Source: Salinimonas chungwhensis DSM 16280
GTDB lineage: Bacteria; Pseudomonadota; Gammaproteobacteria; Enterobacterales; Alteromonadaceae
Length of the DNA: 64,000 bases
Direction of reading: 5' to 3'
Assembly: GCF_000378185.1 (NCBI RefSeq)
Contig: NZ_KB899376.1
Span: 834,357 to 898,356, forward strand
Shown here: piece by piece, positions 1-64,000 of the stretch
Layout: each line of letters begins with the position of its first letter
How positions within the stretch are numbered: position 1 is the stretch's first letter
Notes under the pieces: generated by a model
Seen by the model: only the letters and a program-made list of their open reading frames with translations
The model's database searches: none
What the model was told of the DNA's origin: nothing
Program-made: the position numbers and the translations under genes

Positions 1-457
1 CTTTCAAAGTTAAATCCATAGCGTTTTACAAGCGTTCGAAGCAACTTCCAGATACACCTTTAAAATGCGCCGAATCTCCTGAGCCAATGCAGTTGCCCCG
101 TTACTTTTTAAACAAAAGGTGGGATACCGAGGATAGAAAGAGTCTTTGGTGGAATGCTATCGCCGCATGAAGTTAGTATGAAAGCTAGTATAGATTAACG
201 CTTTAACAGCTTACCTGAAGCGCTATCAATTAAATGACAAGTATGAAGATAGGTGATTGCGTTGCAAATCGCGGTCTTGGCTCGCTGAAAAGTTCATTTG
301 CATATCGATGTTATGTTTATCTAGTGAGTAAAATCTGCGATTAGCTTGATGGCTATATTTCTGGCGTGCGATAAGTACTATGGTGCGATATCTCGCCCTA
401 TGAACGCACCATACCGGCCTTTTGCGTACCGATATGGCATGTGCCCAAAAGGCTTGC
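1..457. other. Intergenic region downstream of the MMPL exporter, no gene seen
   Basis: No convincing coding region or RNA gene is visible on either strand; the short open frames here have no Shine-Dalgarno site or recognisable motif. The only structure is an inverted repeat at 379-387 / 405-413 (arms TATGGTGCG / CGCACCATA, 17-nt loop). It lies just past the exporter's stop codon but has no T-run on either side, so calling it a terminator would be a guess. The window's left edge may cut off the gene this belongs to. Confidence 0.5.
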
Positions 458-2923
458 TTACGTCTTAACGTCTTGCTCAGATGCATCAGCGCTGTCTTTA
501 GCAACGAATTTATTCAACAGGACCGGTAATAGCGTAACGTCAGTGACCAAAGCCATGATCATGGCTGTTGCTGTAAGAAAACCAAAGTTTACGCTGGGTA
601 TAAAATTTGAAAAGCCAAAGAGTGAAAACCCTACCGCTATTATGGTAGTGGTAAACAAGAGCGCCAAGCCCGTATGCCCGAATGCGGCTGTACTTGCACG
701 CTCTGCCTGAGTGCGTGCACTCCCCTCCTTTCTGCCCTGCAGCCAGGCATGAAGAAAATGAATGGTATCATCCACAGCTATACCCATTGCGATAGCCGCA
801 ATAGTGATAGTCATTATGTCCAACGGCATGCCCAGCCAGCCAATCAGCCCCAGGATACCCAGCGTTGTTAATACGTTAGGAACAAGTGCTATCAACGCTA
901 TTTTGAGTGACCGGAATATCATTAGCAACACCAGACCCAGCACTATGTAAACTATGCCTAGGGTTGTTATTTGCGAATCGAACAATCTGCCCAGGATATC
1001 CTGATAAAGAACGAATAAGTTTGTCAAAGTGACATCATCTTTAGCAACGCCTACCGCCTGAATATCGTTTTTAAGGTTATCCAGCAATTTGTCCCGTTCT
1101 AGCCCTTCAGTGGTATCCTGAATGCGAACCGACATGCGAAGTTGCTTATCTTCTGCAGAAAAATATGACCCAATTAATTGATTAGCCACTTTCTCGTCTA
1201 ACAACCGATATATGGTTGTTAATTCATACTCAGTAAGCGGTTTGCCACCGTTGAGATCTTTCGCTAATTCAGTGAAATTAACCACACTGGTAACACTGCC
1301 AGTCGCTTCGAATGCTTCAACAGCGGCCTGAACTAATTGTAATTGTCCGACAGTTTTAGCTGATAATACTAATTGCTGTTTGTCATCTGACTGTCCAATA
1401 TCAAGGATAATGTCTAACGGTGTAGAGCCGCCAAACTCTTGATCAACGAATGCCAGCTCCTGATAAACAGTGGTATCCTTCGCAAAATAATCGATGAATG
1501 AATTTTCTACATTCAGTCGCGTGATCCCAGCCGCAGTACCTAAAAACAGTACCAGGATGGTTATGATCACTGTTTTTGGTGCAGCAAGATTCATTCTGCG
1601 TAAGTAACCTAAGATACCGGTAATAAATTGATATTCCGATGTTTCCTGTTTTGCGGACAACATAGTTAATAGCGCGGGAAACAACAATAAACTGACAATC
1701 ATGGTTATACCCATGGCGCTTAACATCATGTAGCCAAAATCAACCACCGGTTGTAAGCCACTAAAGATTAATGAGCCGAATCCCACCGACGTAGTCAGGG
1801 TGGCGTAAAAACAGGGCGACAGCTTTTCTTTGAGGGTTTCGATGATGCGCTGAGATTGATTAAGGTCAGGATTATCTCTGCTGATTTCCCGATACGCACC
1901 GATAAGATGAATCATTACCGCCAGCGTGAGAATCAACTGAAGAGCAACAAAATTAGCTGATATGACAGTGGTGCGCATATCCAGCCAGCCAAACAAGCCC
2001 ATGGTCAATGTAACGCTAACCGCACAAGCACCCAAGGGGAAAATGACCCACCGGATAGTACGGAATAGCAGCAACAACAAAAGTGCAACGACGATAGCGA
2101 TAGCGCTACCAAACATTTTTAAGTCCGACTGGATAATATCAATGAGGTGCTGCCCAACCACATAAGAGCCTCCCATGTAGGTATTTGCTCTTGTTTCGAC
2201 GGTTTGAGTAATCTCATTGAGTTGGTCAATCTCTTTTTCTCTGACAGTAGAAAGTTGTTGTCTTATCGGATCTGCCTGAGCCTGAAGTGCGTTGATTTTT
2301 GCCTGTTGCTCATCGGTAAGATTACCTGTGAGAGCTTGCTTTTGAATACTGGTAATTTGTTCTTCAATACCAGCCAGCTCACTGTTTTCTTCAAATACAA
2401 TCTGTATCGCGGTGGCTGTCCCCTGCTTATTAATCAGTAAGTCGGTAAAGATTGGATGACCTTCGATGAGTGTTTCCATTTGCTCAGGACTATATCGTTG
2501 TTGCTGCCAGGTCAGTGCATTAACATCGGTATCGCCAGTCAGCGCAGAGGTGTCATTAATGAGGGGGACAGTTAATATTGAAGTAACACTTTTTACCCTC
2601 TCTAATTTTTTTATTTCATCGGAGAGGGATTGTATGTCGTCAAATGTTTGATTACTGAATAGCTCATGGCCCTTTGGCTCATACGCAAGCAAAATAAACT
2701 CATCGGGCGAGAAAGTCTGATTGACCACCTGATTTTGTATGTACAAAGTATTATTTTTGACCAGCAATGTATCTGCTGAGGCATCAATTCTGAAATTGGT
2801 TATCTGATAAGCAAAAAATGCAACCAGCGCAGCAAACGTTAAAATAATCAACCAGCGTGCGCGAACAATCGCCGTTGCAAGCTTAGTTATCATTGTTGCT
2901 TTGCTTGTACTGGAAGTACTCAT
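458..2923 (-). CDS. RND superfamily exporter, MMPL/Patched-like
   Basis: An 821-residue inner-membrane transporter with the duplicated RND plan: one N-terminal helix (about residues 20-40), a large periplasmic domain with a coiled stretch, a helix bundle around 260-430, a second helix and periplasmic domain, and a final helix bundle. The second half has the MMPL-type run GIAVDDTIHFLHAW in the helix normally involved in proton relay. Such proteins move lipids or hydrophobic compounds; the substrate here is unknown. I start it at the ATG giving MSTSSTSKAT, overlapping mlaA by 41 bases; an ATG ten codons later is possible. Overlap with mlaA suggests co-translation and an envelope-lipid role, which is inference. 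Confidence 0.88.
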   Translation of the reverse strand: MSTSSTSKATMITKLATAIVRARWLIILTFAALVAFFAYQITNFRIDASADTLLVKNNTLYIQNQVVNQTFSPDEFILLAYEPKGHELFSNQTFDDIQSLSDEIKKLERVKSVTSILTVPLINDTSALTGDTDVNALTWQQQRYSPEQMETLIEGHPIFTDLLINKQGTATAIQIVFEENSELAGIEEQITSIQKQALTGNLTDEQQAKINALQAQADPIRQQLSTVREKEIDQLNEITQTVETRANTYMGGSYVVGQHLIDIIQSDLKMFGSAIAIVVALLLLLLFRTIRWVIFPLGACAVSVTLTMGLFGWLDMRTTVISANFVALQLILTLAVMIHLIGAYREISRDNPDLNQSQRIIETLKEKLSPCFYATLTTSVGFGSLIFSGLQPVVDFGYMMLSAMGITMIVSLLLFPALLTMLSAKQETSEYQFITGILGYLRRMNLAAPKTVIITILVLFLGTAAGITRLNVENSFIDYFAKDTTVYQELAFVDQEFGGSTPLDIILDIGQSDDKQQLVLSAKTVGQLQLVQAAVEAFEATGSVTSVVNFTELAKDLNGGKPLTEYELTTIYRLLDEKVANQLIGSYFSAEDKQLRMSVRIQDTTEGLERDKLLDNLKNDIQAVGVAKDDVTLTNLFVLYQDILGRLFDSQITTLGIVYIVLGLVLLMIFRSLKIALIALVPNVLTTLGILGLIGWLGMPLDIMTITIAAIAMGIAVDDTIHFLHAWLQGRKEGSARTQAERASTAAFGHTGLALLFTTTIIAVGFSLFGFSNFIPSVNFGFLTATAMIMALVTDVTLLPVLLNKFVAKDSADASEQDVKT

Positions 2924-3761
2924 CTCTGCGCTGTCCCTGAATATATTGATTTCTGAAATAGATGTACGGATCTTCTGCTTTTTGATAAAGGGATTCGTAA
3001 ATTTCGGCCTGGCCAGAGTAATCGTCAAACCCGTCGAATGCGCGAATGCCGTATGAGGCTGGTGCATCCACAAAATAATTCACTGGGTGAATAACTCCCT
3101 CGGTGAACAGCGATACTGCGCCTCGTGAATCCCCCGGGCCTAAAATGGGCAATACCAGATACGGGCCAGCGCTGATATCATAAAAAGCAAGCGTATCCGC
3201 TATTGTCTGCTTATGGGGCTTGATATCAAACCAATGGTCAGCAGGGTCAAACAAGCCAAATACGCCCAGCGTCGAATTGATAACAAATCGGCTTAAATTG
3301 GCGCCGGCTTCATTAAACTGACCCGCCGCAGCATTACTTAGTAAATTGAGTGGTTCACGAATATTATTAAACGCATTGCCAATTTTGTCTCGTGCTACGG
3401 CGGGCACTATAAAACGATAACCCTCAGCGGCCGGATTCAGAACATATTCGTACGTGGTGTTATTAAATGCAAAAATGGCTCTGTTGAAATCTTCCCAGGG
3501 GTCATTATAGACCGGCGGATTGCCGGGGGAGTTATCAGTGCCTGCATCGGTGATTGCGACAACATTTGGTGAAACATTAATACTTCCTTGGCTGGTCTGA
3601 ACTTCAACGTCCTCACCAGCACTGAGCCGATCAGCAAGTTTCTTCTGCTCGTGTGGAGCCGTTTGTTCTGAGGGCTCAGAAGGCGGCTCTGTGGTGCTGC
3701 AGGCCGTTGTAAATATAAACAAAATTGACATCAACAAATGTCTGGATAACTGACTTTTCAA
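2883..3761 (-). CDS. mlaA: MlaA (VacJ) outer-membrane phospholipid-transport lipoprotein
   Basis: A 292-residue lipoprotein. The signal ends in a lipobox-like TTAC with the lipidated Cys at residue 21, followed by an acidic/Ser-rich linker. The MlaA domain starts near NDPWEDFNRAIFAFN and includes NPAAEGYRFIVP and YLVLPILGPGDSRG, all family hallmarks. MlaA removes mislocalised phospholipids from the outer leaflet of the outer membrane and passes them to MlaC. The mlaFEDCB genes are not in the window. It is the first gene of an overlapping pair with the MMPL exporter. Identification is strong; functional coupling to the exporter is inferred. Confidence 0.95.
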   Translation of the reverse strand: MKSQLSRHLLMSILFIFTTACSTTEPPSEPSEQTAPHEQKKLADRLSAGEDVEVQTSQGSINVSPNVVAITDAGTDNSPGNPPVYNDPWEDFNRAIFAFNNTTYEYVLNPAAEGYRFIVPAVARDKIGNAFNNIREPLNLLSNAAAGQFNEAGANLSRFVINSTLGVFGLFDPADHWFDIKPHKQTIADTLAFYDISAGPYLVLPILGPGDSRGAVSLFTEGVIHPVNYFVDAPASYGIRAFDGFDDYSGQAEIYESLYQKAEDPYIYFRNQYIQGQRRDEYFQYKQSNNDN

Positions 3762-4032
3762 CGTACCAATCCTTTTTATATATGCTGTACGATGCGTACA
3801 CCAATACAGCTGTACCGGGTAAGCTTTTGAATAATACAGCAGTAATTCAATTTATGATCGTTTCGACCCTTGATATTTGATTCAGCAGGGTAATTTGCTT
3901 ACTAACTTGTGCGAGGGTTAGCGTAGGAATGATTAAAATACCGTATTAGTCGTCGCTTTTGTATTGTACCAGTACTTTAATAGAGTTAGCTTAATACGAC
4001 GTTTGCTGTAAGCAAAAGCAGACAAAAAAATA

Positions 4033-4054
4033 GCAGAGTGGTCACCCACTCTGC
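4033..4054 (-). terminator. Rho-independent terminator after the 56-residue ORF
   Basis: A perfect 9-bp stem (GCAGAGTGG / CCACTCTGC) with a 4-nt loop, followed on the minus strand by a run of seven T. It sits seven bases past the stop codon of the small gene at 4061-4231, which supports that gene being a real transcription unit. Confidence 0.85.
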
Positions 4055-4060
4055 ATCATT

Positions 4061-4231
4061 TTATTCGCCAACACGCTTGGCAATCCAGTTCGCACGTTCA
4101 TTGGTTTTAAACTCACCAACTGGTGCTGGTTGCTCGTAACGTTCAAACCAGTTGAAAACCGGCTGACTCTGCAAGTATTGCTGGAAACGACTGGCAGGTT
4201 GTGGCTGGCGTTTAGGTTTTAACAGTTTCAT
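4061..4231 (-). CDS. Small orphan protein, 56 residues, unknown function
   Basis: Reads MKLLKPKRQPQPASRF at the start and ends ERANWIAKRVGE. An AAGGAAT Shine-Dalgarno site lies 8 bases before the ATG and a strong terminator follows the stop, so it is very likely expressed on its own. The protein is basic at the N-terminus, rich in Gln/Pro and aromatics, with no signal peptide or membrane segment. I do not recognise a family. Intergenic gaps of about 300 bases lie on both sides. A small cytosolic RNA- or protein-binding role is possible but not shown. Confidence 0.7.
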   Translation of the reverse strand: MKLLKPKRQPQPASRFQQYLQSQPVFNWFERYEQPAPVGEFKTNERANWIAKRVGE

Positions 4232-4469
4232 GATACCTATTCCTTACGATGTTCAGTGCTGCTCGACGAGACGATATGCTGTCTTGATTACAAAGATATA
4301 TTCAAAGATTGAACCAACTTATACGAAAGTAGTAAATTTCTACGTAGCCCAGTTACACCGCGGCATACAGAAAAAGTTGTAGGCCAGAGAGTGAATCCTG
4401 CAAAAAGGCGGGTATATAACTCTTTCCCAACCCAGGGAAATCTTTACACTTGAAAATGACGATTTGATG

Positions 4470-4504
4470 AAAAAAGGCGCCGTTGTTAAGCGGCGCCTTT
4501 TTTG
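4470..4504. terminator. Bidirectional terminator downstream of the BON protein
   Basis: GGCGCCG / CGGCGCC stem with an 8-nt loop, flanked by an A-run on the left and a T-run on the right, so it can work on both strands. It lies 18 bases past the BON gene's stop codon, and no plus-strand gene enters from the left. Confidence 0.85.
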
Positions 4505-4521
4505 GTGGACCAATTCAAGTG

Positions 4522-5187
4522 CTACTGATTGTCACTTGCGTCAGTGTCTTTCTTAACCACTTCGAGATTGTCTTCCACACTTTTAACATCCGATGCATTG
4601 CTGGCGATTTCTATCGCCAGTTCTCGCTCAGCTTCAGATCCAACCTCACCGGTCAATGTTACATTGCCCTGCTCGACATCCACATCTATATCAAAACCTG
4701 AAATATCGGAGTCCATCAGAAGCCTGGTTTTAATAACAGTGGCTATTTTTGCATCAAGTAATTCACCAGACGCTTCGTTGGTTGCGCTCGCGGCGTCATC
4801 TTCAATTTTTTCCATGTCTTTATCATGGTCACGGTCTGAATTCTGCGACACCGTCATTTCACTATCGTGACCCCGCATATTTTTCATAACGGTCAACTTA
4901 TTTTCGACCCCGGTGACACCTTCAATATTCATAACCAGTTCCTCCGCCAGCTTTTTATCCACAGACGTTTTTACGTTTCCGGTTAGAATAACTTTGCCAT
5001 TTTTCACATCAGTATTAATATCAAAAGAATTCAGATTGCCGTTGAATAGCAAGGTAGCCTCTGCTTTACCATCAATCCAGGCATCCTTGGCACCCTTTTC
5101 CCAATTATTTTCTGCCTTCATATCGGCGGCCAATGCGCCCGTACACATGGTGGCAGCAACCATCAGAGAAAGTATTGTTCGTTTCAT
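4522..5187 (-). CDS. Periplasmic protein with two BON domains (OsmY-like)
   Basis: A 221-residue exported protein. The signal peptide MKRTILSLMVAATMCTGALA is cleaved before ADMKAE. Two BON domains follow, about residues 30-100 (GKVILTGNVKT) and 145-210 (GNVTLTGEVGS), joined by an acidic Asp/Glu-rich linker. BON domains bind phospholipid or other envelope surfaces; OsmY is the best known relative and is stress-induced. The start is set by AAGGAG seven bases before this ATG; an open frame runs further upstream but lacks a ribosome site. Monocistronic, ended by the hairpin at 4470-4504. The specific role is unknown. Confidence 0.88.
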   Translation of the reverse strand: MKRTILSLMVAATMCTGALAADMKAENNWEKGAKDAWIDGKAEATLLFNGNLNSFDINTDVKNGKVILTGNVKTSVDKKLAEELVMNIEGVTGVENKLTVMKNMRGHDSEMTVSQNSDRDHDKDMEKIEDDAASATNEASGELLDAKIATVIKTRLLMDSDISGFDIDVDVEQGNVTLTGEVGSEAERELAIEIASNASDVKSVEDNLEVVKKDTDASDNQ

Positions 5188-5474
5188 TGTTAATCTCCTT
5201 TTATAGTGCCTTTCACCCTGCCAAACCCGTGCCAAAAAGGTATAGCACTGATTTAGCTGGCGTTTTAACGGGACTTTATTTTGAAAGCCTCGTAAATATG
5301 CAATGCTTACCCGAGAACGAATCGTTATTACCCGTCCTGCCAGCAAAATTGCGTTGTTTTTTCACTAACTTTGTTCTCCAATGAACCGTAAACAAATGAT
5401 TTCGTAAAGAAGATACGTAATAAAAATTTTATCAACGCGTGCCATAATCTATAAGAAAATAACAAGGAATAAAT

Positions 5475-6506
5475 ATGTTTGAAGCCCTGAGCATAGTAAG
5501 TGCGCTAATGGTGTTCACAACCATCGCGCCACATTTGCCTGGCAAACACTGGATGATTCGCGTCTGGGAGTTTCCGCGCGTACAACAAATGGTTGTGATG
5601 ATAGTCAGTGTTATTGCCTGGGGCGCTTATTTTTACTACACCGCGGATATGACCGCGATAGGCTTTATGCTGGTATTGCTAACGTGTATTGCCTACCAGG
5701 GTATTTGGGTATTTCCGTATACAATATTTGGCCCCAAAGAAGTCAGTCGCATAAAATCGCCTTCAAGTGAAAAGCAATTCAGTATACTAACCAGCAATGT
5801 GTATATGCATAACACTAACTACCAGGGCCTCATAGATCAGGTAAAAAAACACAAGCCTGATATGCTAGTAACGCTGGAAAGCAACAAGGATTGGGAAGAA
5901 GCGCTTCAAAGCATCCACGATGATTACCCACACCGCATCCCGTGCGCATTGGAAAATCTTTATGGCATGCATTTATATAGTAAGCTGCCTTTTAAGGAAA
6001 AAGCGCTACGTTACATTGTTGAAGATGATGTGCCCTCTATGCAGGTTACCGTTGAGATTGGTGGGAGTGATGTCATCATTTACTTTTTGCATCCAAAGCC
6101 CCCCAGTCCGACCGAGAATGAAACAGCCGGACCTCGCGATGAGGAGTTGACGCTGGTGGGCCAGGACGTAGTAGATCAGCGGTTGCCTGTAATTGTCGCG
6201 GGCGATTTGAATGATGTCGCATGGTCGCCAACAACTCGGAAATTCCGAAACTTAAGTAAAGCGAGAGATCCTCGCCGCGGTCGCGGCTTTTTCAATACCT
6301 TCCATGCTAAATATCCTTTGATTCGCTGGCCATTAGACCACGTTTTTCATACCGACCACTTCGATCTGGTCAAAATCAAACGCCTTGAAGGCTATGGATC
6401 TGATCATTTTCCATTGCTGACCATCCTTCATTTGACCCGTGAAGGTGATCCCTGTCCTTCTTCTTCCGCGCCGGAAGCAGAAGAAAAAGCCAGTCCGGAA
6501 GCGTGA
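5475..6506 (+). CDS. Membrane-anchored endonuclease/exonuclease/phosphatase (EEP) family protein
   Basis: 343 residues. Three hydrophobic segments occupy about residues 5-90, followed by a C-terminal EEP fold on the periplasmic or outer side (inferred). The metal and catalytic motifs are readable: LTSNVYMHN, LVTLESN (metal Glu), VAGDLND (Asp/Asn), WPLDHVF and GYGSDHFPLL (catalytic Asp-His). The family includes DNase I-like nucleases and phosphodiesterases; many bacterial members with this N-terminal anchor have no known substrate. AAGGAATAAAT precedes the ATG. The tail is Ser/Glu/Ala-rich and probably disordered. Confidence 0.88.
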   Translation: MFEALSIVSALMVFTTIAPHLPGKHWMIRVWEFPRVQQMVVMIVSVIAWGAYFYYTADMTAIGFMLVLLTCIAYQGIWVFPYTIFGPKEVSRIKSPSSEKQFSILTSNVYMHNTNYQGLIDQVKKHKPDMLVTLESNKDWEEALQSIHDDYPHRIPCALENLYGMHLYSKLPFKEKALRYIVEDDVPSMQVTVEIGGSDVIIYFLHPKPPSPTENETAGPRDEELTLVGQDVVDQRLPVIVAGDLNDVAWSPTTRKFRNLSKARDPRRGRGFFNTFHAKYPLIRWPLDHVFHTDHFDLVKIKRLEGYGSDHFPLLTILHLTREGDPCPSSSAPEAEEKASPEA

Positions 6507-6509
6507 CAT

Positions 6510-6547
6510 TAGCGGCCTTGTTAGTACATTGAATTAACGAGGCCGCT
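6510..6547 (+). terminator. Hairpin after the EEP gene
   Basis: AGCGGCCT pairs with AGGCCGCT, extended by GTTA/TAAC after one mismatch. It begins a few bases after the EEP stop codon. The T-run is poor, so it could be a weak terminator or an mRNA-stabilising hairpin. Confidence 0.45.
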
Positions 6548-6651
6548 GGTTTATAAAAACAAATTATTAATCTGTTCGCGTGTTACAGTCCCGCTAAGCC
6601 TTATTTCACTGAGACTGGCAAGGGTTGATATACGTCATCAGTAAAATAGTA

Positions 6652-7047
6652 TTATGCACTAACCTGTAAAGCGGTTTCAAACGTAGCCATAGCGTGGCAT
6701 CGCGCAACAATATCTTTAATATCAGTCACATCGGGCAGTAACTGATCACCTTCGTTTAATACTATCGTCCCCTCGCCTGTTTCATTGCCTCTTAAAAGCA
6801 GTATTGGCGGCGCTCTGTGTATGACCGACTTTAAGGCTTCGTAAACACATACACCACTCATATCAGGTAAGGTGACATCCAGCAGCACCACATCATAATC
6901 ATGTTGCTGGTGTAACCGTAAGGCCGCTTTGCCGCTTGCGGCAAAGTCCACCTTCCACCCTAACCCGGTGAGCACGCTGGTAATCGAGCTGGCTGTGACC
7001 GGATCGTCTTCTGCTACCAGGACATTTAACACAGTTTTATCTGACAT
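6652..7047 (-). CDS. Stand-alone response-regulator receiver domain, partly degenerate
   Basis: 131 residues: one CheY-like receiver and a short tail, no output domain. The acidic pocket (E13, D14, D15) and phosphoacceptor D57 (in LLDVTLPDMSG) are present. The switch Thr/Ser expected after strand 4 is replaced (ILLLRGNE), and the conserved Lys after strand 5 is missing (EGDQLLPDVTD). It may bind a partner without the usual phospho-switch. AGGAGG five bases before this ATG decides the start over an upstream frame. No histidine kinase is adjacent, so the partner is unknown. Confidence 0.85.
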   Translation of the reverse strand: MSDKTVLNVLVAEDDPVTASSITSVLTGLGWKVDFAASGKAALRLHQQHDYDVVLLDVTLPDMSGVCVYEALKSVIHRAPPILLLRGNETGEGTIVLNEGDQLLPDVTDIKDIVARCHAMATFETALQVSA

Positions 7048-7368
7048 GGCGCCTCCTGCTTCCTTTTTTGATGCAAACCCTTCTTTGTCTGCGTTAACAC
7101 AGTGAGCGCACTCATTGCTTCTTGTAAGTATCAACTCTCCACTTATCTAACCGTGAAAACAAGCACGAGTCGAGCCATAAATTTTATTTTGTGAAAGACT
7201 TCACTAGACGACTATTGTTTCACACATGATAAAGACACATTTTAATTTTTGATTAGTACACGAGGCGCAACTCCATGTGCTTTCAGGTAGTTGGCTGGCA
7301 GATTACGGAGATTTCCACGTGCACTGGCTACTGTTTACATCGCTGGCTATTTACAGCGCAACATTATT

Positions 7369-7935
7369 TCAGGAAGCTGCCGAATGCCTCTCGGCTTTTG
7401 CAGACGCTATGTAGTTTTTCAGCGACGCACACGCTTTATCTCTGGAAATAAAGTGAGCCAGCGCAAGGAGTTTATAATCTCTGGGCCAGACTGCCTTATT
7501 CAGGATTTCAATATCAGTTTTAGCAAGCTTGTCAGCAATCAGGCTTAATTCAATTGCTTTCTTATTAGGTTTGATTGTCGTCGGTACGACATCTTTTACT
7601 ATCGCGGGACGAATACAAAAGAACTCTCGCTTATACGGGTCTCTCACCACATGCAAATGTTCGTTGACCGCCAGAATAGCTGGCCATCCTTCCGAAATGC
7701 GGCTTTGAGCAAACATAGCCAGCGTAAACGCCCCTAATGTTGCCAGCGTGATTAAGGTGAATGAGGTACTTAAATCTGGCGCAAAAATAACTAACAGACT
7801 AATAATGACTACAAACGCAATCCATGCAAAGAATACTCGTCGCATCGCTTTTGGACTTATGCCTGAAAATATTTGCGCCTGTCTAATGTCAGATTTTGTT
7901 AACGTGACAATAGTCACTTCAGGTGATGAGCTCAC
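7369..7935 (-). CDS. Small membrane protein of unknown function, two transmembrane helices
   Basis: 188 residues with two adjacent hydrophobic helices at about residues 33-52 and 58-78, then a cytoplasmic-looking region carrying YKREFFCIRPAIVKDV and a C-terminal helical part. The layout resembles small bacterial proteins with a PH-like domain after two helices, but I do not recognise the family with confidence. It starts at GTG with AAGGAA eight bases upstream. It is a single gene between the receiver protein and the plus-strand FrnE gene. Confidence 0.75.
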   Translation of the reverse strand: MSSSPEVTIVTLTKSDIRQAQIFSGISPKAMRRVFFAWIAFVVIISLLVIFAPDLSTSFTLITLATLGAFTLAMFAQSRISEGWPAILAVNEHLHVVRDPYKREFFCIRPAIVKDVVPTTIKPNKKAIELSLIADKLAKTDIEILNKAVWPRDYKLLALAHFISRDKACASLKNYIASAKAERHSAAS

Positions 7936-8221
7936 TACTACCGTTCCTTTTTACCATTACTACTAACATATACCCGACAGCTGAAATGCACAACTGATCA
8001 TTCAGTGTAGCGGCTCTTTACAGCCAATTTTTATTTCTATCTGATTGTAATTCAGATGCTTATACAAAACCGCGTTATCGAAAGATCAGCCTCCGTGCGG
8101 CTTGATGTTGATGTAACGTTAAGCAGAATTTTGAAGAAGATAGTGTACAGCCTGGTTCGACTATTGTAATTCCAGTTCCGCATCCTCATTGTCTTTATTC
8201 ACTCATTAAACGAGACATTCT

Positions 8222-8863
8222 ATGACAACGTTATCCATTGATATCATTTCCGACATTGCCTGCCCGTGGTGCGCCATTGGTTATGCCAGGCTGAGTGAAG
8301 CATTACAAAGTACTGATCTCACAGCGGATATATCCTGGCGGGCGTTCGAGCTCAATCCCGATTCTCAGGCCACTAGAGAGCCGATTGCCGATGCGTTAGC
8401 GAAAAAATATCAAATGGATGCGTCGCAAGTTGAACAAACCCAACAACAGATGATAGATGCCGCGAATGAGTTGGGGCTTAATTTCGAAAAGATGGCGTCA
8501 CGTTATACCTGTAACACGTTTGATGCCCACCGGCTGGTTAAATGGGCAGCGCAATTCGATAAGCAGACAGAATTGAAACTTGCTTTATTTGAGGCGTATC
8601 TGGGTCGCGCCGAATCGGTAGATGAACAAGCAGTATTACTTGCTTGTGTCGGGGAAGTCGGATTGGATCGTGATAAAGCACAACATGTGCTTGAATCTGA
8701 CGAGTATAAACAGGCCGTTCAGGATGAAGAAAAAGTGTGGCAGCAGGCGGGGATTACTTCCGTTCCGTCTTTTGTTATTAATCAAAAGTACCTGATTTCA
8801 GGCGCACAGGAGCCATCAGCGATGGCTGATGCACTGACCGAAATTGCGCAAAAAGACGTGTGA
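8222..8863 (+). CDS. DsbA-family oxidoreductase, FrnE-like
   Basis: 213 residues with a thioredoxin-fold active site CPWC near residues 14-17 (DIACPWCAIGYARL) and the cis-Pro region ITSVPSFVIN near residue 180. There is no signal peptide, so it acts in the cytoplasm, as FrnE proteins do. These are thiol-disulfide oxidoreductases linked to oxidative-stress tolerance. The helical insertion and length match the FrnE/2-hydroxychromene-isomerase-like DsbA group. It lies 73 bases before the MDR reductase in the same direction, so the two may be co-transcribed. Confidence 0.9.
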   Translation: MTTLSIDIISDIACPWCAIGYARLSEALQSTDLTADISWRAFELNPDSQATREPIADALAKKYQMDASQVEQTQQQMIDAANELGLNFEKMASRYTCNTFDAHRLVKWAAQFDKQTELKLALFEAYLGRAESVDEQAVLLACVGEVGLDRDKAQHVLESDEYKQAVQDEEKVWQQAGITSVPSFVINQKYLISGAQEPSAMADALTEIAQKDV

Positions 8864-8936
8864 GGTATGGCTTAATCACTGGTCCGCTGGTTTTTGCTTT
8901 ACGTACTACAACACACAGATCTGATTTGGAGAATTT

Positions 8937-9935
8937 ATGACAACTTATACCGCTATTCACCTAAAACAACGTCCTGAAGACGGTAAAATTGGCGAGTACC
9001 TTTTCGAGGTGAAAGAAAAAGATATTCCTGAACCCGGTGATAACCAGATATTAATAAAGCAAACTTATATGTCACTTGATCCGGCCATGTTTGGTTGGAT
9101 GACAGATGATAGAGAAAGTTATATTGCTCCTGTTGAACTGGGCGATGTCATGCGCTCAAGTGGTGTAGGTACGGTCGTTACATCCCATCACCCTGACTTT
9201 GCAGAAGGTGACAGAGTAATGGGTATGATGGGCTGGCAAGAGTACGCCATTAGTGATGGAAAGGGAATGAATAAGGTACAGGAAGGCATTGATGAAGAAA
9301 CTGCATTATGTGTGTTTGGCCTGCCAGGTTTGACGGCAACTCAGGGTTTACTGAATATTGGTGAACCGAAATCAGGTGAAACACTGATCGTAACCGGCGC
9401 GGCCGGCTCAGTAGGTTCTATTGTAGGTCAAATAGCTAAAGCTGAAGGGTTACGCGTCATCGGCGTGGTTGGCAGCGATGAGAAGGCTTCCTGGATCACT
9501 GATGAGCTCGGTTTTGATGGTGCTATTAACTACAACACTGACGACCTGGAAGCGCGTCTTGAAGCACTGACACCTGATCGTATTGATGTATTCTTTGAAA
9601 ATACCGGCGGCCCTATTCAGCGCCACATAGTTAACAGAATGAATGAACATGCCCGGGTAGTGGTATGTGGCATGATCGCTGATTATCAGGCGGAGGAGCC
9701 TACGCCGGGTCCTAACTGGCTTCCGCTGATTAAAAAGAGAATAAAGATTCAGGGCTTCGCCATGCCTGATCACCTAGACGAGAGCCCGGCGCTTATTAAG
9801 CAACTTACCCCTTACGTACAACAAGGACAGATCAAGTATCGTTCGCACATCATAGAAGGGTTAACCAGCGCGATGGAAGGTCTCAACCTGTTGTTCGAAG
9901 GGGAGAACAAAGGCAAGCTAATGGTTAAACTTTAA
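8937..9935 (+). CDS. NADP-dependent MDR oxidoreductase (zinc-independent; LTB4-dehydrogenase/CurA-like)
   Basis: 332 residues. The N-terminal GroES-like domain starts QRPEDGKIGEYLFEV, with MSLDPAMFGWM. The Rossmann domain has the nucleotide motif GAAGSVGSIVGQIAKA near residue 155 and ENTGGPIQRHIVNRMN. No structural or catalytic zinc ligands are seen, matching the family that reduces the alkene bond of enones and similar reactive carbonyls with NADPH. A GGAG site lies eight bases before the ATG. The 3' end overlaps the diguanylate cyclase's stop by four bases (convergent). The substrate is unknown. Confidence 0.92.
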   Translation: MTTYTAIHLKQRPEDGKIGEYLFEVKEKDIPEPGDNQILIKQTYMSLDPAMFGWMTDDRESYIAPVELGDVMRSSGVGTVVTSHHPDFAEGDRVMGMMGWQEYAISDGKGMNKVQEGIDEETALCVFGLPGLTATQGLLNIGEPKSGETLIVTGAAGSVGSIVGQIAKAEGLRVIGVVGSDEKASWITDELGFDGAINYNTDDLEARLEALTPDRIDVFFENTGGPIQRHIVNRMNEHARVVVCGMIADYQAEEPTPGPNWLPLIKKRIKIQGFAMPDHLDESPALIKQLTPYVQQGQIKYRSHIIEGLTSAMEGLNLLFEGENKGKLMVKL

Positions 9936-11026
9936 CATTTCTCTGGCTTAACCTTCGCCTCTGTGACACAGGTAATATGGTAATGCCCTTTTGCCTGTGA
10001 TTTTACCCGGTACAAAGCTTGATCAGCCTGATGAATTAACTCGCGCAGGTTGGACGTGCCGCAATTATGACAATAAGCAACCCCAACCGAACATGTCATA
10101 TATCCTGGTGATACTGTAGGCAAATGTGTCAGCGAACGTTGCTGCCATTGTTCCGCGAGTTCCTGGCACTTTTGTTCAGTATCAGTCTCAGTCATACCGC
10201 TGCTAGCCACCATAAACTCCTCACCACCGTAGCGCCCAATGACGTCGGTATCGCGGTGAAAGACCTGTTGCAATATGTCTGCCTGAATAGCAATGGCCTC
10301 ATCGCCTTTCTGATGACCAAAAGCATCGTTGTATTTTTTAAAATCATCTAAGTCCAGCAGCAGCACGGCAAATGCCTGGCCTTCTTGTGCCGATGATGAC
10401 AGTAGTGTTTCACTGGCGTCCATGAGTGCCCGGCGATTATAGATGCCAGTAAGGGAATCTAATGTACTTAAGCGTTTAAGTTGACGATTGACCTTATTCA
10501 GTCTGCGCAGCGAATTGTCCAGTCGATATTTTGCATACACGCAAATGAACAGGCCGCCCGCTACAAAGGCAGCTGAAATAGGCCCGCGCTCGCCATAAAT
10601 ATTGCTTGTGGATAGCAGTGCCAGGAACCCTGCCATGATAAGCGAACAACTAATAAGAGTAAGTAATGAAGGTATCCTTAATGCAAATACACAGTAGAAG
10701 GTATACAGAATAGTTCCCTCATAAGGAAAGGCGAACTGATAGCTACGCCAACAATGATAGATGAGCGCAAAATTTGTGAACGTGAGCCAGAGCAACAGTG
10801 CTGAGAACACGAGTTTGAGATATTTTTCAAACCGATCCTGAAAAGCGACCACGACAGTGAGCGCTACCGCAGGAAATTGAAAAAGTAGCCGGTTCTCCAA
10901 ATACAGACCATACAGCGACCGGGGCAACAGCGACATATCAGCAACCATGAAAACAGCAATGATCACCGGACCTACTACCACCGCCATGCGCAGACGCTGC
11001 ATTTCCACCTTTTGGGTACTAATCAT
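9932..11026 (-). CDS. Membrane-bound diguanylate cyclase (GGDEF domain)
   Basis: About 364 residues. Five or six transmembrane helices fill roughly residues 10-175 and form an uncharacterised membrane sensor. A short coiled linker leads to a GGDEF domain with the active site RYGGEEF and a c-di-GMP inhibitory I-site RxxD (RDTD) five residues before it, so catalysis and product inhibition are both predicted. It makes c-di-GMP from two GTP. The start is uncertain: I use the ATG after GCGGCGGGGG, though TTG/GTG codons five and four positions upstream are open. No EAL domain is present. Confidence 0.93.
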   Translation of the reverse strand: MISTQKVEMQRLRMAVVVGPVIIAVFMVADMSLLPRSLYGLYLENRLLFQFPAVALTVVVAFQDRFEKYLKLVFSALLLWLTFTNFALIYHCWRSYQFAFPYEGTILYTFYCVFALRIPSLLTLISCSLIMAGFLALLSTSNIYGERGPISAAFVAGGLFICVYAKYRLDNSLRRLNKVNRQLKRLSTLDSLTGIYNRRALMDASETLLSSSAQEGQAFAVLLLDLDDFKKYNDAFGHQKGDEAIAIQADILQQVFHRDTDVIGRYGGEEFMVASSGMTETDTEQKCQELAEQWQQRSLTHLPTVSPGYMTCSVGVAYCHNCGTSNLRELIHQADQALYRVKSQAKGHYHITCVTEAKVKPEKC

Positions 11027-11145
11027 CCCCCGCCGCACCAACCCTTAACACTTGGTAATATAGTAAGCGTAGACACTTTTAACGCGTATGAGTAAAAAGT
11101 GAAAAAAATAAAAACGTTATAAGTTGTCGTTTGTTTTTTTATAAC

Positions 11146-11637
11146 TTATAAAACGTAGCGTACACTGAGCGTCAAACCTTCTGAACCCGGATTATTTTCG
11201 CCTAGTCCCCCATTAGAGATGTGACCAAGTTCAACCTCCGCAGACCAATTTCGGGTTAGCTGATACTGTGCGCCTAATGCAGTATAAAACTCAACATTAT
11301 CACCAAGCTCCTCTGGTGAATCGACTAAACCCGCATGAAACGCCACTGACAAAGAAAACTTGCCCTGGCGGTATAAGCCCTTATGAGCACCAATCGCAAA
11401 GTAATGTTGACCTTCATCAGCCCAGATAATTAAGGCGCTGGGCTGGATATTATAAAATGAACTCAGTGGTCGATAGATAAACGCACCGTGCACCGCATTT
11501 CTGTCTGCTTCGTCCATTAGATTCCAAATTGCACCACCGAGCTTAACTTCACCAACGTGTTGTGGCTGGGATGCCTGGGCATGGCCGGATAAAAAAAGAA
11601 AGGGAAAGATAATAAGGTGGCGAAGAAAAAAATTCAT
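11146..11637 (-). CDS. pagL: Lipid A 3-O-deacylase, PagL family
   Basis: 163 residues with signal peptide MNFFLRHLIIFPFLFLSGHA cut near QASQ, then an outer-membrane beta-barrel ending in an aromatic-type strand (LSVRYVL). The conserved PagL motif near the C-terminus reads LGHISNGGLGENNPGSEG, giving the His-x-Ser pair plus Asn and the downstream Glu used for catalysis in Pseudomonas PagL. The enzyme removes the 3-O acyl chain of lipid A. The gene stands alone between asd and the cyclase, after a hairpin at 11734-11759. Family call is firm; enzymatic activity is inferred from retained residues. Confidence 0.88.
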   Translation of the reverse strand: MNFFLRHLIIFPFLFLSGHAQASQPQHVGEVKLGGAIWNLMDEADRNAVHGAFIYRPLSSFYNIQPSALIIWADEGQHYFAIGAHKGLYRQGKFSLSVAFHAGLVDSPEELGDNVEFYTALGAQYQLTRNWSAEVELGHISNGGLGENNPGSEGLTLSVRYVL

Positions 11638-11733
11638 AAAGACGTCCTGCAGTATAAAGCGCTCTTTTACGCGAGAATACTTACTACCGGATGAATTTTT
11701 TCTTATAACTTTTTTATTTTCTTTATAATTGTC

Positions 11734-11759
11734 AGCAGGTTACCAAATGGTAACCTGCT
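11734..11759. terminator. Perfect 11-bp inverted repeat between asd and pagL
   Basis: AGCAGGTTACC pairs with GGTAACCTGCT around a 4-nt loop. It lies about 100 bases past the asd stop codon, in a region with long A/T tracts. No T-run directly follows on the minus strand, so it is a possible asd terminator or processing hairpin rather than a clear one. Confidence 0.5.
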
Positions 11760-11856
11760 TGTTACAGAGGGTTAGCGAAGTCCTTCAAGGTGTCTTTCTG
11801 GGCTTCAGTAACTTCCCGATATTGGCAGGCAATCAGGCATATTCGCTACCAGACGG

Positions 11857-12978
11857 CTATCGGTCAAGCAAGATGCGAAGCATCCGGCGTAAGGGTTCCG
11901 CGGCACCCCATAACAACTGATCTCCCACCGTAAATGCCGAAATATATTGCTCTCCCATATTGAGCTTACGAATCCGGCCTATGGGAATAGAGAGGGTGCC
12001 GGTAACTTTCGCCGGCGTCAGTTCTTGCATGGTGGCTTCTTTCTCATTGGGAATCACCCGAACCCACTCATTATGCGCCTCCAATATGCGCTCTATTTCG
12101 CTAATCGGTAAGTTCTTTTTAAGCTTAATCGTCAGCGCCTGGCTGTGTGAGCGCATTGCCCCCACTCGAACACAGATCCCATCAATAGGTATAGGCGTGG
12201 CGCTGATACCCAGAATTTTATTTGCCTCTGATTGCGCCTTAAATTCCTCTCGACTTTGCCCGGACTCAAGCTGACTGTCGATGTAAGGAATCAGACTACC
12301 AGCCAGCGGCACGCCAAACGCATCGATCGGGTAGTTATCACTTTGCAGACAGGCCGTTACCTCGCGATCGATGTCCAATATCGCTGCAGCCGGGTCTTCC
12401 AGCTTATCGTTGACCCGTTGGTGGATTGCGCCCATTTGTTGAATAAGTTCACGCATATGTTGCGCGCCCGACCCTGACGCTGCCTGGTACGTCATAGGCG
12501 ACACCCATTCAATCAAATCCTGCTCAAAAAGCCCGCCTAATGCCAATAACATCAGTGACACCGTACAGTTTCCACCGACAAATGTTTTCACGCCGCGGGC
12601 AATACCAGCATTAATTTCATTTTTGTTGACCGGGTCCAGTACAATAACAGCACTGTCATCCATCCTAAGCGTGGAAGCTGCATCAATCCAGAAGCCATCC
12701 CAGCCAGAATCCCGCAGTCGGGTGTAAATATCTTTTGTATATTCACCACCCTGGCAGGTAATAATTATATCTTGTGAAGCCAGCGCCTGCAGATCATAGG
12801 CATCTTTCAACACACCCGAAGCTTTTCCGCCTGCGGTTGGTCTCTGTTGACCAGCCTGAGAGGTTGAAAAGAAGGTAGGCGTTATATGTGAAAAATCACT
12901 TTCATGCTCCATTCGCTGCAAGAGTACTGAGCCCACCATGCCCCGCCAGCCTATCAGCCCTACTTTCTTTTCACTCAT
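11857..12978 (-). CDS. asd: Aspartate-semialdehyde dehydrogenase, E. coli-type (copy 1)
   Basis: 373 residues, the length of E. coli Asd. It converts L-aspartyl-4-phosphate to aspartate semialdehyde with NADPH, the branch point for lysine/DAP, threonine and methionine. The cofactor loop is [17 protein letters not shown] at the N-terminus; the catalytic Cys is in [13 protein letters not shown]; the substrate/catalytic region contains [16 protein letters not shown] with the active-site His. It stands alone and is not next to other lysine genes. A second, differently typed copy lies at 58735-59751. Confidence 0.96.
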
Positions 12979-13233
12979 TACTTCGCTCCTATTGGCAGCC
13001 GACGCTGCACCACCTGCTTATTAAAAAGCTAGTCTAGTAAGAATACATTGCAGGCACCATCATAACAGTTATTCAAATTTGCTATTGGCTATACCCGCTC
13101 AGCAGCTATTTGCTTAAGCCACTGCGCCACTTATTCATGCAGAAGTAATCGTTCTGCGACTCAATCTCGTTCTAATAGCAGGACGTGGAGCCCACAGCGT
13201 GTATGCATATAAATAATAACAAGGAGCAATACA

Positions 13234-14718
13234 TTGACCGACTATATTCTTGCCATTGACCAGGGCACAACCAGTTCCCGAACACTGATTTTTGATCCCC
13301 GGGGAAAGATTCAGGCCATGGCCCAGCAGGAGTTCAGTCAGTCCTACCCGAAAGATGGTTGGGTCGAACATGATCCCGAGCAAATTTGGCAAAGTGTGGT
13401 AGACACGATGCAAGAGGCAGTGGATAAGGCTGGCATTCCAGTTAAAAACATCCGCAGTATTGGTATTACTAATCAGCGGGAAACCACTATCATTTGGGAT
13501 AAAAACACCGGAAAACCCGTTTACCCGGCTATAGTCTGGCAAGACCGACGGACTTCCGAATATTGCCGACAACAGACCCGTGATCAGGCGTTAGTAGATT
13601 ATATCAGCCAGACCACAGGCCTTTTACTTGATCCGTACTTTTCAGCCACCAAAATCAAATGGATTCTGGATAATGTTGATGGAGCCCGGGCGCGGGCTGA
13701 TGCGGGAGATTTGTTATTTGGCACGGTTGACACCTTTTTAATCTGGCGCTTAACTGAAGGAAAGTCACATCTTACCGATGCCACAAACGCGTCGCGAACG
13801 ATGCTGTTTGATATTCATCGGCAGCAATGGGACCAACATCTGCTCAAAACCTTCGATATTCCAGCACATATGCTGCCTGAGGTAACTGACTGTGCAGCAG
13901 ACTTTGGGGTGATTAAAAATAGTATTCTGAATCAGGAGATTCCTGTTCAGGGTGTCGCCGGAGATCAGCAAGCAGCGCTGATCGGCCAGGCTTGCTTCGA
14001 AAAAGGCATGGCAAAAAGCACTTATGGTACAGGCTGCTTTATGATTTTAAACACCGGTGCCAAACCAATGCTATCTAAAAATCGATTGCTGACGACAGTT
14101 GGCTATCGTTTGAATAACCAGGTGACATACGCTCTTGAGGGCAGTATTTTCATGGCCGGCGCAACCGTTCAATGGCTTCGCGATGGGTTGAAGTTTATAA
14201 ACGATGCCGCTGAATCAGAGGCGCTGGCTGAAAAATCAAGCAAAGATAATGGTGTCTTTCTGGTTCCGGCGTTTACCGGATTAGGCGCACCTTACTGGGA
14301 TCCAGACGCCCGCGGCGCCATCCTCGGACTGACCCGGGACACCGGTATCAGCGAGATTGTAGCGGCCGGGCTGCAATCAGTTTGCTACCAAACTAAAGAT
14401 TTACAAAAAGCCATGGAAAGCGACGGTGCTCGGCCGGTGGCGCTGCGTGTGGACGGTGGCATGGCGGATAATGACTGGGTGATGCATTTTTTGGCAGATA
14501 TTCTGGGGGCAGAAGTACAACGTCCCTATATAACTGAAACTACTGCTGTTGGGGCTGCTTTTTTGGCGGGGCTTCAGGCTGGGATCTACAGCGACCTGCA
14601 TCAGTTATCCGAGTGCTGGCAATGTGAGCAGGTGTTTGTCCCGCGCTTATCAAAAGATGAGCGAGACGGTGCGTACCGACGCTGGCAAGAAGCAGTGGCA
14701 CGCATACGTTGCAATTAA
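13234..14718 (+). CDS. glpK: Glycerol kinase
   Basis: 494 residues, close to E. coli GlpK. It phosphorylates glycerol to sn-glycerol-3-phosphate using ATP. FGGY-kinase motifs are clear: [13 protein letters not shown] at residues 8-20, [21 protein letters not shown], the glycerol-binding region [28 protein letters not shown] and the C-terminal [18 protein letters not shown]. The start is TTG, supported by AAGGAG seven bases upstream; no in-frame ATG fits. GlpF and GlpD genes are not adjacent. It converges on the HxlR regulator, leaving seven bases between stops. Confidence 0.97.
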
Positions 14719-14725
14719 CTCAACC

Positions 14726-15082
14726 TCAAAGCCCGTGCTTTTCGGTCCATAATCGAAGCGGCTCCAGAACTTCGAACGTGCTATAGCCAAACTCAGTGAG
14801 CTCATACGACACCGCGATTGGCCGCTCGGCCAGTACGGTGCGCTTAACTAAATTCTGCTTTTCCAGTTCTTTAAGACGCTGGTCTACCATTTTGCGACTG
14901 GCACCGCTAAGCCGCCGACACAATTCGTTAAACCTTACCGGTCCGTCTTTTAAATAGTAGATAACGGAACCTGTCCATTTTCCCCCGATAATTCTCATAC
15001 CGCGTTCGACCGAACACGGCTCAGCGCTAACCGAGGCTATTGACTTGGCTTTCTTCTGCTCAGGCGTAATATTTTTATCCAC
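14726..15082 (-). CDS. HxlR-family transcriptional regulator
   Basis: 118 residues with the HxlR winged-helix domain: CSVERGMRIIGGKWTGSVIYYL, then RFNELCRRLSGASRKMVDQRLKELE as the recognition part, and the wing VSYELTEFGYS. The Cys in the N-terminal part (EPCSVERG) matches the redox- or aldehyde-sensing Cys found in HypR/YodB-type members, though sensing here is not shown. I start at the GTG preceded by GGAGAGG six bases away; a GTG six codons upstream has no ribosome site. The target is unknown. Confidence 0.88.
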   Translation of the reverse strand: MDKNITPEQKKAKSIASVSAEPCSVERGMRIIGGKWTGSVIYYLKDGPVRFNELCRRLSGASRKMVDQRLKELEKQNLVKRTVLAERPIAVSYELTEFGYSTFEVLEPLRLWTEKHGL

Positions 15083-15278
15083 GAACCTCTCCGACGGCAC
15101 GATGAAAAAGTGCTAGTACTACAAACGGATAGTGATAATAGCTTATTTCTTCGTTTCAAAAAATGAAACTTTCGTCGATATGCCGGATGATTTGAAAAAG
15201 CGCACACCTTGTAGCACTTACAATAGTCTCTGGACTGTGCTCTGGAGGCAATATATCTATAAAGCAGCAGATAAAAAA

Positions 15279-15300
15279 ATGCCGGGGTTGAGCCCGGCAT
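15279..15300 (-). terminator. Rho-independent terminator of the fadL-type gene
   Basis: An 8-bp stem ATGCCGGG / CCCGGCAT with a 6-nt loop, followed on the minus strand by seven T. It lies 24 bases past the FadL stop codon. Confidence 0.88.
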
Positions 15301-15323
15301 TTGGTTAGATTATAGCAAACACA

Positions 15324-16628
15324 TTAAAAGCTAAGATTATACTGTGCGCTTAAAATATGTGCATTAGCAGACTGACGGCCAGTGATTGTAGAGGTGACGC
15401 CAAGCGCCTGTAGACGGTCGCTGCTCTTATCGACATCAGCCTCGCGTCCATTCAGATAGGCATAACCAAAGTCAACGGTGCTGCTATCATCGATAGCATA
15501 GCTGACACCACCGGTGATCCAGTGACGGTCTGTATCAGGAATACTCAGTGAACGATTTTCCGTGGTCACGGCGCCATCATCGTAGGCATAACCGGCACGT
15601 AACGTCCAGACGTCGTCTACCTTATAGGTTACCCCTAACGAACCGCGCCAGGTATCATCGAAGTTTTCCTGCTTAAGCAACAGATCAGTACCATCATCCA
15701 GATTAGCCTCAAGCTTCTCAAAGGTACTCCAATCAGTTAGCACGACGCTTGCCTGAACTGACCATTGCTCGGTCAGACGCTGATTAACAGCCAGCTCGGT
15801 AATCGCGGCGAGATTAAGATCTAGCTGCCCACCCTGATTCAGGTCAGGGCGCAGTGCAGAGCTTACTTCACCCTGTAGCTCTAGTTTGGTCTCAGCACGA
15901 TAAGACAATCCGACATCTGTTGTGGACGTGGGTTGCCAGAATACGCCGACGTTCCAGCCAAAGCCCCAGTCATCACCCTCCAGGCCGACAATTGTCGCGT
16001 TGCCAGGCACCATACCACCACTGATTGTCTCAATAGCCTTAGGTGTGGAGGTTGAAATCTCAGCTTCAGCATAAGTGGTGCTGATACCCAGTCCCAGGCT
16101 CAGCGTATCGGTCACTTTATATGCCAGTGTCGGGTTTAACGTAACTGACTTGACCTCTGCATCATCGGCAAAGTGTAATGCATTGTAATCATCGCTATAA
16201 TCTGTGCGCAGGCCATAAGAGGTAAATGCGCCTATACCGAACGACAGCTTATCGTTGATAGGACGAATGTAATAAGCAGCGGGAATAATCGCGGTATCGG
16301 CAATGTTTTGCTCACTACCATCCATAGCCGGTAAATCAACCGTGCCTGCCGGAGAGGCTACCTGGGTATTAATTTCGCCGGAAATATCAACGTTAGGATC
16401 AATGTAGCTTACCGCCACACTAATCTGTTGTGTATCAAACTGGGTAATTGCTGCCGCGTTTGTGGTCAGAATTGTTGCATTTTCAGGTGTTGCAGCCTGA
16501 CCGGCGAAGGCTCTGCCTAAGCCGTTGGCGCTATGTTCATTGACCTGAAAACCGGCTGCTATTGCCGTTGAAGAAATACAGGAAACTGCCAAACCTACTG
16601 AAAGAAAAAGTTTTGAATGTTTGTGCAT
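15324..16628 (-). CDS. FadL-family outer-membrane hydrophobic-compound transporter
   Basis: 434 residues. The signal peptide ends ISSTAIAA, and the mature protein starts GFQVNEHSANGLGRAFAG, the plug sequence typical of FadL/OmpP1/TodX porins, followed by the family pattern ILTTNAAAITQF. Many short amphipathic beta-strands follow, ending in SAQYNLSF with a C-terminal Phe for BAM-dependent barrel assembly. These proteins carry long-chain fatty acids or aromatic hydrocarbons across the outer membrane; the exact substrate cannot be read here. A terminator follows and 387 bases of spacer separate it from the divergent chemoreceptor. Confidence 0.93.
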   Translation of the reverse strand: MHKHSKLFLSVGLAVSCISSTAIAAGFQVNEHSANGLGRAFAGQAATPENATILTTNAAAITQFDTQQISVAVSYIDPNVDISGEINTQVASPAGTVDLPAMDGSEQNIADTAIIPAAYYIRPINDKLSFGIGAFTSYGLRTDYSDDYNALHFADDAEVKSVTLNPTLAYKVTDTLSLGLGISTTYAEAEISTSTPKAIETISGGMVPGNATIVGLEGDDWGFGWNVGVFWQPTSTTDVGLSYRAETKLELQGEVSSALRPDLNQGGQLDLNLAAITELAVNQRLTEQWSVQASVVLTDWSTFEKLEANLDDGTDLLLKQENFDDTWRGSLGVTYKVDDVWTLRAGYAYDDGAVTTENRSLSIPDTDRHWITGGVSYAIDDSSTVDFGYAYLNGREADVDKSSDRLQALGVTSTITGRQSANAHILSAQYNLSF

Positions 16629-17015
16629 GAAGCTCTCTTTTCATTTGTCCAAAGTAAGCCTGCTTAATCAGCGCATAAAATCTGTCTGACATGCACTGTA
16701 AGCCGGATATGACGGAAAGCTTACGTAGAAGTCTGGTGGGCTGCAATATCCGTTGGTCGCAATTGACGGTTATTTGAGCGAACAATTTGATAATTTTTTA
16801 TTTAACCGCAGTTAACATACATTTGCACAACATTTTTAACATTTTAATAGCATTTTCGCGAAATTTTCTTTTTCAATTCCGTAGCGTTTGACTAGCACTA
16901 TGCTGACAAATAATGATCGGGATCAAAGAATAGTGAATTCTTTGCGCATCGATCTACGGATGACTTGCCCGAATAATTGAAAGCAACTACCGTTATGTTT
17001 TAACCTTTATGCAGT
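16629..17015. other. Divergent intergenic region, fadL-type gene / chemoreceptor
   Basis: 387 bases upstream of both genes. It is AT-rich around 16780-16890 and must contain both promoters, but I could not assign clear -35/-10 boxes. No full FadR- or PsrA-type palindrome is evident by eye, and no coding region is seen. Confidence 0.5.
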
Positions 17016-18266
17016 ATGGTTATGGCTGGCTCGTTTTATCGCTTTATTGAAAGCACATTTTTTTATTCGCTGACCCGCAAGCTTGTGGGCAATCTGGCTT
17101 TCCTCCTTCTGGTCCACCTCGTCGGCTTTGCTATCATCTATAACATTGCGTCCCAGCCCGACACCGACATTACACAAATCAGAACCACCGTTATCCTCGC
17201 CGGCTTTGTCAGTATTGTCACTTGTACTTTTACCCTGTGTTATCTGCACATTCTTATTGTAAGGCCAGTCAGGGCGTTATTGGGCACGCTAAATAGTATT
17301 AATCGGCAACAAGGTCAGTTGCACAGTCACCTCCCCGCTTTCACCTATGATGAGTTTCGCGACTTATCCGGGGCTTACAACCTTTTCGTCGATCAGCTCT
17401 GTGCGCTATTAAAAGAGGTTGATAAGGCGGCCGAGGATACTGAAAAAACCAATCATCAAATGCGAACCCAGATGACCGACTCTGCAAAGTACACGTCAAA
17501 ACAGAAAACACTGGGGCATGAGGTAGCAAGTTCTTTTGATGAAGCGCGCAACAGTATCAGCGTTATTGCCGAGGCCAGCCACACCCTGGCTGAAAATAAT
17601 CGACAATGTCTAAGTCAGACAGATGCTACTCAGCAGACAATTTCAGCCGCCGCAGCGCAGTTGCACAGTATTAACGATGTACTGGCTGCGTTTGCTGAAA
17701 CTGTCAGCGGACTGCAGGGCAATGCCAATAATGTCCGGGCAATTCTGACCACGGTTGAAAGCTTCGCAGATCAAACTAATTTGCTGGCCCTTAACGCAGC
17801 AATTGAGGCCGCCCGCGCTGGTAATGCCGGACGCGGGTTTGCGGTGGTAGCCGACGAAGTCAGGCATTTGTCAGTCAAGGTGGCTCAGGCCACCAGTGAG
17901 ATCAGCCGGTTTTTAACCGATATGGAAAACCTGGTGACTACGACCAGTAAAGAATCACAGGATTTGCAGGAGCAATCACAGCTTATGCACACCAACCTGG
18001 TAGCTGCGCAGGACGCGTTTGATCATATGGTGGGTGACTTTACAGTCAATCACCAGCAGGTAGGTGCAATATCCACCCAAATCGATGCTCTGCTATCGCG
18101 GTTTGAGACCAGTAAACAAAGTGTTCGCCAGATCACCGCTACCGGTGACACACTAAATAGTGAAATGCATGCGCTTACTGAAAGGGCCTGCAAAGCCAGC
18201 GAGCGTGCGCAACAAACCCGTATGCAGCTGGCTCGCTTCAGTCAGGCGGGCGCGTCCGGTACGTAG
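17016..18266 (+). CDS. Methyl-accepting chemotaxis protein with minimal periplasmic loop
   Basis: 416 residues. Two transmembrane helices (about 26-43 and 57-81) are separated by only a dozen residues, so there is no periplasmic ligand-binding domain. A HAMP-like linker ([15 protein letters not shown]) and a long coiled-coil signalling region follow. The signalling hairpin tip is readable: [15 protein letters not shown] then [16 protein letters not shown]. It should talk to CheA/CheW, sensing membrane state or a partner. No CheR-tethering pentapeptide is seen at the C-terminus. Its 3' end overlaps sbcC's 3' end by 25 bases on the other strand. Confidence 0.92.
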
Positions 18267-21200
18267 CGAAAATGTGGGGCCAGCTCGCTGGTACCAATAC
18301 CACTTTTACGCATAACTTTAATTTGCGTGGGAATACGCTCTTTCATCGCTTCAATATGACTGATTACTCCGATCATTTTGCCTGATGCGTTAAGATTATC
18401 TAATGCATCTAATGCAATATCCAGGGTCTGTGTATCGAGGGTACCAAATCCTTCATCCAGAAAGAGTGAGTCAATACTGGTTTTGTGACTAACCAAATCC
18501 GACAATGCCAGCGCCAGACTAAGACTGACCAGAAAACTCTCACCACCTGACAGCGTTCTGGTATCCCGGCGTTCATCTCCCTGCCAGGTATCTAACACTG
18601 ATAATGCCAATCCTTCAGTGTCATGGCGGGTTAATTGATAACGACCATGCAAACGGCTCAGTTGGCGGTTAGCAAGGTGAACCAGATTATCCAGCGTTAG
18701 GCCCTGGGCAAATTTGCGAAACTTATCGCCACTGGCGGAGCCAATCAGCCCGTGTAAATAGCTTAAATCATCAAATTGTTGCTGTTGCTGCTCAATATCA
18801 CGAAGAAGCGTCTGGTGTCGCTCACGCTGCGCCTGATCAGAAGCCAGTTGCTGCCCTATTTGTCCTTTTTGCTGTACCAAATACTCTTTTTCCCGCTGCA
18901 CATTTTCAAGTTCGCCGTGCACTGCTTCATAGCTTATGCGCTGGAAATCCTGAGCTTGAGGATGAGCCAGCACATCTTTTACATTTTGAGTAGCCTGTTC
19001 AAGCAATGTATTGGCCTTTGCCAGTGCTTCATCCTGTTGAGTTTGCATCTGACTTAACCGCTGCTGCTCATCCTCTCCAAGTAAGGCATCTAAAAACTGC
19101 TGTGCTTCGTCAAACGGGCTGGCCGCGAGATTTTGCTGCCATTCTGTATACGCTGCATCATACGCGCGTCTGAGCGACTCCTCGCGCCTGGAAAGTAAAT
19201 TACGCGTAGTTTCAAGTTCTGTGGTACGCCGGCTTGTCGCTTGTTGCGTTGTTAAGCACTGCTTGTAAGCTGTCTCCGCCTTCTCTCGCTGCGCTCGCCA
19301 GTAGGCACGTCTTTTTGCAACAACATTATCTGCAAACAACGCGTGTCGGTTATCGCAGGCCACTGCATGGTCCTGTTCTTTGTGGCCTAACTGAGATTGC
19401 GCATCCTGCAGTTGCTCCGCCAAATCATGGCATCGTCCGGTTGCATTTTTCTGCTCATGCTCGCTGTCACTTAATACCCTGTTTAACTCTGACAACCTGG
19501 CTTGCGCTTGCTCGTACTTAGTTAGTTGATGTTGCTGCGCGGCCAGCCAGTCACTGAGCGCGTCTTCAGCCACATCAAATCCAGTTTCCTTTATCTGGCG
19601 CATGAGCGCCGCGGTCGTATCACTTTGTTCTGTGATTAAATGAGTTATTGATTTACTGAGATCATCAAGTGATCTCTGCAGATGTTCATGTTTTTCTTCG
19701 TTAAACAACCTCTGGTTTGCGGCAGACTGCCACTGGCTGTGTGATTTTTCAGCATCTCTTAGCGCCTGATTACATTGCGTATCCAGTGCAGCACGCGCAT
19801 GCAAAAGCCCATTGCAGTGGGTGATTTTTTCATTTTGTTCTTGTTCTATAGCTGCCAACACGTGCTCTTGATTTTCGTCATCTGATTTTTTTGCCACACC
19901 GAGTGTTTGCAGGGCCTTTTGCCAGCGGCTCTGAGCCTGAATACGATCATCGGCGAGTTGTTGATACTGACGCTGACTTTGCTGTTGTTCAAGGCGTGCT
20001 GAATCAATACGTTCGCGAACCTCCCTGCCCTGCTCTTCAAGTTCAGCAAGCGACTTTTCAGCAGCAGTTTTTCGCGCTACCGTTTCTGGCATATCCACCT
20101 GCGGCAACTCTGAATGTGTTGTTGAACCGCACAACGGACATGCATCGCCGGACTCAAGCTGTTGGCGATACTGAACCAATAATTGTTCCTGACTAACCAG
20201 CGCAGTGAGATCATCCACCAATTGCTTTTGTTCCCGGTACCTGGCTCTAAGCTGTTCGCGTTGTTCAATCAGACTCTGCAGTGCTTGCTGGTTCTGGGCC
20301 TCGCTTTGCTCTGCCTGTTGCTGCTGTGACAACAGTTGCGTAGACAATGCCGCCGCAGCCCTGGCCTCTTCAATCAGCGGCCACTGCTGGTTTAGCTGGT
20401 CCAGTCGTGCCAGGATGTCAGCGTGCTCACCGTGCTCTTTTTTATGCACGTAAAGCGCTTGCCTGGCGCTTTGTGCTGCAGCCTGAGTTTGATCGTGAGC
20501 GACCTTCAGACTGGCTTCCGATTGCTGTAGTTGCGCCATATTCTGGCCAAGTGACGCCTGCTCCTGCTGCACGTTTTCGCGTTTTTTTTGTAACTGGCTG
20601 ATCTCTTTGTAGCGTTCATCAAGTTGCTTTAGCTGAACCTGCCAGCCAGCGAGTTTTTTACTCACCTCAGCCATTGAAGCGTGCTCGCTGACATAATCAT
20701 TTAACTGCTTGTGTTCCTTTGCCTGCTCAGCAATTTTTACCTTCAGTGCCGCTGCCTTCTCCTGAAAGTCAGCAAGTTTTTGCTCGAGCGAGGAAATAAC
20801 CTGTCTCTTTTCCGCTATATTTGCTTCCAGCGATGCGATTTTTTCATCCAGCGGCAGAATCTGCGTAGTAATAAGTGTTTCTTCTTCTTCCGACTGCCGG
20901 TTTATTTCCTGGCGGTGCTGCTCTGCCTGTGCAAGCTCTTCAGAATGCTGGTCGAGGGACGTGGTGGCAGCAGTAAACTCTGTTTTTTTGTTTGCTAGCT
21001 CCGTCGCATTGTGTTGGCGCTCTTGCTCAATATTTTTCCATGCCTGCCAGATGCTGCGTAATTTTTCGGCCGGAACATTTTGTTGCAGACGGTCACGTTC
21101 AGATTTATAACGGGCGATTTGCTCATTAGCGGAATGAAGGTCTTGCTGCGCTTTAACCACTTGTTGCTGAGCACTGTCGTGCTGTTGCCACCAACGTTTG

Positions 21201-21934
21201 TGCAGTTCATAAAAATTAGCTGACGCATCTAGCTCGGCCAGACGACGTTGAATATCAGTAAGCGTGTTATCCAACGCCTGTTGTTGTTCAGGGGCTAATA
21301 AGTCAACGCTATCGGCCCGGGCACTGAGCTCACGTAGCGTGTTTTTTGCTTCACTGTGCTGTTCGTGCACGGCCCGGGAGATACGGGCGTAAATTTCGGT
21401 GCCGGTGAGCTCTTCGAGCAACTCTGCCCGTTCAGCCTCGTTGGCATTTAAAAAGGCAGCAAAATCCCCCTGGGACAACATCATTGATTTGGTAAAGCGC
21501 CCAAAATTGAGACCGGTCAGTTGCTCTGTAGCCTCGATTTTTTGCCGAACCTGCGTCGCCAGAATTTTACCACTGCTGACCTCTGCCAATTCGACATCAG
21601 CCTGCTGCAGATTACCGTCAGGTTTTCCTCTCGCCCTGCGCATGCTCCAGAATGCACGGTAGGCTTTATTCTTTACCTCAAATTCCACTTCGGCCAGACA
21701 CTCCGCGCAACCGCGCGTCATTATCTGGTTTGATGACACGGAGATTTGTCCCAGCCGGGGCGTTTGGTGATACAAAGCCAGGCAAATCGCATCCAGTAGC
21801 GTGGTTTTACCGGCACCGGTCTGGCCGGTAATCGCAAACAGCCCGTTAGCAGTAAAGTCTGGATGCGTAAAATCAATTTTCCACTCGCCTTTTAAAGAAT
21901 TAAGGTTTTTAAGCCGCAGGGATAAGATTTTCAT
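18242..21934 (-). CDS. sbcC: SbcC, ATPase subunit of the SbcCD nuclease
   Basis: 1230 residues, a Rad50-like SMC protein. Walker [10 protein letters not shown] lies near residue 37; long coiled coils flank a zinc hook CPLCG near residue 600; the C-terminal half carries the signature [16 protein letters not shown] and Walker [13 protein letters not shown]. With SbcD it cleaves hairpins and palindromic DNA and processes blocked ends. The start codon overlaps the sbcD stop by four bases, showing translational coupling. Length is somewhat above E. coli SbcC (about 1050), mostly from coiled coil. Confidence 0.97.
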
Positions 21935-23166
21935 TGTGCGTCATCCTGTGGGTGCCTGATGGCTTCACAGATGACATCAAACTGCTGCTCCAGCCGTTGT
22001 TTACGCAACTGTCCGGCGGCAGTGTCGTCAAACTCTTCTAATGCCAGTCTGCGGGCAAATACCTGTTTTGGGCTCAGCTCGCTAAGGGTCTCTGTGGTCT
22101 GGGTGCGTAGTGTATCGGCCTGGCGGTTGCGGGCTCGGCGCAGCTGCAGCACTTCAACATTCAGTCCGTCTGTCATGGTTGCAATGCGCTGCTGCAAGTC
22201 GCTCAGATAACCCTGCGTAGTAACTTCAAGACTCAGCCACACGGTTTGTTCGGTCTGCTCATAACTGGCCAGCTCACTGGCCAGCTCTTCCAGTGAGCCA
22301 CTGTGGCAGGCCATAGGCTGAAATATCGGAACGTCAATCGGATTGATATGGGCGGCGGCGTCCCCGGCAAATTCAACCAGTATTATCTGTTTTCGATGTT
22401 TAAGTTCATCGAAACTCAGTGGTATGGGCGAGCCGCTGTAACGGATTGATTCTGATTTTGCGACTTTTTGCGGCCGGTGAATATGACCCAGAGCAATATA
22501 ATCAGCAGGCGGGAAACCCTCTGCGGCAAAACCTTCCAGAGTACCGATATAAATGTCTCTAACACTGTCTGACTGGCTTACCCCCAGAGCAGTCAAATGT
22601 CCGGTGGCAATGATGGGTAACGGCTTACCCAGATGTTGGCGAATTTCAAGCGCATGTTGATAAACCGTGTCATAGTGCGCAGCAATCGCCTCGCCCAGTG
22701 CCCGACGTTTATCTGTGCCGGTATCACCAGCCTGACTCTGCAAAACATCTCTTGGCCGGATAAAAGGTACAGCACAAATAATGGCCCCGGGCTCTGATCG
22801 GCGGTTGTTTATGGTAAGCACCTGTTCCTGTAAGCTGATGCCGGTGCTGGCAATAACATGAGTATTAAGGCAGGACAAAAGCTGTCGTGACTCGTTGAGC
22901 ACCGATACCGCATCATGATTTCCGCCCAGTACCACAAGCTCACACCCGGCGTGCTGCAAATCCACCACAAACTGATTATATAACTGGCGAGCATAACTGG
23001 GTGGTGTACCGGTATCAAAAATATCCCCGGCGACAATAATTAAATCAACCTGCTCTTGCTCAGCCACGCTTAGCAGCCACTGCAAAAATGCCTCATGTTC
23101 ATCTTTGCGTGTTTTGGTAAAGAATGTCTGTCCCAGATGCCAGTCAGACGTATGCAGAATTTTCAA
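21931..23166 (-). CDS. sbcD: SbcD, nuclease subunit of the SbcCD complex
   Basis: 411 residues, an Mre11-like metallophosphoesterase. Metal motifs: LHTSDWHLGQ (residues 4-13), VAGDIFDTG, LGGNHDAVS, ATGHLTALG and ALGHIHRPQK. It supplies exo- and endonuclease activity driven by SbcC ATP hydrolysis. The start is TTG (MKILHTSDWH), chosen because AAGGAG lies seven bases upstream and the family begins exactly there; a longer open frame upstream is not supported. It is first in the sbcDC operon. Confidence 0.95.
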   Translation of the reverse strand: MKILHTSDWHLGQTFFTKTRKDEHEAFLQWLLSVAEQEQVDLIIVAGDIFDTGTPPSYARQLYNQFVVDLQHAGCELVVLGGNHDAVSVLNESRQLLSCLNTHVIASTGISLQEQVLTINNRRSEPGAIICAVPFIRPRDVLQSQAGDTGTDKRRALGEAIAAHYDTVYQHALEIRQHLGKPLPIIATGHLTALGVSQSDSVRDIYIGTLEGFAAEGFPPADYIALGHIHRPQKVAKSESIRYSGSPIPLSFDELKHRKQIILVEFAGDAAAHINPIDVPIFQPMACHSGSLEELASELASYEQTEQTVWLSLEVTTQGYLSDLQQRIATMTDGLNVEVLQLRRARNRQADTLRTQTTETLSELSPKQVFARRLALEEFDDTAAGQLRKQRLEQQFDVICEAIRHPQDDAQ

Positions 23167-23378
23167 ACAACCACTCCTTAAGATAGTCAGACGGGTGACC
23201 TGGAACGCAGCCAGGGGCACAAGAATGTAGCTGATTTTCAGCCAAAATTTAAGTGTTGCCTACAGCATAAGTCAGTTCTGGGTGATACCGCTGTCTGTTC
23301 ACGTCTACGACCAGGGTCGCATTGTGGGGTCGCAGGCAGGGCCATAGACTGGCCACACTTAATTAATCAGAGGTCGAT

Positions 23379-24845
23379 ATGTCACAGGAAAGTTTGGCCA
23401 GCTATGCCAGCCAGCGTAAACCAAGATCTGCATTTGCTTCTCGTAATGAATATTTGGAGCACGAGCTGCAGGTAATGTCTCCCAAACGCTGGCGTCCAAA
23501 CCTGCCCCTTAGAGATTACCGCTTTGAATGGGAAGACCTGGTACCCGGTATGGCCGCTACTATTGGCAAGATTGTAATGGTGGCAGCGATTGTCGGAGCC
23601 TTTGCCGCGCCGCTTGGGCTTACGCCTGATTTTGTCATAGAAAATGTTCGGTTCGAGTTAATTATCGCAGCGGTATTGTTTGTCATTCTTATTTCAGGCT
23701 GTTTAAACCCCTCAGCGAATCTGGCGGGTACTCACGGCCCGCTTATTCCCCTGGTCCCTGTCATCGTCGCCTCGGGCGGGCACCCTATGGCCCTGGGATT
23801 GTTGATCGGCCTATTTGGTTTTTTGCTCGGCATTACCAAAGGCGGCAGTTTACTTGCCCGACTAACCAGCAACGGTGTGTGTGGCGGTTTGCTTCTTTAC
23901 CTGGGTTTCATCGGTATTATTGGCCAGGTTGAAAAGCTGTTTACCTGGGCGGAAAGTTTCGAAATGGGATACCTGGCATTTGTCGTACTGGTTGCCACTA
24001 TCGTTATGTATGCCTGGCTGGAACATATTCAAAAACGCTGGCTGGCTATACCGCTTGGAGCAGGCATGGCCGCAACAATAGCGCTGTTAATGGGGGCGCC
24101 TTTTGAATTTACCACTCAGCCGGGAATTCCTAATATGAACCCGGCCTATTGGTGGGGAGAGAGCACTGGCTGGCAGTTAGGATGGCCAGAATGGTCGCAT
24201 TTTGTGGCGGTATTGCCTTTTGCTGTGCTGGCCGTAGCAATGTGGTCGCCGGACTTTCTTGGCCACCAGGTTTTTCAGAAAATCAGCTACCCGTCAAACA
24301 CCGATCGTGTGCGCATGAATATTGACGACACCATGATGGCAGCATCCAGCCGCCAGGCTGTTGGCAGCCTTCTTGGTGGCGGAAATATAGCGTCTTCGTG
24401 GGGAACCTATATTATCCCGGCATCTATCGCACGCCGCCCAATTCCAGCCGGCGCAGTAGTGACAGGGGTTCTTTGCATTATCGCGGCTATCTGGGGCTAT
24501 CCTATGGACTTAGCCGTCTGGCCGCCGGTACTCAGTGTGGCATTACTGGTTGGTGTATTTCTGCCACTGATGGAGGCTGGCATGCAAATGACCCGTGAAG
24601 GAAAAACGACGCAGTCCGCAGCATTGGTGGTCATTTCTTCAGCACTGGTAAACCCGGTGTTCGGCTGGTCGTTTGCGATGTTGCTGGACAACGCTGGTCT
24701 TGTAGGTTGTAAAGACAGAGCAGAAGAGCTGGGCAAAGGTGGGCGCTGGATAATTCCAGGCATTGCGTTTCTGGTGTTATGTGCTGTGATGGCGATCATC
24801 GGCATGTTTCCAGGCGTTCCTGCTCTGGTTGCTACATTCCGTTAG
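23379..24845 (+). CDS. Polytopic membrane protein, probable DUF3360-type permease
   Basis: 488 residues with a 45-residue cytosolic N-terminus and about twelve hydrophobic helices. Features include a conserved-looking NPSANLAGTHGPLIPLVPVI stretch near helices 3-4 and GNIASSWGTYIIPASIARRP near residue 335, reminiscent of SLC26/UraA-type half-helix regions. I think it belongs to the DUF3360 family, whose substrate is not known to me; that assignment is from memory of the sequence style. It is transcribed alone and followed by a 17-bp perfect inverted repeat. Confidence 0.75.
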   Translation: MSQESLASYASQRKPRSAFASRNEYLEHELQVMSPKRWRPNLPLRDYRFEWEDLVPGMAATIGKIVMVAAIVGAFAAPLGLTPDFVIENVRFELIIAAVLFVILISGCLNPSANLAGTHGPLIPLVPVIVASGGHPMALGLLIGLFGFLLGITKGGSLLARLTSNGVCGGLLLYLGFIGIIGQVEKLFTWAESFEMGYLAFVVLVATIVMYAWLEHIQKRWLAIPLGAGMAATIALLMGAPFEFTTQPGIPNMNPAYWWGESTGWQLGWPEWSHFVAVLPFAVLAVAMWSPDFLGHQVFQKISYPSNTDRVRMNIDDTMMAASSRQAVGSLLGGGNIASSWGTYIIPASIARRPIPAGAVVTGVLCIIAAIWGYPMDLAVWPPVLSVALLVGVFLPLMEAGMQMTREGKTTQSAALVVISSALVNPVFGWSFAMLLDNAGLVGCKDRAEELGKGGRWIIPGIAFLVLCAVMAIIGMFPGVPALVATFR

Positions 24846-24854
24846 GCTATCAGT

Positions 24855-24898
24855 AGCCAGCGTATTACCTGGTTGCGATGACAGGTAATACGCTGGCT
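24855..24898 (+). terminator. Long perfect hairpin after the DUF3360-type gene
   Basis: 17-bp perfect arms (AGCCAGCGTATTACCTG and its complement) around a 10-nt loop, starting ten bases after the stop codon. No T-run follows, so it is an atypical terminator or an mRNA 3'-end protecting hairpin. Confidence 0.6.
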
Positions 24899-25086
24899 GC
24901 TAAACCCACAAAGCAAATGTCGACTAATACTTTTTTGTTGTTCAAAAATTTTACAGTTGAGTGATTTTAGTTATCTGCTCATTTTCCAACCTACCGAAAA
25001 GTATTACTTTTATTTAATGGTTCACTTTATGCTTAGTGCTTACTCGCTGTAAGACGTACCTCAACATTATACAATGGAGTTAACGC

Positions 25087-25857
25087 ATGAAAGTAATCAA
25101 TAAAAAAGTAGTATGTGCAGCGGTGGCGCTAATACTATCGGGGGCAACACAGGCTGAGATGATGTGGAGCGGCACCGGGAATTTCGGCACAACTACAGCT
25201 AATGGTGACATTAGCGCCTCACCGGAGGGCGGAGAGTTTGGGTATGTATCCACCAATGGCGGTGTCGATCAGACGGGCCTGGGATTAGGGGGGGAAACCG
25301 ACGGCTCTACCATGATGTCCGGAGCATTTGATGTTGAAGCGGGTGATGAACTGAGCTTTTTCTTCAACTATATCACCTCTGACGGGGCCGGTTTCGCCGA
25401 TTATGCGTGGGCACAATTGCTTACCGATACAGGCGATTTAGTGGCGACACTCTTTACTGCACGTTCTACGCCCGAGGGCAATACAGTGCCAGGCTTTGAG
25501 CTGCCTGAACCTACAGCTACCCTTAATCCGACTGAAGTTACCATTATAGACAATGCTACTATGTTTTCTGAACTGGGGGGCAATAGTGGCAGCTGCTTCG
25601 ATGATGGATGTGGCAATACAGGGTGGGTAGAATCGTTTTACACCATTGGCGAAGCAGGTAGCTATATCTTGTCACTGGGCGTAACTAACTGGGATGACCA
25701 GAGTTTTGACTCGGCGCTTTTGTTCGATAATATTGAAATCAATGATGAAGAGATTAATCCGCCGAATGTCTCCGTTCCGGCACCTGCTTCAGCGCTACTG
25801 TTAACAGGCGCGCTGTTTGGTCTTGTTGCAAGACGCAGAACCAGACAGTTATCCTGA
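25087..25857 (+). CDS. PEP-CTERM-type exported surface protein
   Basis: 256 residues. The signal peptide MKVINKKVVCAAVALILSGA is cut near TQAE. The body is Gly/Asp/Thr-rich and beta-like, with two Cys close together (SCFDDGCG). The C-terminus has the sorting signal: VPAPAS, a hydrophobic helix LLLTGALFGLVA, and a basic tail RRRTRQ. Such proteins are processed by exosortase (EpsH/XrtA) and often accompany exopolysaccharide export. No exosortase gene is in the window. The body resembles choice-of-anchor PEP-CTERM families; function is unknown. Confidence 0.88.
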   Translation: MKVINKKVVCAAVALILSGATQAEMMWSGTGNFGTTTANGDISASPEGGEFGYVSTNGGVDQTGLGLGGETDGSTMMSGAFDVEAGDELSFFFNYITSDGAGFADYAWAQLLTDTGDLVATLFTARSTPEGNTVPGFELPEPTATLNPTEVTIIDNATMFSELGGNSGSCFDDGCGNTGWVESFYTIGEAGSYILSLGVTNWDDQSFDSALLFDNIEINDEEINPPNVSVPAPASALLLTGALFGLVARRRTRQLS

Positions 25858-25886
25858 TTAAGGTGAGGATTTTCAGATACGGTTAT

Positions 25887-25924
25887 TTTACGGGCACACT
25901 GGGTTAATCCGGTATGCCCGTAAA
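25887..25924. terminator. Inverted repeat between convergent PEP-CTERM and BCCT genes
   Basis: TTTACGGGCA pairs with TGCCCGTAAA across an 18-nt loop. It lies between two convergent stop codons and is probably a shared terminator, although T-runs are short. Confidence 0.6.
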
Positions 25925-25930
25925 TGACTG

Positions 25931-27457
25931 TTATTTTTGATCTTTACCCTGATCCTTCCGCAAGGCTTTAATTAAAGCAAAGCAGGCCAGTACAAGGACA
26001 AGTGACATCACTGCTCCCATGGATATGGATGCATTTTGTATCGCACTGAGCCCTCCTACAAATAACAATGTTGCGGCGACAGCGCCTTCAGACACAGCCC
26101 AGAATACGCGCTGAGGTTTGGCTGGATTTGGATGACCACCCGAAGTAACCATGTCATCGACAAAAGACCCCGAATCAGACGACGTGATGAAAAACACCAT
26201 TATTGCAAGCGTTGCCCAAATTAGCGTTATACTGGCTAAAGGGAGGTCTTGTAATAATGCGTGCAAAGAAAAACCTACGTCATTGTCAACAACCTGCGCA
26301 ATCTCAGAACCGTTCATCTGCGCGTGTAACGCGGTACCGCCAAAAGTTGAAAACCAGAAAAAAGTGAAGACGCTCGGCAGTAGTAATACATAGAATACAA
26401 ACTCACCTATGGTTCGCCCCTTAGATATTCGGGCGATAAAAATTCCGACAAAAGGCGACCACGATATCCACCATCCCCAATAGTAATAGGTCCAGGTAGC
26501 CTGCCAGTCGCTATCTTCGGAAAATGAATCAAATAAACTCATTTGTGGGAGATATTGAAAATACTCTACTAAACTAGTGGAGAAGACCTGCAAAATAAAC
26601 CACGTCGGCCCAACAACAAAAACAAATAATAATAAAACAAGTGTAAGAATGAGATTAAACTGGCTAAGTCGTCTTATCCCCTGCTTTAGGCCTACCACAA
26701 CTGAAATTGTGGCGATTAACGTAATAATACCAATCAAGCTAATCTGAGTCATTTTATCAGTAGGTAAATCCGAAAAACTGCTCATCCCGGAATTAACCTG
26801 CATTGCGCCCAGTCCAAGCGATGTCGATACACCTAACAGTGTTCCAACGACACACAGGATATCGATAGCATGCCCTGCGCCACCTTCCATAATCTTACGG
26901 CCGAACAGTGGATACAAAATAGCGCGTGGAGCAAGGGGTAATTTATGCCGGAAATGAAAGTAAGATAAGGCTACCCCAAGAATAATGTAAATTGCCCAGG
27001 GATGAAGTCCCCAATGAAAAAAGCTGTAACGCATTGCTTCTCCCATGGCCTCCTGGGTTTCTGCCTGAGCAAAAGGCGGAGAAGTATAATGGGTGATAGG
27101 CTCAGCGACACCCCAAAAAACAATACCTACCCCCATACCTGCACTAAATAACATGCATAGCCAGGAGAAAGTTGAATAATCAGGTTTTGAATCCGGGGGG
27201 CCAAGCTTAACGTTTCGATACGGCCCTAAACCCAGCCATATGGTAAAAAGTAAAAAACCTGAAGTAATGACCATGTAGTAACTGCCCAGATTGGTACTTA
27301 CCCACTTCTGTGCGGTTTCGAAAACGTCAGCAGACGTGTCTGTAAAAAAACCGCCAAAAATACAAAAAACCACGACAACAAAAGCCGATCCGAAAAATAC
27401 AGCCGGTTCCATCCGGGCTGTTATTTTCTCCCAGAAATTACTTAATGTTTTTTCCAT
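25931..27457 (-). CDS. BCCT-family betaine/carnitine/choline transporter
   Basis: 508 residues with twelve predicted transmembrane helices. Family motifs are clear: GMGVGIVFWGVAEPITHY near residue 90, GLHPWAIYIILG, and the WTYYYWGWWISWSPFVGIFI region with the substrate-box tryptophans, followed by ARISKGRTIGEF. BCCT proteins import quaternary ammonium osmolytes with Na+ or H+. The C-terminal tail is short (ALRKDQGKDQK), lacking the long osmosensing tail of BetP. In a marine bacterium an osmolyte or DMSP-type substrate is plausible but not shown. Confidence 0.94.
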   Translation of the reverse strand: MEKTLSNFWEKITARMEPAVFFGSAFVVVVFCIFGGFFTDTSADVFETAQKWVSTNLGSYYMVITSGFLLFTIWLGLGPYRNVKLGPPDSKPDYSTFSWLCMLFSAGMGVGIVFWGVAEPITHYTSPPFAQAETQEAMGEAMRYSFFHWGLHPWAIYIILGVALSYFHFRHKLPLAPRAILYPLFGRKIMEGGAGHAIDILCVVGTLLGVSTSLGLGAMQVNSGMSSFSDLPTDKMTQISLIGIITLIATISVVVGLKQGIRRLSQFNLILTLVLLLFVFVVGPTWFILQVFSTSLVEYFQYLPQMSLFDSFSEDSDWQATWTYYYWGWWISWSPFVGIFIARISKGRTIGEFVFYVLLLPSVFTFFWFSTFGGTALHAQMNGSEIAQVVDNDVGFSLHALLQDLPLASITLIWATLAIMVFFITSSDSGSFVDDMVTSGGHPNPAKPQRVFWAVSEGAVAATLLFVGGLSAIQNASISMGAVMSLVLVLACFALIKALRKDQGKDQK

Positions 27458-28465
27458 TTCTTTTCCAATAATTCATCATGTTTATATGATAAACACACTT
27501 CAACAGCAAAATACAGCAAGCTTAATTTTACGAGCTCTTTGACATTTCAAATATACGCTAAATTAAACGTATACGCTGACGTCAGGGCAGCAATCGGCCC
27601 GCCATGCATTAAGACTCGTTATCAACTCCTTTACAAGACATCAAATAAACAGACGGAAATTCTCCGTCGAAACAGAAGTTAACAACGCTGTATACAAAAA
27701 TAAGACTGCATCTATTGTTACTAATAACTATTTGCTGTTACTTTTTTCAGATAGAAAAAATTATTTTCCTATTATGATTTTTACTATATTTCTACGCATA
27801 AATTTTACATCTTATAACGAAAAGCATAGGAATAAGTCTTCATCTTCTTTATTGATTCAAAAAATTGGAATATTTTCTAATTTTTTACAGAATAAAATCG
27901 TAATAAATAGGCAGACCAGTGTTGCTTATAAAATATCGAGAAACCGTACCGTGAAATAATTGAGTATTGGTATTAGATCAAATTTTTAAGGGTGAATTTA
28001 GATCGCAAGCGCACTATTGTTATTTGGTGAAAATAAGAACACAGGCGATGGAGACAATCTGGAATCGTTAAAACGCTTCAACCAGCCGATGAAAGAGCAA
28101 TGATGAAAGCTAGCAACCAATTGATAGGGTTTCAGTTAGCAACGGATCAAAAAGTGAATTGAGCAGCACCACTGTTTAAGTGGTTGCAAGATTGCTGTAG
28201 CAACGTTTTGGAATAGTCACAACCTGACTTTCACACGAAATAAGATGAGAAGCTAAATCCGATGTAACTCCACCAGACAACAGGACCTTTAGATGCATAT
28301 TGGCAAGTGTTGATGTTGAGAAATAGCTTAATTCTGGATAAGGATTGCTACAGGGGTACGAAAAAATACTTACCAGGGCAGTATTTGAATACTGTTAGCA
28401 ATTTTAAGAATGGACAATAGAATTTGCCAGATAAGGCTTTGGGTGTCACTTCGAAGAAGAGAAGT
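27458..28465. other. 1 kb AT-rich region without a supported gene
   Basis: From the BCCT start to the 3' end of tRNA-Pro I find no gene with both a ribosome site and a plausible protein. A 75-codon plus-strand frame at 27732-27959 is low-complexity, Ile/Phe/Asn/Ser-rich and probably random. The stretch 27700-27960 is markedly richer in A/T than neighbouring genes. A consensus-like TTGACA (27539-27544) with a weak -10 ATTAAA points rightward into it. The region sits at the 3' end of a tRNA, a usual integration target, but I see no integrase remnant or duplicate of the tRNA end. Confidence 0.55.
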
Positions 28466-28542
28466 TGGTCGGTGTGAGAGGATTTGAACCTCCGACCCCT
28501 GACACCCCATGACAGTGCGCTACCAAGCTGCGCCACACACCG
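28466..28542 (-). tRNA. proL: tRNA-Pro (anticodon GGG)
   Basis: 77 nt including an encoded CCA. The acceptor stem CGGTGTG / CACACCG, D-arm GGCGCAGCTTGGTAGCGC, anticodon loop ATGGGGT (anticodon GGG), and T-arm GGAGGTTCAAATCCTC are all present. It closely matches E. coli ProL, including the T-T opposition in the anticodon stem. It reads codons CCC/CCU. A short open frame across it on the same strand is a shadow. Confidence 0.97.
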
Positions 28543-28558
28543 ACCGAAAGAGCGGACA

Positions 28559-28586
28559 AGTTTACTCATTTTTTTATTAAATGCAA
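28559..28586 (-). promoter_or_regulatory. Sigma-70 promoter of tRNA-Pro
   Basis: TTGCAT (28581-28586) and TAAACT (28559-28564) with a 16-bp spacer, followed by a GC-containing discriminator TGTCCGC typical of growth-rate-controlled stable-RNA promoters. The -10 box ends about 16 bases from the mature tRNA 5' end. Confidence 0.65.
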
Positions 28587-28879
28587 CGTGAAACCTATAA
28601 AAATAGCCTGACTGTTAACTGTTTGCCTGAATAATCATCAGATAGGTTCTCAAAAATACTCTCAGAAAACTTTGATGGTCAATTCTCGCTCTGCCCTGGC
28701 CTTTCATTATATTTATTACGGTACATTTTAACTCGTTGTAACCCGCCACATTACTATCGCCCCAGATCAGCTACGCATAGAGTCAAAACACGTCTAAGGT
28801 TCAGTTATATTCCGGAAGATCTTTAGTAAACTGATAAAGCGTTGCACAGGGCCGCGCATAACAACAAAGGATTACAATT

Positions 28880-29080
28880 ATGCAAAATTTAAGTGTACAG
28901 GATATTAAATATGTGTCGGGCGGATGCGCCGAATATTGCTGGGGCGATATGAGTTGGGGTGGTTTTGCAGGCAGCGTCGTCGGTGGTGCAATTGGCGGTA
29001 TGAGCGGAGGGCCTTTTGGCGCTTCACTGGGTGCTATTGGCGGTGGAGCAAGTTATTTCTTCACTAAAGCGTGGGAATAA
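28880..29080 (+). CDS. Class II microcin/bacteriocin-like peptide A with double-glycine leader
   Basis: 66 residues. Residues 1-15 (MQNLSVQDIKYVSGG) form a double-glycine leader of the type in the microcin V precursor (same length, hydrophobic residues at -12, -7 and -4, GG at -2/-1). The predicted mature peptide of 51 residues begins CAEYC, a possible disulfide pair, and has 15 glycines in GxxxG spacing through a membrane-length stretch, ending YFFTKAWE. AAAGGA lies before the ATG. Such peptides are cleaved and exported by peptidase-containing ABC transporters and kill related bacteria by membrane action. Not a named microcin; activity is inferred. Confidence 0.8.
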   Translation: MQNLSVQDIKYVSGGCAEYCWGDMSWGGFAGSVVGGAIGGMSGGPFGASLGAIGGGASYFFTKAWE

Positions 29081-29129
29081 ACCATTCTACCGGGCACAGT
29101 GCGTGCCCTTCTCATTAAAGGACCGTCAA

Positions 29130-29345
29130 ATGCCCATTTTCAAAACACTTATTTTTGTGAGCTTGTTCTTTGTATGCGTTGGACTTGGCGGGTCACTCAT
29201 TTATGCAGTAAATCTGTTTTTACCTGCGATAAGCGGCTGGCCCTTATTTTTCTGCTATTGCACAATCGGCGCTATAGTTGGCGCGGGAATTGTCCACCTG
29301 TGTATTAAACCCGCGCAGGCCATCACAACATCAAAGTCTACATAG
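29130..29345 (+). CDS. Small two-helix membrane protein, candidate immunity protein for peptide A
   Basis: 71 residues. Two hydrophobic helices (about residues 6-30 and 38-60) and a short polar tail (KPAQAITTSKST). AAAGGACC precedes this ATG; a longer frame upstream overlaps peptide A and has no ribosome site. It starts 49 bases after peptide A on the same strand. Small two- or three-helix membrane proteins next to class II bacteriocin genes are typically self-immunity factors, so this role is inferred from position and shape only. No sequence family is recognised. Confidence 0.65.
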   Translation: MPIFKTLIFVSLFFVCVGLGGSLIYAVNLFLPAISGWPLFFCYCTIGAIVGAGIVHLCIKPAQAITTSKST

Positions 29346-29366
29346 CCGGCTGTTTTAAATACAGCA

Positions 29367-29957
29367 CTAGTTGCCAGAATCAGAGCTGATACGGCTGGCA
29401 TCAGCCCCCGCCTGCCCTTTATATTTTGCATCTAGCCGCGCGTTATAGGGTTTCTCGGCTGGCTGTGATAACAGCTCAAAGCTCAGTGCGCCTATTTTCA
29501 TTAAGGGCCGCAAGGCCAGGGGGAGTTTCCCACTGTTGAAAAACTCCAGCACGATATTGCCCGACCAGCCTGGATCAATACGGTGCGCGGTAACATGTAC
29601 CATTAATCCAAGGCGGGCCAGTGATGAGCGACCATCCAGCCAGCCGACAATATTGTCAGGCAGAGTGACAGACTCATGCGTAATCGCCAGTGCTAATTCT
29701 CCCGGATGAAGAAAAAAAGCTTTACCTTCAGGCAGCGCTATTTCATCACTCATCACAGAGTTAAGCGCTTCCTCTACCTGTGCTTTTGGACCACTTAAAT
29801 CAATATAGGGAGCCTGGTGATCTTCAAAAACCCGAAACTTATTGCCCAGTCTGATATCAACCGTTACCCCGCTGATTTGGTCATAATCAGGTGCCGGCGA
29901 AATAGCGATTTTTCCTTCCTGAAGATAAGTAAAAATATCGCGGTCACACAATCGCAT
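29367..29957 (-). CDS. dcd: dCTP deaminase
   Basis: 196 residues, near the E. coli length (193). It deaminates dCTP to dUTP, feeding dTMP synthesis. Motifs: [15 protein letters not shown] at the start, [22 protein letters not shown], the active-site region [23 protein letters not shown] with the catalytic Glu in [10 protein letters not shown]. It is normally near mrp and metG; here the two bacteriocin-like pairs lie on either side. The gene may be read through from mrp and peptide B, since all are on the same strand with short gaps. Confidence 0.96.
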
Positions 29958-29989
29958 AAAATAAACTCTGAACGTCGGTAATACCGCTA

Positions 29990-30241
29990 TTATGCGTGCT
30001 CTGCCTCACCGCGACAAGGACTTGGGGCAGCTTCTTTACCGCTCTGGGTATTAACCTGTAGCTGACATTCTATTGTTTCCAGTTTTCTTATTACCGTATG
30101 TAACAGCACACTAAGCAACGCGACTGCCCCAAACGCCAGGTAAACAACAAACATCATGAAATTGCCGGAAAGGTGATAGATAAACACCACGGTCAGAATG
30201 AAAAGTATATAAACAAATTTAAAGACGGCTGTATTTTGCAT
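29990..30241 (-). CDS. Small two-helix membrane protein, candidate immunity protein for peptide B
   Basis: 83 residues with two hydrophobic helices (about 7-24 and 28-50), then a cytosolic tail with a short amphipathic helix ([14 protein letters not shown]) and a polar end. AAGGATAGG precedes the ATG. It starts 61 bases after peptide B and ends 32 bases before dcd. By position it mirrors the 29130-29345 gene, but the two share no clear sequence similarity. An immunity role is inferred; a generic small membrane protein cannot be excluded. Confidence 0.65.
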
Positions 30242-30302
30242 AGGTACCTATCCTTGTAAATTGATGAACGCCTGACGGTCAGACGTCCAACAGGGTCGTT
30301 AT

Positions 30303-30476
30303 CTATGAAAGCGCATAGTGACCAACCGCTAGCATGGCGCCACCAACTGCCAATCCAAACACGGCAGTGGCGGGACCGCCAGCAAAGCCCTGACCGATAA
30401 CAGCCAGTCCTCCGGAATCCCAATCTAATCTGCCGCCACTAATCTCGTTTAATTCTTCTATATCTAAAGGTTTCAT
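30303..30476 (-). CDS. Class II microcin/bacteriocin-like peptide B with double-glycine leader
   Basis: 57 residues. The leader MKPLDIEELNEISGG is 15 residues and very like that of microcin V (MRTLTLNELDSVSGG). The predicted 42-residue mature part starts RLDWDSGG, is Gly/Ala/Val-rich, carries GGPATAVFG and ends GHYALS; it has no Cys. Peptide A shares a GGP-x-x-A-x-x-G pattern in its mature part, so the two could be partners of a two-peptide system (inference). AAGGGAC seven bases before this ATG sets the start; an in-frame ATG further upstream is not supported. Confidence 0.8.
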   Translation of the reverse strand: MKPLDIEELNEISGGRLDWDSGGLAVIGQGFAGGPATAVFGLAVGGAMLAVGHYALS

Positions 30477-30487
30477 AAATGTCCCTT

Positions 30488-30525
30488 TATAGTGATACCG
30501 CGCATCAGTTCGCGATATCACTATA
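30488..30525 (-). promoter_or_regulatory. Hairpin abutting the Shine-Dalgarno site of peptide B
   Basis: TATAGTGATA pairs with TATCACTATA; after one mismatch, CGCG pairs with CGCG, leaving an 8-nt loop. The lower edge touches the AAGGGAC ribosome site. There is no T-run, so it is not a simple terminator of mrp. It could tune translation of peptide B or mark a processing site between mrp and the peptide; both are inference. Confidence 0.55.
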
Positions 30526-30583
30526 ATAGGAAAAAGCGACAAATGTTCGCTGGCCATTAGAATAGTTTTCATCTGTACAACGG

Positions 30584-31672
30584 CTATTCTGGCCTGAATG
30601 CGATGGGATCACCTTTAAGGTGTTTGCTATCGGACTCATCCGGTACGTGTAAGGCAAGACTCATAGAGGTAGCCCGTGCAATATCACCGTAAATCCTGGC
30701 CAGTTCACTATCAGGCTGAGTGACCACCAGCGGAGTGCCGGCATCTGCATGTTCCCGAATCTGTGTATTTAACGGTAATGCACCCAGGAGGGGTAAGTCA
30801 TACTTTTCAGCCAGCATCTCCCCACCATATTCGGAGAAAATAGCGTCTTTATGGCCGCATTTAACACACTGGTAATAGCTCATGTTCTCAATTAACCCCA
30901 GTACAGGCACATCAACTTTATTAAACATCGCAATGCCTTTTTGAGCATCGGCTAGCGCGAGATCCTGAGGGGTTGTGACGATAACTGCGGCGGTGAGCGG
31001 CACCTGCTGGGCCATGGTTAACTGAATATCACCTGTACCGGGAGGAAGATCGACAATCAAATAATCCAGCACCGGCCACAATGTCTCCTCCAGTATTTGT
31101 TTTAACGCCCGACTAGCCATGGGACCGCGCCAAATTGCTGCATCTTCAGCAGATACCAGATAACCGATGGAATTGGCCACTAGCCCCCAGGCCTCTGGGG
31201 GTTGCATATGTTTATTGTCAGCGCTGGATGGACGCTCCTGCTCATTACCAAGCATAATTGGAATCGATGGGCCGTAAATATCCGCATCGAGTATCCCTAC
31301 CCGGGCGCCTTCCTGTTTAAGTGCATAGGCCATATTAACCGCGGTAGTGGATTTACCCACTCCCCCTTTGCCAGAGGCCACCGCAATAATATTTTTAATA
31401 TTTTTGACCGGTGTGTGCGCCGTCTTTTTGCTGCTTATTTGCTGGGAAATTTGTATGTTGTCAACCGTCAGATTTACCTGCTCCGCCTGGCCAGCTAAAT
31501 ACTGTTTTAGCGCATCGTGTTGCGAAGCGCAGCTAAAGGGCAAAGTTATGTTTACGGCTGTAGCATCAGCCTCCACCCAGGGCTTAATCTCATCGAGGTC
31601 AAGGGAATAATAGGCGGCCAACTGTTTGCAAAAAAAATCCTGATATTTGTTCGCTTTACGCCGAAAAAACAT
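30584..31672 (-). CDS. apbC: Mrp/ApbC iron-sulfur cluster carrier ATPase
   Basis: 362 residues. An N-terminal MIP18/DUF59-like domain (about 1-80) is followed by a P-loop ATPase with the deviant Walker A ASGKGGVGKSTTAVNMAYAL near residue 100, the LDADIYGPSIPIMLG motif, VDLPPGTGDIQLTMAQ, and the cluster-binding CxxC in YYQCVKCGHKDA. It holds and transfers Fe-S clusters to apo-proteins. It is divergent from metG, the usual arrangement in gammaproteobacteria. Peptide B starts 107 bases downstream. Confidence 0.95.
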   Translation of the reverse strand: MFFRRKANKYQDFFCKQLAAYYSLDLDEIKPWVEADATAVNITLPFSCASQHDALKQYLAGQAEQVNLTVDNIQISQQISSKKTAHTPVKNIKNIIAVASGKGGVGKSTTAVNMAYALKQEGARVGILDADIYGPSIPIMLGNEQERPSSADNKHMQPPEAWGLVANSIGYLVSAEDAAIWRGPMASRALKQILEETLWPVLDYLIVDLPPGTGDIQLTMAQQVPLTAAVIVTTPQDLALADAQKGIAMFNKVDVPVLGLIENMSYYQCVKCGHKDAIFSEYGGEMLAEKYDLPLLGALPLNTQIREHADAGTPLVVTQPDSELARIYGDIARATSMSLALHVPDESDSKHLKGDPIAFRPE

Positions 31673-31781
31673 GAAGCTCCCCTAATGTTTACTGAACAGC
31701 AATTACGTAATGCAAAAACAGCGTTTTTCAGCTAGTATTTGCACCCATTTTGAGTAACGGTTAACAACAGTAACAGTCATT

Positions 31782-33845
31782 ATGTCACAGACCCAATCGT
31801 CTTCATCATCAGATCCGGCGGCGCAGCGCCGTATACTAGTCACCAGTGCACTGCCTTACGCCAATGGCTCCATTCACCTGGGCCATTTACTGGAACACAT
31901 TCAGACCGATATCTGGACCCGCTTCCAACGTCTTCGCGGCCACGAAATTTATAGCGTGTGTGCTGACGATGCTCACGGGACCCCCGTAATGTTAAAAGCC
32001 CAGGAGCTGGGTATTACACCTGAAGAGATGGTGGAAAAGACCCGGGCAGAGCATCACCAGGACTTACAAGACTTTTATGTTGAATACGACAACTATTATG
32101 TGACTCATTCGCCTGAAAACAAGGCTATCTGTGAAGAGATTTATAACCGTCTGGACGCAGCGGGCTACATCAGTAAGCGGGTGATCAATCAGTTGTACGA
32201 TCCGCAGAAAGAAATGTTTCTACCCGACCGGTTTGTAAAAGGTACCTGCCCCAGTTGTGATGCAGAAGACCAAAACGGTGACAGCTGTGATGTCTGTGGC
32301 GCTACCTACAGCCCTACAGAAGTCAAAAACCCGCGCAGTGTGGTTTCCGGAGCAACACCGGTACTTCGCGAATCTGAGCATTTCTTTTTTGATTTGCCCC
32401 GGTTTGAAGGAATGCTTAAAAGCTGGATACGTTCTGGTGCCTTGCAAGAGGAGATGGCAAACAAACTTCAGGAATGGTTTGAGGAAGGATTGCAGCAGTG
32501 GGACATCAGCCGTGACGCGCCCTACTTTGGCTTTGAAATTCCCGGTACCACGAATAAATTTTTCTATGTATGGGTAGATGCGCCGGTAGGCTACATGGCC
32601 AGCTTTAAAAATTATTGTGACAAGCACGGTATAGATTTTGACAGCTTCTGGAACGAAAACACCGATACAGAGCTCTATCACTTTATCGGCAAAGATATCA
32701 CGTATTTTCATTGTCTGTTCTGGCCAGCCATGCTGGAAGGGGCCGGTTATCGCAAACCTACTGGCGTCAATATTCACGGGTTTGTGACCGTAAATGGCGC
32801 CAAGATGTCGAAATCCCGCGGTACCTTTATAAAAGGGCGTACATTTCTGGAGCACCTCAACCCCGAATACCTGCGCTATTACTTTGCCGCTAAACTGGGC
32901 GACGGCGTGGCAGATATCGATCTCAACTTCACTGATTTTGCCCAGAAAGTGAATTCCGATTTAGTTGGCAAAGTGGTTAATATTGCCAGTCGCTGCGCTG
33001 GCTTTATTACCAAAAAGTTTGACGGAAAATTGTCTGATAATGTGGTTGATGAAGCGCTGCTTCAAGAATTTCATAAGGCGGCCGAGCGCATTGCCAGCTT
33101 GTACGAGAGCCGTAAATATCATCAGGCAGTACGTGAAATTATGACACTGGCCGATAAGGCTAATCAGTTTATAGATGCCAATGCGCCCTGGGTAACGATT
33201 AAGGAAGAAGGTAAGGAACAGTTTACTCATGAAGTTTGCTCACTGGGTATTAACATGTTCCGAATCCTGGTGACGTATCTGAAGCCTATACTGCCGGTGT
33301 TGGCGCAAAAAGCGGAAGATTTTCTGAATGATGACCTACAGTGGCAAAGTAGCCAGGACGTGTTGAAAGGTCATGCCATCAATAAATTTAAACCTATGAT
33401 GCAGCGGGTAGAAATGGAACACATCGATAAGATGATTGAGGCCTCTAAAGAAAATCTTGAACCTACCGCTCCTAAACAGAAGAAAACTGAAGGCCCGCTG
33501 GTCAGCGACCCGGTCAGCGAAACCATCAGCTTTGACGATTTTGCTAAAGTGGATTTACGGGTGGCGAAAATAGCCAATGCTGAGCATGTCGAAGGCGCCG
33601 ATAAACTGCTTAGATTAGAGCTTGATTTAGGGGGTGAGACCCGCCAGGTGTTTGCCGGTATAAAATCGGCGTATGATCCTGATAGCCTGATTGGTAAGCA
33701 CACCGTAATGGTCGCTAATCTGGCGCCCCGTAAGATGCGCTTTGGTATGTCAGAGGGCATGGTACTGGCGGCAGGGCCAGGTGGTGAAGAGTTGTATATC
33801 ATGGAGCCTCACAAGGGCGCCAAACCCGGAATGCGTGTCAAGTAG
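31782..33845 (+). CDS. metG: Methionyl-tRNA synthetase
   Basis: 687 residues, close to E. coli MetG (677). It charges tRNA-Met for initiation and elongation. The HIGH-like motif is in [12 protein letters not shown] (residues 28-39), the zinc knuckle has [18 protein letters not shown], and KMSKS is in [12 protein letters not shown] near residue 340. A C-terminal EMAP/Arc1p-like tRNA-binding domain (about 580-687, [12 protein letters not shown]) promotes dimerisation. A strong terminator follows. Confidence 0.98.
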
Positions 33846-33866
33846 TCCAATAAACAGTTAAACCAT

Positions 33867-33892
33867 AAGGCAGCCTGAGGCTGCCTTTTTTA
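33867..33892 (+). terminator. Rho-independent terminator of metG
   Basis: A 9-bp stem AAGGCAGCC / GGCTGCCTT with a 3-nt loop, followed by a T-run. It also overlaps the 3' end of the convergent methyltransferase gene. Confidence 0.9.
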
Positions 33893-34690
33893 TTTAACCT
33901 GCTTATCAGATAGCTCAGCATTCCCGGCAGATGAACTTATTGTGCTAAGCGCTGTATTTTCTCTTTGGTACATGCTGGCACCCACAGGACGAAAATTAGG
34001 ACTTAATTTCCATTTCGGCCGGATTGTGGTCATAGGCAAAACCCGTTTACGGGCAATAATCACATATACTGATGTGCACCAGGGCAGATAAGTAGCCAGC
34101 TTTTGCTGCCAGGAAGCAGGCAAAGAACGCCGCTGATTGAAAAAAAGCATGGAAAACAACATCCGGCGCTGCTCTATCACCTCAAAACCCAGAAGGTTCA
34201 ACCAGTCTTTGACCCGGTGGGAGGAGAAAAAGCGAGCATCATGCAAAATGTTGCCCTTTCGTTCAGGCAAATATTTTCCCAGCCCTGCCAGACTGTAAGG
34301 ATTAAAGCCACTGATAATGACATAACCGCTCTGGGTCAGACAACGATCCACTTCGCGCAGAATTTGATGGGGATCCTGAGCAAAATCCAGCTCATTCGCC
34401 AGTAAAAAACCATCAATACTGTTTTCAACATATGGCAATTCAGTGGATGCAGCAATAAGACCGGTGTGGGGTACCGACGCCGGTGTTTGGCAAATCTGGT
34501 GACCGATAGCACATTGCTTTAGTGCAATCTGGCTACTTAACGCGCCCAGCTTTACAAAGTGATAACCGAATATGCGCTGGCTGAATTCATCACTGACTGA
34601 CTGAACCGCCAGACGCACAGACTCTCCACCGGGAAGGTCGGACCAACCGACAGGATACCGGGGCACTTTCTTTATTTGTGCCGATTTCAT
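33890..34690 (-). CDS. SAM-dependent methyltransferase, YafS-like
   Basis: 266 residues with a class I methyltransferase core: ELPYVENSIDGFLLANELDF and VIISGFNPYSLAGLGKYL, then FFSSHRVKDWLNLLGFEV. The glycine-rich motif I region is weak, which is also true of YafS. Position supports the YafS call: it is divergent from gloB, with mltD beyond, like the E. coli yafS-gloB-mltD neighbourhood. The substrate is unknown. The C-terminal 60 residues are basic then Ser-rich and probably disordered. Confidence 0.8.
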   Translation of the reverse strand: MKSAQIKKVPRYPVGWSDLPGGESVRLAVQSVSDEFSQRIFGYHFVKLGALSSQIALKQCAIGHQICQTPASVPHTGLIAASTELPYVENSIDGFLLANELDFAQDPHQILREVDRCLTQSGYVIISGFNPYSLAGLGKYLPERKGNILHDARFFSSHRVKDWLNLLGFEVIEQRRMLFSMLFFNQRRSLPASWQQKLATYLPWCTSVYVIIARKRVLPMTTIRPKWKLSPNFRPVGASMYQRENTALSTISSSAGNAELSDKQVK

Positions 34691-34775
34691 TTTTTACCGT
34701 TGATCCATCTGGTTGCAGTCACTTATCTATGTTTCTATAGTATCTCAATCATTTCACATCTCAAGCAGGTACGCC

Positions 34776-35573
34776 ATGTCTACAATGACCGACACGCTGC
34801 CAGAAGGCGTACAAGTATCGCCTTTACGCGCATTTTCAGATAACTACATCTGGTGTATTCATAACGAAGAGCAGGTAGTGGTAGTGGATCCCGGCGACGC
34901 AGATCCAGTTCTGGATTTTTTGACTGAACGGGATCTTAAGCTCGCAGCAATCCTGGTAACCCACCACCACCATGATCACACAGGGGGGGTGACAAAGTTG
35001 GCTTCTCTGCGGCCTGACATTCCGGTTATCGGTCCACAGGGCGGCCATATTCGCGGCATTACCCAGTCCGTGCAGGAAGGTGATAAGACTGTCATTGAAG
35101 CACTGGATCTTGAGTTTACCGTTATCGAAGTGCCCGGCCACACACTAGATCATATCGCTTTTTACGGGCACAACATTCTTTTATGCGGAGATACATTATT
35201 TAATGGCGGCTGTGGACGGCTGTTTGAGGGTACCGCCGAGCAAATGCTGAATTCTTTGGATAAACTCAAGCATTTACCAGGTGACACCACTGTTTATTGC
35301 GCGCACGAGTATACGACTGCCAACCTTGAGTTTGCCGCCGCTGTGGAGCCCGAAAACAGCGCTATTAAAGAATACCAGTCGGTAGTGAAAACACTGCGTG
35401 AAGATGATGAACCCACCGTTCCCTGTGCGCTGTCGCTGCAGTTTGATATTAACCCTTTCATGCGTACGCAAGAAGATATCATTGCCCGTCGCGCCGCTCA
35501 CAAAAGTGATGAGCCACTAACTGATGAGGTCAGTGTTTTTGCCGCTATTCGGCAATGGAAAGATAACTTTTAA
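34776..35573 (+). CDS. gloB: Hydroxyacylglutathione hydrolase (glyoxalase II)
   Basis: 265 residues. It hydrolyses S-D-lactoylglutathione to lactate and glutathione, the second step of methylglyoxal detoxification. The binuclear metal motif THHHHDHTGG is near residue 65, followed by EVPGHTLDHIAFYG, LLCGDTLFNGGCGR and YCAHEYTTANLEFA with the C-terminal glutathione-binding helices. I start at the ATG giving MSTMTDTLPEG, preceded by an AGCAGG site; the longer upstream frame is unsupported. It is divergent from the YafS-like gene. Confidence 0.96.
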   Translation: MSTMTDTLPEGVQVSPLRAFSDNYIWCIHNEEQVVVVDPGDADPVLDFLTERDLKLAAILVTHHHHDHTGGVTKLASLRPDIPVIGPQGGHIRGITQSVQEGDKTVIEALDLEFTVIEVPGHTLDHIAFYGHNILLCGDTLFNGGCGRLFEGTAEQMLNSLDKLKHLPGDTTVYCAHEYTTANLEFAAAVEPENSAIKEYQSVVKTLREDDEPTVPCALSLQFDINPFMRTQEDIIARRAAHKSDEPLTDEVSVFAAIRQWKDNF

Positions 35574-35658
35574 TGCATTTTTTAAACATTACCATTACAC
35601 TATACCGTTCGATTTAGCCGCTCGCGGTTTACAGTGAATGATAAAGGTGCCGGTTTTT

Positions 35659-37347
35659 ATGTCTCGACAGTGGTTTGTTTACTCTTCTATTGCACTGACC
35701 ATGCTGTTAAGCGGTTGTCAGTCGCCTCAAACGCACCCCTCCCCCGAGACAGCTGAGCAGACTCAGTCCAGCTCTGATGAAACTGGCAGCTGCGAAGTAG
35801 GCAAAACGCCGATTAAGAATCAGCAAGATTGTGAAATCGCTAAGGACGGGGTCATTGATGTTATCCATCCTGAAGAAGATCTTGTTGTTAGTGCCAAGCC
35901 GGACGAAAAGGATGCGCTGGATAAAGAACCCGCTCCGGTGGTCATCACCGATGTCTGGGCCCGCATTGCCAATCAACTGAACTTTGAGGTACCGGATAAT
36001 CGACGAGTTGCCGTTCAGCGTAACTGGTATCTTAAACATCCTGAATATATGGCCCGCGTAACCCGCCGCGCCCAGCCTTTTTTATTTTATATCACCAGCC
36101 AAATCGAAGAACAGGAAATGCCATTGGAATTGGCATTGTTACCCATAGTGGAAAGCGCCTTTGACCCGTTTGCCTATTCCCATGGTAGAGCAGCAGGTAT
36201 GTGGCAGTTTATTCCGGGTACTGCGCGCCGTTTTGGTATTCGTCAGTCATGGTGGTATGACGGCAGACGCGATGTTATCGCCTCTACTGACGGTGCATTG
36301 AGCTATCTGACCTACCTGTACGAATATTTTGATGGCAACTGGCTGCATGCGCTGGCCGCTTACAATAGCGGTGAAGGTAGAGTCAGACGCGCCATCAAAC
36401 GTAATCAGCAGGCTGGCAAACCAACCGACTTCTGGTCGTTGGACCTGCCCCGTGAAACCCGTGCTTATGTGCCCAAATTGCTGGCGCTGGCGGATATACT
36501 TAAGAACAAACAATCCTACGACTTTGCCTGGCCGGCCATTGAAAATGTTCCGGTAATAAAAATTGTGGATCTTGGCTCTCAGGTTGATTTGGCATTTGCC
36601 GCTGATTTAGCAGGGATGGACTTAAAGGCTTTACAGGCTCTAAACCCTGGCTTTAATCGTTGGGCTACCGACCCTGACGGCCCTCACCACTTGGTATTGC
36701 CTGCAGATAAAGCTGAGAATTTCACGCGCCAGCTTGCCAGTATTGATCGTGATGAGCGACTTAACTGGGTACGGCATACCGTCAAGCGTGGTGATAGCTT
36801 ATTGAAACTTGCCAACCAATATCATACAACCGCCAAGATAATTCGTCAGGTAAACAATCTCGATAGCAACATGATCCGCATTGGCGACCACATCATGGTT
36901 CCTGTTGCCTTAAAAGCCCTCAATGCCTATGCCCTCTCCCAGGATCAGCGGCTTGCATCGCTGCAAAACATTCAGCGCGCCGACCATAAACTGGTACACA
37001 AGGTTAAGTCGGGGGATACCTTTTGGGAGCTAAGTCGTAAATATAAGGTTGATACCCGTGAACTGGCCAAATGGAATGGCATGGCGCCCACCGATCCGCT
37101 TCATCCAGGCAAAGAACTGGTTGTATGGGTAAATAAAGTAAGCGACTCGCAGCGCAACGATGCAGTGATTAAAACCCTTACCTATACCGTTAGAAAAGGC
37201 GACTCATTATCGGTCATCGCAAACAAATTTAACGTGCGAATTAAAGATATAAAAGACTGGAATGATATTGCCAACCAGCGTTATCTTCAGCCTGGACAAA
37301 AGCTTAAATTATTTGTGGATATCACCAGACTTAAAAATATAGGATAG
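35659..37347 (+). CDS. mltD: Membrane-bound lytic murein transglycosylase D
   Basis: 562-residue lipoprotein. The signal ends LLSGC with lipidated Cys20. An SLT domain spans about 115-270 with the catalytic Glu in LALLPIVESAFDPFAYS and GMWQFIPGTARRFGI, AYNSGEGRVRRA. Three LysM repeats follow (HTVKRGDSLLKL, HKVKSGDTFWEL, YTVRKGDSLSVI). It cleaves peptidoglycan glycan strands, giving 1,6-anhydroMurNAc ends. I choose the ATG at 35659 because AAAGGTG lies nine bases upstream and the signal peptide is standard; an ATG seven codons earlier is possible. It ends eight bases before the next gene. Confidence 0.95.
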   Translation: MSRQWFVYSSIALTMLLSGCQSPQTHPSPETAEQTQSSSDETGSCEVGKTPIKNQQDCEIAKDGVIDVIHPEEDLVVSAKPDEKDALDKEPAPVVITDVWARIANQLNFEVPDNRRVAVQRNWYLKHPEYMARVTRRAQPFLFYITSQIEEQEMPLELALLPIVESAFDPFAYSHGRAAGMWQFIPGTARRFGIRQSWWYDGRRDVIASTDGALSYLTYLYEYFDGNWLHALAAYNSGEGRVRRAIKRNQQAGKPTDFWSLDLPRETRAYVPKLLALADILKNKQSYDFAWPAIENVPVIKIVDLGSQVDLAFAADLAGMDLKALQALNPGFNRWATDPDGPHHLVLPADKAENFTRQLASIDRDERLNWVRHTVKRGDSLLKLANQYHTTAKIIRQVNNLDSNMIRIGDHIMVPVALKALNAYALSQDQRLASLQNIQRADHKLVHKVKSGDTFWELSRKYKVDTRELAKWNGMAPTDPLHPGKELVVWVNKVSDSQRNDAVIKTLTYTVRKGDSLSVIANKFNVRIKDIKDWNDIANQRYLQPGQKLKLFVDITRLKNIG

Positions 37348-37354
37348 CATTGGT

Positions 37355-38410
37355 ATGTTAAGGATTAACCGGGAAAATCTAAGAAAAAGCCATCAGGGGC
37401 CCTGGTTAGTCGTCGATTTACTCATGCTGGTTCTGCTGTTAATTAATCTCGGGTGGTTAATTTTTGATGCCTTGTATTCCACAGCATCAATGCAACATGT
37501 GCTATCTACTTATTTGCCCGCTGTCTACCGTGGTTATCAACCTGTCCATCAAAATTTTCTGCTTATTGATCTGGTTTTCATCGCCATATTTTTAACAGAG
37601 TTTTGTGTAAGATGGGCAGTATCTGTAGCGCAAAAAGAACATTTGCGCTGGTACTTTTTCCCGGTGTTACACTGGTACGATATTGTCGGGCTAATTCCGC
37701 TGACATTTACCCGCCTGTTTCGTTTTCTGCGTATATTTTCAATTTTACATCGATTGCATAAGTTCGAAATCATTGATTTAAACCGCACCCGCACCTACCG
37801 CTTTTTTGCGTTTTACTATGACGTGTTCGTAGAAGAGCTTAGCGACCGCATCGTGGTAAAAATTCTGGCCGATATTCAGGAAGATATCCGGGAAGGCTCC
37901 CCGCTGATTGATAAAATTACCGACCAGGTTCTGGCGCCGCGCCGCCCGGTGCTCACTCAATGGGTTGCCGGGGTTATGCAACATATGGGCAATGGCCTGT
38001 CAGATAACGAACAGGGCTCTGTTATTCGTGAACACGTTAAACAAAGCGTTGGCAAAGCAGTCAAGAACAACCAGCAGTTCAACAATCTGGCCTATTTGCC
38101 TGTGGTGGGAAAAACCATTGAAAATACACTGGAGCAAACCATCACCGATATCGTTACCGCATCGCTGATCAATTTGCTTAGCGATGTCAGTGATGAGCGT
38201 ATCAATGAATTTATCCAGTCAGGCGTAAAAGGTTATTCGCCCAAGACAGAAGCGCTGGACAAAGAAGTGTTGAAGGTAGTCGATGAATGTTTTGATTTGG
38301 TCAAAGCGCATGTGTCGCAACAGCGCTGGAAAGCGCACTTAAGTGGTAGCGCAAAAACCGTTCCCATGCCGGATGTCAATGAACACCCGGTCGACCCCAA
38401 TAAACAGTAA
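37355..38410 (+). CDS. Voltage-sensor-like membrane protein without a visible pore
   Basis: 351 residues. Four hydrophobic segments lie within about residues 18-140; the last has regularly spaced arginines (TRLFRFLRIFSILHRLHKF), as in an S4 voltage sensor. No S5-P-S6 pore follows. Instead there are about 200 soluble, helical residues (DRIVVKILADIQEDIREG, then QFNNLAYLPVVGKTIENTL). It could be a stand-alone voltage-sensor domain controlling a cytosolic module, or an unrelated four-helix protein. It starts eight bases after mltD and is probably co-transcribed. I do not recognise the C-terminal domain. Confidence 0.75.
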   Translation: MLRINRENLRKSHQGPWLVVDLLMLVLLLINLGWLIFDALYSTASMQHVLSTYLPAVYRGYQPVHQNFLLIDLVFIAIFLTEFCVRWAVSVAQKEHLRWYFFPVLHWYDIVGLIPLTFTRLFRFLRIFSILHRLHKFEIIDLNRTRTYRFFAFYYDVFVEELSDRIVVKILADIQEDIREGSPLIDKITDQVLAPRRPVLTQWVAGVMQHMGNGLSDNEQGSVIREHVKQSVGKAVKNNQQFNNLAYLPVVGKTIENTLEQTITDIVTASLINLLSDVSDERINEFIQSGVKGYSPKTEALDKEVLKVVDECFDLVKAHVSQQRWKAHLSGSAKTVPMPDVNEHPVDPNKQ

Positions 38411-38424
38411 CAGGCATGTTGCAC

Positions 38425-38904
38425 ATGAAGATGGCCCTTCGCATTCCCCCGGTGATTGTGCTGCTAATAGCAGGTGTGCTGCAACAGATCACTGATTTTT
38501 ACGCTGAGGGTGAGAAACATCGTGCAATGACGATTAGCGCTGTGCTGGTCTTTGTTATAGCTTTGTTTATCGGCATCCTTGCTATAGTACAGTTTCGGCA
38601 CCATCAAACAACCGTAGATCCCAGGTATCCTGACAGCGCATCGTCACTGATTACGCAGGGTATTTTTCGCGTCTCCCGCAATCCTATTTATCTGGCTATG
38701 GCGTTAGTGCTGACTGCGCAGTCACTATGGCTTTCGAACTGGCTCACACTTATTCCGCTATTCGTGTTCTGCATGTATATTCAGCACTTTCAAATTATTC
38801 CCGAAGAACACGCCTTACGTGCGCATTTCGGTAGCGCTTATAACCTCTATTGCCAGCGCACGAGGCGCTGGCTGGGAATAAAAACTACTGACGACGCCAG
38901 ATAG
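38425..38904 (+). CDS. Isoprenylcysteine carboxyl methyltransferase-like membrane protein
   Basis: 159 residues with four hydrophobic segments and the C-terminal ICMT/PEMT-type SAM-binding pattern: [16 protein letters not shown], then [28 protein letters not shown] with the conserved Glu-Glu. Bacterial members methylate small molecules or have no known substrate. I use the second ATG, three codons into the frame, because an AGG site is better spaced for it. It follows the voltage-sensor-like gene by a short gap, and its 3' end overlaps cysS (20 bases, convergent). Confidence 0.85.
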
Positions 38905-40258
38905 TTCCCTCCGGGCCGTCTTCAAGCACAATGCCTCTGGCAGTTAGCGCATCACGCGCCTCATCGGCTGCTGCCCAGTTTTTACTGGCACGGGCGTCGT
39001 TACGCTGTTTGATTAACGCCTCAATTTCCGCGCTATCATCACTGCCACCCTGTAAAAAGACGTCTGGCTCTGACTGCAAAATGCCCAATATGCGACCAAG
39101 CGTTCTGAGCACACCGGCCAGGTGAGACGCCTCTTCAGTATCGGCTTTTTGCTTGTTCAGCGCTTTGGCGACATCAAACAATACTGACATCGCCTCTGGC
39201 ACATTCAGATCATCATTCATCGCCTGTTCAAAGCGAACAAGATACTCATTATCGTCGTCGATGACCTGCTCTGTGACCTCTACGCCCCGCAGCGCTGTAT
39301 ACAAGCGCTCCAGAGCAGCGCGTGCCTGGGTGATATTATCCAATGAATAACTTAACTGGCTTCTGTAGTGGGCGGAGATCAAAAAGAAACGAAGTGTTTC
39401 TGCATCGTGTTGTTTTAACACATCCCGTAAGGTAAAGAAGTTGCCCAGCGACTTAGACATCTTTTCATTGTCCACCTGCACCATCCCTGTATGCATCCAG
39501 GTGTTCACATAAGGCGTATCATAGGCACAGCACGATTGCGCCACCTCATTTTCGTGGTGGGGAAACATCAGATCGGAACCTCCGCCATGGATATCAAAAT
39601 GCTCACCAAGATGCTTATGATTCATCGCTGAGCATTCAATGTGCCAGCCGGGACGGCCACTGCCAAATGGTGACTCCCACGCCGGTTCGCCAGCTTTGGC
39701 CGACTTCCATAACACAAAATCGAGGGGATCATCTTTGCCTGCTGCAACATCTACCCGGGCGCCTGCGTTTAACTGTTCAAGGTTCTGTTTGCTTAGCCTG
39801 CCATAATCATCGTATTTACTGACATCAAACAACACATCTCCACTTTCAGACTGATACGCATAGCCTTTGTCGAGCAAGGTTTCGATGATAGTGATAATCT
39901 CTGGCATATGGTCGGTGACCCGCGGCTCCACATCAGGCTTTACCAGATTAATTGCGGCAAAATCCTCATGCATCATCGCAATAGTGCGCTCGGTCAACGC
40001 ACTGACTGTCTCGCTATTTTCATTGGCTCGCGCGATGATTTTATCGTCAACATCCGTAATGTTACGTACATATTTTACGTTGTAGCCCAGATGCCGCAGA
40101 TAACGCACCAGTACATCAAACGACAGGTAAGTCCTGGCATGCCCCATATGACTCAGATCATAGACTGTGATTCCACACACATACAACCCCACCTGCCCTT
40201 CATTGAGCGGTACAAAGCGCGCTTTTTCTCGGGTACGGGTATTGTAAAGGTGCAGCAT
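38885..40258 (-). CDS. cysS: Cysteinyl-tRNA synthetase
   Basis: 457 residues (E. coli 461). It charges tRNA-Cys. It starts [17 protein letters not shown]; the zinc Cys and HIGH-like motif are in [38 protein letters not shown] and the KMSKS motif [11 protein letters not shown] are present. AGGAA nine bases before this ATG sets the start; the long upstream open frame is not used. It is divergent from ppiB, as in E. coli. Confidence 0.98.
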
Positions 40259-40418
40259 CTTTTTATGTTCCTGTTCTGAATAAAAATCGGCGCAAAGTTT
40301 AGCACTGTCAGCAGGCAAGTCACAGTGTTTGTTCAGCCAGCTATTGTGCCGATTTATCTTTGTCTGAATTTGGGCTACCATAATCTCATTCTGACACCTT
40401 ATAGAAAGGCAAATTTAC

Positions 40419-40910
40419 ATGGTAACGTTAAAAACCAATTTTGGTGACATCAAGATAGAACTGTTTGAGGATAAAGCACCTAAGACCGTTGAAAACTTTA
40501 TTAACTACGTTAAAGAAGGTTTTTATGACAATACTGTCTTTCATCGGGTCATTGACGGCTTTATGGTTCAGGGTGGTGGATTTACCCCAGATATGGAGCA
40601 AAAAAATACCGGTGCCGCCATCGAAAATGAAGCAAATAACGGTATTGCTAACGAAAAAGGCACGCTGGCTATGGCTCGCACCAATGATCCTCACTCAGCC
40701 ACGTCGCAGTTTTTTATTAATGTAAAAGATAACGACTTTTTAAACTTTACCAGCGAATCGGTCAATGGCTGGGGTTACTGCGTCTTTGCTAAAGTGGTAG
40801 AAGGCATGGATGTTGTCGAAAAGATTAAAGACGTTAAGACCGGCAGTCATGGTTTCCATCAGGATGTGCCAGTAGAGCCTGTTATTATTGAAAAAGCAGA
40901 ACTGAATTAA
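40419..40910 (+). CDS. ppiB: Peptidyl-prolyl cis-trans isomerase B (cyclophilin)
   Basis: 163 residues, the E. coli PpiB length (164), with no signal peptide, so cytosolic. Cyclophilin residues are present: [33 protein letters not shown] (catalytic Arg in FHRV and Gln in VQGG), and [17 protein letters not shown]. It speeds proline isomerisation in folding proteins. It precedes lpxH on the same strand, the conserved cysS/ppiB/lpxH order. Confidence 0.97.
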
Positions 40911-40925
40911 TCAGTCGACTCTTAG

Positions 40926-40946
40926 CCGGACAGTTTGCCTGTCCGG
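40926..40946 (+). terminator. Hairpin between ppiB and lpxH
   Basis: An 8-bp stem CCGGACAG / CTGTCCGG with a 5-nt loop, 15 bases after the ppiB stop. It has no T-run. It may reduce read-through or protect the ppiB message. Confidence 0.45.
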
Positions 40947-40975
40947 TGCTTATTAAACTTTCGCCTCAGTTGCTC

Positions 40976-41701
40976 ATGCCATTTACTTACTTCATTGCCG
41001 ACCTTCATCTTACCGCTGACAGACCTGACATTTCCGGATGCCTGTTTCGCTTTTTGAAAGAAGACGCGCGCGGGGCCGATGCTCTGTATGTGTTGGGTGA
41101 TCTTTTTGAGGTCTGGATCGGTGATGATAATGTCACGCCGTTCAATGACGCGGTGGCGAAAGCGTTTTATCATCTCAGCCAATCCGTACCAATATACTTT
41201 ATTCACGGAAACCGGGATTTTGCCATTCGCCAAAAGTGGGCGACGAAGGCCGGCATGACAATTCTTAATGAGCAGACGGTTATCGATTTATACGGTCAGG
41301 CAACGCTTATTACCCATGGTGACGAGCTTTGTACTCGCGATGTCGCGTATCAGAAATTCAGAAAAAAATCCCGCAGTTGGTGGTGGCCGCGCCTGATGCT
41401 GGCCATGCCGCTATGGTTCAGACGCCGTGTCGCTGAAAACGGTCGTAGGGAAAGCCGTGAAACGCAAAAACATCTGCATCAGGAAATCATGGATGTAACT
41501 CCTTCAGAAGTTACTGCTGTCATGGAGCAATATCACGTACAGCGACTTATTCATGGGCATACCCATCGACCTGCCATACATACTTTTACCGCGAACAGCT
41601 TGCCTGCTCAGCGTATTGTTTTGGGTGACTGGTATGAACAGGGTTCCGTACTAAAAGTCACGCCGAATTCCACAGACTTACAAACCAGAAACTTTTTGTA
41701 A
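40976..41701 (+). CDS. lpxH: UDP-2,3-diacylglucosamine diphosphatase
   Basis: 241 residues (E. coli 240). A calcineurin-like phosphoesterase that forms lipid X from UDP-diacylglucosamine in lipid A synthesis at the inner membrane. Metal motifs: FIADLHLTADRP, LGDLFEVWIGDD, FIHGNRDFAI, ITHGDELCTRD and LIHGHTHRPAIH. The start MPFTYFIADLHL is chosen by homology; ribosome signals are weak here and at an upstream GTG. Together with PagL this gives two lipid A genes in the window. Confidence 0.96.
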   Translation: MPFTYFIADLHLTADRPDISGCLFRFLKEDARGADALYVLGDLFEVWIGDDNVTPFNDAVAKAFYHLSQSVPIYFIHGNRDFAIRQKWATKAGMTILNEQTVIDLYGQATLITHGDELCTRDVAYQKFRKKSRSWWWPRLMLAMPLWFRRRVAENGRRESRETQKHLHQEIMDVTPSEVTAVMEQYHVQRLIHGHTHRPAIHTFTANSLPAQRIVLGDWYEQGSVLKVTPNSTDLQTRNFL

Positions 41702-41803
41702 TCATCAACATCGGCAAGTTTACAGCTCTCTGACGCTCATCAGACTAGTTTATATTCAATTAATGCTATACATTAAATTGTCTGAATTCACCTGAGTATT
41801 ATT

Positions 41804-42412
41804 ATGGCTAACACTATCTTTACGTTACCTTTTTTGCTCACTATTGCCATTGTAATCGTCTTGTTTGTTTTCGTCGCAGAGGTTATTGCTATTTTTTGCA
41901 ATACCAGCTTACTTGGACTGGATAAAACGTTTCCTGAAAATAACATCTCGCTTCAAAAAAATATGCCCTCCTTATTACACTGGACAGGTCTTGAACAAGC
42001 CCCTTTCCTGCTTTGGATGGTGACTTTTCTGAGCCTGTTCGTAATTGTGACTTTTGGCCTGAATATTATTGCCGTGTGGTTTACCGCTTCTGAGTTACCG
42101 CTGACGTTGCAGCTACTGCTATGTGGGGGCATTAGCCTGATCCTGTGTAAACGCTGTGTGCATTACCTGATACGGTTATTGTGGACTCTTCCACCTAAAC
42201 AGCAAACAGAGGACATGGCTGGACAGCATGCTGTGATTACTATGGGAATTGCCATTGCCAGGCAGCCCGCGGAGGCCCGAATCATCACCAGCCCCGATTG
42301 CCCAAGGTATCTGATGGTGGTGCCTGCAAACGACGCTGAGATACTCAGGCCTGGTGACATGGTCAGGGTACAAAACTGGGAGAATAACCGCTGGAAAGCG
42401 ACAAAAATTTAG
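41804..42412 (+). CDS. YqiJ-like inner-membrane protein with OB-fold/NfeD-type C-terminus
   Basis: 202 residues. Three hydrophobic segments (about 8-30, 67-92, 98-120) lead to a small beta-rich C-terminal domain (GQHAVITMGIAIARQPAEAR through GDMVRVQNWENNRW), the arrangement of E. coli YqiJ and NfeD-like partners of flotillins. No flotillin (YqiK/FloT) gene is adjacent, so its partner may be elsewhere. Role in membrane-domain organisation is inferred. It converges with the next gene, overlapping four bases. Confidence 0.78.
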   Translation: MANTIFTLPFLLTIAIVIVLFVFVAEVIAIFCNTSLLGLDKTFPENNISLQKNMPSLLHWTGLEQAPFLLWMVTFLSLFVIVTFGLNIIAVWFTASELPLTLQLLLCGGISLILCKRCVHYLIRLLWTLPPKQQTEDMAGQHAVITMGIAIARQPAEARIITSPDCPRYLMVVPANDAEILRPGDMVRVQNWENNRWKATKI

Positions 42413-43077
42413 TCTTTTGACCCTTCATTCTCTTTTTGCTCTTCATTTTGAGGAGCTTCCAGAGCCTGTTCCAGTTGGAGTAATTTTTTTGACCGCAGGT
42501 TTTGATGCAGATCGGAGTTAATATACGTGTACAAGAATAACAACAGGATAATTGGCGTAAAAATAAGCACCAACAACCACTCAAGAGAATTATACCCCCA
42601 CCGTCTGACTGCTACCGATTCTGTCTTACACCGTTTACGCAACGTATTAAGTCGAGCGTGCAAAAACATGAAAATGACCACCGAGCCTACAGAAACAATT
42701 ACACGATAAACTGTTTCTACCTCGATCACGCTGGCGACCGCAAAAAACAGCCCGCAAGAGAAAAATAGGCTCATCCAGAGATAGTCCAGAAGAGATGGCC
42801 AGCTTCGTATATTGAGACGTTTTTCAGCGCGTCGCAAATAAACAAAAAATCGCTTGAAGGCAATAGGCTGAACAATAAAAACTAACGGCACCAAAGACCA
42901 TAAAAAAGGCGTTATTTCATCGTCATCATTTACGGCACGTATGTCCCGGCTGGCGAGAAAAAACCATACAGGCAGATAAAGTCCCGCCGTGCAGAATACC
43001 AGTAATCCCTCAAGCACGCTAAGCCGCACAGGTGCTGTGGTATAGGGCGCATTTGCTTCATGTTGCGTGTTAGCCAT
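42409..43077 (-). CDS. Polytopic membrane protein of unknown function
   Basis: 222 residues with about five hydrophobic segments: LEGLLVFCTAGLYLPVWFFL, FLWSLVPLVFIVQPIA, YLWMSLFFSCGLFFAVASVI, VYRVIVSVGSVVIFMFLHA and LLVLIFTPIILLLFLYTYI. The polar C-terminal tail is Glu/Gln/Asn-rich (EAPQNEEQKENEGSKD). The N-terminal part resembles small DUF4234-like proteins in layout, but I cannot name the family. A single gene between convergent yqiJ-like and upstream miaE. Confidence 0.7.
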   Translation of the reverse strand: MANTQHEANAPYTTAPVRLSVLEGLLVFCTAGLYLPVWFFLASRDIRAVNDDDEITPFLWSLVPLVFIVQPIAFKRFFVYLRRAEKRLNIRSWPSLLDYLWMSLFFSCGLFFAVASVIEVETVYRVIVSVGSVVIFMFLHARLNTLRKRCKTESVAVRRWGYNSLEWLLVLIFTPIILLLFLYTYINSDLHQNLRSKKLLQLEQALEAPQNEEQKENEGSKD

Positions 43078-43196
43078 ACTATTGCCGAATCCTTAAAGAA
43101 ACAAAATTCTCCGCTAGACCGTTGCTCATTAATAACGTTTTAATCTTTCTATGTAGTTTAAAAGCCACTAACAAGTTCAGTTAGATAAACAAAAGG

Positions 43197-43976
43197 TTAT
43201 GCATATGCATTTTGCTGCACAACAGGTCTTCCGCTATGAAATTTAAAATCCTCGTCAGGCTCAGAAATAAGCAAGGCTTCTGCCTGCCCGAAAAATGCCA
43301 CACGTTCACTGATATCCTCATTGGCGATTTTCTGCGCCAATGCCAGATAATCCTCAAAATGGCGTGCTTCAGAACGTAACAGCGAGACATAAAATTGCCC
43401 AAGCTTTTCATCTACATGAGGCGCCAGCATGGCGAATCTTTCGCACGATCTTGCTTCTATATAAGCCCCACAGATGAGTTTATCTACTAACGCCTGAGGC
43501 TCATATGTTCTGACATGCTTTAACAACCCTTTGGCATAGCGGCTGGACGGCACATTTTTATACTCAATGTTGTACTCATGCATGATTTCAAGTACCTGAC
43601 AAAAATGGTGCAACTCTTCCTTGATAAGCAAAACCATTTTATCAATCAGTTCCTGACCATACAGCGAGTTTGATTTGGGCAGCATGGTTTTGCTGAGCCG
43701 ACCATTTGCAGATAGCATCGCTGCGTCACCTTTGTTGCGGTATACAAAATCTTCGTAAGGCTTGAGCCACTGCAACAAGGCCTGGCCGCTTTGTTCATCC
43801 ACCGCATAACGACGAATAAGAAACATGGCTGACTGTGCTGCTTTGAGCTCGCAGATAAGATGATCGGTAAGAACCACTGAAAGATTTTCGGGTTCCTGCG
43901 CCTTTTCAACCCAGCTTTGCGGTGTTTGTACCTGTAAAAAAGTGTTAATCGGCTGCAATAAGGAAGAATCAAACAC
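43197..43976 (-). CDS. miaE: tRNA-(ms2io6A)37 hydroxylase MiaE
   Basis: 259 residues, a ferritin-like di-iron monooxygenase that hydroxylates the isopentenyl group of ms2i6A at position 37 of tRNAs reading U-initial codons. The iron ligands fit EELHHFCQVLEIM and SEARHFEDYLALA (two ExxH motifs), plus LICELKAAQSAMFLIRRY and ARSCERFAMLAPH. GTG is the start; its ribosome site is weak. It requires oxygen, consistent with an aerobic bacterium. Confidence 0.93.
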   Translation of the reverse strand: MFDSSLLQPINTFLQVQTPQSWVEKAQEPENLSVVLTDHLICELKAAQSAMFLIRRYAVDEQSGQALLQWLKPYEDFVYRNKGDAAMLSANGRLSKTMLPKSNSLYGQELIDKMVLLIKEELHHFCQVLEIMHEYNIEYKNVPSSRYAKGLLKHVRTYEPQALVDKLICGAYIEARSCERFAMLAPHVDEKLGQFYVSLLRSEARHFEDYLALAQKIANEDISERVAFFGQAEALLISEPDEDFKFHSGRPVVQQNAYA

Positions 43977-44149
43977 GAAAGTTAAACACCCGTTTGACAG
44001 TAAATTTTAGTGGGTCGGATGATAGCACAACGGCTGTACGCAGTGCTATCCGGCATTTAGCAGCGAAAACCGTTACCGCGACTGACCCGATTGTTACATT
44101 CAATCGTTTTCATTAGTCACACTACAAATTTTCGTTCTGGGGTAAGGAT

Positions 44150-46630
44150 TTGGCTACAACGACGAAATCTTCCGATAAGAATATCGTGCTGGTGACAGGG
44201 GCGTCAGGATCGGTGGGAAGCGCACTATGCAACGCCCTTAAGTCTGAATTTCATCTAATCGGGCTGGATATTGTAGAGTCTGATAGTGCTGATGAAAGCT
44301 ATCAGTGCGACTTCACCTCCAAAGATTCCATCGCGCTGGCGCTGCGCAAAATCCGTGATAAACACGATGATGAAATAGCGTCAGTGATTCACCTTGCTGC
44401 CTACTTTGATTTCACCGGTGAGCCTAACCCACTATATGAAGAACTCAATGTACAGGGCACCGCTCATTTTCTGGACTTACTACAGGATTTTCATGTCGAG
44501 CACTTTTTCTACGCTTCCACTATGCTGGTTCATGAAGCTGGCGTCCCAGGCCAGAAAATTACTGAGGATACACCTATTGCCCCGGGTTGGGAGTATCCTC
44601 AATCAAAAGCCAATGCCGAAGAGGCAGTACGTGAACACCATGGCCATATTCCCTTTTCATTGCTTCGGCTGGCCGGACTTTACGATGAACATACGGCCGT
44701 ACCGACGTTAAGCTATCAGATAGCCAGAATTTACGAGCGCCAGCTCAAGAGCTGGGTTTACAGTGGCGATAAAATGGCCGGTCAGGCATTTTTGCATAAA
44801 GACGATATGGTCGCCTTGTTCCGGCAAATGGTGCTATCGCGCGGTTCGTTGCCCGAACAGAATGTGGTGCTTGCCGGAGAAGACTCTGTTATGGGCTATC
44901 AGGCCCTGCAAAACCGCATTGGTAATTTGATTTATGGGGAAAAAGAGTGGGAAACCATCGATATCCCACAATTTTTTGCTAAGCAGGGCGCGTGGCTTGA
45001 AGAAAAAACAGAACCCGTGGTTCCGGATGCGTTTGATCATGGAGAAAAGCCATTCATCAAGCCCTTTATGATCGACCTGGCCAGCGACCACTATGAGTTG
45101 GATCTCTCCAGAGTCAAAGACCAAACTGGCTGGGAGCCCAGCCATCATATCTATGATGAGCTGGCCAATCTTATTGATAATTTAAAGAACGACCCGCCCG
45201 CCTGGTATAAAGCCAATGGCATAACAATGCCCGACTGGATGCAGACATCCACGGAAAAAAAGGTGAACGCAGATACGATTCGGGAAAAGCACGAAGAAAA
45301 TTATAAGACCAGCCATAACAATTTTATCTGGGCCCACTTTATGAACATCGGGCTGGCTTTCTGGCTGTTCACGTCACCATTTTTGCTAGGGTATGAAAGT
45401 CAGGGCATGGTCGTCAGTGACATGATTTCCGGTGGCGCATTGCTGATTTTCGGGGCGTTGAGTCTCTCGTGGCGTATGAGCCTGGCCAGATGGGCTGCCG
45501 GGGCTGTGGGATTATGGGTGCTAAGCGCCCCACTGGTGTTTTGGGCGCCCACCGCCGCGGCCTATTTAAACGGCACGATAGTGGGGATGCTGATCATCGG
45601 CTTTGCAGTCTGTTCAAGGCCGACCCCGGGCGTTTCACTGATAGCTGCAGAAACTGGCCCAAATGTGCCTCCTGGCTGGGATTTCAATCCCTCCAGCTGG
45701 GTTCAACGGATGCCAATTATCCTGCTTGCTTTTGTCGGCTTTTTTATTTCACGCTATTTGTGTGCTTATCAGCTTGGTCATATTGACGCCGTCTGGGACC
45801 CTTTTTTCGCTGGTGCCGCCGGCAATGGAAAAAATGGTACGGAAGAAATTATCACATCCAAGGTTTCAGAAGCCTGGCCGGTGCCGGATGCCGGTCTTGG
45901 GGCGCTCACCTATGCGTTGGAAATACTTACAGGCCTGATGGGGTCGACCAGACGCTGGCGTACGATGCCGTGGCTGGTAATGCTGTTTGGCATCATGATT
46001 GTTCCACTTGGGGCAGTATCAATTTTCTTCATTATCATTCAACCTATTGTTATTGGAACCTGGTGTACTTTATGTTTAATCGGTGCAGCTGCTATGTTGA
46101 TTCAGATTCCCTACTCGCTGGATGAATTAGTCGCAACAACTGAGTTTTTATGGCGTCGCAAAAAGCAGGGTCGTCCATTATTGAGAATATTCTTTACCGG
46201 CGATACAGATGAAGGTAAGTGGCAAGGTGACGAACGTGAGTTTGAGCGTGGCCCGCTGATTGTTTTAAAAGATATGGTGATGGGCGGTGTCACCCTGCCC
46301 TGGAATCTGGCACTTTGCATTCCGCTTGGACTGTGGCTGATGTTTACCCGAGTCACGCTGGATGCCAGCGGCGGCATGGCCAACGCTGACCATATCATAG
46401 GAGCACTGGCGCTGACGGTTGTAATCACCGCCACTGCAGAGTCCGGTCGCGCAGTCCGTTATGGTCTCATCCCACTAGGAATGGCTTTGATGGCCGCACC
46501 GTTTGTGTACGAGGCAAGTATGCTGTCAATGGTATCAAGTCTGGTATGCGGGCCATTGCTGATTGCTCTGAGTCTGCGCAGAGGACCAATCTCATGCCGT
46601 TACGGCAAGTGGGAAAAAGCCATCGTGTAA
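44150..46630 (+). CDS. Fusion protein: NAD-dependent epimerase/SDR + SPW-type helices + VKOR-like domain
   Basis: 826 residues. Residues 1-370 are an extended SDR: TGASGSVGSA at 16-25, HLAAYFDF, and YPQSK as the catalytic Tyr-xxx-Lys. A linker leads to an SPW-repeat-like segment (HFMNIGLAFWLFTSPFLLGY and GLWVLSAPLVFW). A VKOR-like membrane domain follows (RYLCAYQLGHIDAVWDP, then GTWCTLCLIGAAAMLI with Cys639 and Cys642), and further SPW-like helices close the protein. VKOR domains make disulfides via quinones; the loop-Cys pair is incomplete here. The start is TTG. Function is unknown; the combination suggests quinone- or lipid-linked redox chemistry (inference). Confidence 0.85.
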   Translation: MATTTKSSDKNIVLVTGASGSVGSALCNALKSEFHLIGLDIVESDSADESYQCDFTSKDSIALALRKIRDKHDDEIASVIHLAAYFDFTGEPNPLYEELNVQGTAHFLDLLQDFHVEHFFYASTMLVHEAGVPGQKITEDTPIAPGWEYPQSKANAEEAVREHHGHIPFSLLRLAGLYDEHTAVPTLSYQIARIYERQLKSWVYSGDKMAGQAFLHKDDMVALFRQMVLSRGSLPEQNVVLAGEDSVMGYQALQNRIGNLIYGEKEWETIDIPQFFAKQGAWLEEKTEPVVPDAFDHGEKPFIKPFMIDLASDHYELDLSRVKDQTGWEPSHHIYDELANLIDNLKNDPPAWYKANGITMPDWMQTSTEKKVNADTIREKHEENYKTSHNNFIWAHFMNIGLAFWLFTSPFLLGYESQGMVVSDMISGGALLIFGALSLSWRMSLARWAAGAVGLWVLSAPLVFWAPTAAAYLNGTIVGMLIIGFAVCSRPTPGVSLIAAETGPNVPPGWDFNPSSWVQRMPIILLAFVGFFISRYLCAYQLGHIDAVWDPFFAGAAGNGKNGTEEIITSKVSEAWPVPDAGLGALTYALEILTGLMGSTRRWRTMPWLVMLFGIMIVPLGAVSIFFIIIQPIVIGTWCTLCLIGAAAMLIQIPYSLDELVATTEFLWRRKKQGRPLLRIFFTGDTDEGKWQGDEREFERGPLIVLKDMVMGGVTLPWNLALCIPLGLWLMFTRVTLDASGGMANADHIIGALALTVVITATAESGRAVRYGLIPLGMALMAAPFVYEASMLSMVSSLVCGPLLIALSLRRGPISCRYGKWEKAIV

Positions 46631-46796
46631 TGGTTATCGAGTACCAGGCTGCCATTTAACAGCACCCTGGTACTCGTTAACGTTCTTAACGCCTGCAACT
46701 TTGATTAATTTTTCAACTATTTTTATTGACTTAGCTGGTCTATAAGCGATAGGTTATTTGTTAAGCAGTTGTAAACAACCGTCACAGGGGCAGGTT

Positions 46797-47396
46797 ATGA
46801 TTCTGAATCATATATTAGGCATTTACACGCATCCCAGAGAAGAATGGGCTACTATCGACAAAAAGCATGAAAATTATGTTTATGCGCTAAGCCATATTCT
46901 GGTCATCGCACTCATACCTTCCCTGGTAACCTATTACTCCGCTACACAACTTGGCTGGAAAATTGGTGCCGGTGATACTATTCGTCTGACCGAACAGAGC
47001 GCGCTGATTGTCAGTATTGGTCTCTACGCAGGTCTCATACTGGGTGTGCTGGCATTAGCATTACTGGTCCGCGAGCTTGCGGCGATTTTTGATGCAAAAC
47101 CTACCTATACGCAGTCGCTGGAATTAGCCGCTTATACATCCACCCCTTTGTTTATGGTGGGCTTTGCCGGCCTTTATCCCCAGCTATGGTTTGTGATGAG
47201 TGTCGGATTAGTGGGGCTAACCTACTCGGTCTACCTATTGTACTCTGGGGTTCCCATTATTATGCATATACCTGAAGAGAAGGGATTTATTTACGCCAGC
47301 TCAGTAGTGACCTGCGGTCTGGTGTTACTAAGTGTTCTGATGGCAGCGACGATTATTGTCTGGGGATCGGGGTTCGGCCCGCAATTTCTTCATTAA
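46797..47396 (+). CDS. Yip1-domain inner-membrane protein
   Basis: 199 residues. It starts MILNHILGIYTHPREEWATI, the typical Yip1-family opening with Pro and Trp, followed by five transmembrane helices. The start is set by GGGGCAGGTT directly upstream; thirteen further codons upstream are open but unsupported. Bacterial Yip1 proteins have no established function. A single gene, ending 11 bases before the convergent DTW gene. Confidence 0.88.
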   Translation: MILNHILGIYTHPREEWATIDKKHENYVYALSHILVIALIPSLVTYYSATQLGWKIGAGDTIRLTEQSALIVSIGLYAGLILGVLALALLVRELAAIFDAKPTYTQSLELAAYTSTPLFMVGFAGLYPQLWFVMSVGLVGLTYSVYLLYSGVPIIMHIPEEKGFIYASSVVTCGLVLLSVLMAATIIVWGSGFGPQFLH

Positions 47397-47407
47397 TCAA
47401 CATGCCA

Positions 47408-48076
47408 TCAGCCCCGATCTTTTCGATCAGGCCTACCTTTCAGGTAGCGCTCGGTAAATAGCGTAAAATAGTTTTCTAATGCCGTGGCCGCAGCGTTTTC
47501 TTCGGCCATTTTTAACACCTCTATAGCCACTTCTGCAGTAGAAAGCTGATAATCATGAGCAGCTTCCCGCAAACGGTAGTTACTATGAAAATCAGGTTGT
47601 ACGCCAAGCACTGGCAATCCTTGCAAATAAGCGCTTTTAGTGAACATGCGTTTAGCTTCACGCCAGGTACCATCTAGAAAGATAAATAACGGGGTCTTTG
47701 TATCCTCAACCCCGCTTACACGGCGCGCAGGTGTCGCATATTGATGAGGAAAAATGACATAAGGCTTGTATGTCGGGTCGTCCAGTAACGCAATTAATTC
47801 TGGCTGAGGCATTGTGCGATGCCATTTAAACGCATAATTCTCTGCAATGACATCAGCAATCAGCCGGCCCGTATTGGAAGGTTTGTAATATTCGCCTTTA
47901 GCCATAAGCATAATTACTGCGCAGCGGCCACCCTGCATCGGTTTATCGGCACACAGACAGTGCTGTTGGGGTAACAAGCATAACTCACAGCGTTTAACAC
48001 GGCTTCCCCGGGTAACAAACGGCTTGGTGGAGCTGGCCAGCTCTGTTTTGCGAAGCGTCATAACTGAATTAGACAT
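47408..48076 (-). CDS. DTW-domain tRNA-uridine aminocarboxypropyltransferase (TapT-like)
   Basis: About 222 residues. The zinc-type N-terminal motif is CELCLLPQQHCLC and the name-giving motif is FLDGTWREAKRMF, with YRLREAAHDYQLSTAEVAIEVL. DTW proteins add an aminocarboxypropyl group from SAM to uridine in tRNA (acp3U; TapT at U47, also TapT/DTWD2 in other organisms). Which of the two bacterial DTW subfamilies this is cannot be settled by eye. The start is uncertain: a GTG three codons upstream is also open, and neither has a ribosome site. Confidence 0.88.
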   Translation of the reverse strand: MSNSVMTLRKTELASSTKPFVTRGSRVKRCELCLLPQQHCLCADKPMQGGRCAVIMLMAKGEYYKPSNTGRLIADVIAENYAFKWHRTMPQPELIALLDDPTYKPYVIFPHQYATPARRVSGVEDTKTPLFIFLDGTWREAKRMFTKSAYLQGLPVLGVQPDFHSNYRLREAAHDYQLSTAEVAIEVLKMAEENAAATALENYFTLFTERYLKGRPDRKDRG

Positions 48077-48156
48077 GTGATTCACGAATAGGAAAAGAAG
48101 TTAAGTGGTGTGACTAAGCGCCGGTCGGTATTGCGTTACGTCCTGGAGATAATATC

Positions 48157-48185
48157 AAAAAAGCCGCGCAGTGCGCGGCTTTTTT
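48157..48185. terminator. Bidirectional terminator downstream of purF
   Basis: An 8-bp stem AGCCGCGC / GCGCGGCT with a 3-nt loop, with A-run and T-run on the two sides. It lies 18 bases past the purF stop codon. Confidence 0.88.
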
Positions 48186-48202
48186 CGTTGCAGGCGTTAG
48201 AG

Positions 48203-49720
48203 TTAATCACTGTCCATATTGTGCATTTCTAAATTGGACAGCTCAGCCTGGACAACCGGCCCCTGACTGGACTCACCTCGCGCCAAATCAATACGCTCAA
48301 GATATTCCTGGTCAATATCGCCGGTGATATAACTACCATCAAAAACGGATGTTTCAAATCGCTCTATTTCCGGGTTTTCTTCTCGAACAGCCTCGACCAA
48401 ATCTTTTATATCCTGGAAGATAAGCCCGTCTGCCTGAATCAAGTCTGCGATTTGTTCAATCTCACGCCCATAAGCGATCAGCTCATTGGCTGAAGGCATA
48501 TCAATGCCATACACATTAGGAAAACGAATTTCCGGGGCTGCTGACGCAAAATAGACTTTATTTGCCCCCGACTCCCGGGCCATTTCAATAATTTGCCCTG
48601 ACGTGGTGCCACGTACAATTGAGTCGTCTACCAGCAATACATTTTTACCCCTGAATTCGGAGGATATTGCGTTAAGCTTGCGGCGCACAGACTGCTTTCG
48701 CATCGTCTGTCCGGGCATGATAAATGTACGGCCGATATAACGATTTTTCACAAAGCCCTGGCGATACGGTAGTTGCAGAGTATTTGCGATCTGTAAGGCC
48801 ACATCCATGGATGTCTCGGGAATAGGGATAACCACATCAATGTCCTTATCCGCCCATTCCCTGGCTATTTTTTCACCCAGCTTGCGGCCCATGTTCACCC
48901 TAGAGGCATAAACCGAGATACCATCAATAAAGGTGTCAGGTCGGGCAAAATAAACATATTCAAACACACATGGTGACGTCGATGGATTCTGCGCGCATTG
49001 CTGCGTGTACAACTCACCCTGCTCACTGATAAACACCGCTTCACCAGGGGCTACGTCACGGATAAATGTGAAACCTACAGCATCTAATGCGACACTTTCT
49101 GAGGCCACCATATACTCTTCGCCCATTTCAGTAATTCGCTTACCTAATGCCAGCGGCCGAATGCCATTTGGATCCCGAAAAGCGACAACACCCTGCCCGA
49201 TAATGGCAGCTACTACTGCGTAGGCCCCGCGAATCTTTTCGTGAACCCGGGTCACAACCTTAAAAATCTCTTCGGCACTTACCGTTAATTCAGTACATTG
49301 CTGTAACTCATGAGCAAAAATATTTAACAGCAATTCAGAGTCTGACGATGTATTAATATGACGACGGGCAATGCGAAACACCTCTTCCTGCAAATCATGG
49401 GAATTGGTCAGATTACCGTTGTGAGCAAACGCAATACCGAATGGCGAGTTAACATAAAATGGCTGTGCTTCTGCCGAACTGGAGGTCCCGGCAGTAGGAT
49501 AGCGAACATGTCCTATTCCCATGGTACCGGTCAAACGCTTCATGTGGCGGGTATGAAACACATCCCGCACTAGCCCGTTTGCCTTGCGCAGGTTAAACCG
49601 ATTGTGATCAATGGTAATAATACCTGCAGCGTCCTGGCCACGGTGCTGCAGCACAGTGAGTCCATCGTAAAGTGATTGCGCTACCTGCGTTTTACCTACT
49701 ATTCCGACAATACCACACAT
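48203..49720 (-). CDS. purF: Amidophosphoribosyltransferase
   Basis: 505 residues (E. coli 505). First committed step of purine synthesis: PRPP plus glutamine to phosphoribosylamine. The N-terminal nucleophile is Cys2 after Met removal (MCGIVGIVG), with [11 protein letters not shown] and [14 protein letters not shown] in the glutaminase domain; the PRPP loop is [18 protein letters not shown] near residue 365. It is downstream of cvpA (15-base gap), the conserved cvpA-purF pair. Confidence 0.98.
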
Positions 49721-49735
49721 CTGTTTTTACCTATC

Positions 49736-50227
49736 TTAAGCGGGAGTTAAAAAACTGGAGCTGCCTTTCACAAATGCAAAAAACCACTCGATGATGATCC
49801 CAAACTCCGGGATCAGCAAAGATTGCTGCCACCACGCTGCGGTTGCCGCAGCCGTGAAGGTATCCATGAAAAATAAAAGCGCACTGACTATCAGCACACC
49901 GCGCAAGGCGCCAAAAGCCACGCCAAGAATACGATCTGCTCCAGATAGCCCCGAAGCCTGTATGGCCTGACCAACAGTATGATTAATAAGCCCGCCGATG
50001 ATCAGTGTCATCACGAACAAAACCGCGATTGCCGCCCCATTGCGCAGCACTGGATCATTAATACTGGTGAAATAGACGGCTAAATCTGCGAAAAACTGAC
50101 TGGCTACAAATAACGCACCGAACCAGACGATAAGAGAGATGGCTTCTTTTACAAAACCCCGGATGAGACTAATAAGGGTAGATATCGCAATGATACCGAT
50201 AATGGAAAAATCGACCCAGTTCAACAC
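49736..50227 (-). CDS. cvpA: CvpA family membrane protein
   Basis: 163 residues with four transmembrane helices; starts MLNWVDFSIIGIIAIST and has SLIRGFVKEAISLIVWF, the CvpA signature, plus GADRILGVAFGALRG. Needed for colicin V production in E. coli and for envelope homeostasis; the molecular role is not settled. It sits directly upstream of purF. Its presence in the same genome region as microcin-V-like leaders is coincidental as far as sequence shows. Confidence 0.95.
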   Translation of the reverse strand: MLNWVDFSIIGIIAISTLISLIRGFVKEAISLIVWFGALFVASQFFADLAVYFTSINDPVLRNGAAIAVLFVMTLIIGGLINHTVGQAIQASGLSGADRILGVAFGALRGVLIVSALLFFMDTFTAAATAAWWQQSLLIPEFGIIIEWFFAFVKGSSSFLTPA

Positions 50228-50389
50228 GTTAAATTAGCCCATACCTTTTATCAATGAACACGCCAGATGTTTTCAGCGTCAAGATGGCGCGCATTCTACC
50301 AGATGCACAGGGTATTACCAAAGCGAAAACCAATTCGATAATGGGGATTTCGATGCAAAAGTATACATTTTTTGACAGTGAACGAATGC

Positions 50390-50977
50390 TTACTGATTAA
50401 CCTTGAATTCTGTTACTTTGCCTCTGAGCCCGGTCAGTTCTTTTAAATGAGGCAACGCGTTCTCGAGTTTATTTTTGTCTAAATCTGGACCCACAAAAAC
50501 TTTTGTCAATGCGCCAGAGTTGGTACGAATACCCCGGCTATAGGTCCGATAGCCAGCCTTTTCAAGTTTTTCCAGCAACTGCTGAACATTCTTTTTGTGC
50601 CTGAAACTCCCCAGTTGAATAACCCATCCGGCATCGTCGGCAGCATCAGCAGGCGCGTTAACCACCGTCTGCTTAGCCAGATCATCAGAGGTATCCCGCG
50701 CTGATGCTTGCGCATTAGTTTGTTGACTTGCAGGGCGTGGCTCATCGACGGCTACATCATCGACGATTTCTATCGGACGCTGGGCAGCCCGCGCAACCCG
50801 CTCTGAGGGAAAAGTATCGGGCTCTACAATCGGTTTCTTGGCCGGAGTCGCCGGAACACTGGCAAAATCAGTCTTTACAGTTTCTTTTTTACCATTAAGA
50901 AAATCAGGCAGAAAAATCACCGCCAATGCCACCACGATGACAGTTCCTACCAAGCGGTTTTGAAGGGCCGAGCTCAC
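50390..50977 (-). CDS. dedD: DedD, SPOR-domain cell-division protein
   Basis: 195 residues. A single N-terminal membrane helix (LVGTVIVVALAVIFLPDFL) is followed by a Pro/Ala/Asp-rich linker and a C-terminal SPOR domain (about 118-195: GWVIQLGSFRHKKNVQQLLE, RTYSRGIRTNSGALTKVFVG). SPOR domains bind denuded glycan strands at the division septum. GTG is the start, with GGAG six bases upstream. It lies between folC and cvpA in the conserved order. Confidence 0.93.
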   Translation of the reverse strand: MSSALQNRLVGTVIVVALAVIFLPDFLNGKKETVKTDFASVPATPAKKPIVEPDTFPSERVARAAQRPIEIVDDVAVDEPRPASQQTNAQASARDTSDDLAKQTVVNAPADAADDAGWVIQLGSFRHKKNVQQLLEKLEKAGYRTYSRGIRTNSGALTKVFVGPDLDKNKLENALPHLKELTGLRGKVTEFKVNQ

Positions 50978-51001
50978 TGAATACTCCTGTTACAACCTGA
51001 G

Positions 51002-52276
51002 TTATTGCGACGTTGTCGAGGATGCTCGCATAACATCCGCAACAGTCAAAAAAGAGCCAAAAACCACGATAATATCATCATCCTGCGCATCATTAAGTGC
51101 ATTCAGATACGCCTGCTCTACGTCAGTGTAACAGTTTGACTGATTTTGATCTGCATTATCAAGATTTTCCTGCAATACTGATGCTGCAGCCCCCCGGGGG
51201 CCCTGTGTGGTACCCAGATACCAGTGTGCGTTTAATCCGGCAAGCTCTGTCAATGTCGCGCGTATAGATTTATCCTTCAACATTCCCACCACGAGTCTTA
51301 GCTGATGGAACTGCTGTTGATGTAGCCATTTTCGCAGCGCAGCCATAGCCTGAGGATTGTGTCCCACATCCACCACAACCCACGGTTGGGTGGCTATGGT
51401 TTCCAGCCTGCCAGGAAGATTTACCCGGGCGACAAGCGCCTGCACAGTTGCCGAATCTGGTAACCAGCCCAGCATTTCCAGAGCAGCCAGTGAGGTGGCA
51501 ATATTCTGAGCCGGGATCCGAGGTACAGGAAGCTCGCTAATAGTGGAATGAAAGCCTTGCCACTGCCAGGTCTCATTCTCAGTAAAGGTCTGAAAATCCT
51601 GTCCGGCCCAGCGCGCTGTTACAGCTAATTCAGAGACCACGTCGGTTAGACTTGCCGGGGGGGATAATTCACCAATAACGGCCCGCCCACCCTGACGCAT
51701 GATACCAGCCTTTTCCCGCGCGATGGCTTCTCGGGTATCACCCAGCCAGTCTTGATGATCCAGGTCAATCGTAGTAATCACGGCAAGATCTGCATCAATG
51801 ATGTTGGTTGCATCAAGCCGGCCACCCAAACCTACCTCAAGAATTATGACATCCACGGCGGCCTGTTGCATAAGCAAAAGCGCAGCGAGTGTGCCAAATT
51901 CAAAATAGGTCAGCGTAATCCCATCTCTGGCGCTTTCTATAATTTCAAAAACATCACAAAACTGCCGGGCTGCAGGATTCACATTGTTGATTCTAACCCG
52001 TTCCCTGTAGTCAAGCAGATGTGGCGAGCTGTAAACGCCCGTTGTTTTGCCCTGCACCAGACAGGCCTGCTCCAAAAAGCGACACGTAGTACCCTTGCCA
52101 TTAGTTCCCGCGACAGTAATAACGGTTTGTCGGGAAACATCAATATCCAGGCGTTCAGCAACTAACTTAATGCGGTTCAGACCTAAGTCAATGACGCTGG
52201 GATGAAGGGTTTCTAAATAAGATAACCATTGCGCCAGAGACTTTTGGTCTGGCGCAGGGTTTGAAGATGTGTTCAT
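51002..52276 (-). CDS. folC: Bifunctional dihydrofolate/folylpolyglutamate synthase
   Basis: 424 residues. It joins dihydropteroate with glutamate and then extends polyglutamate tails of folates. The P-loop VAGTNGKGTTCRFLEQ is near residue 56, with YSSPHLLDYRERVRIN, ILEVGLGGRLDATNI and the linker region VVDVGHNPQAMAAL typical of Mur-ligase relatives. It follows accD with a six-base gap, so the two are translationally close. Confidence 0.96.
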   Translation of the reverse strand: MNTSSNPAPDQKSLAQWLSYLETLHPSVIDLGLNRIKLVAERLDIDVSRQTVITVAGTNGKGTTCRFLEQACLVQGKTTGVYSSPHLLDYRERVRINNVNPAARQFCDVFEIIESARDGITLTYFEFGTLAALLLMQQAAVDVIILEVGLGGRLDATNIIDADLAVITTIDLDHQDWLGDTREAIAREKAGIMRQGGRAVIGELSPPASLTDVVSELAVTARWAGQDFQTFTENETWQWQGFHSTISELPVPRIPAQNIATSLAALEMLGWLPDSATVQALVARVNLPGRLETIATQPWVVVDVGHNPQAMAALRKWLHQQQFHQLRLVVGMLKDKSIRATLTELAGLNAHWYLGTTQGPRGAAASVLQENLDNADQNQSNCYTDVEQAYLNALNDAQDDDIIVVFGSFLTVADVMRASSTTSQ

Positions 52277-52282
52277 AGTGGA

Positions 52283-53128
52283 TTAATCGGGCCGGTGCAG
52301 TTTAACCAGCAAACTATACAGCTTTTCACGCATTTCACGGCGGTCGACGATCATATCAATTGCGCCTTTTTCCAATAAGAATTCGCTGCGTTGGAAACCT
52401 TCAGGAAGCGTTTCACGAACAGTTTGCTCAATAACCCGAGGGCCTGCGAAGCCAATCAAAGCGCGCGGTTCAGCAATATTGATATCTCCCAGCATAGCAA
52501 GGCTGGCAGAAACGCCGCCCATGGTGGGATCCGTCAAAACAGAAATATAAGGTAACCCTTTTTCGCGCATTTTCGCCAAAGCAGCCGATGTCTTGGACAT
52601 CTGCATCAGGGACATCAATGCCTCCTGCATTCTGGCACCGCCACTGGCAGAAAAACAAATTAATGGCATGTTGTGTTCAAGACATGCATTTACCGCTGCG
52701 ACGAAACGGGCCCCCACCACTGAGGCCATGGAGCCACCCATAAACGCGAATTCAAAGCTTACCGCAGCCACTGGCATGCCTTTTAGTTTTCCCTGCATGG
52801 CAATCAGTGCATCTTTTTCACTGGTACTTTTTTGCGCGGCAGAAATACGATCCTTGTAGCGTTTGGAATCTTTAAATTTAAGAATATCCTGTGGCTCGAA
52901 TTCAGCGCCAAGCTCTTTACGATCATTTTTATCCAGCAGGCTATCCAACCGCCGGCGCGCGCTGATCCGCATATGATTGTCGCATTTGGGACATACTTCC
53001 AGCAGTTTTTCCAGTTCATTCTTATATAAGACTGCCTGACAGGAAGTGCATTTTGTCCAGATACCTTCCGGTACATTCCCCTTTGTCGACGTTTGCGTTC
53101 TGGGTAGAATTTTTTGAATCCAGCTCAT
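52283..53128 (-). CDS. accD: Acetyl-CoA carboxylase carboxyltransferase subunit beta
   Basis: 281 residues. With AccA it moves the carboxyl group from biotin to acetyl-CoA, making malonyl-CoA. The N-terminal four-Cys zinc ribbon (CTSCQAVLY and EVCPKCDNH) and the crotonase-type core with [18 protein letters not shown] and [16 protein letters not shown] are present. The gene is part of the truA-accD-folC-dedD block. The upstream gap to truA is 153 bases and probably carries a promoter. Confidence 0.97.
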
Positions 53129-53281
53129 CGTGGAGAATCCTTTTACTTGTTTGTGCCGCGTTGTAAGTATTTTTGGTATTGCGACAACACATTGTTCTGA
53201 TTAGCCCGCTATTACACCACAATACAGAAAAATCGAAAAAATAAAACTGGTCTTAGAAGTTATAGCGCGACGTCTTCGTCA

Positions 53282-54073
53282 TTAATCATCAGTCAAAAAA
53301 AGCGGACCGAGAGATCGACGGGGAATGCCAAAGTGTGCTGGATAAGTCACATCCACCAGATATAAACCATTGGGTTTAGCGGTTGCAGCCGCCTGGGTGC
53401 GATCTTTGCTGGCTAATAATGTTGTTATCCAGTTAGTGGGTTGTTCGCCCGCGCCCACTTCGATAAGTGATCCGGCAATGTTTCGTACCATATGGTGAAC
53501 AAACGCATTCGCCTGAATATCAATAATGACATATTGCCCCTGACGGGTCACATTGACATGAGTAACATTTCTGTGTGGCGTATTGGACTGGCAGTGCGCA
53601 GCACGAAAAGCACTAAAGTCATGTTCACCAACCAATGCTTTGGAAGCCTCCTGCATAAGAGAAGCATCCAACGGTTTATAGACATGGGTGACACCATGGT
53701 TCAGTATCGCTGGCCGATTGACCGCATTGAAAATAATATAACGATAACGCCGGTGCGTAGCAGAAAAGCGGGCGTGAAAATCATCGTTTACTTCTACGGC
53801 CCAGTTTACCGCCACTGAATCAGGCAGATTTGCGTTTACACCCATGGTCCACGCCCTGTAAGGCCGCGTGTTCGGTGTTGCAAAATGCACCACCTGCCCG
53901 GTGGCGTGAACGCCAGCGTCAGTACGTCCTGCACACTGTACATGAATAGTGGTATCAGCAACCTTGGTCAACGCCTTTTCCAGATAGGCCTGTACGCTCG
54001 GAACATTCTGTTGCCGTTGCCAACCGTAATATGCTGCGCCATCGTATTCGATACCTAAAGCGTACCGCTTCAT
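53282..54073 (-). CDS. truA: tRNA pseudouridine(38-40) synthase
   Basis: 263 residues. It starts [20 protein letters not shown] and carries the catalytic Asp in [18 protein letters not shown] near residue 52, then [19 protein letters not shown]. It isomerises U38-U40 in the anticodon arm of many tRNAs. It follows fimV by about 100 bases on the same strand. Confidence 0.97.
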
Positions 54074-54174
54074 CGCACCCTCGTTGTTGTCAGATTCTTA
54101 AAAACGCGTAAGTTTAGTCACACCGCGTCCAAGATGCAATCAACAGCGAACATGGCTTGCCCCGGTTCAGGCTG

Positions 54175-57100
54175 CTATCTTCCAAGCTTAACCAGCAGCG
54201 TGCGCGCTTCCTCCTGTTGCTCATCACTTCCCTTCTCGACCACTTCTGTGAGCAGCTCCCGGGCAGAGGGTACATCGTCCATTTCAATATACACTCTGGC
54301 TAAATCAAGATTAGCGCTTTGCCCTGCGTCTTTATCAATGTCGATAACATCCACATCATCACTAACACCACTGAACTCTGACAGGCTTACATCTAGATCA
54401 AGTGGCATTTCTTCAAACTGCGAATCATCATCCATTGATTCATCCAGTAGTGTGTCTACATCCAGAAACCCCTCTTCGCGAGTGTCTTCTTCGCTTTTAC
54501 TCAGATCGGGATCATTTAGCAGGGTGGCCAGATCCAAATCAGGATTATCCAGTTTGAGCTCGTCTTCAGAAACGTTGCTAGTTGTCTTGTCTTCTGTCGG
54601 GCTCATTTCATCCAGCAGTTCATCAAACTCTGAGGATTCCAGCTCGTCAAAAAGATGCTGACTGTCCTTTTTATTTTCGGTTAACCAATCATCGAGCCCC
54701 GGAACATCTTTAAGATCATTAATTTCGTAACTGCCTGACTCAGGCACTACGCCATCGGTTTCTTGCTCAAGAGAAAATTCATCAATATCAGCGGCTTCAC
54801 TGTCATAATCAACATCCAGTACGCTATCATCAAAGTCACGTTTTGACGGCGTACTGGCAGGTTCTTCAGGGGCATTCGACGTAACGCTGTCAGCAAAGCT
54901 TGGTATATCATCAATAAACTGTCGATCGAATTCAGCTAGTGCATCGTCTAATGGATCGCTGTCAGCCGCGTTCGCGTTATTGTCTGGTTCGGCCGCCACA
55001 GTATCATTATGCAAAAGACTGTCAGGTTCACTACCTGTTTCATCGACCGTGACAGAATCGTCATTTTCTGCCAGTGCGTCTTGTGACACAGTGTCTTCAT
55101 GATTTTCAGTTTCTTCATCACTTATTAAAGAAGCATCTGGCTCAGTTATGTCAATCTCGCTGTCTTCGCCTTCTTCGTCGAACGCAGCATCGGCCGACTG
55201 CTCGTCATCGGTATCAGATTTATCCGGGATGGGGAGCGATTCAGTATCTTCAACTTCATTATCAGCAGGTTCGCTTATATTATCAGAAGAGACTGAATCA
55301 GCAGGCTCAGCATTTGCTGGTTCATTAACCGTGGAGAGTTCATCGACACTGTCGTCAGCTTCATGGTCAGAGGCAGATTCATCATTATCTGGCTGTGCTT
55401 CGTCTGGTGCATTGTCAAAATGATCTTCTGTTTCATCATTATTTACTGCAGGAGCATCAGGCTCAGCGGTGACATTCTCGCTGTCGTCGTCTTCTTCGTC
55501 CAACCCAGCATCGACCGACTGCTTGTCATTGGTATCACGCGCATCTGAAGTGTTGGGCGATTCAGTATCTTCAACTTCATTATCAACAGGTTCGCTTACA
55601 TTATCAGAAGAGACTGAGTCAGCAGGCTCAGCATTAGCTGGTTCATTAACCGTGGAGAGTTCATCGACACTGTCATCAGCTTCATGGCCAGAGGCAGATT
55701 CATCATTATCTGGCTGTGCTTCGTCTGGTGCAGTGTCAAAATGATCTTCTGTTTCATCATTATTTACTGCAGGAGCATCAGGCTCAGCGGTGACATTCTC
55801 GCTGTCGTCATCTTCTTCGTCCAACCCAGCATCGACCGACTGCTTGTCATTGGTATCACGCGCATCTGAAGTGTTGGGCGATTCAGTATCTTCAACTTCA
55901 TTATCAACAGGTTCGCTTACATTATCAGAAGAGACTGAGTCAGCAGGCTCAGCATTAGCTGGTTCATTAACCGTGGAGAGTTCATCGACACTGTCATCAG
56001 CTTCATGGCCAGAGGCAGATTCATCATTATCTGGCTGTGCTTCGTCCGGCGCGGTATCATCCTGATTTCGCGTTTCCTCATCACTTACTGCAGTAGCCTC
56101 TGGCGCAGCTGCATCATTGTTGGTGTCTTCTTCCTCTGCGTTCGCAATATCGCCTGATTGTACACGTTCAATATCAGTATCATCAGCGGCACTGTGCGAC
56201 TCAGCATCTTCCAATGCATCATCACTAGCAGCCGAACTTGTTGCAGTTTCATCTTGCTCTGTACTTTGTTCCGGTGTATCAGCAGTATCATCATTTTCGT
56301 CGCTGTCAGATGCCTGGTCAATTTCCGACTCAAGCTCAGCCAGAAGTTCATCGGTAAGCGGGTCGTCAATGGATGAACTCTCATCAGAGCCATATGCAGC
56401 ATCGAGCTCGGTACTGGCGTCATCGTCAATTTCCACACCTGACTCAAGCTCTGCCAGTAACTCATCAGAAAGCTCGTTAAGTTGCTGTTCTTCCTCCCCC
56501 TGCTCTGCGGTTAGCTCGGCTAACAGCTCATCACCAATAGGGTCGTTGAAGCTGGTTGTCGACTCGCCTTCCTCATCTTGTAGTTTTTCGATAATGTCAT
56601 CATCGAAAATTTCGGAACTTATCTCATCAGTTTCAATTTCATCAAGGTTAACATCATCGAGGCCCTCAGCCAGTTCATCAAGATTCTGAATAGATTGGGG
56701 CGATGGTGATGTGGACATAGTCTCGAGCAGCTCATCGTCCGAATCATCTTCAACATCGGGTAAACCGCCCATCTGCTCGAGTTGGTCAATCTCATTAAGA
56801 ATATCATCGGCCAGCCTATCCAGCTCTTCGTTTTGCTCGTGCACTTCTTTGTCCAGCTTTTCAAGCATAGACTCGTCCACATGGCCGCTATTGATATCCA
56901 GTTTGTCTTCAATGCTTTGTTGCTCTTCTTCCAGCAGGTCATCGATGCTGATTTCAGGCTTGGCATCATCATCTTTTACCGCACCAGGAAGTGATGCGGC
57001 CTGTGGTATATCTTCCTCGGCCGGAGTATCGGACTGTTCATCAGACCCAGGGGCAGAGTCTTCCACCGTCGCAGTAAAGTCATCTTCACTTACCGGTTCA

Positions 57101-58413
57101 GAAAATGTATTAGCAGCTTCTGAGTCGAAATCGCCAGATTCAGAGGGATCGTCGTCACTATCAGTGAGCGCGTCATCCGAGGATAAATCAATACCGTCAA
57201 ATTCTTCAGGCTCTGGAGACGTGGCAACATCATCATCATCGAAGAGACTGTCAAGTTCATCCTGCTCCAGCTCAGTGTCGCCGGTTTCGAACTCCTCTAC
57301 TATATTTTCATCTGGCACCAGCATGTCATCATCGAGATCAGAAAGACTGTCCAGTTCGTCGTCAAGTGCCTCTTCAAGCTCCGATGACAGGACGTCGTCA
57401 AGCATTTCCTCATCATTGAAGAGCTCTTCATCGGATAAATCAGCATCATCCTGGGCTAATTCACTGGTCAGACTAGTTGAAAGATCATCAATTTCAGCAT
57501 CTGGCTCTGGTGCTGCGGGTATTTCCGAGGCGACGGCCTCGGTGGTGGCAGGCGCCTCCTTATCCCGCCGTTTAAGCAACCATGCACCTAGCCCTCCGGC
57601 CAGCAGTAGCGTTAAAATTCCCGAGCCAATAATCAGGCTGGCTGGCTGGCTGAGGGTAGCCATTATGCCACTGTTTTCCTGGGCCTGGCGTTGTGACTGC
57701 TCTTGTCTGACAATGTTAAGTAATTCTTTTTGCAGTGCTAACTGCTCATCCATCTGCGCCTGCACATCCCCTTCCACCTGGTCGCGCAGTGTCATCAGAT
57801 CGGTATTAACCTGTTCTACCCTGTCATATAACTTACGATTTTCTTTAAGCAATGCTTCAACATTGTTTAAGGACATCGCGAACTGATCGCGCAATGCTTC
57901 GAATTTTTCGACCTGCTCGGCATCCAACGCATTTATTTTTGCTTCAATCTGATTCCGCGTATCTGAAAGCTCCTCCTGATTAACCAAAGGAACAGTTGGC
58001 TTGATGTTGTTGGCCGGCTCTTTTGCCAGTTGGGTAAACTGCGCATCATCCTTGTCAGCCCGTTGTTTTGCCCGGGCTTTGTCTATTCGCGCAATATACC
58101 GTTCAGAGGGAAGGCGCAACGTGGCACCATCTACCAGCAGATTGAAGTTGTTTTGTTCAAATGCCTGCGGATTTAGCTGGTAAATAGCCTGCATAACCTG
58201 ATACACAGACAAATCTGGATTTTGTCTGTAGCGACTGGCAATGCGCCATAATGTGTCTTGTTCATCAATAGGCCCGTAGGTTGCGCCAGAATATTGATCA
58301 GTAGCATCTTTGGGGCCACGCAGCTGGGTCTGTCTCTGTTGAGCATCCACATTTGTGGCAGGGAAACTGCCGAGTAAAAGCAGTACAACCAAACCCGTAA
58401 AATGCAATTTCAT
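54175..58413 (-). CDS. fimV: FimV-type polar organiser with long acidic repeat region
   Basis: 1412 residues, much longer than Pseudomonas FimV (about 920). Signal peptide to about residue 24; LysM-like domain at about 45-105; coiled coil 145-245; one transmembrane helix about 258-280 (SLIIGSGILTLLLAGGLGAW); then some 1000 highly acidic residues; and the conserved C-terminal FimV/TPR motif NLDLARVYIEMDDVPSARELL. It binds peptidoglycan and organises the pole for type IV pili and chemosensory proteins. Residues about 784-1104 are three 107-residue tandem repeats. AGGAACGCT before this ATG sets the start over one eleven codons upstream. Confidence 0.92.
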   Translation of the reverse strand: MKLHFTGLVVLLLLGSFPATNVDAQQRQTQLRGPKDATDQYSGATYGPIDEQDTLWRIASRYRQNPDLSVYQVMQAIYQLNPQAFEQNNFNLLVDGATLRLPSERYIARIDKARAKQRADKDDAQFTQLAKEPANNIKPTVPLVNQEELSDTRNQIEAKINALDAEQVEKFEALRDQFAMSLNNVEALLKENRKLYDRVEQVNTDLMTLRDQVEGDVQAQMDEQLALQKELLNIVRQEQSQRQAQENSGIMATLSQPASLIIGSGILTLLLAGGLGAWLLKRRDKEAPATTEAVASEIPAAPEPDAEIDDLSTSLTSELAQDDADLSDEELFNDEEMLDDVLSSELEEALDDELDSLSDLDDDMLVPDENIVEEFETGDTELEQDELDSLFDDDDVATSPEPEEFDGIDLSSDDALTDSDDDPSESGDFDSEAANTFSEPVSEDDFTATVEDSAPGSDEQSDTPAEEDIPQAASLPGAVKDDDAKPEISIDDLLEEEQQSIEDKLDINSGHVDESMLEKLDKEVHEQNEELDRLADDILNEIDQLEQMGGLPDVEDDSDDELLETMSTSPSPQSIQNLDELAEGLDDVNLDEIETDEISSEIFDDDIIEKLQDEEGESTTSFNDPIGDELLAELTAEQGEEEQQLNELSDELLAELESGVEIDDDASTELDAAYGSDESSSIDDPLTDELLAELESEIDQASDSDENDDTADTPEQSTEQDETATSSAASDDALEDAESHSAADDTDIERVQSGDIANAEEEDTNNDAAAPEATAVSDEETRNQDDTAPDEAQPDNDESASGHEADDSVDELSTVNEPANAEPADSVSSDNVSEPVDNEVEDTESPNTSDARDTNDKQSVDAGLDEEDDDSENVTAEPDAPAVNNDETEDHFDTAPDEAQPDNDESASGHEADDSVDELSTVNEPANAEPADSVSSDNVSEPVDNEVEDTESPNTSDARDTNDKQSVDAGLDEEDDDSENVTAEPDAPAVNNDETEDHFDNAPDEAQPDNDESASDHEADDSVDELSTVNEPANAEPADSVSSDNISEPADNEVEDTESLPIPDKSDTDDEQSADAAFDEEGEDSEIDITEPDASLISDEETENHEDTVSQDALAENDDSVTVDETGSEPDSLLHNDTVAAEPDNNANAADSDPLDDALAEFDRQFIDDIPSFADSVTSNAPEEPASTPSKRDFDDSVLDVDYDSEAADIDEFSLEQETDGVVPESGSYEINDLKDVPGLDDWLTENKKDSQHLFDELESSEFDELLDEMSPTEDKTTSNVSEDELKLDNPDLDLATLLNDPDLSKSEEDTREEGFLDVDTLLDESMDDDSQFEEMPLDLDVSLSEFSGVSDDVDVIDIDKDAGQSANLDLARVYIEMDDVPSARELLTEVVEKGSDEQQEEARTLLVKLGR
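55100..56062 (-). repeat. Three tandem 321-bp repeats inside fimV
   Basis: Units at 55100-55420, 55421-55741 and 55742-56062. The second and third are almost identical over nearly all their length; the first has diverged at many sites. 321 is a multiple of three, so each unit adds 107 acidic residues in frame (for example DEAQPDNDESAS and VDELSTVNEPANAEPADS). The near-identity points to recent unequal recombination or slippage. Confidence 0.92.
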
Positions 58414-58734
58414 AGCGTTCCTATAAGCCCTCAAATGTGACGCCAACAGCGCTTAAATGGTGTATCCACTAAATATCGCAGGCGGTTGCAATATTTCTGA
58501 GGATGCCAGATTGTCGTAAATCATTATGCTAAGTTGCGTCAGCCGGGCCTTGGTGCCCGGCTGACATTTCAGCCTTTTATTGTGGGAGTACAACACAATA
58601 ACCTGACAGTAAATCAGACTATAAACCAGTCGCTGCATTCAGGCTAGCAGCAACGGTATTCTGTCTATATATCAACAGATAACAGCGTATCATTCCTATC
58701 GGCCGGCTGTTTGAAAAGTTTACCCTTATCTTAA
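58414..58734. other. Intergenic region between the second asd and fimV
   Basis: 321 bases with no supported gene. It holds an 11-bp perfect inverted repeat at 58538-58565 (GTCAGCCGGGC and complement, 6-nt loop) without a T-run, probably the asd 3'-end hairpin or terminator. On the other side of the loop, GGCTGA/TCAGCC can form an alternative small hairpin. The fimV promoter must lie here but I could not fix it. Confidence 0.55.
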
Positions 58735-59751
58735 TTACAGATAATCGCGAATTAACACCTCTGCAATCTGGATACTGTTAGTAGCAGCACCTTTTCTGAC
58801 ATTATCCGATACCACCCACATATTAATACCATTTGGATGAGAAATATCGTTGCGTATTCTTCCCACATGAACGAGGTCGTTGCCGCTGGCACTGGAGACC
58901 TGCGTGGGGAAGCTTTCCGGGGTGTCATACACTTTGACGCCCGGGGCATTTTCCAGCAACTGCTTGACCTGCTCAGCATCTATGGGAACCCGGGTTTCAA
59001 GATGTATCGCTTCGCCATGACCATAAAATACCGGGACCCGCACCGCAGTGGCATTCACCAAAATACTTTGGTCACCAAGAATTTTCTGGGTTTCCCAGAC
59101 CATTTTCATTTCTTCTTTGGTGTAATCGTTATCCATAAACGCATCAATCTGCGGAATGGCATTAAATGCGATTTGCCGGCTAAATCCATCGGTGTCGATC
59201 TCTTTAGCATTAAGCAACGCGGCAGTCTGGCGGGCTAATGCCTCCATTGCGTTAGTTCCCGCTCCCGATACTGATTGGTAGGTGGCGACATTGATGCGCT
59301 CCACACCTGCTTCGTCATGAAGAGGTTTCAGCGCCACCAGCATCTGAATGGTAGAACAGTTCGGGTTGGCAATAATATTACGGTTACGAAAATCGGCCAG
59401 CGCGTGGGGATTCACTTCCGGTACAACCAAAGGGATATCCGGATCGTATCTGAACTCCGACGTATTATCGATAACCACACAGCCAGCTTCAGCGGCGATA
59501 GGAGCGTACGTTGCCGAGACCGCTCCCCCAGCAGAGAAAAATGCAAGCTGAACCTGACTAAAGTCAAACCCGTCAGCATTAAGCACTTCTATATCTTCAC
59601 CCCTGAAATTGACTGTGCCGCCGGCCGATCGCTCACTGGCCAAAGGATAAAGGGTGTTGACAGGAAAGCCCCGGGCTTCCAACATCTCGATCATCATCTG
59701 ACCGACCAGACCTGTTGCACCTAAAACAGCGACATCAAAGGCTTGTGACAT
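58735..59751 (-). CDS. asd: Aspartate-semialdehyde dehydrogenase, second type (usg-position copy)
   Basis: 338 residues, at the position where E. coli has the inactive homolog usg. Cofactor loop VLGATGLVGQMMIEML; catalytic Cys in IIANPNCSTIQMLVAL; QSVSGAGTNAMEALA; and the active-site region GHGEAIHLETRVPID with His. Unlike E. coli Usg, the key Cys is kept, so it is probably an active enzyme of the type found as the second copy in Vibrio. With the 11857-12978 gene the cell has two Asd isozymes of different subfamilies. Confidence 0.92.
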   Translation of the reverse strand: MSQAFDVAVLGATGLVGQMMIEMLEARGFPVNTLYPLASERSAGGTVNFRGEDIEVLNADGFDFSQVQLAFFSAGGAVSATYAPIAAEAGCVVIDNTSEFRYDPDIPLVVPEVNPHALADFRNRNIIANPNCSTIQMLVALKPLHDEAGVERINVATYQSVSGAGTNAMEALARQTAALLNAKEIDTDGFSRQIAFNAIPQIDAFMDNDYTKEEMKMVWETQKILGDQSILVNATAVRVPVFYGHGEAIHLETRVPIDAEQVKQLLENAPGVKVYDTPESFPTQVSSASGNDLVHVGRIRNDISHPNGINMWVVSDNVRKGAATNSIQIAEVLIRDYL

Positions 59752-59816
59752 AAAAAGCGTTACTCCTGCTAAATAAAAAATAAAATAAGTAGTGGTTAGG
59801 GCGCTGTGTTATCAAA

Positions 59817-60965
59817 CTACAAAGTTTCAATCACAAAGCCCAATCCGGTTAATTGCCGCAATATTCCCTCGGAAACAACGCCATTAAGCTGCAATGTGTA
59901 GGCGTTAAACTCGCGTCTGACTCGATATTGCTTGCGATACTCTGAAAACTGACCTTCTTCTTTCATTGCCTGTCTGAATCCGTGGTCGTCCTCTGTCACA
60001 GCATACATTGACAACAATAACGCACAAAGCTCATCCCAGTTAAGTGCTTCCATAGATGGATTTTCAGCCGTAAAAGATATCGCCTCGGGTGCGACAAGAA
60101 AGTCATCAAGCTGCAATTTTACAGGCTTTTGCGCGTGCTCACAAAACTGTTCGTAAACCATTTGCGTGCCGCGTAATTTACCTTCCACAGAATGACCCGC
60201 AGTATGCCCGGTCGCCAGCCAAAGGTGCGCTAATAAATCACGGTTTATATGCGGCTCATTCTGATAGACATCCAGGGCTACCAGGGGTGGCTGGCTCGAT
60301 CGCAAACGCTGTAACAAAGCATTTTCATCAATCACTTCACCGCGACAGGCATTAATTAAAAGCTGTGAGCTGTTCAGGGCGGCCAGGTGCTTTTCGTTTA
60401 ATAAGTTAACCGTAGGATGCAAGCCGTCTTTGACAAAAGGCACATGTAAGGTCACCACATCGCAACAAAGAGCCTCTTCAAGGCCCACAAAATTTCGCTT
60501 ATCTCCGTTTTGCTCTCGGGGCGGATCATTCAGTACAAACGCGATACCCAAGGCGTTAAGCAAATTCGACAACGCGGTTCCCACATGTCCGGCGCCAACA
60601 ATACCAACCCGAATGCGGCTCAGGTCGAGCTTTTCTTGTTGATGGGCTGTCAACAGAATGCTGACAACGTATTCTGCCACGGCAATGGCATTGCATCCGC
60701 CAGCATCATGCCAGGGGATACCCTGCCCCTGCAGGTATGTCTTATCCAGATGATTAGATCCAGCCGTCGCTGTTGCCACTAAGCGCAATGATTCTGCCTG
60801 CTGCAGTAGCGTTTCATTAACGGGTGTTGTTGAACGCACTGCCAGATAATCACACCAGCTGACAGCGTGCGGCGTGACATCAGCGGCAGCATAGCTTCTC
60901 GCCTCACCTAGCGTGGAGAAATATTCGCGGCCTCTTGGAATAGTATCTTCGTACAGAATCTTCAT
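59817..60965 (-). CDS. pdxB: Erythronate-4-phosphate dehydrogenase
   Basis: 382 residues. It oxidises 4-phosphoerythronate in the DXP-dependent pyridoxal-phosphate pathway. D-2-hydroxyacid dehydrogenase motifs: ATATAGSNHLDKTYL, the NAD loop VGIVGAGHVGTALSNLL, NACRGEVIDENALL, LVALDVYQNEP and TGHTAGHSVEGKLRG with the catalytic His. The C-terminal PdxB dimerisation domain is present. It lies between asd and fabB, as in E. coli's pdxB-usg order. Confidence 0.96.
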   Translation of the reverse strand: MKILYEDTIPRGREYFSTLGEARSYAAADVTPHAVSWCDYLAVRSTTPVNETLLQQAESLRLVATATAGSNHLDKTYLQGQGIPWHDAGGCNAIAVAEYVVSILLTAHQQEKLDLSRIRVGIVGAGHVGTALSNLLNALGIAFVLNDPPREQNGDKRNFVGLEEALCCDVVTLHVPFVKDGLHPTVNLLNEKHLAALNSSQLLINACRGEVIDENALLQRLRSSQPPLVALDVYQNEPHINRDLLAHLWLATGHTAGHSVEGKLRGTQMVYEQFCEHAQKPVKLQLDDFLVAPEAISFTAENPSMEALNWDELCALLLSMYAVTEDDHGFRQAMKEEGQFSEYRKQYRVRREFNAYTLQLNGVVSEGILRQLTGLGFVIETL

Positions 60966-61013
60966 AGCTATCCGGAATTTATGGGGGTGGCAAATAATAG
61001 GTTAAGTAAAAAC

Positions 61014-61043
61014 AAAAAAACAGCGCACGGGGCGCTGTTTTTG
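61014..61043. terminator. Bidirectional terminator downstream of fabB
   Basis: A CAGCGC / GCGCTG stem flanked by an A-run and a T-run, 22 bases past the fabB stop codon. It separates fabB from pdxB transcription. Confidence 0.85.
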
Positions 61044-61064
61044 GTGTACTGACACAGCCAATAA

Positions 61065-62279
61065 TTATTTTTGGTAGCGTTGCATCACCAGCGTGGCGTT
61101 GGTACCGCCAAAACCAAAGCTGTTGGACATAATGGTGTTCAATGTCGCTTCTCTGGTCTGGGTGACGATATCCAGGCTCTCGGCCTGCTCATCCAGATTG
61201 TCTATATTAATAGACGGGGCAATGAAATTATTTTGCATCATTAGCAAACTGTAAATTGCTTCATTAACACCCGCGGCCCCTAACGCATGGCCGGTCATGG
61301 ATTTTGTTGCACTGATAGGAACATTCTGATTGGCAAATATTTCCCGTATAGCGGCCAACTCTTTAACATCGCCAACTGGCGTGGAAGTACCATGGGTATT
61401 GAGATAGTCAATACTGGCATCAACATTTTGCATCGCCATCTTCATGCAGCGAATAGCGCCTTCGCCGGAAGGTGCCACCATATCAAAGCCATCAGATGTC
61501 GCACCATAGCCGACGACTTCGCCGTAAATGGTAGCGCCTCTGGCCAGTGCATGTTCAAGCTCCTCAACCACAACCATTCCGCCGCCGCCAGAGCTGACAA
61601 AACCATCACGGGCTGTATCATACGTTCGTGATGCCACCGCAGGGTTGTCATTATACTTTGTAGATAACGCACCCATGGCATCAAACTGACTGGACAATGA
61701 CCAGTGCAGCTCTTCACCGCCGCCGGCAAAGACCACATCCTGTTTGCCTAACTGTATAAGCTCCAGCGCATTACCAATGCAGTGTGCACTGGTGGCACAC
61801 GCAGAGGCGATAGAATAGTTTACACCTTTAATCTTAAAAGGCGTCGCCAGACAGGCTGAAACAGTAGACGCCATGCAGCGTGGGACCATATAGGGCCCCA
61901 TGCGTTTAACGCCTTTTTCGCGCAAAATATCCGCTGATAAGACCTGATTTTCCGATGATGCCCCACCGGATCCGGCAATAATACCGGTACGCTCGTTGGA
62001 GATATCTTTTTCTTCAAGACCGGCATCAGCAATCGCCTGCTGCATGGCAATGTAAGCGTACGCCGCAGCATCGCCCATGAAACGCATGACCTTGCGATCG
62101 ATATGCTCTTTAAAATCAATATCAATATCGCCCCAAACCTGACTTCTCAGGCCTTTCTCAGCGAACTGTTCCGAAAATGAAATTCCCGATTTGCCTGCTT
62201 TTAAAGAAGCAAGCACTTCATCTTTATTGGTGCCGATACTTGAAACAATACCAAGACCGGTAATGACTGCTCTTTTCAT
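61065..62279 (-). CDS. fabB: 3-oxoacyl-[ACP] synthase I
   Basis: 404 residues (E. coli 406). Elongating condensing enzyme needed for unsaturated fatty acids. Catalytic Cys in [17 protein letters not shown] near residue 163, His in [12 protein letters not shown] and His in [14 protein letters not shown] complete the Cys-His-His triad. It is divergent from mnmC, the usual fabB/mnmC arrangement. Confidence 0.97.
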
Positions 62280-62435
62280 AATTTACCCTTTATCTGGATG
62301 GGCATATGGTAACGATTTTGATCGCTAAAGTGGTCTGCTCTTTAGCCCACTGTTCAGCAAATCGTCAGTAAGTTTGGTAAACACTATGCGCACTGTATCA
62401 TGCACGCTATGATCATGCAGTCAAATCACTTACGC

Positions 62436-64000
62436 ATGCAGGAAATTCGGTTGAAAACTGACCACGCAAAAGTACATTTTAATGAACAGGGTACCCCGGT
62501 TGCTGATGACTTCGGCGATGTTTACTTCTCCAATGACAGCGGCATCGATGAAACCATGCACGTGTTTATGGCCGGAAATGCATTGCCAGCGCGCTGGGAA
62601 GACCATGATCAGGCCCACTTTGTCATTGCTGAAACCGGGTTTGGTACAGGTCTCAACTGCCTGGTAGCCATGCAGGCATTTGCAGAATTTCGCAGGGATA
62701 ACCCGCAGCACCCACTAAAACGTTTATTTATTATAACCACCGAAAAATTTCCATTGCAGCAGGAAGATTTAGCCACTGCACTGGCTCATTTCCCGCAGCT
62801 TGCAGCACCCGCAACAGCCCTGCTGTCGCACTACCCTGCTGCGCTACAAGGCTGCCATCGATTAGATTTGAGCGCATTTCATACCACGTTGGATATCTGG
62901 ATGGGAGATATTCACACTACCCTGCCGCAATGGCATGCACCAGTCACTGGCCTGGTGGACGCCTGGTTTTTAGACGGCTTTGCACCCAGTAAGAACCCTG
63001 ATATGTGGACAGCGGCATTGTTTAGTCAAATGGCCCGCTTATCCAAAAACACCACCACAGTGGCCACCTTCACCGCCGCCGGCGTGGTTAAACGAGGATT
63101 GCTCGAACAAGGATTTGAGATATCTAAAACCAAAGGTTTTGGACGCAAGCGTGACATGCTTACCGCGGTTTACAAGCAAGATAAAGCGGCGGATGCAATG
63201 CGTTTTGCGCGAGACTGGCCTTACTACCGCTACGGCGGGCAACCGGTTCGTGCCGGCGATCACGTTGGTATTATCGGCGCCGGTCTGGCAGCGGTAAACT
63301 GCGCACTGGCGCTGACTAAAAGAGGTGTAAGGGTCACTCTGCTCACGCGCGGAGAAACGCTTGCTGACGGTGCGTCGGGTAATCGCCAGGGCGGCTTCTA
63401 TCCCCAGTTACATGCTCAGGCCAATCCGGCGAGTCTTATTCAGGCCCACGGCTTTATGTATGCCGCGCGGGTGTATCATGAGCTTGCCCGACAGCAGGAC
63501 TTTGACCACAGTTGGTGTGGCGTACTACAGCTCGACTTTACCGAACAACAAGCCATTCGACATGAAAAACTTATGGATAAGTCCGCCTGGCCCAGCACGC
63601 TGGTCAGGCATGTGGAGGCTGATGCAGCCAGTAAACTGGCAGGTGTGCCTTTAATCTGTGGCGGCTTGTTTATTGCCACCGGCGGCTGGATCAGCCCCGC
63701 CTCACTGGTTAGGGCAATGGTCACACAGGCGCAGCAATCCGGTCTGTTAACGGTTATCGGTAATAGAGAAATTACGCGTATAACTAATGGCGCCCCGGCT
63801 TGTGTGTATGCCGAAAAGCACGATGAATTTTTTGAATTCGACCATATTATTATGGCCACGGGGGCCGAAAGTATAAACACGATGCTTAATGCGTACCTGC
63901 CTCTGCGCCCTGTTCGTGGTCAGGTGGAAGCCATTCCACAGCAGGATACCAGATTAAGTCAGCTCAAAACGGTGCTTTGTCACAAGGGCTATATGACACC
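62436..64000 (+). CDS. mnmC: Bifunctional tRNA mnm5s2U biosynthesis protein MnmC, 3' end beyond the window
   Basis: 521 residues are visible, cut by the window edge. The N-terminal methyltransferase (MnmC2) has GTPVADDFGDVYFSN, ETGFGTGLNCLVAM (SAM loop) and DAWFLDGFAPSKNPDMW. After about residue 275 the FAD oxidoreductase (MnmC1) starts with VGIIGAGLAAVNCALAL and continues GASGNRQGGFYPQLHA and LRPVRGQVEAIP. It finishes mnm5 at U34 of several tRNAs. The start is chosen by homology (18 residues before GTPV); ATGs at 62400, 62409 and 62415 are in frame, none with a clear ribosome site. Confidence 0.95.
   Translation, partial: MQEIRLKTDHAKVHFNEQGTPVADDFGDVYFSNDSGIDETMHVFMAGNALPARWEDHDQAHFVIAETGFGTGLNCLVAMQAFAEFRRDNPQHPLKRLFIITTEKFPLQQEDLATALAHFPQLAAPATALLSHYPAALQGCHRLDLSAFHTTLDIWMGDIHTTLPQWHAPVTGLVDAWFLDGFAPSKNPDMWTAALFSQMARLSKNTTTVATFTAAGVVKRGLLEQGFEISKTKGFGRKRDMLTAVYKQDKAADAMRFARDWPYYRYGGQPVRAGDHVGIIGAGLAAVNCALALTKRGVRVTLLTRGETLADGASGNRQGGFYPQLHAQANPASLIQAHGFMYAARVYHELARQQDFDHSWCGVLQLDFTEQQAIRHEKLMDKSAWPSTLVRHVEADAASKLAGVPLICGGLFIATGGWISPASLVRAMVTQAQQSGLLTVIGNREITRITNGAPACVYAEKHDEFFEFDHIIMATGAESINTMLNAYLPLRPVRGQVEAIPQQDTRLSQLKTVLCHKGYMT

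What the first reader, a model, noticed from the sequence alone, without database searches (positions are those of the whole stretch)
28880..30476. Two double-glycine-leader peptides with mirror-image candidate immunity genes flanking dcd
Peptide A (plus) and peptide B (minus) both have 15-residue leaders ending SGG. Each is followed within about 60 bases by an unrelated 70-85 residue two-helix membrane protein. The two modules converge on the housekeeping gene dcd. Both mature parts are Gly-rich and share a GGPxxAxxG pattern, so they may act as a two-peptide bacteriocin. I know of no named microcin with this layout. The leader resemblance to microcin V is direct; killing activity and immunity are inference.
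Basis: partly seen in the sequence, partly recalled or inferred. Interest (0 to 1): 0.85.

Follow-up and report, generated by a model that had tools for sequence, protein, structure and literature searches.

The report
Two scattered microcin-type toxin–immunity gene pairs
A marine Alteromonas carries two small gene pairs beside a housekeeping gene, each looking like a secreted antibacterial peptide plus its own protective membrane protein, and relatives that lack the peptide but keep the protective gene suggest these bacteria fight one another with them.

Summary
Peptide A (28880-29080+) and peptide B (30303-30476-) have 15-residue double-glycine leaders; a small two-helix membrane ORF follows each within 62 bp. 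On another contig the genome (genus Alteromonas) holds an adjacent CvaA-like adaptor and CvaB-like C39-ABC exporter with the peptidase Cys/His/Asp, plus at least seven other double-glycine leaders elsewhere. Strong matches to the A model occur in 17 of 59 genus genomes, to the B model in 9; 21 of these 26 loci have a two-helix ORF just downstream (0 of 330 control frame ends). Divergence fits purifying selection. Immunity-type genes stand without the toxin: ImmB in G268 at a site where sister G219 has B plus ImmB, ImmA in G232 at the dcd site, ImmB in G100; in G266 B has a stop while ImmB is open. G278 shows the reverse.

The two-peptide idea is not supported: A and B co-occur as chance predicts (3 of 59, p=0.71), each has its own downstream gene, and their shared GGPxxAxxG is in 1 of 8 A rows. 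Best reading: two independent class II microcin-like modules sharing a remote exporter. Killing and protection were not tested. New members of a known kind.

The parts
28880..29080 (+). Peptide A: 66 aa precursor, 15-residue double-glycine leader, 51-residue Gly/Ala-rich mature part beginning CAEYCWGD
   Evidence: homologues; mature mass and charge
29130..29345 (+). ImmA: 71 aa, two hydrophobic helices, candidate immunity protein for A
   Evidence: 46% identical homologue standing alone in G232 at the same site
29367..29957 (-). dcd (dCTP deaminase), housekeeping neighbour, not part of the modules
29990..30241 (-). ImmB: 83 aa, two-helix hairpin, candidate immunity protein for B
   Evidence: AlphaFold model of two helices, mean pLDDT 75.9
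30303..30476 (-). Peptide B: 57 aa precursor, 15-residue double-glycine leader, 42-residue mature part
30482..30531 (.). Imperfect inverted repeat (21-nt arms, 86% complementary) overlapping the ribosome-binding site of peptide B; function unknown, no such repeat upstream of the six B homologues examined
28469..28542 (-). tRNA-Pro (GGG) on the A side of dcd; found there in 31 of 60 dcd loci within the stretches fetched

Best explanation
A-ImmA and B-ImmB are two independent class II microcin-like modules. Each precursor carries a double-glycine leader that the genome's CvaB-like C39-ABC exporter, with its CvaA-like adaptor on another contig, would recognise, cut after GG and export (inferred from the leader and the conserved peptidase residues). 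The mature 51- and 42-residue Gly/Ala-rich peptides would act on the inner membrane of related bacteria (inferred by analogy). The two-helix protein encoded just downstream would protect the producer in its own inner membrane (inferred; supported by such genes standing where the peptide is missing). The modules are small chromosomal cassettes that come and go between housekeeping genes. Their meeting at dcd in this strain looks like a coincidence of insertion sites, not one bipartite toxin.
For: Leaders and PF10439/TIGR01847 matches. Adaptor and C39-ABC genes side by side in the same genome, with C39 Cys, His and Asp aligned to the solved exporter 4ry2. A model in 17 of 59 and B model in 9 of 59 genus genomes at E <= 5.4e-20 and E <= 6.8e-26; 4 and 6 of these were seeds of the models. 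21 of 26 loci have a two-helix ORF within 100 bp against 0 of 330. The seven ImmB-type proteins at B loci form one blastp cluster. Fit with purifying selection: close A pair G284/G266 dN 0.03, dS 0.81; B own/G168 pN 0.18, pS 0.86. Immunity-type gene without toxin: G268 against the full cassette of G219, G232 ImmA, G100 ImmB, G266 B with a stop in the leader and ImmB open; a leader scan of these four stretches found none, while it rang in two intact controls. A and B independent: both in 3 of 59, 2.6 expected, p = 0.71.
Against: No activity, transcript or peptide data. The exporter is in 57 of 59 genus genomes (counted from the rows), so its presence here carries little weight. G276 has A with a two-helix ORF downstream, but its best exporter match (E 1.2e-47) covers residues 190-696 only, without the C39 domain; its two weaker matches were not listed. 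In G278 B is open but ImmB carries a stop. In close A pairs the downstream protein diverges faster (dN 0.27-0.30) than the peptide (0.03-0.08), which a strict toxin-immunity match would not predict. Window ImmA is outside the ten-member cluster found at most other A loci. Both peptides score just below the PF10439 cut-off, and mature B (4.0 kDa) is smaller than the roughly 5-10 kDa given for class II microcins.
Confidence: 0.75

Rival explanations
1. A and B are the two halves of one two-peptide (class IIb) bacteriocin.
For: Both mature parts are Gly-rich. A B homologue (G219) passes the cut-off of TIGR03949, a class IIb family (22.3 vs 21.5 bits); own B scores 16.0. The two genes sit 1.2 kb apart.
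Against: Both families occur together in 3 of 59 genomes, as chance predicts. In G250 they are on different contigs and in G266 B has a stop. B without A is at the mrp-dcd site in four relatives. Each has its own immunity-like gene. GGPxxAxxG is in 1 of 8 A rows.
Confidence: 0.07
2. The peptides are secreted signals (pheromones) rather than toxins, and the membrane proteins are receptors or regulators.
For: Exporters of this kind also serve quorum-signalling peptides (PMC6363468, start of abstract in the listing, for Gram-positive bacteria). The peptide is more conserved than its partner in close A pairs.
Against: Partners are 57-83 aa two-helix proteins; the Pfam and NCBIfam scans of window ImmA and ImmB and the Pfam scan of three homologues gave nothing over a cut-off. 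No regulator was seen among the immediate neighbours (dcd, mrp, tRNA-Pro), though the wider surroundings were not scanned by family. Immunity-type genes kept without the peptide fit protection better.
Confidence: 0.12
3. The modules are intracellular membrane toxin-antitoxin pairs or addiction cassettes that are never exported.
For: Small hydrophobic peptide next to a second small gene; G276 has A without an evident C39 exporter.
Against: All 8 rows of the A alignment and all 8 of the B alignment carry a leader ending GG, which an intracellular toxin would not need; a further B copy, G286, ends AG.
Confidence: 0.05

Closest known systems
Class IIa microcins, e.g. microcin V (CvaC/Cvi with CvaA/CvaB/TolC; the names Cvi and CvaC partly recalled)
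   Same: Double-glycine leader of 15 residues, small Gly-rich peptide, small membrane protein gene next to it, CvaA/CvaB-like exporter in the genome; A matches PF17508 MccV weakly (E 0.011) and another own peptide does so at E 6.2e-5, both under the cut-off.
   Different: No other sequence likeness shown; no exporter genes at the modules; modules scattered; genus Alteromonas; no activity shown.
McbC/McbI of Moraxella catarrhalis (PMC2761928; abstract and passages seen)
   Same: Double-glycine peptide followed by a 74 aa immunity gene outside Enterobacterales; there, cloned mcbI protected a sensitive strain.
   Different: mcbA-mcbB exporter genes are in the same operon and mcbI overlaps mcbC; the paper found no significant relatives of McbC or McbI. 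I did not compare the sequences.
Lactobin A/cerein 7B class IIb bacteriocins (TIGR03949)
   Same: B homologue of G219 scores over the curated cut-off (22.3 vs 21.5).
   Different: Own B (16.0) and own A (8.5) are below it. Recalled: these are Gram-positive two-peptide systems; here one peptide per module with its own candidate immunity gene.

Membership tests
Class II microcin | 15-18 residue leader ending in GG or GA | tested here: met
   Both leaders 15 residues ending GG; definition from passages of PMC10233263
Class II microcin | C39-peptidase ABC transporter with catalytic Cys/His/Asp, in the same genome | tested here: met
   L006 10020-12176+, 718 aa, PF03412 E 2.4e-34; the residues align with 4ry2 (which residues are catalytic in 4ry2 is recalled, the triad itself is)
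Class II microcin | Membrane fusion protein (CvaA-like) | tested here: met
   L006 8767-10020+, HlyD_3 E 4.3e-15
Class II microcin | TolC outer-membrane channel | not tested
   No search made
Class II microcin | Cognate immunity protein, 51-216 aa with transmembrane helices, near the peptide | tested here: inconclusive
   ORFs of the right size, place and hydrophobicity (criteria); protection not testable here
Class II microcin | Mature peptide about 5-10 kDa | tested here: inconclusive
   A 4.99 kDa, B 4.03 kDa; range
Class II microcin | Export genes clustered with the peptide gene (usual layout) | tested here: not met
   Exporter on contig C16, modules on C1. Usual, not obligatory: cinful asks for a PCAT within the source assembly
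Class II microcin | Antibacterial activity | not testable with these tools
   -
Two-peptide (class IIb) bacteriocin | Two peptides inherited together, commonly with one immunity gene (recalled) | tested here: not met
   3 of 59 with both, p 0.71; separate downstream genes
PF10439 Bacteriocin_IIc | Score over curated cut-off 27.1 bits | tested here: not met
   A 25.4, B 26.0 bits
TIGR03949 lactobin A/cerein 7B | Score over curated cut-off 21.5 bits | tested here: not met
   Own B 16.0, own A 8.5; G219 homologue 22.3

The most novel reading that the evidence does not exclude
Alteromonas runs a dispersed arsenal: one near-universal CvaAB-type exporter serves many unlinked chromosomal peptide cassettes (at least nine leaders in this genome), which are gained and lost singly at sites between housekeeping genes, while immunity genes are kept as shields after the toxin has gone. 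This would be a toxin-immunity arms race on the chromosome of a marine genus, with two unnamed peptide families (GGCAEYCWGD-type A and DWxSGG-type B).
Probability: 0.55. Interest if true: 0.65.

Novelty: new member of a known kind. Interest (0 to 1): 0.5.

Why it matters
PMC9746304 (2022; passages) counts ten verified class II microcins, with E. coli and Klebsiella as the known sources; a 2026 paper reports validated ones in Serratia (PMC13101503, listing only), and Moraxella McbC stands apart. These modules offer two sequence families in Alteromonas, a shared exporter, and natural pairs in which the immunity-type gene stands with and without the toxin, so that competition can be tested directly in marine strains. 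Orphan immunity is described on E. coli plasmids (PMC12546727, passages), where toxin loss versus immunity gain is posed as a question; the G219/G268 pair is a case at a housekeeping-gene site.

Tried and rejected
Two-peptide bacteriocin: tested by co-occurrence and motif conservation, not supported. Second C39 match (L002): an ORF of 228 aa without room for an ABC domain, beside very repetitive proteins; it looks like an amyloid (Fap-like) operon rather than an exporter (name recalled, not scanned). Plasmid or phage carriage: no match of A or B in plasmids or of B in phages at E <= 1; A was not searched in phages. Shared regulatory repeat: no repeat like the one before B stands before six B homologues or before A. 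AlphaFold of peptide A was too weak to use (mean pLDDT 48.5); ImmB gave only a two-helix hairpin, so no fold search was run. Lone ORF of G068 in the mrp-dcd gap: possible ImmB remnant, but only 10.7 bits against the ImmB model and no hit in the genome search at E <= 0.05, so not counted as an orphan. Literature: the listings of searches (37 empty; 42 and 68 capped at 20) showed no paper on microcins of Alteromonas by title; of papers that hold both words, PMC8749424 names a microcin only in its reference list and PMC2866480 names Alteromonas once, as a genus of animal-associated bacteria. PMC10456417 lists bacteriocin-like clusters in Pseudoalteromonas, none named as this kind in the passages seen. 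Subscription journals are mostly not held.

Full report
OBSERVATION. Peptide A (66 aa) and its 71 aa partner run on the plus strand towards the end of dcd. Peptide B (57 aa) and its 83 aa partner run on the minus strand in the order mrp, B, ImmB, dcd, with 32 bp between ImmB and dcd. Pfam's double-glycine bacteriocin model PF10439 finds both just below its cut-off, and TIGR01847 finds B's leader above its cut-off. Mature A (51 aa) is 4,987 Da with charge about -2; mature B (42 aa) is 4,032 Da with charge about -1; both are 43% Gly+Ala.

EXPORTER AND OTHER PEPTIDES. The genome has two PF03412 matches. One is a 718 aa C39-ABC protein next to a 417 aa HlyD-type adaptor on contig C16. It aligns with 4ry2 over residues 12-696, and the Cys, His and Asp of the peptidase match (their catalytic role in 4ry2 is recalled). 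The other lies in what looks like an amyloid-type operon. A leader profile finds nine places in this genome at E < 0.01, seven of which were in its seed. Beyond A and B they lie on C7 (four), C1:519936, C1:520115 and C9:108260. Some stand as tandem pairs: C7:127667/127884, C1:519936/520115, and C9 with a weaker second one.

RELATIVES. Named records with A are Alteromonas facilis, A. aquimaris, A. profundi, A. lipotrueae, A. antoniana and A. halophila, an uncultured Glaciecola and a Thalassotalea (8 loci; own record may be left out by the tool). In the held genus (59 genomes) the A model matches 17 genomes at E <= 5.4e-20 (20 at E <= 0.05), four of them seeds. The B model matches nine at E <= 6.8e-26 (24 at E <= 0.05), six of them seeds. 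At A loci the start of the mature part is the conserved piece: C-A-E/K-x-C-W-G in the eight aligned rows, with E for A or Y for C in some further copies; the C-terminal tails vary.

PAIRING. In 14 of 17 A loci and 7 of 9 B loci a 55-90 aa ORF with two hydrophobic stretches and a ribosome-binding-site-like motif starts within 100 bp. The five misses are L172, L173 and L179 for A and, for B, L187, where ImmB has a stop, and L188, where an ImmB match exists but my filter failed. L172 does have a 62 aa ORF there that failed the filter. Controls gave 0 of 330 ends of long open frames and 15 of 4000 random positions. The seven ImmB-type proteins form one blastp cluster; ImmA-type proteins fall into one cluster of ten, with the window's own and three others apart.

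THE SITE. I read 60 dcd loci covering 59 of 59 genus genomes, one of them twice. In four of the 60 mrp was not found in the stretch. B plus ImmB lies between mrp and dcd in five: own, G168, G257, G278 (ImmB with a stop) and G285. G068 has a lone 65 aa two-helix ORF there whose kinship to ImmB is weak (10.7 bits). In the other 50 loci with mrp the gap is 72-292 bp in 47 and about 1.05-1.1 kb with other ORFs in three (L121, L125, L126). ImmA's only full-length relative in the genus is in G232, alone, between dcd and tRNA-Pro; G257 has a partial one elsewhere. A dcd+mrp tree puts own near G168/G257/G278 (B at the site), with own's sisters G255/G267 lacking it, and G285 apart (I did not print branch supports for that clade). 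This suggests loss within the clade and either a second arrival or more losses.

IMMUNITY WITHOUT TOXIN. G268 and G219 share a site between genes that read as ppc and mdh (names from reading the sequence). The DNA aligns at 93% and 87% on either side of the stretch that holds B in G219; G268 has 43 bases where G219 has 244, and ImmB (63 aa) is open in G268. Whether B was lost in G268 is inferred, not shown. G100 has an ImmB homologue with no B beside it, though it has weaker B relatives elsewhere. In G266 the B frame has a stop in the leader, while ImmB is open. G232 keeps ImmA only, and nothing of A aligns there. A leader scan of the stretches around these four genes and the G068 ORF found no intact leader and rang in both intact controls. 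The reverse state, B open and ImmB with a stop, occurs once, in G278. Divergence of B, A and ImmB fits purifying selection, with most synonymous distances saturated.

TWO-PEPTIDE TEST. Genomes with strong matches to both are own, G250 and G266: 3 of 59 where 2.6 are expected (Fisher p = 0.71). In G250 they lie on different contigs and in G266 B has a stop. GGPxxAxxG occurs in 1 of 8 A rows and 5 of 8 B rows. So A and B look like separate weapons.

AGAINST THE READING. Nothing here shows killing. The exporter is in 57 of 59 genomes (counted from the rows with single or split near-full-length matches; G247 and G276 are the two without), so its presence says little. G276 carries A. In close A pairs the partner changes faster than the peptide. 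The inverted repeat over B's ribosome-binding site was not found before the six homologues examined.

LITERATURE. I saw passages of PMC9746304, PMC2761928, PMC10233263, PMC12546727, PMC8749424, PMC2866480 and PMC10456417, and the outline and abstract of PMC11494933; the rest only as listings. None of these, and no title in the listings of searches, describes microcins of Alteromonas; listings 42 and 68 were capped.

VERDICT. New members of a known kind (class II microcin-like), with a dispersed layout and good comparative evidence for immunity.

Noticed in passing
L140, L145, L147, L148, L150, L151, L152 (ORFs ending about 4140-4270 on the strand read) and L138:4004-4177: Short double-glycine-leader peptides beside the CvaB-like exporter share a C-terminal motif like PPVYxTxAIGEDGGxLP and do not look Gly-rich. 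7 of 31 exporter loci matched the motif pattern, the own exporter did not. Two were scanned, one in Pfam and both in NCBIfam, without a match at E <= 0.1.
   Followed up: partly
L007:10667-11511 (own contig C7): Tandem double-glycine peptides (68 and 71 aa), the first matching PF17508 microcin V at E 6.2e-5 (below cut-off), followed by a 124 aa ORF with a weak EbsA match; a near-perfect 26-nt inverted repeat stands before the first.
   Followed up: partly
L128 (G057 contig C227, 19.7 kb): Array of double-glycine peptides: eight leader matches over 8 bits, five of them strong with near-identical MRELNxCE leaders, including a B relative.
   Followed up: partly
window 30482-30531: Imperfect palindrome overlapping the ribosome-binding site of peptide B, possible operator or translation switch, not found before the B homologues examined.
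   Followed up: partly
L238:1492-1665 and 2076-2294 (G257 contig C15): Partial ImmA relative (57 aa ORF, match to residues 2-47) near a divergently placed 72 aa double-glycine peptide.
   Followed up: no
L002 (own C1:192111-195515): C39-peptidase protein of 228 aa beside very Ser/Asn/Asp-repetitive proteins, resembling a functional amyloid operon (Fap-like name recalled).
   Followed up: no
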